Shown here: positions 1 to 35,065 of the stretch, one piece after another | Numbering within the stretch: position 1 is the stretch's first letter | Layout: each line of letters begins with the position of its first letter | NCBI GenBank assembly: GCA_030426945.1 | Contig: JAUHXL010000020.1 | Coordinates: 1-35,065, forward strand | Direction: 5' to 3' | Source of the DNA: a bacterium | GTDB lineage: Bacteria > Myxococcota_A > Bradymonadia > UBA7976 > UBA1532 | Length of the DNA stretch: 35,065 nt | Made by a program: the position numbers and the translations under genes | Notes under the pieces: model-generated | What the model was told of the DNA's origin: nothing | Databases searched by the model: none | The model's input: the letters and a program-made list of their open reading frames with translations, nothing else

Positions 1-1105
1 TCACGTCGCGCAGGGCCGCCGGCCACTTCGCGAAGGCGCGTCGCGCCGTGCCCCGCGCCACCGTCTCGGCCAGCATGCCGCGCAGCGCCTTGGCGTGGGC
101 CGGCGACATGGCCGTCGCGAAGGGGCCACGGCGCGGCGCGTCCACCGTGCGCCCGTCGGGCGCGCGCAGCCGCTTCACCAGGCGCGGCGTGGGCATCGTG
201 CCGTCGGTCGCGATGGCCGACGCCAGCAGCGCCGCGTGCAGCGGGGTCAGCCGGTTGTGCCAGAACCCCGCCGCCATCCGCGCGCGCTCCAGCGCGTTGC
301 GGGGCACGGTGGCCGTGCTCGCGTCGGTCAGCAGCGGGAAGGGGACCACCCGGTTGAAGCCCACGCGCCGGACCAGCGCGTCGAGCGCCTCCCGCTCGAG
401 GTGCGCGTCCGCCAGGCGGGCGAAGTAGCCGTTGTTGCTGTGCGCGAGGGCGTCGCCCATGTCCGCCGTCTTCGCCCCCGCGCCCGGCGCCTCGAGGTGC
501 TGCGCGTAGACGCGGCGGCGGGCGGACGTGTAGGCGTGGGCCCGGCGCGGCGACACGCCCGCCTCCAGCAGGCCCACCGCGGTGATCATCTTGAAGACGC
601 TGGCCGCGGGCGCCAGGGCGCGCAGCGCCAGGTGGGGCGGGCCCTCGGGATCGAGCGTGGGCGCGACGGGGTGCCGCTCGTCGTAGCGATCCGCCATGGC
701 CAGCACGTCGCCGGTCTTCGGGTCGAGCACCACGACGGCGCCGAACGGGACCTTGGCGCGATCCAGGGCGCGGCTGGCGGCGGCCTGCAGGGCGGCGTCG
801 GTGGTCAGCTCCGCGGTCCAGTCGTTGTCGAGATCGGCGAAGATGTGGCCGTCGTCCGGGTAGACGCGGCCGAGATCCAGCGGGCCCGGCCGCAGGGCGG
901 GCACCTCGAAGGTGGGCACGGCGGGCGCCAGCGCGCCCTCGGCCACGGCCTCCTCGGTCAGCAAGGGATCGGGCGTCGGCGACTCGACCACCGCGGCGCC
1001 CAGCGCGGGTCCGTCCTGTCCCGGCCCAACGAACCAGAGCACCACGGCGTGCAGCGCGACGACGTGCGCGAACACGAACCAGGGGTTCACCAGGCGGGTG
1101 CGCAT
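1..1105 (-). CDS. Penicillin-binding transpeptidase (C-terminus cut by window edge)
   Basis: The first 368 codons of a class B-like penicillin-binding protein are visible, running off the left edge. It should cross-link peptidoglycan peptides in the periplasm. Residues about 9-27 form one N-terminal membrane helix. The transpeptidase domain starts near residue 115 and shows the SxxK motif as S169-V-F-K172 (nucleophile Ser) and the SxN motif as S223-N-N. The third motif, KTG, would lie beyond the edge. Only about 85 residues separate the membrane helix from the catalytic domain, so the usual large dimerisation domain of FtsI/MrdA is absent; short PbpA-type proteins are the closer comparison. 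The ATG at 1105 has GGAGGT seven bases upstream and a promoter at 1139-1167. The substrate class is clear; the exact paralogue is not. Confidence 0.9.
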   Translation of the reverse strand, partial: MRTRLVNPWFVFAHVVALHAVVLWFVGPGQDGPALGAAVVESPTPDPLLTEEAVAEGALAPAVPTFEVPALRPGPLDLGRVYPDDGHIFADLDNDWTAELTTDAALQAAASRALDRAKVPFGAVVVLDPKTGDVLAMADRYDERHPVAPTLDPEGPPHLALRALAPAASVFKMITAVGLLEAGVSPRRAHAYTSARRRVYAQHLEAPGAGAKTADMGDALAHSNNGYFARLADAHLEREALDALVRRVGFNRVVPFPLLTDASTATVPRNALERARMAAGFWHNRLTPLHAALLASAIATDGTMPTPRLVKRLRAPDGRTVDAPRRGPFATAMSPAHAKALRGMLAETVARGTARRAFAKWPAALRDV

Positions 1106-1138
1106 GACCGATACCTCCGGCGGGCGGGCGTATCGCCC

Positions 1139-1167
1139 AATGTAGGCCGGTGTGATCCCAGGTGCAA
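1139..1167 (-). promoter_or_regulatory. Sigma-70-type promoter of the penicillin-binding protein gene
   Basis: On the minus strand TTGCAC (1167-1162) is followed after exactly 17 bases by TACATT (1144-1139). Transcription would start near 1132, leaving a leader of about 26 bases that carries GGAGGT at 1118-1113 before the ATG at 1105. Predicted by eye only. Confidence 0.55.
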
Positions 1168-1222
1168 GGTGGTACGTCGATGGACGCAGCGTTTCGTGTG
1201 GGGGCAGGCGCGCCAAAATCGC

Positions 1223-1251
1223 TTGCGCCCTCCGCGCGACCTCTGTTAGTT
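1223..1251 (+). promoter_or_regulatory. Possible promoter of tRNA-Met
   Basis: TTGCGC (1223-1228) is followed after 17 bases by TTAGTT (1246-1251) within TGTTAGTTT; the tRNA begins 14 bases later. The same TTGCGC hexamer precedes the tRNA-Gly gene at 6230. The -10 match is poor, so confidence is modest. Confidence 0.35.
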
Positions 1252-1264
1252 TCCGCGCCGCTTC

Positions 1265-1338
1265 GGCTTCGTAGCTCAACTGGTTAGAGCGAGCGGCTCA
1301 TAACCGCTAGGTTCGGGGTTCAAGTCCCTGCGAAGCCA
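1265..1338 (+). tRNA. tRNA-Met (CAT), elongator type
   Basis: A full cloverleaf is visible: acceptor stem GGCTTCG (1265-1271) with CGAAGCC (1331-1337), D stem GCTC/GAGC, anticodon stem AGCGG/CCGCT, loop CTCATAA with anticodon CAT at 1299-1301, and a T arm with the TTC loop. The discriminator is A1338. The next bases are CCC, so the CCA end is not encoded. Overall it resembles bacterial elongator tRNA-Met; tRNA-Ile2 with a lysidine-modified CAT anticodon cannot be excluded by eye. The first pair (G-C) is not that of an initiator tRNA. Confidence 0.95.
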
Positions 1339-1342
1339 CCCG

Positions 1343-1372
1343 AACCCTCCTCGTCCGCGGGGAGGGTTTTTT
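1343..1372 (+). terminator. Rho-independent terminator after tRNA-Met
   Basis: AACCCTCC (1343-1350) pairs with GGAGGGTT (1361-1368) around a ten-base loop, and the descending arm runs into six T residues (1367-1372). It ends only 17 bases before the next start codon at 1390. Confidence 0.85.
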
Positions 1373-1389
1373 CGCATCTGGAGGGCGAC

Positions 1390-3252
1390 ATGAGCCACGG
1401 GATGATGCGCTTCTTCATGGCGGGCGTGCTGCTGGGCGCGGTCGGCTGTGAGGCGCGCAGCGACGGCGACGGCACCGCGGCCGAGCAGGGCAACGTGGCC
1501 TGCTCGGACGGCCTCGACAATGACCAGGACGGCCAGATCGACTGCGACGATCCGAGCTGCAGCACGGCCCGCAGCGCGTGCCCCAGCCTCGACATGGGGC
1601 CGGGCGGCGGGCCGGGCGGGGGGCCGGGCGGTGGTCCCGGCGGCGGCCCCACGGGCAACGAGACCGGCAACGCGTTGTGCTCGGACGGCCTCGACAACGA
1701 CGGCGACGGCTTCACCGACTGCGCCGATCGCCACTGCACCTACAACCCTGCGGTGACCGTCTGCGCGGACGCGCCGGGCGAGCGCACGAACGACACCTGC
1801 AGCAACGGCGTCGACGACGACGGCAACGGCTTCGTCGACTGCGACGACTTCTCCTGCTCGCAGAACCCCTGGGTGTCGGTCTGCCCTGGCGAGAACACCG
1901 ACGCGCTCTGCCGTGACGGCCTCGACAACGACGGCAACGGCTTCGCCGACTGCGACGACTTCGGGTGCAGCCGCAACGCGCTCGTCAGCGCCTGCGCCGA
2001 GGGCGAGGCGGGCTTCTGCCTCGACGACGTCGACAACGACGGCGACGGCATGACCGACTGCGACGATCCGGACTGCGCCGTCGCCGCCGCGTGCGGTGGC
2101 GGGCCCGCCCCGCAGCGCGACGGCGGCATGCGGCCGCCCGTCGGTGACATCCCGCCGCTGACCGGCGAGTTCCACGAGACGGGGGACGAGCGCTGCAGCA
2201 ACGGGGTCGACGACGACGGCGACGGGCGCGTGGACTGTGATGATCGCCACTGCACCTACAACCCGAACGTCACCGTCTGCCCCGGCGCGCGCGAGAACAG
2301 CGACGCCCTGTGCAGCGACGGCGTGAACCAGGACGGCAACGACTTCACCGACTGCGACGACTTCTCCTGCTCGCAGAACCCCTGGGTGACGGTCTGTGAC
2401 AGCGAGGCCAGCGACGTCCTGTGCAGCGACGGGATCGACAACGACGGCAACCGCTTCGTCGACTGTGACGACTTCGGGTGCAGCCGCAGCGCGCTCGTCA
2501 GCGTGTGTCGGGACGACGAGGCGGGCTTCTGCCTCGACGGCATCGACAACGACCAGGACGGCGACGTCGACTGCGCCGACACCGACTGCGCCGGGGCGTC
2601 GGTCTGCGGCGCTCAGCCCCCCGCGGACGGCGGCGCCCCGCCGGCAGACGGCGGCGCCCCGCCGGCAGACGGCGGCGCCCCGCCGGCGGACGGCGGCGCC
2701 CCGCCGGCAGACGGGGGCGCCCCGCCAGCGGACGGGGGCGCCCCGCCGGGCGACAGCGGCGTGCCCCCCGAGGATCTGCCGCCGCCCTTCGATCCGGCCG
2801 GCTTCGAGACCGGCGACGCGCTCTGCGCCAACGGCGTGGACGACGACGGGGACGGCGATGTCGACTGTGACGACATCCATTGCCTCGCCAACCCGGCGGT
2901 CACCGTCTGCGACGCGCCGCGCGAGGCGGGCGACGAGGCGTGCAGCAACGGAATGGACGACGATCAGAACGGGTTCATGGACTGCGACGACTTCGCCTGC
3001 AGCCGCAGCCCCTTCGTGACCGTGTGCGGCGCGCAGGAGAACTCGGATCGCGCCTGCAGCGACGGCGTGGACAACGACGACAGCGGCCACACCGACTGTG
3101 ACGACTTCGCCTGCAGCCGCAACGACTTCGTCGGCGTGTGCGACGACACGGAGGGCGGCTTCTGTGGTGATGGGTGGGACAACGACGGCGACGGCGACGT
3201 CGACTGCGCGGACTCGGACTGCGCCGAGGCCGGCTTCTGCGCCCAGCAGTGA
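1390..3252 (+). CDS. Lipoprotein with 13 Asp-rich calcium-type repeats
   Basis: A 620-residue exported protein. Residues 1-19 form a lipoprotein signal peptide ending A17-V-G-C20, with Cys20 the likely lipidated residue. The rest is 13 copies of a 27-30-residue unit of the form C-x-D-G-x-D-N-D-G-D-G-x-x-D-C-x-D-x-x-C. The D-x-D-x-D-G core is that of thrombospondin type 3 and other EF-like calcium sites, here with paired cysteines, so Ca2+ binding and disulfides are expected. Residues about 70-87 (GPGG repeats) and 410-458 (PPADGGA repeats) are flexible linkers. The ATG at 1390 has GGAGGG five to ten bases upstream. A tRNA terminator sits just before it and I see no promoter in between. MopE-type metal-binding proteins have comparable motifs, but the order of residues differs. 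Function is unknown; a surface-anchored structural or adhesive role is a guess. Confidence 0.9.
   Translation: MSHGMMRFFMAGVLLGAVGCEARSDGDGTAAEQGNVACSDGLDNDQDGQIDCDDPSCSTARSACPSLDMGPGGGPGGGPGGGPGGGPTGNETGNALCSDGLDNDGDGFTDCADRHCTYNPAVTVCADAPGERTNDTCSNGVDDDGNGFVDCDDFSCSQNPWVSVCPGENTDALCRDGLDNDGNGFADCDDFGCSRNALVSACAEGEAGFCLDDVDNDGDGMTDCDDPDCAVAAACGGGPAPQRDGGMRPPVGDIPPLTGEFHETGDERCSNGVDDDGDGRVDCDDRHCTYNPNVTVCPGARENSDALCSDGVNQDGNDFTDCDDFSCSQNPWVTVCDSEASDVLCSDGIDNDGNRFVDCDDFGCSRSALVSVCRDDEAGFCLDGIDNDQDGDVDCADTDCAGASVCGAQPPADGGAPPADGGAPPADGGAPPADGGAPPADGGAPPADGGAPPGDSGVPPEDLPPPFDPAGFETGDALCANGVDDDGDGDVDCDDIHCLANPAVTVCDAPREAGDEACSNGMDDDQNGFMDCDDFACSRSPFVTVCGAQENSDRACSDGVDNDDSGHTDCDDFACSRNDFVGVCDDTEGGFCGDGWDNDGDGDVDCADSDCAEAGFCAQQ
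1597..1650 (+). repeat. GPGG-coding 12-bp repeat
   Basis: Four tandem codons-in-phase copies encode Gly-Pro-Gly-Gly, forming a flexible linker between calcium-type repeat 1 and repeat 2 of the lipoprotein. Confidence 0.8.
1669..3249 (+). repeat. Three-copy higher-order repeat of four calcium-type units
   Basis: Within the lipoprotein gene, units 2-5 (about 1669-2100), 6-9 (about 2187-2613) and 10-13 (about 2812-3249) are three copies of one four-unit module of about 143 residues. Each module has the same order of unit endings: an H-C unit ending in N-P-x-V-T-V-C, a D-F-x-C unit, a second D-F-x-C-S-R unit, and a shorter final D-x-D-C unit opened by F-C-x-D. Confidence 0.8.
2617..2763 (+). repeat. 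21-bp tandem repeat coding PPADGGA
   Basis: Six near-identical 21-base copies encode Pro-Pro-Ala-Asp-Gly-Gly-Ala, followed by a seventh degenerate copy (PPGDSGV). They make the linker between the second and third calcium modules and are likely to vary in number between strains. Confidence 0.85.
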
Positions 3253-3319
3253 GCCTCGGTCGGGCGCGACGACACGCGACCACCCCCACGCCCGCCGGTC
3301 TGTGCTAAGAAGGGGAGCG

Positions 3320-3952
3320 ATGCGCTTCGTCGTCCCCGCACTGCTCGCCTCGCTCGCCCTGCCCGCGAGCGCGCTCGCCGATCTCTACACGGTGGTGGAC
3401 AAGAACGGCGAGGTCACCATCACGACCACGCCCCGCAAGGGCGCGCGCATCCTCCACCACGTCCGGGACGACGCCCCGCCCACCCGCCGCGCCCGGCGCG
3501 CCACCCGGCGCGCCACCGCCCAACCCTCGAGCCCATCGGCGCGGGCCCAGCGCTTCGCCCCGCACGTCCGGAGCGCCGCCGACCACTACGGCCTGCCGCA
3601 GGCGCTCGTCTGGGCGGTGATGAAGGTCGAGAGCGGCTTCGATCCGACCGTGGTCAGCGACAAGGGCGCGCAGGGGCTGATGCAGCTGATGCCCGGCACC
3701 GCGGGTGACATGGGGGTCACCGACGCCTTCGATCCGGTGCAGAACATCTACGGCGGGGCGCGCTTCCTGCGCATCCTGGCCAACAAGTTCGACGGCGATC
3801 TGGTGCTGACGCTCTCCGCCTACCACGCGGGCGGCGGCGCCGTGGATCGGGTCGGGGGCATCCCCTACCAGCAGACCGCCGAGTACGTCCGTCGCGTGCT
3901 GAACGCCTACTACGCCTACCAGAAGCAACTGCCGGTCGCCGACACGCCATGA
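3320..3952 (+). CDS. Soluble lytic transglycosylase (SLT/GH23 fold)
   Basis: A 210-residue exported enzyme that should cleave the MurNAc-GlcNAc bond of peptidoglycan with anhydro-product formation. A signal peptide (1 to about 20, ending A-L-A) is followed by a short stretch resembling the DUF4124 motif (Y-x-V-V-D-K-N-G-E-V), an Arg/Ala-rich linker, and an SLT domain from about residue 75. The catalytic Glu lies in K-V-E-S-G-F, followed by the family motifs G-L-M-Q-L-M-P and A-Y-H-A-G (normally A-Y-N-A-G) and by Y-Q-Q-T-x-x-Y-V. I chose the ATG at 3320 because it opens the signal peptide and has AAGGGGAG just upstream; the frame is open further upstream but only as overlap with the preceding gene. 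Its stop overlaps the pgsA start (ATGA), so the two are translationally coupled. Confidence 0.92.
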   Translation: MRFVVPALLASLALPASALADLYTVVDKNGEVTITTTPRKGARILHHVRDDAPPTRRARRATRRATAQPSSPSARAQRFAPHVRSAADHYGLPQALVWAVMKVESGFDPTVVSDKGAQGLMQLMPGTAGDMGVTDAFDPVQNIYGGARFLRILANKFDGDLVLTLSAYHAGGGAVDRVGGIPYQQTAEYVRRVLNAYYAYQKQLPVADTP

Positions 3953-4575
3953 GGGCAACCCTGCGGGAGGAGCTCTTCAACCTCCCCAACATGCTCACGA
4001 TGCTGCGGATCGTCGGCATCCCGCTCGTCATGCTGTTCATCTGGCGCGGCGAGCCGGTCGACTGCGTGATCGCCGGCTGGATCTACTCGGCCGCCACCAT
4101 CACCGACTACTTCGACGGTTACCTCGCCCGCAAGCAGGGCCTGGTGACGGTGATGGGCAAGTTCCTCGACCCCCTCGCCGACAAGCTGATCGTGATGGCC
4201 ATGCTGGTGATGCTGGTGGCGCTGCACCGCGTGCCCGGCTGGCTGGTCGTCCTGATCCTCGCGCGCGAGATGACGATCAACGGGCTGCGCGCCATCGCGT
4301 CGAGCGAGGGCCTGGTGATCGCGGCGGGCAAGGGCGGCAAGATCAAGACGGCGCTCCAGATGATCGGCATCCTCTGTCTGGTGATTCACTACCCGTACGA
4401 TGTGAACTTCGTGGGCCTGCACACGACGCGCATCGACTTCAACGTGGTGGGCATCTGGGTGATGGTCGGCTCGGTGTTCTTCAGCCTGACGAGCGCAATC
4501 GACTATTTCCGTGCGTTCTTCGCCGCGCTCGATCGCAAGCGACGCGGCCCCGACGAGGTGGAGGGGGCGGCATGA
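3949..4575 (+). CDS. pgsA: CDP-diacylglycerol--glycerol-3-phosphate 3-phosphatidyltransferase
   Basis: A 208-residue inner-membrane enzyme that makes phosphatidylglycerol phosphate from CDP-diacylglycerol and glycerol-3-phosphate, the committed step to phosphatidylglycerol and cardiolipin. The CDP-alcohol phosphotransferase signature D-G-x2-A-R-x8-G-x3-D-x3-D is complete, starting at about residue 55 (D-G-Y-L-A-R) and ending with the two metal-binding Asp of L-D-P-L-A-D. Several hydrophobic helices surround it. The N-terminal L-P-N-M-L-T-x-L-R-I motif is typical of PgsA. The start codon overlaps the transglycosylase stop, and its own stop overlaps the nadB start, both as ATGA. Confidence 0.95.
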   Translation: MRATLREELFNLPNMLTMLRIVGIPLVMLFIWRGEPVDCVIAGWIYSAATITDYFDGYLARKQGLVTVMGKFLDPLADKLIVMAMLVMLVALHRVPGWLVVLILAREMTINGLRAIASSEGLVIAAGKGGKIKTALQMIGILCLVIHYPYDVNFVGLHTTRIDFNVVGIWVMVGSVFFSLTSAIDYFRAFFAALDRKRRGPDEVEGAA

Positions 4576-6167
4576 GTCAGCGCTCGGTGGACGTCCTGGT
4601 GATCGGCAGCGGCATCGCGGGCCTCTCCCTGGCCCTCGACGCGGCGCGCCACGGCAGCGTGCTCGTCGTCACCAAGCGCGCCTGCGCCGAGGCGAACACG
4701 CGCTACGCGCAGGGCGGCATCTCCAGCGTGCTGGCCGACGACGACAGCTTCGACGACCACGTCCGCGACACCCTGGTCGCCGGGGCGGGGCTCTGCAAGG
4801 AGCACGTCGTGCGGCTGTGCGTCGAGGAGGGGCCCGAGGCCATTCGGCGTCTCATCGACTGGGGGGTGGCCTTCGACCGGGACGCCGCCGGCCAATACGA
4901 CCTCGGGCGCGAGGGCGGCCACAGCCACCGCCGCGTCTTGCACGCCGGCGACATCACCGGGCAGGAGATCGAGCGCGCCCTCGTGGAGTCCGTCCGCGCG
5001 CATCCCGACATCGAGGTGCTCGAGAATCACCACGCGGTGGACCTGATCACCACGATGAAGCACCTGCGCCGGGGCGGCCCGGTCCAGGTCGTCGGCGCCT
5101 ACGTGCTCGATGTGGAGGCGGCGCGGGTGGACACCATCCGGGCGCGCGTCGTCGCCCTGGCGACGGGCGGGGCGGGCAAGGTCTACAAGTACACCAGCAA
5201 CCCCGACGTCGCGACCGGGGACGGCGTGGCCATGGCCTACCGGGCCGGCGCCCGGGTGGCGAACCTCGAGTTCTTCCAGTTCCACCCCACCTGCCTGTTC
5301 CACGCCAAGGCCAACAGCTTCCTCATCAGCGAGGCCTTGCGGGGCGAGGGCGGCGAGCTGCGGCTGGCGGACGGCACGCCCTTCATGCGCGGCTACCACG
5401 AGCTCGGCAGCCTCGCGCCGCGCGACGTCGTGGCGCGGGCCATCGACAACGAGCTCAAGCGAAGCGGCCAGCCCTTCGTGCTGCTCGACATGACCCACCT
5501 CGACGGTGACTTCATCGTCGAGCGCTTCCCGACGATTCATCGCCGCTGCTTGGCGCTGGGCATCGACATGCGCACGGAGCCCATCCCCGTGGTGCCCGCC
5601 GCGCACTACATGTGTGGTGGCGTGGCGACCGACACGGCGGGACGCGCCAGCGTCGCCGGCCTGTTCGCCATCGGCGAGGTGGCGTGTACCGGGCTGCACG
5701 GGGCCAATCGGCTGGCCAGCAACAGCCTGCTCGAGGGCGTGGTCTTCGGAGCCCGCGCGGCGCGCGCGCTGCCCGAGGCCCTCGCCGCGGCGCCCGCGGG
5801 TCTGGCGCTCCCCGAGTGGGATCCCGGCAACGCGCGGCCTCCGGACGAGGGGGTCGTCATCACGCAGAACTGGAAAGAGATCCGCCGGTTCATGTGGAAC
5901 TACGTCGGGATCGTGCGCAGTGATCGGCGACTCGCCCGCGCCCGCCGGCGCATCGACCTGCTGCGCGAGGAGATCCACGAGTACTACTGGGACTATCAGG
6001 TCACCAGCGATCTGCTCGAGCTGCGCAACCTGGCGATCGTCGCCGAGCTGATCGTGCGGTCGGCCCAGCGTCGCAAGGAGAGCCGCGGACTGCACTTCAA
6101 CATCGACTACCCCGAGCGCGAGGACGCGCGCTTCGGCACGGACACGGTGCTCGAGGGGCTGACCTGA
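4572..6167 (+). CDS. nadB: L-aspartate oxidase
   Basis: A 531-residue flavoprotein that oxidises L-aspartate to iminoaspartate, the first step of de novo NAD synthesis; the product is used by quinolinate synthase NadA. The FAD-binding motif G-S-G-I-A-G is at residues 12-17, followed by Y-A-Q-G-G-I and H-S-H-R-R-V-L-H. The succinate dehydrogenase/fumarate reductase family motifs F-H-P-T, L-R-G-E-G-G and A-P-R-D-V-V-A-R (with the catalytic Arg) are present, as is the late FAD-contact block G-L-H-G-A-N-R-L-A-S-N-S-L-L-E. The C-terminal helical domain is complete. It overlaps pgsA by four bases. nadA and nadC are not in the window. Confidence 0.97.
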   Translation: MSQRSVDVLVIGSGIAGLSLALDAARHGSVLVVTKRACAEANTRYAQGGISSVLADDDSFDDHVRDTLVAGAGLCKEHVVRLCVEEGPEAIRRLIDWGVAFDRDAAGQYDLGREGGHSHRRVLHAGDITGQEIERALVESVRAHPDIEVLENHHAVDLITTMKHLRRGGPVQVVGAYVLDVEAARVDTIRARVVALATGGAGKVYKYTSNPDVATGDGVAMAYRAGARVANLEFFQFHPTCLFHAKANSFLISEALRGEGGELRLADGTPFMRGYHELGSLAPRDVVARAIDNELKRSGQPFVLLDMTHLDGDFIVERFPTIHRRCLALGIDMRTEPIPVVPAAHYMCGGVATDTAGRASVAGLFAIGEVACTGLHGANRLASNSLLEGVVFGARAARALPEALAAAPAGLALPEWDPGNARPPDEGVVITQNWKEIRRFMWNYVGIVRSDRRLARARRRIDLLREEIHEYYWDYQVTSDLLELRNLAIVAELIVRSAQRRKESRGLHFNIDYPEREDARFGTDTVLEGLT

Positions 6168-6185
6168 TCGCGGTCTGATTTTTTT
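6161..6185 (+). terminator. Weak terminator-like hairpin at the end of nadB
   Basis: GACC (6161-6164) can pair with GGTC (6172-6175), followed two bases later by a run of seven T residues (6179-6185). The four-pair stem is weak and overlaps the nadB stop codon, so this is only a possible end of the transglycosylase-pgsA-nadB transcript. Confidence 0.3.
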
Positions 6186-6186
6186 G

Positions 6187-6216
6187 TTGCGCGGACACCG
6201 GCACCACGTTTATAAC
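6187..6216 (+). promoter_or_regulatory. Promoter of the tRNA-Gly pair
   Basis: TTGCGC (6187-6192) is followed after 18 bases by TATAAC (6211-6216); the tRNA starts 14 bases downstream. This is the best -10 element in the window. Confidence 0.5.
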
Positions 6217-6223
6217 CCCGCTC

Positions 6224-6304
<81 letters not shown>

Positions 6305-6402
6305 CCACCCGACCCGTCTAGTCCCCCACACCCCCGCCGTTGGCGGGGCACGGTGCGGCGCGGTTCGGCACCGAGGCAGAGGAGTTTCGGCACGTCCATC
6401 CA

Positions 6403-6479
<77 letters not shown>

Positions 6480-6487
6480 CTGGACGT

Positions 6488-6512
6488 GCCGAGGCCCTGC
6501 CTCGGCTTTTTT
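6488..6512 (+). terminator. Rho-independent terminator after the tRNA-Gly pair
   Basis: GCCGAGGC (6488-6495) pairs perfectly with GCCTCGGC (6499-6506) over a three-base loop and is followed by six T residues (6507-6512). Confidence 0.87.
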
Positions 6513-6581
6513 CATTACGGCCCCGGAGAGTGTTAGAACCGAGCGTCGCGCGCAGCGCGAGGCACGCGGTGGGGGGCAGAG

Positions 6582-7427
6582 GTGGCCGAGGCGGACAAGC
6601 CGGATCAGCCGGGCCGGCCGGATCAGACGGGGGCGGCCGAGCGCCGCAAGACCGGCACCTACCTCTTCGTCAAGCAGGGACGGGCGCGCAAGCCCAGCGC
6701 GGGCCTGCCGCGGCGCGCCAGCCGCCCGGTGCCGATCGTCCCGCGCGACAGCCTGGTCGGTGGCGAGCTCGACGCGGCCGCGATGCCGCTTCGCCATCGC
6801 CGACCCGCCCTCGTCCCCGCCGACATCGATCGGCACCTCTGCTTCTTCTTCGCGCCCGACGGCCCGGCGGCGCAGGCCTACCGCGGCGCGGCCGAGGCCC
6901 TCGTCGAGGCGCGCGGCGCCGGGCGGCGCATCTTGGTCAGCTCGCCCACGCGGGGCGCGGGGCGCACGCTCAGCTGTCTGAACCTGGCCTCGGCCCTCGC
7001 TGAGCACCACAGCGTGGCCGTCGTCGACTGCGACGTGGGCGGTCGCGGGGTGGGTGAGGCCTTCGGCGCGCTGGAGGGGGGCTGGCCCGCTCAGCTCCGC
7101 GCGCGGGCGACCGATCCCCGGCGACCCCTCGACCTGCTGCTGGTCGCCGATCGCCTGGCGGTGCTGCCGCGGGGCCCGCAGGTGCCCGACGCAGCCACCT
7201 TCGCCCAGCTGGCCCCCGCGCTGGCGCTGCTGGTCGCGGCTCACGACCTGGTGCTCCTCGACGGGCCCTCGGTGCTCGAGGACGACCTCAGCCTGCTCGA
7301 CGGCCTCTACGACGCGGTCCTCTTGGTGGTTCGCCCCGAGGACCTCGCTCGCGGCCGCCTCGAGAAGGCCGCCAGCGCCCTCGGCGAGCGCCAGGTGGTG
7401 GGCGCGCTGGTGAACGACGCCCCCTGA
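6582..7427 (+). CDS. CpsD/Wzc-type P-loop ATPase-like protein with Arg in Walker A
   Basis: A 281-residue cytoplasmic protein. Residues 1-90 are polar and probably disordered. From about residue 92 it follows the bacterial tyrosine kinase/ParA-like fold: the A-x-A-Y-R-x-A-A-E-A-L lead-in, a Walker A region S-P-T-R-G-A-G-R128-T, Walker A' V-V-D149-C-D, and Walker B L-L-D227-G-P. The invariant Walker A lysine is replaced by Arg128, so ATP hydrolysis may be lost or altered. There is no C-terminal tyrosine cluster, so autophosphorylation as in Wzc/CpsD is not supported. The GTG start at 6582 follows a GGGGGG tract with about five bases spacing. It stands alone between the tRNA terminator and rpsA. 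Polysaccharide-export regulator or ParA-like localisation factor are both possible; neither is shown. Confidence 0.75.
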   Translation: MAEADKPDQPGRPDQTGAAERRKTGTYLFVKQGRARKPSAGLPRRASRPVPIVPRDSLVGGELDAAAMPLRHRRPALVPADIDRHLCFFFAPDGPAAQAYRGAAEALVEARGAGRRILVSSPTRGAGRTLSCLNLASALAEHHSVAVVDCDVGGRGVGEAFGALEGGWPAQLRARATDPRRPLDLLLVADRLAVLPRGPQVPDAATFAQLAPALALLVAAHDLVLLDGPSVLEDDLSLLDGLYDAVLLVVRPEDLARGRLEKAASALGERQVVGALVNDAP

Positions 7428-7469
7428 GCGGGGGACGCCGGCGCCGGGCGCAATGCCCAGGCTTTCCGC

Positions 7470-7498
7470 TTGCCTTCGACCGAGGCGTCCCGTATGTT
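7470..7498 (+). promoter_or_regulatory. Promoter of rpsA
   Basis: TTGCCT (7470-7475) is followed after exactly 17 bases by TATGTT (7493-7498). Transcription would start near 7505, leaving a leader of about 78 bases with a hairpin at its 5' end. Confidence 0.58.
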
Positions 7499-7509
7499 GC
7501 CGCACCATT

Positions 7510-7531
7510 CCGCCGGCTCCCCAGCCGGCGG
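7510..7531 (+). other. Hairpin in the rpsA leader
   Basis: CCGCCGGC (7510-7517) pairs perfectly with GCCGGCGG (7524-7531) over a six-base loop, within a few bases of the predicted transcript start. There is no T tract. It could stabilise the mRNA or take part in S1 autoregulation, which is known for E. coli rpsA; no role is shown here. Confidence 0.45.
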
Positions 7532-7582
7532 CCTCGCCCGTACGGGGGAGTGCAATCCAATTCTCAGGGGGATTCAATCAAC

Positions 7583-9355
<1,773 letters not shown>

Positions 9356-9468
9356 TCGCGCCCCGTCGCTGGCCCCGGCGTCGGCCCCGCGAGCGCGGAT
9401 GGCCGACGCCGAGCCGCTCTCTCCTGATCGACCACACGGCAGACGCCATCCGTCCCCCGGAGGATCCG

Positions 9469-9750
9469 GTGACGAAGAGCGATCTCATCGAGGCGGTGTC
9501 CGACACCAGCCGAGATTGGACCAAGAAGAACGTCGAGGCGGCGGTCAACACCATCTTCGACGCGATGTCCGACGCGCTCACGCGCGGGGAGCGGATCGAG
9601 ATCCGCGGCCTGGGCACCTTCCGCGTGAAGGAGCGCAACGCGCGCGTGGGCCGCAACCCCAAGACGGGGGCGCCGGTCGAGATTCCGCCCCGCCGGGTGC
9701 CTCACTTCATCGCGGGCAAGCGCCTGAAGGACCGCGTCGCCGAGCCCTGA
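9469..9750 (+). CDS. ihfB: IHF-beta/HU family DNA-bending protein
   Basis: A 93-residue histone-like protein of the IHF/HU family, which dimerises and bends DNA with two beta arms. The helical body (1-45) is followed by R-I-E-I-R-G-L-G-T-F and the arm motif G-R-N-P-K-T-G, with the intercalating Pro, then V-P-H-F and the final helix. The R-G-E-R-I-E-I-R-G signature and position directly after rpsA match ihfB. An IHF-alpha partner is not in the window, so homodimer function cannot be excluded. The GTG at 9469 is set by GGAGGA four bases upstream. Confidence 0.92.
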   Translation: MTKSDLIEAVSDTSRDWTKKNVEAAVNTIFDAMSDALTRGERIEIRGLGTFRVKERNARVGRNPKTGAPVEIPPRRVPHFIAGKRLKDRVAEP

Positions 9751-9764
9751 CGCGGGGTCCGGCG

Positions 9765-9785
9765 AGCCGGGGCGCGCCCGGCTTT
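9765..9785 (+). terminator. Possible terminator after ihfB
   Basis: AGCCGGG (9765-9771) pairs with CCCGGCT (9777-9783) over a five-base loop, followed by only TTA. It may attenuate transcription between ihfB and the lapB-like gene. Confidence 0.4.
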
Positions 9786-9871
9786 ACGGTCCGGGCGTGC
9801 GCGTGGCACTGTCGGCCGTCTCGGCTTGACGGGGGCGCCCGCGCGGCGCGTCCCCGAGGAGCGCGTCCGCG

Positions 9872-11059
9872 ATGCCCACGACCGAAGCGCCTACGCCCTT
9901 GCTCTTCGGGCTGCTGGCCGGCGCGACGCTGGCGCTGATCGGGGTGCTCTGGACGGCGGCGCTCCGCGCGCGTCGCCGGCGGCGCAAGCGGCCGGTGCGG
10001 CGCTCGGTCGCGGGGGCCGGGGTGGCGCTCGCGCGGGCGCTCGAAGGAGATCTGGAGGGCGCACAGGGGGTGCTCGAGGCGGCGGTCCGCGCCGGGCAGG
10101 CCACCCCCGACGTGGTCCTCGGGCTCGTGGCGGTGCTCCGCGCCCGCGGCGAGTCGGTCCGCGCGGCGACCTGGGTGGAGCGCCTCGCTCGTCGTTCGTC
10201 GGCGCCCTGGCTGCAGGCCCTGCGGCTGCGCCTGGCGCTGGATGTTGGCGACTCCGACGGAGCGCTCCGCATCCTACGGGCGGCGGCGGCGGTGCCGCTC
10301 GAGCTGGAGGTGGCCGCGTGGGTCCGGGCAGGCCACTGGGAGGACGCGCTGCAACGCTATCGCGAGCGGACGCCCCGCAAGGCGCGGTCCTCCGAGGTGC
10401 TCGGTGCGCTGGTGGCGGGCCTCGCGGCCCAGCGGGCGCAGGCCGGTCACGAACGCACGGCGCGGCGGCTGATCCGGCGCGCGGTGGCTCTGGACCCCGA
10501 GGGGTTGCTGCCGGTCGCCGTCGGGGCGCGGCTTCACCCTCGGGCGGGCGAGCGGGCGCGCTGCGCCGCGGTCCTCGCGCAGCGGGCGCCGACCTTGGCG
10601 CCGGGCGGCGGCGCGACGCTCGCCGAGTCCCCGGCGCTGGCGGCGGCGCGCACCGCCCACGCCGCCGGGGACGTCGAGCTGGCGCTGGGCCGGCTGCGCG
10701 ACCACCTCGAGGCGGCGCCGGACGATTGGCCCGCCCGGCAGCAGTACGTGCGGTGGTTGCTCGACGCCGGCACGCCCGAGGACTGGAGGGTCGAGCTGGC
10801 CGAGCTGCTCAGGTGGCGCGCGCCCGCATCCGAAGAGGGGCAGGGAGGCCAGCGCTGCGGACGCTGCCGCTACAGCGCCCCGGACGGGTTCTTCGTGTGC
10901 CCTCGCTGCGACGCGCTCGGCTCGATGATGGTCGAAGGCCGGGAGGGCCCCCCGAGGTCCGCGCCCCCCTTGGCCGTCGCGGGCGCCGAGTGGCGCGCAA
11001 TACTCAATGGGATCGCCCCCCTGGAGGGGAGCGACGATGAGGAGAAGACCCCTGGTTGA
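9872..11059 (+). CDS. lapB: LapB (YciM)-like TPR protein with C-terminal zinc ribbon
   Basis: A 395-residue inner-membrane protein. Residues about 10-31 form a single N-terminal membrane helix followed by an Arg-rich cytoplasmic stretch. Residues about 45-310 are Ala/Leu-rich helical hairpins of TPR type. The C-terminus carries two C-x-x-C pairs, C329/C332 and C343/C346, the layout of the rubredoxin-like metal site of E. coli LapB, which with FtsH controls LpxC and so LPS synthesis. The gene order rpsA-ihfB-lapB is the E. coli order except that small lapA is missing from 9751-9871. GAGGAG lies nine bases before the ATG at 9872. Sequence between the diagnostic ends is poorly conserved, so the assignment rests on architecture and synteny; the symbol is a best guess. 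Confidence 0.78.
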   Translation: MPTTEAPTPLLFGLLAGATLALIGVLWTAALRARRRRRKRPVRRSVAGAGVALARALEGDLEGAQGVLEAAVRAGQATPDVVLGLVAVLRARGESVRAATWVERLARRSSAPWLQALRLRLALDVGDSDGALRILRAAAAVPLELEVAAWVRAGHWEDALQRYRERTPRKARSSEVLGALVAGLAAQRAQAGHERTARRLIRRAVALDPEGLLPVAVGARLHPRAGERARCAAVLAQRAPTLAPGGGATLAESPALAAARTAHAAGDVELALGRLRDHLEAAPDDWPARQQYVRWLLDAGTPEDWRVELAELLRWRAPASEEGQGGQRCGRCRYSAPDGFFVCPRCDALGSMMVEGREGPPRSAPPLAVAGAEWRAILNGIAPLEGSDDEEKTPG

Positions 11060-11084
11060 CACGTTTTTTTCGCCGGTGCTAACG
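11056..11084 (+). promoter_or_regulatory. Promoter of clpX, overlapping the upstream stop codon
   Basis: A consensus TTGACA (11056-11061) is followed after 17 bases by CTAACG (11079-11084), inside GTGCTAACG. The stop codon of the lapB-like gene (TGA, 11057-11059) lies within the -35 hexamer. Predicted start of transcription is near 11091, with a leader of about 25 bases. Confidence 0.58.
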
Positions 11085-11115
11085 TCCGAGTCATTCGCCC
11101 CGAAAGAGTAGCGGG

Positions 11116-12354
11116 ATGCCGACCAACCGAACCTTCCACCTGCGCTGCTCGTTCTGCGGCAAGGAAGCGATCGAAGTCCGAAAGCTCATCACCGGGCCGC
11201 AGGTGCACATCTGCGACGAGTGCGTGGCCCTGTGCAACGAGATCCTCGCCCAGGATGGCGCGGGCGACGTGCCCGAGGGCAACGAGCGCAAGGATCTCAA
11301 GCCCAAGGACATCAAGGCCTACCTCGACGAGCACATCATCGGTCAGCAGGCCGCCAAGAAGGCGGTCTCGGTGGCGGTGTACAACCACTACAAGCGCATC
11401 AACGCCGGGGCCGACGAGGACGTTCAGCTCTTCAAGGGCAACATCCTGATGGTCGGCCCGACGGGCTCGGGCAAGACGGCCATCGCCCAGGCGCTCGCGA
11501 AGCTGCTCGACGTGCCCTTCGTGGTCACGGACGCGACCTGCCTCACCGAGGCGGGCTACGTCGGCGAGGACGTCGAGAGCATCATCAAGTCGCTGTGGAT
11601 CGCCGCCGAGCGCGACGTGGAGCGCGCCTCGCGCGGCATCGTCGTCATCGACGAGATCGACAAGATCGCGCGGCGGGGTGACGGCGCGTCGAGCACACGC
11701 GACGTGGGTGGCGAGGGGGTCCAGCAGGCGCTGCTGAAGATCATCGAGAGCGACAAGGTGACGATCTATCCCGACGGGGCGCGGACGCGCCCTCAGAAGG
11801 AGCTCATCCAGATCGACACCACCAACGTGCTGTTCTTGCTCTGCGGTGCCTTCGTCGGCATCGAGAAGCTCATCCAGCGCCGGCAGTCGCCCGGCTCGAT
11901 CGGCTTCGGCGCCGACTCCAAGAGCAAGTCGAAGGACGAGGACTACAACGCCCTCATCCACGACGTGACCTCGGAGGACTTCATCAAGTTCGGCTTGATC
12001 CCCGAGTTCATGGGTCGGCTGCCGGTGATCGTCGGCTTCGAGCGCCTCGACGAGGAAGCGCTGTACGAGATCCTCTGGAAGCCGAAGAACTCGCTCGTCA
12101 AGCAGTACAAGAAGCTGTTCGAGCTCGAGAAGGTCAACCTGCGCTTCACGCCGGAGGCCATGCGCGCCATCGTGCGCGAGGCGGTGGCGCGCAAGAGCGG
12201 CGCCCGCGGCCTGCGCGCCATCATCGAAGAGATCATGCTCGACATCATGTACGAGCTGCCCGATCTCGAGGATGTCCGGGAGTGCGTGATCACCGAGGGC
12301 GTGGTGATCAGCGGCGAGCGGCCCGAGCTCATCCTGGCCCGCCAGAGCGCCTGA
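11116..12354 (+). CDS. clpX: ATP-dependent Clp protease ATP-binding subunit ClpX
   Basis: A 412-residue AAA+ unfoldase that feeds tagged proteins to ClpP. The N-terminal C4 zinc domain has C11, C14, C33 and C36. The AAA+ core shows Walker A G114-P-T-G-S-G-K120-T, pore loop G147-Y-V-G, Walker B with D179-E180, the ClpP-docking I262-G-F loop, and the sensor region [10 protein letters not shown]. The C-terminal small domain is complete, so the gene is full length and intact. It has its own promoter at 11056-11084 and stands without clpP or lon beside it; in many proteobacteria clpP-clpX are adjacent, so clpP must lie elsewhere. The ribosome-binding site before the ATG at 11116 is weak. Confidence 0.98.
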
Positions 12355-12367
12355 TCCCGCGCGCGCG

Positions 12368-12385
12368 GCGGGCCGCCCGGCCCGC
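12368..12385. terminator. GC-rich hairpin between convergent genes
   Basis: GCGGGCC (12368-12374) pairs with GGCCCGC (12379-12385) over a four-base loop, 13 bases after the clpX stop. There is no T tract on either strand. The remainder of the 251-base gap up to 12605 holds nothing I can assign. Confidence 0.35.
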
Positions 12386-12605
12386 GCTCGTCACCCCGAC
12401 TCGTCCGACTCCCTGTGCGTCTGTTCGCGGCGGTGCGCCGTGCCTCGGCCTCGGGCCGTGAGGCGGTCGTGCGCCGACGAGGCCTGCCGGCGGTACGCTC
12501 CGCGCGTCGGGCCCGGCGGGCGGCCGCGGTCAGCTGCGGGGATGGGGCGCGGAGGGGAGAGGCGCGGCGGGCGCGGCGCCCGGCGTCAGCCAGGGCGGGG
12601 AGGGC

Positions 12606-13679
12606 TCAGATGCTCTGCGACAGCGAGAAGTAGTAGTACGTGCGGTGGTGCAGGTTCGAGTCGCTGTCGTAGAAGGGCTGGGTGCGATCCTTGCCGTCGT
12701 TGGTGAACAGCGAGCGGCGGGTCGCCATCGCGGCGGTCAGGCGGGTCTTCTCGAACAGGCTGTAGCTGATGCGGAAGTCGGTGCCGTGGGAGCCGACGCC
12801 GGCCTGCTGGCCCGTCTGGGCGAACTCGCTGGTGAACTCGTCGTCGGCGAACTCCACCGCGCCGTAGCTGTTGGTCAGCAGGTAGGACATCGACACGCTC
12901 AGGTCGTCGATGATCGCGTAGCTGATCCCCGTCTGCAGCAGCAGGGTGTGCAAGGCGTTGGGGTTGCCGGTGTCCTGACCGGAGACCTCACAGTTCTGCG
13001 GCGCGACCTCGCAGTCGATCTCCACCGTCGGGTTCTCGTTGAGGTAGTACAGGTAGACGAACGCGGCCGACAGGCTGAGGTCGTTCCACGACCAGGCGGC
13101 GCTGATGCTGGGGTAGGTGATCAGCAGCGTGCCGGCCGACTGGCTCGCCTTGCTGGTGGGGAAGTCGAAGCCGAGCCCCGCCGAGAACGAGATGTCCACC
13201 ACCGGGATGGTGGCGAACTTGGACCAGCTCGCCCCGAGGCTGACGTCGCGGAGCTGCGTCTGGCGCACCGTGCGGGTCGACGAGCCGCCGAAGGTGGGCG
13301 CCCGGTCGAAGCTGTCCGACAGCTCCTTCTCGACCGTGAACGACGCGCTCACGCCGATCGACTTGGTGATGTCGTACCCGACGCCCGCGTCGAGCCACAT
13401 GAACTGGTAGCCGAAGTTGGCGTCCCCGGTCTCGTTGTCGACCAGGTTCGCGTGGTTGAAGCGGTAGGTCAGCGCCAGGGAGCCCGAGACGGGGAAGGCC
13501 TCGCCGGCCTCGTCGTGCTGCGCCTCGGCGACGTCCTGGACGTCCTGCACCGTACCGCCGGCCTCGTCGGAGACGATGTCCTGCACGGCGGCCGGCTGAT
13601 CGTCTTCGGCCCAGGCCGGCGAGCTCGCCAGCAACCCCAGCGTTGCCGCCCACGCGACGGTCGACTTGTTGCGCACCAT
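12606..13679 (-). CDS. Predicted outer-membrane beta-barrel protein
   Basis: A 357-residue exported protein. A signal peptide (1 to about 24, ending A-W-A) precedes an acidic, Gln/Val-rich segment to about residue 55. From there the sequence alternates polar and hydrophobic residues with many aromatic girdle residues (for example Y-R-F-N-H, G-Y-Q-F-M-W, Y-L-Y-Y-L) and ends Y-Y-Y-F-S-L-S-Q, as expected of an outer-membrane barrel. Two cysteines near residue 220 could form a loop disulfide. I chose the ATG at 13679 because it opens the signal peptide and has GGGAGGA just upstream; the frame stays open to 14060 by overlap with the Lon-like gene. No specific porin or transport family is recognised. 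It could be the last gene of the minus-strand cluster, but the 172-base gap ahead of it may hold a promoter of its own. Confidence 0.85.
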   Translation of the reverse strand: MVRNKSTVAWAATLGLLASSPAWAEDDQPAAVQDIVSDEAGGTVQDVQDVAEAQHDEAGEAFPVSGSLALTYRFNHANLVDNETGDANFGYQFMWLDAGVGYDITKSIGVSASFTVEKELSDSFDRAPTFGGSSTRTVRQTQLRDVSLGASWSKFATIPVVDISFSAGLGFDFPTSKASQSAGTLLITYPSISAAWSWNDLSLSAAFVYLYYLNENPTVEIDCEVAPQNCEVSGQDTGNPNALHTLLLQTGISYAIIDDLSVSMSYLLTNSYGAVEFADDEFTSEFAQTGQQAGVGSHGTDFRISYSLFEKTRLTAAMATRRSLFTNDGKDRTQPFYDSDSNLHHRTYYYFSLSQSI

Positions 13680-13851
13680 GTGTCCTCCCACTGGATCGTC
13701 CGCGGCGTGCGCAGCGTGACGTTCCGTCAAATCGGCCCCTGCGAAAGCAAGAGCCGTACCGATGGCAGCGGCCCGTCCGTCCGCCGGTCGAGCGGCGCAG
13801 CCGAGGCGCTCATCGCCTTGCGCGGCGCGGCCGCGCGACGGCGTCAGGTTG

Positions 13852-16269
13852 TTAACGACGGGCCGCGCCGCAGCGCGGTCCAGCCTGATCGGACAGCTCG
13901 GCGAGGCGATCGGCCACGCGCCGGTTGAGGGTACCCTCCGGGAAGCGGCCGAGGTCGTCGGCGTCGCCCACCGGCAGGTCGGTGACCCGCGCGAGCACGG
14001 CGTCGATGTGGCGGACGGACCAGACATGGAAGTGTCCGGCCCGGACCGCCTCGACCACATCGTCGTCGAGCTGCAGGTGCTCCTCGTTCGCCGCGGGGAT
14101 GACCACGCCCTGCGTCCCGTCGAGGCCGCGCACCCGGCACACGTGGAAGAACCCCTCGATCTTCTCGTTGAGGCCGCCGACCGCGTGCACCCGCCCCGTC
14201 TGGTCGACGGCCCCGGTCATCGCGACGCCCTGCCGCACCGGCACGCGCGCGATCGCCGAGAGCAGGGCCACCGCCTCGGCGAGCGACGCGCTGTCGCCGT
14301 CGAGCTCGTCGTGCATCTGCTCGAAGGCGAGGGTCGCGGCGAGCGCGGTCGGCGCGTCCGCCCGGTACCGGGCGCGCAGGTAGCCGGTCAGGATCAACGT
14401 CCCCTTGTCGTGCAGCCGCCCGGACAGCTCGACCTCGCGCTCCACGCTGGTGATGCCGTCGTGGCCGGGGGCGCAGGTGGCCGTGATGCGCACCGGCTGG
14501 CCGAAGGCGTGATCGCCGAGGTCGAGCACCGTGAGCGCGTTGACGCTGCCGACGCTGCGCCCCTCGGTGTGCACGTCGACGATGCCGCGGTCGATCACGT
14601 CGCGCAGGCGATCCTCGGGCAGCGCGTGGCGGTGCCGCCGGGCGTCGAGCGCGTCCTCGACGTGCCGGGCCGTGGTGGTGTCGGCCCCGCCGGTGCGGGC
14701 CGCGTGGCAGGCCTCGCGCAGGACGTCGGTGAGGTCACTGAAGCGCGTGGAGAGCCGATCCCGCCGGCCGGACAGGCGCACACCGAACTCGGTCAAGCGG
14801 GCGAGGGCCGCGTCCTCGAGGGGGGTCAGCCCCTCTTCGTCGATCACCCGGTGCACGTGCCCCGCGTAGATGCGCAGGCCATGCTCGTCGCGGGGCATCA
14901 CGTCGTCGAAGTCCGCCTTGATCTTGAAGATTCGGCGGAAGTCCTCGGTGCCCGCGTAGAGCATCCGGTAGAGGTCGTCGTCGCCCACCGCGATGACCTT
15001 GACCTCGATCGGCACCGGCTCGGGCTTGAGCGCGGTGCTGCCGCCATGGCCGAAGTACTGCTCGGGCGACTGGATCTCGAGCTCACGGGTCTTCAAGACG
15101 CGGCTGAGCGCGCGCCAGACGCCGTTCTCGACGACGGCGTCGTTGGCGTTGAACACCAGGTAGCCGCCGTCCGCGCGCAGGATCGAGCCGCCGCGGATGT
15201 CGTTGAAGTCGACGGTCGGTCGCGCCTCGTCGCTCGGGCGCTCCACGGTGCCGAGCAGGTTGGTGAAGGTCGGGAAGTTCTCGAACACCACCGGCGGTCC
15301 ATTGCCCGCGTGGTTGTCGAGCACCACGTTCACCCGCAGCGCGCGCGGCGGCTCCTCGCGCACCGGACCCTCTTCGTCGCTGTCTTCGGCGAACCGGTGA
15401 CGATGCTCGGCCACCCAACGGGCGGCCCGCTCGAGCCAGCGCGCGACCCCCTCGATGGGGTACTCCTCGAAGAGATCCGCGAAGGGCTCCGCGAGGCCCG
15501 TGCGGACCGCCTCGCTCTCGAGCTCGTCGACCTCGCGCTGCAGCTTGAAGACGGCGCGGCGCAGCTGACCGAGGAGGGTGCGCAGCTCGTCCTTCAGCTC
15601 GGCGTGGCGGCGATTTGTCTCGGCGAGGCGCGGCACACGGCCCTGGCCGGTGCGCGCGATGTCGTTCAGCTCGTCGATGTCGATCGGCTTGCGTTTCCAC
15701 ACCGGCATGATGTCGATGTGCTGCACGCCGCCCATCTGCACCTGGACCAGCGCGAACCGCTGCGCCTCGCAGCGGGCCTCGAGGTCGGCGAGCAGGCGCT
15801 CCTCGAGCTGCTCGATGTCGCGCTCGAGCGCTCGGCGGCGCTTGTCGACCGGATCGGCCTCGAGGAAGCGCCGGATCATCTCGGGCAGCTGCTCGACGAG
15901 GGCCTCGAAGTCGCGGCGCAGGCGGCGCGCGACGCCGCCGGGCAGCTCGAGCAGCCGCGGGCGGTCGGGATCGTCGAAGTTGTGGACGTAGACGAAGTCA
16001 CGCGGCGGGCGCGTGCGCTCCACCTCGGACTCGAGCAGCGTGCGCACCGTGGAGGTCTTGCCGGTGCCGCTCGGGCCGCAGACGAAGATGTTGTAGCCGG
16101 GGGAGCGCATCGCCAGCCCCAGGCGCAGGGCCTCGATGGCGCGCGCCTGGCCGATCAGGGTCGGGGTGCCCTGGGCGTCGCGCAGCGGCTTGAGGCTCGC
16201 CGGATCACAGCGCCAATGAAGATCGTCGGGCTCGAGGCGGCGCGAGGCGTCGCGGGGTGTGTGGGCCAA
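13852..16269 (-). CDS. Lon-like AAA+ protease (LonB/YcbZ-type, COG1067)
   Basis: An 805-residue ATP-dependent protease. Walker A is G-P-S-G-T-G-K71-T. A long helical insertion with coiled-coil character (about 110-280) follows, then the family motif G-G-Y-L-V-F-N-A-N-D. The C-terminal Lon protease domain has the catalytic Ser660 in G-D-S-A and Lys703 in N-E-K-I; the 43-residue spacing equals that of E. coli Lon (S679/K722). The N-terminal LAN domain of true Lon is missing, placing it in the COG1067 LonB-like group. The start is a TTG at 16269: an in-frame TGA lies about 14 codons upstream, no ATG or GTG intervenes, and GAGGGGAG precedes it. It lies 72 bases after the small riboswitch-led gene on the same strand and may share its transcript. 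Substrates are unknown. Confidence 0.93.
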   Translation of the reverse strand: MAHTPRDASRRLEPDDLHWRCDPASLKPLRDAQGTPTLIGQARAIEALRLGLAMRSPGYNIFVCGPSGTGKTSTVRTLLESEVERTRPPRDFVYVHNFDDPDRPRLLELPGGVARRLRRDFEALVEQLPEMIRRFLEADPVDKRRRALERDIEQLEERLLADLEARCEAQRFALVQVQMGGVQHIDIMPVWKRKPIDIDELNDIARTGQGRVPRLAETNRRHAELKDELRTLLGQLRRAVFKLQREVDELESEAVRTGLAEPFADLFEEYPIEGVARWLERAARWVAEHRHRFAEDSDEEGPVREEPPRALRVNVVLDNHAGNGPPVVFENFPTFTNLLGTVERPSDEARPTVDFNDIRGGSILRADGGYLVFNANDAVVENGVWRALSRVLKTRELEIQSPEQYFGHGGSTALKPEPVPIEVKVIAVGDDDLYRMLYAGTEDFRRIFKIKADFDDVMPRDEHGLRIYAGHVHRVIDEEGLTPLEDAALARLTEFGVRLSGRRDRLSTRFSDLTDVLREACHAARTGGADTTTARHVEDALDARRHRHALPEDRLRDVIDRGIVDVHTEGRSVGSVNALTVLDLGDHAFGQPVRITATCAPGHDGITSVEREVELSGRLHDKGTLILTGYLRARYRADAPTALAATLAFEQMHDELDGDSASLAEAVALLSAIARVPVRQGVAMTGAVDQTGRVHAVGGLNEKIEGFFHVCRVRGLDGTQGVVIPAANEEHLQLDDDVVEAVRAGHFHVWSVRHIDAVLARVTDLPVGDADDLGRFPEGTLNRRVADRLAELSDQAGPRCGAARR

Positions 16270-16341
16270 GGCTCCCCTCTCGCGGGCGGGGCGAAGGGGG
16301 CCTCATAGCCCAACCCGACCGCCGGAGGGAAGGGGGACGTG

Positions 16342-16662
16342 CTACTTGCCGAGGGCGGCGAGCAGGTCGTCCGCCGCGGGAGCCACGGCCGCGAAGGGGT
16401 GACTGTGCTGCGCGAGGAAGGTCACGGTGCGGCCACCCCGCAGGAGCACGGTGGTCCGGGTGTACCGCGGGCCGGCCTCGGTGGCGACGACCACGACGTC
16501 CGCCGGGGCGATGCCCGAGGGCAGGGCCACCGGATCGTCGAAGCTGAAGGTGACCTGGACGTCGCGGTCGAGATCGATGGGGCGCGCGGGCGGGGCCCCG
16601 AAGGCGGGCGCGCTGAGCGCGGTGACGGTCAACAGGGCGAAGAGGCGGCTGAGGGTGCGCAT
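16342..16662 (-). CDS. Small exported protein under a c-di-GMP riboswitch
   Basis: A 106-residue protein with a clear signal peptide (1 to about 23, ending A-F-G-A) and a mature part of about 83 residues rich in Val, Thr and Ala with short beta-strand-like stretches and no cysteine. I recognise no family. The ATG at 16662 has GGAG at 16672-16669, six bases upstream; that GGAG is also the 3' strand of the riboswitch P1 stem, so its output is probably set by c-di-GMP. It is followed on the same strand by the Lon-like protease gene. A periplasmic or surface role in the sessile/motile switch is a guess from the regulation only. Confidence 0.78.
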   Translation of the reverse strand: MRTLSRLFALLTVTALSAPAFGAPPARPIDLDRDVQVTFSFDDPVALPSGIAPADVVVVATEAGPRYTRTTVLLRGGRTVTFLAQHSHPFAAVAPAADDLLAALGK

Positions 16663-16668
16663 CGGTCA

Positions 16669-16759
16669 CTCCGGTTCGGTAGCTGGGCTGTCCCGCGGAC
16701 CGCGGGACCCCTGGCTTTGCGTCCCACCCTCGCGGGTGGTTTGCCGTTTCGTCGGGGAG
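16669..16759 (-). promoter_or_regulatory. Cyclic di-GMP-I (GEMM-I) riboswitch
   Basis: On the minus strand all hallmark elements of GEMM-I appear in order: GGCAAACC (16745-16738), helix CCACCC/GGGTGG capped by a GNRA loop GCGA (16733-16730), the signature GACGCAAAGCC (16723-16713), a second helix GTCCCGCG/CGCGGGAC, and the 3' element CTACCGAACC (about 16682-16673). CTCC (16759-16756) can pair with GGAG (16672-16669) as P1. That GGAG is the ribosome-binding site of the ATG at 16662, so ligand binding should hide it, suggesting repression of translation. Both G residues just before CAAACC are kept; A at the specificity position marks cGAMP-sensing variants, so c-di-GMP is the likely ligand. Mechanism and ligand are inferred; the class identification is secure. 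Confidence 0.9.
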
Positions 16760-17015
16760 GGCGGCACCACGCCGCCGCTCCAGGGTGATTCGGTCGTGCT
16801 GGGTGAGCAGTCGGCGGGTCGCGCCGGATCCCCGAGCCGCGTCGGGCTCGCCTGGGTGCAGGTGAACCCGGCCCGAAGGGGGCGAGGGTCGGGAAGGTGT
16901 CAAAAGGAAAAGGGAATCCGCCCGCGGGCGGTGGGCGGGTCGCGTCGGACCCCGGCGCGAGCCTCGACGCCCGATGGGCGATGTTCTAGATCGCAGGGCA
17001 GGACGAGGAGCGCGC
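16760..17015. other. Divergent spacer upstream of riboswitch and HDOD gene
   Basis: No gene is supported here. On the minus strand a hairpin GGCGGC/GCCGCC (16760-16776) abuts the riboswitch. A TTGACA hexamer on the minus strand (16903-16898) lies in an A-rich patch and could be the -35 of the riboswitch transcript, but I see no matching -10. On the plus strand GAGGAG at 17005-17010 is the ribosome-binding site of the HDOD gene. Confidence 0.4.
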
Positions 17016-18122
17016 GTGGGGAAGGTGACCTACCGAGGCGTCGGACTGGCGGCGCCCGACGCCGAGGCGATGGCGGGCCTGCTGGAGCGGGTGGACGGCT
17101 CGGGCGGCGCGTCCGTGCTGCTGTCGCGCCTCGACGACGGGGGACGCCGGGGCCTGCTGGAGCTGTTCTCGGCGGTCTTTCGCGCCGGCATGCACGCCGG
17201 CGTCGACGCCTCCATCGATCACCAGGCGCCGGCGCCCCCGCCGGCGGGCGAGCTCGGCGCGTCCGCCGCGCCGACCCCGCGGCCCGTTCGCACCCCGATT
17301 CAGGCCGTCGTCGAGCGCTTCCGCAACTCGGAGCTGACGTTGCCTCAGCTGCCCGAGGTGGGCGTCGAGCTCAACAAGCGCCTGACCGATCCCGACTTCG
17401 ACATCGCCAGCGTCGTCGAGCTGATCCGCCGGGACGCGACGCTGACCGCCAAGGTCATGGCCCTCGGCGCCTCACCGGTCTTCGCGGGGGGGGCTCGACC
17501 GCCGCGCTCGTTGCACGACGCCATCGTCCGCGTGGGCTCGCGGGAGCTGGTCAAGTACCTGATGGCCTTCACCAATCGCCGCCTGTTCTCGTTCAAGAGC
17601 TCGTCCGCGGCCGCGTCGATGCGCGATCTGTGGCAGCACAGCCTGGCCACCGCCGTCATGGCGGAGCAGCTGGCCGGGGAGGCCAAGGATCTGCACCCGG
17701 CGACCGCCTTCCTGCACGGCCTGCTGCACGACATCGGGCGCGCGCTGCTGCTGCAGATCTTCGATGAGCTGCCCGACGCACCCTACGGCCCCGACGAGGT
17801 GCAGCGCACCATCGACGCGCTGCACGGGCAGTTCGGCGCCACCCTGCTCAAGAAGTGGCGCTTCGACGAGTCCTTCGCCGAGGTGGCGATGTTCCATCAC
17901 CAACCGCAGAAGGCCTTCTCGAACCTCGAGATGGTGGCCGCGGTCGCGCTCGCCGACGTGGCGGCGTGTCGAATGGGGCTCGGCGACGAACAGCAGACCT
18001 TCGGGGACGAGGATCTCGCCCGGCACCCCTCGGCGCAGCTGCTGGGCATCTCCCCCGAGGCCCTCGACTTCGCGCAGCAGCAGGCGCGGCGCAACTTCGA
18101 CGCGATGGCCCAGCTGGTTTGA
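17016..18122 (+). CDS. HDOD-domain signalling protein
   Basis: A 368-residue cytoplasmic protein. Residues 1-85 are a helical N-terminal part I do not recognise, then a Pro/Ala linker, then an HDOD domain from about residue 95 with L-P-x-L-P-E-V and the H-G-L-L-H238-D239-I-G motif. HDOD proteins are non-catalytic relatives of HD phosphohydrolases used in bacterial signalling, often with c-di-GMP pathways and motility. The GTG at 17016 is favoured by GAGGAG five bases upstream; an in-frame ATG at 16974 has no such site. It diverges from the riboswitch-led gene, which hints at a shared signalling context. No output domain (GGDEF, EAL) is attached. Confidence 0.88.
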   Translation: MGKVTYRGVGLAAPDAEAMAGLLERVDGSGGASVLLSRLDDGGRRGLLELFSAVFRAGMHAGVDASIDHQAPAPPPAGELGASAAPTPRPVRTPIQAVVERFRNSELTLPQLPEVGVELNKRLTDPDFDIASVVELIRRDATLTAKVMALGASPVFAGGARPPRSLHDAIVRVGSRELVKYLMAFTNRRLFSFKSSSAAASMRDLWQHSLATAVMAEQLAGEAKDLHPATAFLHGLLHDIGRALLLQIFDELPDAPYGPDEVQRTIDALHGQFGATLLKKWRFDESFAEVAMFHHQPQKAFSNLEMVAAVALADVAACRMGLGDEQQTFGDEDLARHPSAQLLGISPEALDFAQQQARRNFDAMAQLV

Positions 18123-18163
18123 GAGGCTGTTCCCCCCGCCAGGCGCCCCGTCGCGCCGGCGGA

Positions 18164-18182
18164 GCGAGGCCGGGCCCCTCGC
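18164..18182. terminator. GC-rich hairpin between convergent genes
   Basis: GCGAGG (18164-18169) pairs with CCTCGC (18177-18182) over a seven-base loop in the 82-base gap between the HDOD gene and the convergent lipoprotein gene. No T tract. Possibly a bidirectional stop. Confidence 0.35.
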
Positions 18183-18204
18183 CGGGCGCCCCCGCCGAGG
18201 AGGT

Positions 18205-18834
18205 TCACTCCGCGCAGTAGTTGAGGTCGCGAACGCCGCTGACGGGACCGGCGCAGAAGCTGCCCGCGGGGCAGCGGGGGGCCGCGGGATCGCAGACGGC
18301 CACGCAGGTGCGCTGGCCCTCGCGGTCGAGGCAGGCGGTGCCGACCACGCAGTCCCCAGGGGCGCAGGCGGCGCCGGCGGGGGTCGCGCCGGCCGGCACG
18401 CAGACCGGCGCCGAGATGCCCTGGACCGGGCCGCACGTCTCGTCCGCCGCGCCGCAGCCGTCGCGCAGGGTGCAGGCGGTGACGCAGGCGCCCCAGCCGG
18501 AGCCCTCGATCTCGACGGCACAGAGCCCGTCGGCGCAGTCGTCGCCGGCGGGATCGCAGACCCGTCGGCAGGCTGTTCGGCCGAGGAAGGTCAAGCAGCT
18601 CGACCCCGGCGGGCACGCGGCGGCGTCGCAGGTCTGCGCCTGGATGCGGGTGACCGGGGCGAGGCAGAGGGTGTCGCCGGTCGCGGTCAGCCGGCAGTGC
18701 TCGCCGCGCGGGCAGCCGCGGTCATCGCGCGGATCACAGCCCTGGGTGGGCCCGGACTGGACCCCCTCGCCGCAGCCGAGCGCCAGCAGGGCGAGCAGCG
18801 GCGCGAGGACGCGGCGCGCCGCGCGCCTATCCAT
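18205..18834 (-). CDS. Cysteine-rich lipoprotein
   Basis: A 209-residue lipoprotein. The signal peptide ends A18-L-G-C21, with Cys21 the lipidation site. The mature chain contains 24 further cysteines, many in patterns C-x(4-6)-C-x(3-5)-C near Gly, Asp and Pro, so a compact disulfide-stabilised periplasmic or surface protein is expected. It matches no family I can name; such Cys-rich lipoproteins are common in Myxococcota. I chose the ATG at 18834 because it opens the signal peptide; its first eight bases overlap the stop codon (TAG) of the aminotransferase gene, implying translational coupling. Confidence 0.8.
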   Translation of the reverse strand: MDRRAARRVLAPLLALLALGCGEGVQSGPTQGCDPRDDRGCPRGEHCRLTATGDTLCLAPVTRIQAQTCDAAACPPGSSCLTFLGRTACRRVCDPAGDDCADGLCAVEIEGSGWGACVTACTLRDGCGAADETCGPVQGISAPVCVPAGATPAGAACAPGDCVVGTACLDREGQRTCVAVCDPAAPRCPAGSFCAGPVSGVRDLNYCAE

Positions 18835-19663
18835 CGGCGCACGCGTCGAAGTGGGCGCCGAGCGCCGCGAGCCGGTCCGCGGCGCCGGGCAGCTCGACGC
18901 CGTCCACGCTGCGCACGGGCGCGACCCGGAGGACGGCGTTGGTGACGAAGGCCGGCCCCTCGAGCAGGCGCGCGCGCGGCAGGGGGGCCTCGCGGGCGTC
19001 GAGGCCCTGATCGCGGGCCCAGTCGAGGACGACCGCGCGGGCGATGCCGGGCAGCAGATGCCCGTCATCGGCCGGCGTCCACAGGCCCCCGGCCTCGACG
19101 ACGAACACGTTGGTGGTCGCCCCCTCGAGCACGGCGTCGGTGGCGTCGCACCAGATGGGCTCGACGTCGTCGGGTGACTCGGCCAGCGCCATCACCGAGG
19201 CGAGGTAGCTGGCGGTCTTCAGGTGCGGCAGGGCGCGTCGCGGGGCCCGCACGGTGACGAGATCGACGCCGCGGGCGCGCTTGCGGGGGACGGCGTCGGG
19301 GAGGCGCGCCGCCGACACGACCACGGTGGGCGTCGGCCGGGCCGGCGGCCGCGGTCCCTCGCCGGGGCCGCGGCTGACCCGCAGGCGCACCATCACCTCG
19401 CCGCGCTGGAGGCCGTTCGCCTCGAGCACGGCGCCCACCGCCGCGCGCGGGTCGATCGTCAGCGGCGGGAAGCGCAGGGCGGCCAGCGTGGCGTGCAGGC
19501 GCGCGAGGTGTCGGTGGAGCGCGATGGGTCGTCCGTCCACCGCGCGCAGCGTCTCGAACGCGCCGTCGCCGTAGAGGAAACCTCGGTCGTCCGCGCGCAG
19601 GACGGGAAGGTGGGACGGGGCCAGCCGACCGTCGACCCAATGCATCGTGGGTGCTTCGGACAC
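18827..19663 (-). CDS. pabC: Class IV PLP-dependent aminotransferase, aminodeoxychorismate lyase-like
   Basis: A 278-residue fold-type IV PLP enzyme. The N-terminal motif R-G-F-L-Y-G-D-G-A-F-E-T and the C-terminal L-E-G-A-T-T-N-V-F phosphate-binding motif are both present, and the catalytic Lys is K149 in H-L-K-T. The late V-T-N-A-V-x-x-V-x-P-V motif is closer to 4-amino-4-deoxychorismate lyase (PabC, which releases p-aminobenzoate for folate) than to branched-chain or D-amino acid aminotransferase, but specificity cannot be fixed by eye. The GTG at 19663 has GGGGG seven bases upstream; an ATG six codons later (19645) is the alternative and starts the usual M-x-W-V-x-G. pabA/pabB are not nearby. 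It overlaps the following Cys-rich lipoprotein gene by eight bases. Confidence 0.83.
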   Translation of the reverse strand: MSEAPTMHWVDGRLAPSHLPVLRADDRGFLYGDGAFETLRAVDGRPIALHRHLARLHATLAALRFPPLTIDPRAAVGAVLEANGLQRGEVMVRLRVSRGPGEGPRPPARPTPTVVVSAARLPDAVPRKRARGVDLVTVRAPRRALPHLKTASYLASVMALAESPDDVEPIWCDATDAVLEGATTNVFVVEAGGLWTPADDGHLLPGIARAVVLDWARDQGLDAREAPLPRARLLEGPAFVTNAVLRVAPVRSVDGVELPGAADRLAALGAHFDACADG

Positions 19664-19698
19664 GCGCGAACCCCCAGCCGATGGGCACGCCAAGCGGG

Positions 19699-19727
19699 TT
19701 GTGCTCCCCGGGGGCGCTTTGTACCAT
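19699..19727 (+). promoter_or_regulatory. Promoter of the giant TPR gene
   Basis: TTGTGC (19699-19704) is followed after exactly 17 bases by TACCAT (19722-19727). It lies between the divergent aminotransferase gene and the giant gene and points at the latter. Confidence 0.5.
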
Positions 19728-19734
19728 GCGACCG

Positions 19735-19922
19735 CTTTGGCCGAGTGTTTTTCGTGGAAGCATCGGACCTGTCGGGTCCCGCCGTGCGCGGCGGCCGGGC
19801 AGGGTGGCGTATCGGCCCGTATCCGACCGTTCGAGCCCGCAGCAGCGGCGCTCGGACGGCCCGCGCGGGCGTGAGCGATCGACGGCATCACGTCGGGTCG
19901 CGCGGCATTCGAGTTGCCCCAA
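19735..19922 (+). other. Long structured leader of the giant TPR gene
   Basis: If the promoter at 19699-19727 is right, the message has a leader of about 190 bases. It contains hairpins such as CCGCCG/CGGCGG (19779-19794, four-base loop) and GGACC/GGTCC just before it. No known riboswitch signature is seen, and there is no good ribosome-binding site before the ATG at 19923. Confidence 0.35.
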
Positions 19923-22900
19923 ATGGACAAGGACCTGGAGAGCTACCGCAGCCAGCTGGCGAGCAACCCGGACGACGCCGAGGCGCTCGCGAGGCTGGAG
20001 GCTGCGCTGCTGAAAGCCGGTGACTGGGACGGGCTGGTGGCCCTGACGGCGGAGCGGGTGGACGGGCTCGACCCCGCCGAGGCCGCGGACGCCTGGGAAC
20101 GCCTGGTGCTGGACCTCGTCGAGCACGGCGAGACGCTGGAGGATCTGTCCTCGGCGTCCCGGCTGGCGCTCGTCGTGGGTCGCGTCTACGACGTCCGGCT
20201 CGACCGCACCGACGAGGCGATGCTGAGCTTTCAGCGCGCCTTCCAGCTCGACCAGGCCAACGTCGAGGCCCTCGAGGCTGCCCGGGCGTCCTACGAGGTC
20301 CGCGGCAACTGGGAGCTGGTGCTGCAGCTCTACACGCTGCAGGCCCAGGCCACGGAGCACCCCGAGGCGCAGGCGGAGGTGCTGCTGGCGATGGCGGACG
20401 TCTGCCTGAACCGGCTGGACCGACCGACCGACGCCGTCGTGTGCGTCCGTCAGGCGTTGCAGCTGGTGCCGGAGCATCCGGGCGCCGCGCCCTACGCGGA
20501 GCTGCTCAGCTCGGCGGAGCGCGACGTCCTCGCGCGCGTCGAGGGCAAGGTGCGCGCCGCGGAGGCCACCCGCGATCCGCGCCAGCGATCGGCGCTGCTC
20601 GTCGAGGCGGCGGAGCTGGTGTTCCAGGTGACGCCCCACGACCCGCGCACCGAGACGCTGCTGCAGCAGGTGCTGGAGGCGGATCCACGCAACGAGGCGG
20701 CCCGCACGCTGTACGAGCAGTTCCTCGAGGCCAACGCGCGCTGGGCGGATCTGGTCGAGTACCTGGTCGGCCGGGCCGAGGCGACGGCCCGCAAGGGCGA
20801 CCGCCAGGCGATCTATCAGCGGCTCGCGCTGGTGGCGCAGAGCGCGATGGGGGATCCCGCCCAGGCGGTGAAGTGGCACCGCGAGGTGCTCAAGCTGAAC
20901 CCGGTCGAGCACGACTCGCTGAACTACTGCGTCGACTACTACAGCGAGCGCGAGCAGTGGCTGGATCTCGTCGAGGTCTACGAGGCGGCCCTGCGCACCC
21001 GGCACCGCGGCGGCAACGAGTCCGCGATGCTGGTGCAGATCGCGATGATCCTCTGGAAGAAGGTCGAGGATCTCGACGCCGCCGAGAACTACTTCAAGCG
21101 CATCAAGCTCAACGATCCCCGCAACGGGCTGATGCTGCAGTTCTACAGCGAGTTCTACCAGGCGCGCAGCGACTGGAAGCGCCTGCTCGGGGTGCTGGCG
21201 TCACGCCAGAACAACGAGACCTCGGTCGACGCCAAGATCGGCATCGGCCTCGAGATGGCCAAGGTGGCCGAGCACGAGCTGGGCAATCTCGAGAAGGCGA
21301 TCGACATCTGGAAGTCGATCCTCAAGCTCCAGGGCGAGCACGTGGTCGCGCGCGACAACCTGCGTCGCCTGTTTCACAGCACCGGCAAGTGGAACGCCCT
21401 GCTCGAGTTCCTCAAGGAGGACCTCAAGCTCGCCGCCGACGACGCGGTCGACGAGCAGGTGGGCATCTACGAGCAGATGATCGCGATCTACCGCGACCAG
21501 CTGAACCTGCCGGTGATGGTGATCAACACCTACAACCAGATCCTGCAGGTGGATCCCACCAACGCCGAGGCCCTCGACGCGCTGCAGCAGAAGTACGAAG
21601 CGAGCGCGCGCTGGAACGACCTGATCGGCATCCTGAAGCGGCGGGTCGACGCGGCGCAGGCCCGCGGTGACGAGGACGAGGTGGTCGCGCTCGACCGCCA
21701 GATCGCCCAGCTGTGGCTGGAGAAGTTCTCGAACCCGAACCAGGCGATCGAGTACCTCGAGGGCATCCTCGAGCTGCGGCCGGCCGACGACCAGGCCATC
21801 AGCCAGCTGATCGAGATCTACCGTCACCGCAAGGACTGGCGGGCGCTGTACGGCATCTACCGGCGCCAGCTGGAGCTGCTGACCGGCGACGCGCGGCTCG
21901 ACCGGATGGTCGAGATGGCTCGGATCGCCGCCAAGCGCCTCGACGAGAAGGAAGAGGCGATCGATCTCTGGCGGCAGGTGATCGAGGCCCGGCCCGGTCA
22001 GGCGAAGGGCTGGGACGCCCTCGAGACGCTGTACCAGAAGACGGAGCGGTGGGACGATCTCGCGCACCTGTACCGCGACCGCATCGCCGGGCTGGAGCCG
22101 GACGCGCGCGTCGAGCAGCTCAAGAAGCTGGGGGCGGTCTACGCGGAGCGCCTCGACGACGAGGCCCGGGCCGCGGACGCCTGGCGTGACGTGCTCGCCC
22201 TGCAGCCGGGGGAGCTGCACGCCGAGACGTACCTGCGCGAGCTGTACCTCCGGCGCGCCGACTGGGACGCGCTGACCGCCCTCTACGGCGACAAGGGCGA
22301 CTGGGAAGGGCTGGTGCGCCTGCTCGGTGGGGTGGCGGCCGACGCGCCCGACGTCGCCACGCGCGTGGAGCTCCTGCGCCGCATGGCCCAGGTCTGCCTC
22401 GTCGAGCTCGACAACGAGTCGGCCGGGGTGGAGTGCTGGGAGCGCATCCTCGACGAGGACGCCGACAACCTCGAGGCGGCCCGCACGCTGGGGCCGTACT
22501 ACGCGCGCACCGAGCAGTGGGATCGGCTGGTCGCGGTCTTCGAGGTCATCCTGCGCGACGACCCGGAGGATCCGGTCGTCGTGATGACCGATCTCGCGCG
22601 GGTGCACGAGCAGCACCGCGGCGACGTGGCGCTGGCCTACGGTTGGAACGCTCAGGCGCTGCACCGGGCCCCCGAGCGGGAGGGCCTGCTGGAGGAGGCG
22701 CGGCGAACGGCCGGCGCGAGCGGGCAGTACACGGAGCTCGCCGAGCTGCTCGAGTCGATGGTCGAGGAGGTCGACTCGGTCGAGGTGGAGGTGCGCCTGC
22801 GCCGTGTCCTGGCCGAGATCTGCGCCGAGGAGCTGGGGCGCAACGAGGACGCGGCCCTGCACTACGAGCGCGTCCGCGCCCTGGACGGGGACAGCGACGC

Positions 22901-25900
22901 GGTGCTCGCCGCGCTGGAGTCGCTGTATCAGAAGCTCGGCGCCTGGGAGCAGCTGCGCGCGATCTATGATCGGCAGCTCGACCGCGCGGACGAGCCCACC
23001 GATCAGGCGCGCATCCTCGTCGACATCGGGCGGCTGCACGAGACGGTGCTCGACGACGCCACCGAGGCGCAGGCGGTCTACGCTCGCCTGCGCGATCTCG
23101 AGCCGACGAACCTCGACGCCCTGCGGGGCCTGCAGCGGCTGGCCGAGCGCGCCGAGGACACCCGGGCGCTCGCGGATTACGTGGCCGCGGAGCTCGCCCT
23201 CGTCGACGCGCCGGCCGACATCGCGAGCCTGCGCTTCCGCCTGGGCCAGCTCGCGGAGCGGCAGGGCGAGCTCGAGGAGGCGCTCGAGGCCTTCGCCGAG
23301 GTGCTGTCGCTGGATCCGGAGCACATCGGCGCGGTGAAGGCCCTCGAGAACTTCCTCGACGGGGCGCTCGGCGCGCGCGCCGCCGAGATCCTCGAGCCCT
23401 ACATGCGGGCCCACGAGGAGTGGTCCAGCCTGCGGCGGGTGCTCGAGCTGCAGGTCGAGGGCAGCGATGATCCCGACTTCCGCGCCGCCCGGCTGCGTGA
23501 GGTCGCGGGCCTGCGCGAGCGGGCGCTGTCGGATCCGCGGGGCGCCTTCGACACCTGGCGCCGGCTGCTGGTCGAGGCCCGGGGCGACGCGACGGTGCGG
23601 GCCGAGATCGAGCGGCTGGCCGCGGAGCTCGCCGCCTGGGAAGAGGTCGCGGCGCTCTACGGGCGCTTCGCGATCGGCGGTGATCTGGCCGACGAGGACG
23701 CGGCGCTGAGCGCGCTGTACAGCCGGCGGCTGGCCGCGCTGCTCGAGGACCGACTGGCCCGCTTCGCCGACGCCCGCGCGACGCTCGAGGCGCTGCTGGT
23801 GGAGCAGGGCGACGATCTGGCCACGCTGGAGGCGGTCGATCGGCTGACCTCGCGGCTCGAAGACTGGCGCGGCCTCGTCGAGGTCTGTGAGCGCCGCCTC
23901 CCGCTGCTCGACGGGGCCGACGCGCGGGTCGAGACGCTCTTCCGCGTGGGTGATCTGTGGGAAGAGGTGCTCGACGAGCCGGAGAACGCGGTCGACGTGT
24001 ACCGCAGGGTGCTCGGGGAGCAGCCGGCCAACGAGCGCGCGCTGGCGGCGCTCGAGCGCATCTTCCGCAACGTGGGGCGGTGGCGCGATCTGGCGGATCT
24101 GCTCGAGGAACGCCTGGCGGACGCCGACGGTGAGGCGCGCATCCCGCTGGCCTTCCAGCTGGGTCAGGTGCTGGAGACGAAGCTCGACGCGCCCGACGAG
24201 GCGGTCGAGCGCTACGCCGACGTCCTGGCGCAGGCGGCCGATCACGAGCCGGCGATCGACGCCCTCGAGACGCTGCTGATGGACGACGCCGACGAGGCGC
24301 GCGTCCTGCGGCACCGCATCTGCGAGGTGCTCGAGCCCATCTACGCGGCCCGCGACGACTGGCAGTCCGGCGTCCACCTGCTGCAGGTGCGCCTGACGGA
24401 CGCGCGCACCGACGCCGAGCGCGTGGACCTGCACGCGCGCATCGCGCGCACCTACGAGGATCGCGCGGCTGATCCAGTGGCGGCCTTCGCCAGCTACGGC
24501 GCGGCCTTCGCCGAGGACTTCGGCAACGCGGACGTGCTCGCGCAGCTCGAGCGCCTCGCCGAGACCCTGGGCAGCTGGCCGGAGCTGGCCGCCGTGCTGC
24601 GCCGCGGGCTGGACGATCCGGAGCGGGCCGCCGCGCTGGATCCCGCGCTGCGCCGCGCGATGACCGCCCGGGTGGCGGCGCTCTACGAGGAGCGCGTGGG
24701 CGATCTGCACGAGGCCATCGCCTTCAACCGCCGGATGGTCGAGGAGGACGAGGCCGACGCCGAGGCGCTCGCGTCGCTCGACCGCCTCTACGGCCGCGTC
24801 GACGACGTCGAGGCGCTCGCCGAGGTGCTCGAGCGCCGCATTGACCTCACCCTGGACGCGCCGGCGCAGGCGGCCCTGTGCTTCCGGCTCGGCGCCCTGC
24901 TCGAGGAGCGGCTGGACCAGCCCGAGCGCGCCATCACGGTGTACCGGCGCGTGCGGATCGACATCGCCCCCGACGACCTGCGGGCCCATCAGGCCCTGGA
25001 GCGGCTGTACGCGGCCGCCGCGGACTGGGAGGCGCTCGTCGAGGTCGTGCTCGATCACGCGGAGCTGACCGAGGACGACGCGGGCACCATCGCGCTGCTG
25101 TTCCGCGCGGCCCGCACGTACGAGGACGCGCTCGACAACCCGGAGGCCGCGGTCGACGTCTACCGCCGGGTGCTGGCCATCGACGAGGCCCATCGAGACG
25201 CGCTGGCGCAGCTGGACCGCCTCTTCGGGCTGCTGGCGCGGCCGATCGATCTGCTGGACGTCCTGGAGCAGGAGCGGGCGCTGGCCCGCGACGACGCGGA
25301 GCGCAACGCCTTCGAGTACCGCATCGGTTGCCTGCAGCGTGACGCGCTCGGCGAGCTGTCGCGGGCGGTCCTGGCCTTCCAGGCCGTGCTGGCCCGGGAT
25401 CCCATGCACGCCGAGGCCCGCGGGGCGCTCGAGGGGCTGTTGGAGGCGCCGGAGGTGCGGCTCGAGGCGGCGCGCATCCTGGTCCCGCTGTACGAGGACG
25501 ACGGCGCCTGGCAGCGCCTGCGGGACACGCTGCACGGCACGCTGGAGGATCTGGACGATCCCACCGAGCAGGTCGAGACGCTGGAGCGCATCGCGACCAT
25601 CGAGGAGGCCTACCTCGATGATCAGGCGGGGGCCTTCGCCTCTCTGGCCGAGGCCTATCGGCGGGGCGAAGCCAAGGCCGCGCTGGAGCCGGAGCTGGAG
25701 CGCCTGGCGGATCCGCTGGGCAACCTGGCGGAGCTGGCCGATCTGTTCGCCGAGGTGATCCCCCTCGCGCCCGAGCGCGCGGTGGATCTGCATGTCAAGG
25801 TGGCGAACCTGGCCGAGCACCGGCTCGACGACGCCGAGCGCGCCATCGGGGAGCTGCGCGAGGTGCTGCTGCTCGAGCCCGAGAGCCGGGCGGCCCTCGA

Positions 25901-28900
25901 CGGCCTCGAGCGCCTGTACGAGCGAACGGGCGACGCCGAGTCGCTCGTCGAGGTGCTCGACCGCAAGGCGGAGCCGGCCGAGGACGTCGATGCGCGCAAG
26001 GCCCTGTTCCGGCGGATGGCCGGGATCCAGGAGGACGTCCTGGGGGACGCGGCGGCCGCCATCGACACCTGGCGGCGCGTGCTGGCCGAGGACGAGGCGG
26101 ATCTCACGGCGCTCGACGCGCTGGAGCGGCTGCTGGGTCAGACGGAGCGCTGGGGCGAGCAGGCCTCGCTCTTCGAGCACCGCCTCGGCATCGCCAGCAG
26201 CGGGGCCGCGCGCGCCGACATCGAGTACCGCCTGGCGCAGGTCTGTGAGGTCCGGCTGGCGGACGGGCAGCGCGCCCTGGATCTGTACCGGGCCGCGCTG
26301 GCCGAGGTGCCGAACCACCCGGGCACGCGGGAGGCGCTGGCGGGGCTCTTCGCGGAGCCCGCGCGGGCCGAGGCGGCGGGCATCGACCGCCTGCAGGTGG
26401 CGCGCATCCTGGAGCCCCTCTATCGAGCGGACGGCGACGACGCCGCGCTGGTGACGGTGCTGGACGTGCGGCAGGCCGCGCTGCTGGACGATCCCGTCGA
26501 GCGCTGCGCGCTGCTGAACGAGGTGGCGGAGCGCCGCGAGGGCGCGCTGGACGATCCCGAGGGCGCCTTCGATACGCGCGCCCAGGTGCTGGCCCTGATG
26601 CCGGAGGACGCGGACAACCGGGCCAGCCTGCACCGGATGGCGGAGCGCACGGGGCGCTGGGACGAGCTCGCCCTGCGCCTGGACGAGGCCGCCGCGGGCG
26701 CGTTGGATCCGGATCTCAAGGTGGCCCTGCTGTCGAGCCTGGGCCGGGTGCACGAGACGCGGCGGCACGACGACGCCGCGGCGCGGGACACCTACCGCGA
26801 GGTCCTCGACATCGAGCCCGGCAACCGCGCGGCGACCGAGGCGCTCGTCGAGCTGTTCTCCCGCACGGCCGCCTGGGAGGAGCTCGTGCAGCTCTACCTG
26901 GACCAGGCCGAGGCGTCGCTCGAGCCGGAGGAGCAGAAGGCCCTCTACTTCAAGGTCTGTCAGCTGCTCGAGGACGTCATCGACGACGTCGACCGCGCGA
27001 TCGCGACCTACCGCAAGGTGCTCGAGATCGAGCCCGACAACGCGCAGGCCTTCCAGGCGCTGGAGCGCTTCTTCGTTCAGCAGGGGCGCTGGGTGGATCT
27101 GGCCGAGCTGCTGCGCGACGAGATCCAGTACGCCGAGGCGGCGGACCAGCGGGCCGATCTTCGCCACCGGCTCGCCGAGGTGCTCGAGGCGCAGCTCGAC
27201 GATCTGCACGGCGCCGTCGAGGCGTGGCGGACCACGCTGACCGACGACGCGCCGGACCACGCGGCGTCGCTCGAGGCCCTCGAGCGCCTGCTGATCGAGC
27301 TCGACGACGACGAGGCGGCTCAGCGGCTGCAGGTGGCGGGCATCCTCGAGCCGATCTACGCCGACGCGGCGCGGTGGGACGACTGGGTCATGGTGATGGA
27401 GGTCGCCCTGACCTATCAGGATGATCGCTGGCAGCGCCTCGACATCCTCACCCGCATCGCCCGCACGCAAGAGGAGAAGCTCGCCGCGCCGGAGGCCGCC
27501 TTCGCCGCCTACAGCCGGGCCTTCGTCTTCGACTACGGCAACCCGGAGCTGCAGGCGGAGCTCGATCGCCTCGCCGCGCAGCTGGGCCTGTGGCAGGGGC
27601 TGGTCGAGACCTACCTGACCGGTATCGAGGGCTTCCAGGATCTCGACGCCGCCGTCGAGATCCTGGCCAAGGTGGCGCGCACCTTCGACGCGCGCCTGAG
27701 CGACGCGGATCGCGCCATCGAGTGTTACCGGCGCGTGCTGGCGATCGACGAGACGAACGCCGAGGCGCTCAACGCGCTCGAGCGCATCCTGGCCGCCGAG
27801 TCGCGGCACCAGGATCTGGTGACGGTGCTGTCGCGCAAGGCGGATCTCGCCCGCGACGTGATGGAGAAGAAGGAGCTGCTCTACCGGATCTGCGAGATCT
27901 GGGAGGAGGTGCTCGACCGTCCCGATCAGGCGATCGACACGTACCGGCGCATCTTCGAGGAGGATCCGGAGGACCAGAACGCGGTCGAGGCGCTCATCCG
28001 CCTCTACGAGCGGACGGCCCAGTGGGAGCTGCTCGTCGAGGTGCTGCAGGAGAAGCTCGACGCGGCCAACGACGACGAGGAGCGCAAGGCCATCCTGTAC
28101 CGGATCGCGCGCACCTACGAGGAGCAGCTGAAGGATCCGGACGAGACGATCCTGACGTATCGGTCGGTGCTCGAGTCGGATCCGACAGACCGCCGGGCGC
28201 TCGAGGCGCTCGACCGGCTGTACAGCCGCGAGGGCCGCTGGGGCGAGCTCATCGATCTGCTCGAGGGCGAGCGCGACGCCTTCGAGGGCGAGGACACCGC
28301 GCGGGCGGACGCCATCGAGCTGCGCATCGCCGATGTGCTCGAGCATCAGCTGCACCAGGTGGAGCAGGCCATCGAGCGCTACGGGGAGATCCTGAAGCGC
28401 CAGCCGGGGAACGCCGACGCGCGGCGCGCGCTGGAGCGTTTGCTGGGCGACGAGAGCCACCGCCTGACCGCGGGCCGCGTGCTCGAGCCCTACTACGAAG
28501 CGCAGGACGAGCCGGAGGCGCTCGCCCGCGTCTACGAGCTGCAGCTGCTCGACCTCGACGACCCTTCGGAGCGCATCGATCTGCTCAAGCGCCTCGCCGA
28601 GCTGCGCTACGCGGTGTTGAAGCACCCGCGGAGCGCCTTCGAGAGCTACGCGCGCGCGTTCCAGGAGGAGACGACCGATCCGGACGTGCTGCAGGCCCTG
28701 CACGACCTGGCCGACGAGCTGACCCTGCATGATCGGCTGGCCGATCTGTACCGCGACCGGGTGGCGCAGACCCTGGACACCGAGATCGCCCGGGATCTAC
28801 ACCGGCGCCTGGCCCGCATCTACGACGGCAAGCTGGACGATCATCGCGCGGCGGTCGAGTCGTGGCAGGCGGTGCTGAACACCGACAACTATGACCCGGA

Positions 28901-31364
28901 GGCCCTCGAGGCGCTCGACCGGCGCTACACGACGGCCGAGAACTGGCAGGCGCTGATCGAGGTGCTGCGGCGCCGCATCGACGTGGGCGGCGACGACGAC
29001 GGCTACGATCTGCGGTTCCGGCTCGGCTACCTGCTCGAGGTGGTCGAGGGGGACGTGGCGTCGGCCATCGACCTGTACCGCTCGATCCTCTGGGAGAAGC
29101 CGGATCACACCTTCAGCCGAGAGGCCATGGAGCGGCTGGCGGTCCACGTCGAGCATCGGCGCGCGATCGCCGAGGTGCTCGACCCGATCTACCGGGACGC
29201 CGCCCAGTGGGACAAGCTGGCGATCCTGACCGAGATGCGCATCGAGCTGAACGAGGATCCGCGGGAGCGCGCGCTGCTGTGGACCCAGTCGGCCCACCTG
29301 CGCGAGCAGGAGCTGAACGACTCGGACGCCGCGCTGATGTGCATGCTGCGCGCGCTGGACGAGACGCCGACCGACGAAGAGGTGCGCGGGGAGCTGGTGC
29401 GCATCGCCACCGAGCGCGGCGCCTGGGCGCAGCTGGCCGACGCCTTCGCGGCGAACCTGGACCGGGTCGAGGATCTCGATCTGCGGCTCGACGACAACCT
29501 GCGCATCGCCGATTGGTGCCGCGGGCGGCTGCGGGATCCGGGGCGGGCTGCGCAGCACTACCTGGCGGCGCTCGAGATCGATCCGGGCAACGAGCGGGCG
29601 CTCGACGCGCTCGACTCGCTCTACGAGCAGGCCGAGGACTGGGCCTCGCTGGCCGACATCCAGCGGCGCAAGGCCGACGCGCTCTTCGATCTCGACGAGA
29701 AGCGGGCCCGGCTGCACCGGCTGGCCGAGCTGAGCGCCGACAAGCTGGCCGACGCGGCGGGCGCGGTGGCGGCGTACGAGGAGATCCTCGACATCGACGA
29801 GACCGACGCGAAGGCGCTGCAGGCGCTGGAGCGGCTGCACGAGCGGGCCGAGGACTGGCCGGCGCTGGTCGGGGTGCTCGAGCGGCGGGCCGAGACGATC
29901 TACGACGGCGAGGCGTTGGCGCGCATCCACCGTCGGCTGGGCGAGCTGGCGCGGGATCGACTGGACGACGCGGCCCGCGCGGCCGAGGCCTTCGAGCGCG
30001 TGCTGGATCTCGAGCCCGACGCGCTCGACGCGACCGAGGCGCTGATCACCCTGTACGGGCAGCTGGCGAACTGGGCCGCGATGCAGGAGGTGCTGGTCAA
30101 GAAGCTGGCGGCCGTGGGCGACGATGATCGGGCGCGGCGGGCGGTGCTGTTCGCGTTGGGTGACAACGCGGAGACGGAGCTGGATCGACGGGACAACGCG
30201 ATCGAGTACTTCCGCCAGATCCTGGCCGCCCAGCCGGCGGATCGCGAGGCGCTCGACCGGTTGGTTCAGCTGTACGAGAGCACCGAGCGCTGGTTCGACC
30301 TGGTGCAGGTGCTGCGGGACCACCTCGAGGCCGTCGGCGACGCGATCGAGCCGGCCACACGGGTGCGCCTGCTGGTGCGCATCGCGGGCGTGGCCGAGGA
30401 GCACCTGCTCGACGCCGATCTGGCCATCGAGACCCTCGACGAGGTGCTCGAGGCGGATCCCGACCACGCGGGCGCGCTGAACGTGCAGGCGAAGCTGTAC
30501 CAGCGGTCGGGTGAGTGGGAGAAGGCGGCGGCGTTGCTGGAGCGGGCGATCGAGCACGCGGACGACGGGCCCGACCGCGCGGTGGCGTGGCGCAACCTCG
30601 GGTTGCTGTACCTGCGGCAGCTCGACCGCCCTGCGGACGCGCGCCGGGCGCTCGAGGCCGCCGTGTCCGACAGCGGCGACGCGCAGGCGCTCGAGGCCCT
30701 GCTCGAGATGGCGCGCGAGGCGGGGGACGACGCGACGGTGGCGAACCTGCTCGAGCGGCGGCTCGACCAGGCCACGGGCGACGAGCGGGTCGCGCTGCTG
30801 TCGGAGATCGCGACGCTGCGGGGCCGGGCGGGGGACGCGGTCGGCGCGGTCGTCGCGCTCGAGGAGGCCCATCGCATCGCGCCGGAGGACCTCGCCGTCG
30901 CCGACGCCCTGCTCGAGGCCTACTTCGACGCCGGGCGGCACGACGAGGCGGAGCCGGTTCTGCAGACCATCATCGAGCGGTTGAAGGCCAACCGTCGGTT
31001 CAAGGACCTCTTCACCTACAACTTCCGCATGGGCTGCGTGGCCGAGCAGCGCGGCGACGACGACGCCGCGCTCGACTACTTCACCCAGTGCTTCGAGTTC
31101 GACGCGACCTTCGTGCCCAACCTCGTCCGCCTCGGGCGACTGCACTTCCGTCGCGAGGACTGGGACAAGGCGTTGAAGACCTTCCAGACGGTGCTGCTGC
31201 ACCAGATGAAGCTGGATCGCGAGGGTCGGGTGGACGTCTTCTATCACCTCGGCCGGGTGCGTCACGCGCTGGGGGACGAGCGCAAGGCGAAGGACATGTT
31301 CAACCGTGCCCTGGCGCTGGACGCCGATCACGGGCCCAGCCGCGCGGCGCTCGACGCGCTCTGA
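19923..31364 (+). CDS. Giant tetratricopeptide-repeat protein (3,813 residues)
   Basis: One uninterrupted frame encodes a very acidic, soluble protein with no signal peptide and no membrane helix, so it should be cytoplasmic. Nearly all of it is about 50 consecutive units of about 72 residues, each a double TPR-like helical repeat of the form A-I-x-x-Y-R-R-V-L-x-x-x-P-x-x-x-x-A-L-x-A-L-x-x-L-Y-x-x-x-x-x-W-x-x-L. Every fourth or fifth unit is longer (85-98 residues) and contains a hinge motif (A/V)-x-x-(I/V)-L-(E/D)-P-x-Y; clear cases lie near residues 1154, 1468, 2161, 2473, 2850 and 3083, with a variant (L-V-P-L-Y) near 1850. TPR arrays bind proteins, so a scaffold is likely, but no partner or enzyme domain is visible. 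I start at the ATG at 19923; a TTG three codons earlier is the only upstream alternative. psd follows 16 bases downstream and is probably co-transcribed. Confidence 0.95.
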   Translation: MDKDLESYRSQLASNPDDAEALARLEAALLKAGDWDGLVALTAERVDGLDPAEAADAWERLVLDLVEHGETLEDLSSASRLALVVGRVYDVRLDRTDEAMLSFQRAFQLDQANVEALEAARASYEVRGNWELVLQLYTLQAQATEHPEAQAEVLLAMADVCLNRLDRPTDAVVCVRQALQLVPEHPGAAPYAELLSSAERDVLARVEGKVRAAEATRDPRQRSALLVEAAELVFQVTPHDPRTETLLQQVLEADPRNEAARTLYEQFLEANARWADLVEYLVGRAEATARKGDRQAIYQRLALVAQSAMGDPAQAVKWHREVLKLNPVEHDSLNYCVDYYSEREQWLDLVEVYEAALRTRHRGGNESAMLVQIAMILWKKVEDLDAAENYFKRIKLNDPRNGLMLQFYSEFYQARSDWKRLLGVLASRQNNETSVDAKIGIGLEMAKVAEHELGNLEKAIDIWKSILKLQGEHVVARDNLRRLFHSTGKWNALLEFLKEDLKLAADDAVDEQVGIYEQMIAIYRDQLNLPVMVINTYNQILQVDPTNAEALDALQQKYEASARWNDLIGILKRRVDAAQARGDEDEVVALDRQIAQLWLEKFSNPNQAIEYLEGILELRPADDQAISQLIEIYRHRKDWRALYGIYRRQLELLTGDARLDRMVEMARIAAKRLDEKEEAIDLWRQVIEARPGQAKGWDALETLYQKTERWDDLAHLYRDRIAGLEPDARVEQLKKLGAVYAERLDDEARAADAWRDVLALQPGELHAETYLRELYLRRADWDALTALYGDKGDWEGLVRLLGGVAADAPDVATRVELLRRMAQVCLVELDNESAGVECWERILDEDADNLEAARTLGPYYARTEQWDRLVAVFEVILRDDPEDPVVVMTDLARVHEQHRGDVALAYGWNAQALHRAPEREGLLEEARRTAGASGQYTELAELLESMVEEVDSVEVEVRLRRVLAEICAEELGRNEDAALHYERVRALDGDSDAVLAALESLYQKLGAWEQLRAIYDRQLDRADEPTDQARILVDIGRLHETVLDDATEAQAVYARLRDLEPTNLDALRGLQRLAERAEDTRALADYVAAELALVDAPADIASLRFRLGQLAERQGELEEALEAFAEVLSLDPEHIGAVKALENFLDGALGARAAEILEPYMRAHEEWSSLRRVLELQVEGSDDPDFRAARLREVAGLRERALSDPRGAFDTWRRLLVEARGDATVRAEIERLAAELAAWEEVAALYGRFAIGGDLADEDAALSALYSRRLAALLEDRLARFADARATLEALLVEQGDDLATLEAVDRLTSRLEDWRGLVEVCERRLPLLDGADARVETLFRVGDLWEEVLDEPENAVDVYRRVLGEQPANERALAALERIFRNVGRWRDLADLLEERLADADGEARIPLAFQLGQVLETKLDAPDEAVERYADVLAQAADHEPAIDALETLLMDDADEARVLRHRICEVLEPIYAARDDWQSGVHLLQVRLTDARTDAERVDLHARIARTYEDRAADPVAAFASYGAAFAEDFGNADVLAQLERLAETLGSWPELAAVLRRGLDDPERAAALDPALRRAMTARVAALYEERVGDLHEAIAFNRRMVEEDEADAEALASLDRLYGRVDDVEALAEVLERRIDLTLDAPAQAALCFRLGALLEERLDQPERAITVYRRVRIDIAPDDLRAHQALERLYAAAADWEALVEVVLDHAELTEDDAGTIALLFRAARTYEDALDNPEAAVDVYRRVLAIDEAHRDALAQLDRLFGLLARPIDLLDVLEQERALARDDAERNAFEYRIGCLQRDALGELSRAVLAFQAVLARDPMHAEARGALEGLLEAPEVRLEAARILVPLYEDDGAWQRLRDTLHGTLEDLDDPTEQVETLERIATIEEAYLDDQAGAFASLAEAYRRGEAKAALEPELERLADPLGNLAELADLFAEVIPLAPERAVDLHVKVANLAEHRLDDAERAIGELREVLLLEPESRAALDGLERLYERTGDAESLVEVLDRKAEPAEDVDARKALFRRMAGIQEDVLGDAAAAIDTWRRVLAEDEADLTALDALERLLGQTERWGEQASLFEHRLGIASSGAARADIEYRLAQVCEVRLADGQRALDLYRAALAEVPNHPGTREALAGLFAEPARAEAAGIDRLQVARILEPLYRADGDDAALVTVLDVRQAALLDDPVERCALLNEVAERREGALDDPEGAFDTRAQVLALMPEDADNRASLHRMAERTGRWDELALRLDEAAAGALDPDLKVALLSSLGRVHETRRHDDAAARDTYREVLDIEPGNRAATEALVELFSRTAAWEELVQLYLDQAEASLEPEEQKALYFKVCQLLEDVIDDVDRAIATYRKVLEIEPDNAQAFQALERFFVQQGRWVDLAELLRDEIQYAEAADQRADLRHRLAEVLEAQLDDLHGAVEAWRTTLTDDAPDHAASLEALERLLIELDDDEAAQRLQVAGILEPIYADAARWDDWVMVMEVALTYQDDRWQRLDILTRIARTQEEKLAAPEAAFAAYSRAFVFDYGNPELQAELDRLAAQLGLWQGLVETYLTGIEGFQDLDAAVEILAKVARTFDARLSDADRAIECYRRVLAIDETNAEALNALERILAAESRHQDLVTVLSRKADLARDVMEKKELLYRICEIWEEVLDRPDQAIDTYRRIFEEDPEDQNAVEALIRLYERTAQWELLVEVLQEKLDAANDDEERKAILYRIARTYEEQLKDPDETILTYRSVLESDPTDRRALEALDRLYSREGRWGELIDLLEGERDAFEGEDTARADAIELRIADVLEHQLHQVEQAIERYGEILKRQPGNADARRALERLLGDESHRLTAGRVLEPYYEAQDEPEALARVYELQLLDLDDPSERIDLLKRLAELRYAVLKHPRSAFESYARAFQEETTDPDVLQALHDLADELTLHDRLADLYRDRVAQTLDTEIARDLHRRLARIYDGKLDDHRAAVESWQAVLNTDNYDPEALEALDRRYTTAENWQALIEVLRRRIDVGGDDDGYDLRFRLGYLLEVVEGDVASAIDLYRSILWEKPDHTFSREAMERLAVHVEHRRAIAEVLDPIYRDAAQWDKLAILTEMRIELNEDPRERALLWTQSAHLREQELNDSDAALMCMLRALDETPTDEEVRGELVRIATERGAWAQLADAFAANLDRVEDLDLRLDDNLRIADWCRGRLRDPGRAAQHYLAALEIDPGNERALDALDSLYEQAEDWASLADIQRRKADALFDLDEKRARLHRLAELSADKLADAAGAVAAYEEILDIDETDAKALQALERLHERAEDWPALVGVLERRAETIYDGEALARIHRRLGELARDRLDDAARAAEAFERVLDLEPDALDATEALITLYGQLANWAAMQEVLVKKLAAVGDDDRARRAVLFALGDNAETELDRRDNAIEYFRQILAAQPADREALDRLVQLYESTERWFDLVQVLRDHLEAVGDAIEPATRVRLLVRIAGVAEEHLLDADLAIETLDEVLEADPDHAGALNVQAKLYQRSGEWEKAAALLERAIEHADDGPDRAVAWRNLGLLYLRQLDRPADARRALEAAVSDSGDAQALEALLEMAREAGDDATVANLLERRLDQATGDERVALLSEIATLRGRAGDAVGAVVALEEAHRIAPEDLAVADALLEAYFDAGRHDEAEPVLQTIIERLKANRRFKDLFTYNFRMGCVAEQRGDDDAALDYFTQCFEFDATFVPNLVRLGRLHFRREDWDKALKTFQTVLLHQMKLDREGRVDVFYHLGRVRHALGDERKAKDMFNRALALDADHGPSRAALDAL
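20208..31361 (+). repeat. Array of about 50 TPR-type units of about 216 bp
   Basis: The repeat is seen at protein level: units of about 72 residues aligned on A-I-x-x-Y-x-x-V-L and on a W-x-x-L about 36 residues later. The DNA copies have diverged, so this is an old array and not a recent tandem expansion. The last three units (from about 30800) and the first three are the most divergent. Confidence 0.8.
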
Positions 31365-31380
31365 GAGGACTGGAGTCTCC

Positions 31381-32229
31381 GTGAAGGACGCGCTGTTGCT
31401 GGGCACCCTCGGGGTGGTGCCCAAGAACCTGCTCAGCCGCGCCGTGGGCGCGGCGGCCCACGCGCCGCTGCCCGCGCCGGTGCGGCGCGCCAGCGTGTGG
31501 GCGTTCGCCCGCGCCTACGGGATCGACGTCGCCGAGGCGGAGATGCCCTTGTCGGCCTACCCGACGGTGGGGGCGTTCTTCACGCGGCGCCTGCGCGCCG
31601 GCGCGCGGACCGTCGACCGGCGCCCGGGCCGGGCCGTCAGCCCGGCCGACGGGCGCGTGCTCAACGCCGGCCGCATTCAGCATGGCGAGCTGCTGCAGGC
31701 CAAGGGCCGCCGCTTCACGGTGGCGGAGCTGCTGCGCAACCGGCACGAGGCGGATCGCTTCGTCGGGGGTAGCTGGCTGACGGTCTACCTGAGCCCGCGC
31801 GACTACCACCGCGTGCACCACCCGAGTGAGGGGCAGGTGCGGGCGGCGCGCTATATTCCCGGCCACCTGTGGCCGGTGAACCGAGCCGCCGTCGACAACA
31901 TCGAGGATCTGTTCTGCGTGAACGAGCGGGTGGTGACGTACGTGCACGGGCCGCTCGGCGAGGTGTGTACGGTGATGGTGGGGGCCACGTCGGTGGGCCA
32001 CATCACGATGGCGTACGATCCCGCCCTGCAGACCAACCGCGGCCTGGTCGGGGGGCTGCGCGACTATGATCCGCCGCGCCGGGTCGCCCGGGGTGACGAG
32101 CTGGGCACGTTCCATCTCGGCTCGACGGCGATCGTGCTGTTCGCCAACCCGGCGGTCGAGCTCGAGAAGCTCGAGGCCGGTGAGGTGGTGCGCATGGGGC
32201 AGCCCGTGGCGCGACTGACCGGGAAGTAG
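31381..32229 (+). CDS. psd: Phosphatidylserine decarboxylase proenzyme
   Basis: A 282-residue inner-membrane-associated enzyme that converts phosphatidylserine to phosphatidylethanolamine. It is made as a proenzyme cleaved at L-G-S248-T, where Ser248 becomes the pyruvoyl group of the small alpha chain. The catalytic Asp (S-P-A-D-G) and His (H-R-V-H-H-P) of the self-cleavage triad are present, together with G-A-F-F-T-R. Length and spacing fit the bacterial type I enzyme. The GTG at 31381 has GGAG five bases upstream; an in-frame ATG at 31306 lies inside the preceding gene and is unlikely. It follows the giant TPR gene by 16 bases. pssA is not in the window. Confidence 0.96.
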   Translation: MKDALLLGTLGVVPKNLLSRAVGAAAHAPLPAPVRRASVWAFARAYGIDVAEAEMPLSAYPTVGAFFTRRLRAGARTVDRRPGRAVSPADGRVLNAGRIQHGELLQAKGRRFTVAELLRNRHEADRFVGGSWLTVYLSPRDYHRVHHPSEGQVRAARYIPGHLWPVNRAAVDNIEDLFCVNERVVTYVHGPLGEVCTVMVGATSVGHITMAYDPALQTNRGLVGGLRDYDPPRRVARGDELGTFHLGSTAIVLFANPAVELEKLEAGEVVRMGQPVARLTGK

Positions 32230-32455
32230 GTTCGGCCGACGCGGCGCGCCACGCGTGTCGTGGGGTGTCTTCGCTGCGCCGGCGACAGGCGTTCGGGCGC
32301 TCCCCGGCAGAATCCGGACCGAGCGGATGCCGGGCTGGGGGCGGGGGCCAAGGCGGCGGATCGCAGGGCTCCTCGACGGATCGCCAGCGCTTCGCGGTGC
32401 CGGCGTCGGCGCGCAGGACGCCGCACCGCGGCACGTCGGATCGTGTGGGGACGGT

Positions 32456-32480
32456 CTCGGAGGGGGTTCACCCCTCCGAG
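32456..32480. other. Perfect ten-base-pair hairpin, no T tract
   Basis: CTCGGAGGGG (32456-32465) pairs without mismatch with CCCCTCCGAG (32471-32480) over the loop GTTCA. It lies about 230 bases after the psd stop, too far for a usual terminator, and is not followed by T residues on either strand. Role unknown. Confidence 0.6.
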
Positions 32481-32531
32481 GTCGAGCCGGGTGCGTCCAC
32501 CGGCGGCGAGGTCGAGACGGGAGGCCGCAGG

Positions 32532-32546
32532 AATATCGGAGATATT
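32532..32546. promoter_or_regulatory. AT-rich dyad, possible operator
   Basis: AATATC (32532-32537) and GATATT (32541-32546) form an inverted repeat with a three-base centre, in an otherwise very GC-rich spacer and about 80 bases ahead of the predicted promoter at 32622. Confidence 0.35.
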
Positions 32547-32621
32547 TCAGGTGCCGACCACCGAAGAGATCGCCGACAGAGGGCGTGTCGGGCGACGTGC
32601 CGAAGGTTTTCGAACACCCTC

Positions 32622-32651
32622 TTAGAGGGCAGCGGCGGCCCGTGCTAGCAT
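32622..32651 (+). promoter_or_regulatory. Probable promoter of the methyltransferase gene
   Basis: TTAGAG (32622-32627) is followed after 18 bases by TAGCAT (32646-32651), within GTGCTAGCAT. The same GTGCTA core is found at the clpX promoter. The start codon is 31 bases downstream. Confidence 0.45.
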
Positions 32652-32681
32652 CGGGGCCGCGGCGGGCAGAGGTAGGGGGAC

Positions 32682-34034
32682 TTGGCCCACAACGACGACA
32701 ACGCCGAGCGCGCGGCCGAGACCGCCGGCGCCACCGACGCGCAGGACGACGACTTGGAGCGTAGCCGCATCTTCTCGCTCGGCGAAGGCGGGGGCGCGCC
32801 GCTGGCGGCGGTGTTCAAGACCCGCAAGCCGGGGGGACGCCGCCGGCGCCGCAGTGAGGCGCCGACCGGCGCGGCGACGCCGGAGGCGGACCGTGCGGGG
32901 GCCGATCCCGGCGAGGCCGACGGGGACGGGCCGTACGACATCGTGCTGACCGACGCCTTCCGCGTCGAAGAGGGCGTCGCGCCCGCCGCTGAGCGCGGCT
33001 CGCCCGCAGCGGCGCCGCCTGCAGCACCCACCCCCCCGGCGCCAGGGTCGCCCACGCCGCCGCCCGCTGCGCGCGCGCCGTCGCCGCCGCCCGGGGCGGT
33101 ACCGCCCCCGCCGCCGGAGCCGACGCCCCCCCCGCCGGCGACCGAGCCGGTCCTCGAGCCGCAGCAGAAGGGCCCGCCGCCCACGCTGCCCGAGCTGGTG
33201 CCCCCCGACGCCGATCCGGTCTGGGCGCGCGACGCGCTGCTCAGCCTGGCCGGCGACTACCTCAAGCAGCACCGTACGCCGACCGAGCGTTCCTGGTTCG
33301 CCGAGGTCTTCCGGGCGGAGTACCTGAAGGCTCACCCGGTGCGCGGCGACGCCACGACGCGGGCCGAGGTCGACTTCATCGAGGCCCGGCTGAGCACCAC
33401 CCAAGGCGCACGGCTCCTCGACGTGGCCTGCGGCTATGGTCGCCACAGCCTGGAGTTGGCGCGGCGCGGCCACGAGATGGTCGGGTTGGACCTCAGCCTC
33501 GACATGCTCAAGCGCGCCCTCGCCACCGCTCAGGAAGAGGGCCTGGCGGTGAAGTTCGTGCACGGCGACATGCGCGACCTGAACTTCGACCAGGTGTTCG
33601 ACGGCGTGCTCAGCTTCGACACCAGCTTCGGCTTCTTCTCCGATGCCGAGAACATCGCCGTCCTGCGTTCTCTGCACCGGGCGCTGAAGCGGGGCGGCCG
33701 GCTCGTGATCGACGTCCTCAATCGCGACCACGCGATCCAGTCCATCCCCAACCGCAACTGGTGGGAGGGGGACGGCTGCCTCGTTCAGGAGGACATCGAG
33801 TACGACCACGTTCAGAGCCGCCTGCGCATCAAGCGGTTCCTGGTGTACGCGGACGGCACCCAGCGTGATTACGACATCTCGCTCCGGCTGTTCGGACCCC
33901 ACGAGTTGGCGCGGGCGCTGGAGCTCGTGGGCTTCGAGATCGTCGACATCTCGGGCTCGGTGCACAGCGCGGGCGCCTTCTTCGGCGCCTTCAGCCCCCG
34001 CGTGGTGATCACCGCGCGGCGGCGCAACGACTGA
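32682..34034 (+). CDS. SAM-dependent class I methyltransferase with disordered N-terminal region
   Basis: A 450-residue protein. Residues 1-175 are low-complexity: acidic at first, with an Arg cluster near 53-57 and a Pro/Ala-rich tract at about 105-170. Residues about 180-445 are a complete Rossmann-type methyltransferase with motif I L-D-V-A-C-G-Y-G-R-H (about 246-255), the acidic G-L-D-L-S after it, H-G-D-M-R-D and a L-K-x-G-G-R-L-V-I-D motif. The substrate is unknown; relatives include small-molecule and tRNA-linked enzymes. The TTG at 32682 is the only early start: an in-frame TAG lies three codons upstream and the next ATG or GTG is far downstream. The AGAGG about nine bases before it would be the ribosome-binding site. 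Confidence 0.85.
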   Translation: MAHNDDNAERAAETAGATDAQDDDLERSRIFSLGEGGGAPLAAVFKTRKPGGRRRRRSEAPTGAATPEADRAGADPGEADGDGPYDIVLTDAFRVEEGVAPAAERGSPAAAPPAAPTPPAPGSPTPPPAARAPSPPPGAVPPPPPEPTPPPPATEPVLEPQQKGPPPTLPELVPPDADPVWARDALLSLAGDYLKQHRTPTERSWFAEVFRAEYLKAHPVRGDATTRAEVDFIEARLSTTQGARLLDVACGYGRHSLELARRGHEMVGLDLSLDMLKRALATAQEEGLAVKFVHGDMRDLNFDQVFDGVLSFDTSFGFFSDAENIAVLRSLHRALKRGGRLVIDVLNRDHAIQSIPNRNWWEGDGCLVQEDIEYDHVQSRLRIKRFLVYADGTQRDYDISLRLFGPHELARALELVGFEIVDISGSVHSAGAFFGAFSPRVVITARRRND

Positions 34035-34050
34035 GGCTCAGGGGCAGGCA

Positions 34051-34073
34051 GCCGCGCCCCGGCGGGGCGCGGC
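34051..34073. terminator. Ten-pair GC hairpin between convergent genes
   Basis: GCCGCGCCCC (34051-34060) pairs perfectly with GGGGCGCGGC (34064-34073) over a three-base loop in the 67-base gap between the methyltransferase and lipoprotein genes. It lacks a T tract but is placed as a bidirectional terminator. Confidence 0.5.
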
Positions 34074-34101
34074 CTCGAGGGCGGCGGCTCGGCGGCTCCG
34101 T

Positions 34102-34635
34102 TCAGCGACGACGCTTCTTGTCGTCCTCCTCCGGGGGCAGCTCCAGGCCCTGGATGCTCTCGTAGACCAGCAGGCCGGTCGACAGGACGAACCCCTCGTC
34201 GCTCTTGCGGTCGAAGGTGCCGGTGACGACGTACTGCTCGCCCACGGTGAGCGCGTCGCGGACGCGATCATCGATGCCGACCAGCAGCAGCTTCTTGTCG
34301 CCGCCCGCCGGGGTGTCGGCCAACCACGCGTGGGGGCGCTCGCAGCGCTTGGCGTCCTCGGGGCACTCGTACTTCTCGACGAGGTAGCCCCGCGCGACCA
34401 GCTTCTGGCCGAAGTACTTCTCCCGGCGCGCGACCAGGCCGTCGACGCGCATCGTGCCGTCCGGGTGCGTCTCGGGTGGGATGGTGCCCTCGAGCTTGAT
34501 GAGGGGGGGCAGATCCACTCGGGCCGGGGGGCCGGCGTTCTGCGGCTTCTGCTCGACCTCGGGCGTCTCGGCCTTCGGCGGGGTGCAGGCCGCGAAGGCT
34601 GCGGCGAGTCCGACCATCAACGACAGCGTGCGCAT
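34102..34635 (-). CDS. Small lipoprotein with OB-fold-like region
   Basis: A 177-residue lipoprotein. The signal peptide ends F14-A-A-C17, followed by a Pro/Glu-rich spacer to about residue 45. The mature domain has strands such as K-L-V-A-R-G-Y-L-V, L-L-L-V-G-I-D and Q-Y-V-V-T-G-T-F that resemble an OB fold of the kind found in periplasmic binding lipoproteins, with two Cys (in E-C-P and R-C-E) close enough for a disulfide. The C-terminus is a charged K-K-R-R-R tail. The ATG at 34635 has GAGGAA about nine bases upstream. Function unknown; the OB-fold reading is tentative. Confidence 0.8.
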   Translation of the reverse strand: MRTLSLMVGLAAAFAACTPPKAETPEVEQKPQNAGPPARVDLPPLIKLEGTIPPETHPDGTMRVDGLVARREKYFGQKLVARGYLVEKYECPEDAKRCERPHAWLADTPAGGDKKLLLVGIDDRVRDALTVGEQYVVTGTFDRKSDEGFVLSTGLLVYESIQGLELPPEEDDKKRRR

Positions 34636-34681
34636 GGCTCTTTGTTCCTCGAACGTTGATCCGGGCGGGCCGGCAGCAGGA

Positions 34682-35065
34682 TCAGTCCGCCTCGGCGAAC
34701 TCGATGCGGACCGTCCGGCGTCCCAACGTCTCGCCGTTGACCGCTTCGATCAAGTCTTCCGCGAAGTCGTCGTGCACCGACACGAGCGCGTGCCGGCTGC
34801 GCAGCTCCACGTGGGCGATGTCCTCGGGCAGGATACCGCCCAGCTCGGCGAGCGCCTCGCGCAGCGCGTCGGCCTTCATCCCGTCGCGCCGGCCCAGGTT
34901 GACGAACAGACGGGCGTGATCCGGCTCGAGGGGAGGCGGGGGGGCGTCTCGCGTCGCGTCGGGGCGCTCGGCGCGCTCGGGGCGGGCGGCGCGCTCGGGG
35001 CGGTCGCCGCGCTCGGGGCGGGCGGCGCGCGCGGGGCGGTCGGCGCGCTCGGGGCGGTCGGCGCG
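34682..35065 (-). CDS. DEAD-box RNA helicase, C-terminal part (cut by window edge)
   Basis: The frame is open from the right edge to a TGA at 34684-34682, giving 127 visible residues. The last 75 or so form a DbpA-type RNA-binding domain: A-R-L-F-V-N-L-G-R-R-D-G, then P-E-D-I-A-H-V-E-L and a closing G-R-R-T-V-R-I-E-F. Before it lies a Pro-rich linker and an Arg-rich repeat (34958-35065). This is the usual tail of DeaD/CsdA-type helicases that unwind RNA in ribosome assembly; the ATPase core would lie beyond the window. An internal ATG at 34879 is not the start, because the conserved domain begins upstream of it. Confidence 0.82.
   Translation of the reverse strand, partial: RADRPERADRPARAARPERGDRPERAARPERAERPDATRDAPPPPLEPDHARLFVNLGRRDGMKADALREALAELGGILPEDIAHVELRSRHALVSVHDDFAEDLIEAVNGETLGRRTVRIEFAEAD
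34958..35065 (-). repeat. 18-bp repeat coding R-x-x-R-P-E
   Basis: Six in-phase 18-base copies encode variants of Arg-Ala-Asp-Arg-Pro-Glu, running to the window edge and probably beyond. It is a basic, disordered RNA-contacting tail like the RGG-type tails of other DEAD-box helicases. Confidence 0.8.

Follow-up and report, generated by a model that had tools for sequence, protein, structure and literature searches.

A c-di-GMP-I aptamer and its predicted ligand

How might a c-di-GMP riboswitch control its gene when the ribosome-binding site directly follows the aptamer? This question is raised by a leader on the minus strand of the window, by which we mean the whole stretch of DNA analysed (35,065 nucleotides). 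The source genome is a 7.6-Mb bin of 772 contigs, 76% complete, and the host family consists of relatives of the myxobacteria that are known mainly from metagenomes.

The aptamer is located at 16675-16755 (minus strand), where Rfam cmscan matches the window to RF01051 (c-di-GMP-I or GEMM-I) over model positions 1-87 of 87, with a score of 66.4 bits (E 4.6e-11). A preliminary description of this DNA had reported all conserved elements of the aptamer in order and had named a search with the Rfam c-di-GMP-I covariance model as the check; the assignment is borne out both by this match, far over the gathering score of 35 bits, and by a direct reading. The minus strand reads GGCAAACC-ACCC-GCGA-GGGT-GGGACGCAAAGCC ... 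CCGAACC-GGAG-TGACCG-ATG, with GCGA as the GNRA tetraloop of the first hairpin (between CCACCC and GGGUGG), and the second hairpin region is covered by the Rfam alignment. The match is not due to chance, as the aptamer is recovered at E 2.3e-12 when the whole genome is searched, with a single additional c-di-GMP-I copy on another contig. The model RF03167 (c-di-GMP-I-GGC) scores 58.4 bits on the window, just below its cut-off of 59, and RF01051 scores better.

The additional copy (L002 484-561, contig C340) precedes a 193-aa protein with no Pfam family. Paralogues of it are found in the relatives L003, L005 and L006, and loci of this type have a C-rich/G-rich P1, a start codon 39-87 nt downstream and a secreted protein of about 200 aa without a Pfam family. 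Loci from another family of the class (L004, L007, L008 and L009) carry a c-di-GMP-I aptamer with a GCUUCG/CGAAGC P1, and the genes behind them look like zinc metalloproteases, an HEVGH motif being visible by eye in L004.

The Rfam alignment places G16745, A16718 and C16679 (all on the minus strand) at positions that we take to be G20, A47 and C92 in the numbering of the Vc2 aptamer. In Vc2, the ligand's two guanines enclose A47, which is stacked between them. The spacing from G16745 to A16718 is 27 nt, the same as that of the G12/A39 pair in Vc1 (PMC4744006). GEMM-Ib RNAs are marked by an A in place of G20. The window has G at this selecting position, which indicates the c-di-GMP rather than the cGAMP type, and so do the six relatives closest to it. 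The 14 GGDEF matches in the genome make c-di-GMP synthesis plausible in the host. The RNA almost certainly senses c-di-GMP. It seems very improbable that the ligand is instead 3',3'-cGAMP, as for the GEMM-Ib switches known in Geobacter (PMC6456294), since the selecting base is not A and since the A20G change in a GEMM-Ib switch shifts selectivity from cGAMP to c-di-GMP (PMC6456294). The selecting G is a selectivity factor and not a hard filter (PMC9262584).

The regulated gene and its neighbours

The ORF behind the aptamer (16342-16662, minus strand) encodes a protein of 106 aa with a signal peptide, the latter judged by eye. Family searches with this protein gave no Pfam, NCBIfam or PDB match, which agrees with its earlier description as a small exported protein of no known family, and its AlphaFold model is poor (pLDDT 50.7). 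PilY2 (PF14481) was rejected as its family, the best E value being 0.062, in two of the five members, which is too weak.

Members of the protein family occur in 5/16 genomes of the order (the window's genome counted), the four homologues showing 32-48% identity to the window protein. Each of the five detected members is immediately preceded by a c-di-GMP-I aptamer that has GGAG or GGGAG at its edge, this motif standing at the equivalent site in L010, L011, L014 and L015, and the layout of riboswitch, Shine-Dalgarno sequence and ORF is kept in five genomes of the family. Within same-genus pairs the third codon position is the most divergent one, and GC3 is 0.90-0.96, which is what real genes should show.

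The downstream gene (13852-16269, minus strand) encodes a LonB/LonC-like ATP-dependent protease (Pfam AAA_32, LonB_AAA-LID and Lon_C) and is possibly co-transcribed with the small ORF. The gap between the two genes (16341-16270, minus strand) holds a block, approximately TTsGGyTAtkGAGGssCsCTT, that is conserved in four genomes and is possibly a separate promoter of the protease gene. The divergent upstream gene (16974-18122, plus strand) encodes an HDOD/HD-domain protein (Pfam HDOD, E 1.4e-38); it belongs to the context and lies outside the switch. Both the HDOD gene (judged by sequence) and the LonB-like gene are kept as neighbours in L010, L014 and L015. In L011 another gene follows instead, which by eye resembles the window ORF at 14060-12606. 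Elsewhere in the window are a 3816-codon ORF with many divergent TPR repeats (19914-31364, plus strand; Pfam TPR_1, TPR_7 and TPR_8 in the first 1200 aa) and two identical tRNA genes about 100 bp apart (6230-6301 and 6406-6477, plus strand), tRNA-Gly(GCC) by sequence.

The Shine-Dalgarno sequence and P1

Directly behind CCGAACC stands the Shine-Dalgarno sequence GGAG (16669-16672, minus strand), 6 nt ahead of an ATG that itself lies 12 nt behind the aptamer. It had already been proposed as the ribosome-binding site of the ATG at 16662; on direct reading, CTCC (16759-16756), GGAG (16672-16669) and ATG (16662-16660) all lie where they were then placed. The extent then given to the switch (16669-16759) locates these elements properly and leaves out the 5' hairpin of the leader (16781-16756). 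In the window and its orthologues alike, the Shine-Dalgarno sequence is inside or adjoining the aptamer structure, which is the arrangement of direct occlusion.

This overlap between the Shine-Dalgarno sequence and P1 is not confined to the window and is found in many phyla. The pattern of a c-di-GMP-I core with CCGAA-N0-4-GGAG at its end was sought in 85,000 species genomes, which yielded at least 120 stretches spread over many phyla; in a second scan, 12/379 Myxococcota genomes contained it. We speak of direct-SD loci where GGAG is followed at 3-12 nt by a start codon and the ORF has 50 codons or more. There are 81 of them among the matches listed, or 65 once near-copies are removed, and 61 have a recognisable junction and can be scored. 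Complementarity between the 5' flank and the Shine-Dalgarno strand is far above that of shuffled flanks (Stouffer -11.5, 65 loci among the matches listed).

The register of P1 was examined with the junction C-G/G-C pairs as anchor: the first four bases outside these pairs were compared with the first four after CCGAA, and the partners were permuted, kinship being handled solely by the removal of near-copies. Among the 61 listed loci, the paired fractions at positions 1 to 4 are 0.70, 0.74, 0.74 and 0.77 in the real set and 0.49, 0.61, 0.56 and 0.66 in the permuted one (p 0.001, 0.001, 0.001 and 0.002, respectively). The signal is lost when the strands are slid by +1, +2 or -2, and part of it is left at -1 (same 61 loci). 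Because the four covarying bases are mostly GGAG, P1 pairs with the Shine-Dalgarno sequence across the group, and on this covariation the masking of the ribosome site by P1 is a design that the group shares. Where listed loci have a matching GGAG and lack a start codon nearby, P1 is just as good, so translational control is not proved by P1 pairing alone.

Two sets of loci stand out. The Actinoplanes-type loci (L017, L027, L039, L073, L081, L105, L109, L113, L115, L123, L124 and L126) have GGAG directly behind the aptamer; as their complementary 5' strand is absent (GGTACCCGAACA), they must work differently. The clostridial loci (L049, L058, L093, L096, L097 and L119) precede the gene of an exported protein (about 265 aa), and their P1 5' strand is to a large extent covered by the 3' arm of the 5' hairpin; L049, L093 and L097 have two aptamers in tandem.

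As for the window itself, the 5' side of the junction is closed by C-G at 16750-16751 (minus strand), which pair with C16678 and G16677 and are homologous to the closing pairs of the RF03167 consensus. Following one A.C mismatch, the covarying register then gives the pairs G16753-C16673, C16754-G16672 and C16755-G16671, i.e. a P1 5' strand CCG (16753-16755, minus strand) and a 3' strand CGG (16671-16673, minus strand) that shares the two G at the start of the Shine-Dalgarno sequence. P1 is only 3 bp long beyond the junction pairs, and in L010, from the same genus, CCG/CGG is shifted by one base. This register is the most likely one, having covariation and the lowest energy on its side: with the aptamer pairs fixed, the full 5' hairpin with the junction pairs and CCG/CGG comes to -56.9 kcal/mol, the lowest of the options, against -54.7 kcal/mol for the aptamer with the full 5' hairpin and -51.0 kcal/mol for the inner hairpin with CUCC/GGAG (-51.5 kcal/mol when the junction pairs are included).

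The preliminary description had P1 contain the ribosome-binding site by pairing CTCC with GGAG. The first part stands, as the Shine-Dalgarno sequence is within the P1 3' strand; the pairing is not supported. CTCC/GGAG is rejected as the main P1 of the window, being two steps out of the covarying register, less favourable than CCG/CGG (-51.5 versus -56.9 kcal/mol) and absent in L010, where CUCC is missing. The window's own P1 complementarity, CTCC/GGAG included, is moreover at chance level in a GC-rich flank (duplex -5.8 kcal/mol versus -6.5 kcal/mol for shuffled flanks, p ~0.6); it is significant only in the orthologues L014 (=L147, p 0.003) and L015 (=L082, p ~0.01). The canonical register in L014, L015 and L011 is CUCC(U)/(A)GGAG, and from the sequences CTCC/GGAG is the right pairing for these relatives rather than for the window.

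The 5' hairpin

In the window, the CUCC formerly given to P1 is the end of the 3' arm of a predicted 5' hairpin and abuts the P1 5' strand. This hairpin (16756-16781, minus strand) folds as GGAG-C-GGCGGC-GUGGU-GCCGCC-CUCC, with 10 bp and one bulged C. Its predicted energy is -19.7 kcal/mol (z -2.50 relative to dinucleotide shuffles, p 0.017), and the upstream GGAG 16781-16778 is the partner of CUCC 16759-16756 at P 0.995 in the predicted ensemble. The earlier view that the switch has no separate expression platform is therefore too strong, the CTCC being 99.5% paired in a 10-bp hairpin of a kind that recurs in the group. As the last hairpin base immediately precedes the P1 5' strand, the hairpin can stack on P1. 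A hairpin ending at the same place is found in L011, L014 and L015 and in the order-level relative L016; the MAFFT alignment of seven related leaders misaligns the 5' hairpins, and for this reason we claim no column-wise covariation for them.

Across the 65 direct-SD loci among the matches listed, the stability of the 5' hairpins exceeds that of shuffles (mean z -1.06, Fisher p 1e-10) and also that of the hairpins in 37 loci where no start codon is near (mean z -0.28; Mann-Whitney p 2e-4). The statistic used is the hairpin energy; an alternative, the probability that a fixed strand of 7 nt is paired, was weaker overall and badly placed for the window. In 50/65 direct-SD loci the hairpin also takes up three or more P1 bases, which suggests competition between hairpin and P1, but the same holds for 22/37 controls (matches listed in both cases).

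Competition of this kind could amount to strand exchange: CUCC 16759-16756 would pair with the Shine-Dalgarno GGAG when the ligand is bound and, without ligand, with the upstream GGAG 16781-16778, a Shine-Dalgarno look-alike, thereby freeing the ribosome site and again giving an OFF switch. The two GGAG do compete for a single CUCC, the hairpin being almost completely formed in the free ensemble, and L014, L015 and L011 combine the canonical P1 with a hairpin whose 3' arm contains its CUC. The hairpin stability and the contested P1 bases in direct-SD loci fit this scheme as well, but contested bases are common in the controls. We nevertheless consider strand exchange unlikely in the window, where CUCC/GGAG departs from the register that covaries, is not shared with L010 and costs 3.7 kcal/mol relative to the hairpin. 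Real upstream flanks, furthermore, leave the Shine-Dalgarno sequence no more accessible than shuffled flanks do (fold model, p 0.88), so a role of the 5' hairpin as an antisequestor that frees the site in the ligand-free state finds no support. The hairpin is a real feature and may be a stacking platform, a competitor or a stabiliser of the leader.

A proposed model of the switch

The reading that we favour is that the window is a translational OFF switch for c-di-GMP acting by direct occlusion. It seems probable on the model developed here, and the OFF sign, which the preliminary description had also predicted, would follow from the anatomy, with the Shine-Dalgarno sequence in the 3' strand of P1. 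At high c-di-GMP, the ligand would bind at the three-way junction and would stabilise the adjacent P1 helix, an effect for which the literature offers Vc2 as the example; that translational OFF switch depends above all on how stable P1 is (PMC9262584). With the Shine-Dalgarno sequence itself forming the 3' strand of P1, the 30S subunit would then be unable to load and the small exported protein would not be made, while at low c-di-GMP P1 would open and translation would start. In keeping with this, a scan for intrinsic terminators and sigma-70 promoters found nothing between the aptamer and the ORF. The short P1 of the window (most likely CCG/CGG with the junction C-G/G-C pairs) abuts the 10-bp 5' hairpin, which is probably stacked on it. 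In L014, L015 and L011, hairpin and P1 share bases, and the hairpin may be a competing arm there.

Fold models agree with direct occlusion in the relatives. When the junction pairs are forced shut, pairing of the Shine-Dalgarno sequence reaches 0.98-0.99 in L015, up from 0.16-0.40, and 0.93-0.99 in L014, up from 0.12-0.67. These gains are partly built in by the junction constraint, and the shift is smaller, from 0.74 to 0.92, when L015 is given more upstream sequence (as L082). A large computed shift is seen in only 13/61 loci among the matches listed, and such nearest-neighbour models contain neither ligand nor tertiary contacts. For the window (L150), mean pairing is 0.75 in the free and 0.72 in the closed model, with no ligand-like shift, because two G of the Shine-Dalgarno sequence can also pair with CCG ahead of the ATG. 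As far as these models go, the absence of a shift is a real gap in the window's case. The chance-level complementarity of its P1, with an A.C mismatch as the first pair, also counts against the reading.

The same free-state pairing, which engages CCG 16665-16663, could also be read as an ON switch in which the ligand-free structure hides the Shine-Dalgarno sequence and c-di-GMP frees it, GEMM-I aptamers acting ON or OFF according to their platform (PMC9262584). We hold this to be highly improbable, as the free-state helix has 3 bp only and as the Shine-Dalgarno sequence of the bound form is a P1 strand beside the ligand pocket.

That P1 is weak in the window, where modelled pairing of the ribosome site hardly changes, would also suit a functional c-di-GMP switch that bypasses this site, through ligand-dependent RNA stability or Rho-dependent termination within the ORF, the overlap then being a by-product of a short leader. 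Vc1 provides a precedent, being a published c-di-GMP-I switch without a recognisable terminator or anti-Shine-Dalgarno sequence (PMC4744006). Conservation of both the overlap and the spacing in five genomes and many phyla, together with covariation of the P1 pairs, speaks against such a by-product and makes this explanation distinctly unlikely.

Significance and comparison with known systems

In the accessible literature, translational control by c-di-GMP riboswitches is represented by a single example, whose ribosome site lies far from the aptamer. The compact form, in which P1 is the Shine-Dalgarno strand, makes P1 register, 5' hairpin and ligand binding addressable in a leader of about 125 nt. 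It would also provide a predicted link between c-di-GMP and an uncharacterised secreted protein that is conserved beside a LonB-like protease gene. We tentatively raise the possibility that the window belongs to a widespread and undescribed variant of c-di-GMP-I, acting by direct occlusion, in which the Shine-Dalgarno sequence is the P1 3' strand and a dedicated 5' hairpin, which abuts the P1 5' strand or overlaps it, tunes P1 or competes with it. If this is true, some members of a large class of switches for second messengers would join the direct-occlusion group.

The components are not new. The window aptamer is an ordinary family member, and both translational OFF control by c-di-GMP-I (Vc2) and direct occlusion (SAM, preQ1) are already known. 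As far as the accessible literature shows, their combination across many phyla is a variant not found there, and an earlier mention of a P1 overlapping a Shine-Dalgarno sequence is possible. The 2024 review that defines the direct-occlusion group names no c-di-GMP class in it and treats c-di-GMP under strand exchange (PMC10907184). Members of that group (SAM-II/V, SAM-III, SAM-SAH and preQ1-I/II) resemble the window in having the ribosome-binding site in or beside the ligand fold, with aptamer and platform fused (PMC10907184), whereas their aptamers differ from c-di-GMP-I. Among c-di-GMP-I RNAs, the c-di-GMP-I-GGC model (RF03167) is the best-scoring one for L011, L014, L015 and the second genome copy L002, but not for the window. 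Cd1 of C. difficile shares the aptamer family but has a transcriptional platform and lacks P1 (PMC9262584); no terminator was found between the aptamer and the ORF of the window. The closest comparison is with Vc2 of Vibrio cholerae (RF01051, translational OFF), which has the aptamer family and the selecting G in common with the window. In Vc2, as summarised in PMC9262584 citing Inuzuka 2018, P1 stability is regulated and the ribosome-binding site is masked in the OFF state, and the same is predicted for the window. The masked site of Vc2 is, however, distant from the aptamer, whereas in the window the Shine-Dalgarno sequence directly follows CCGAACC and is the P1 strand itself.
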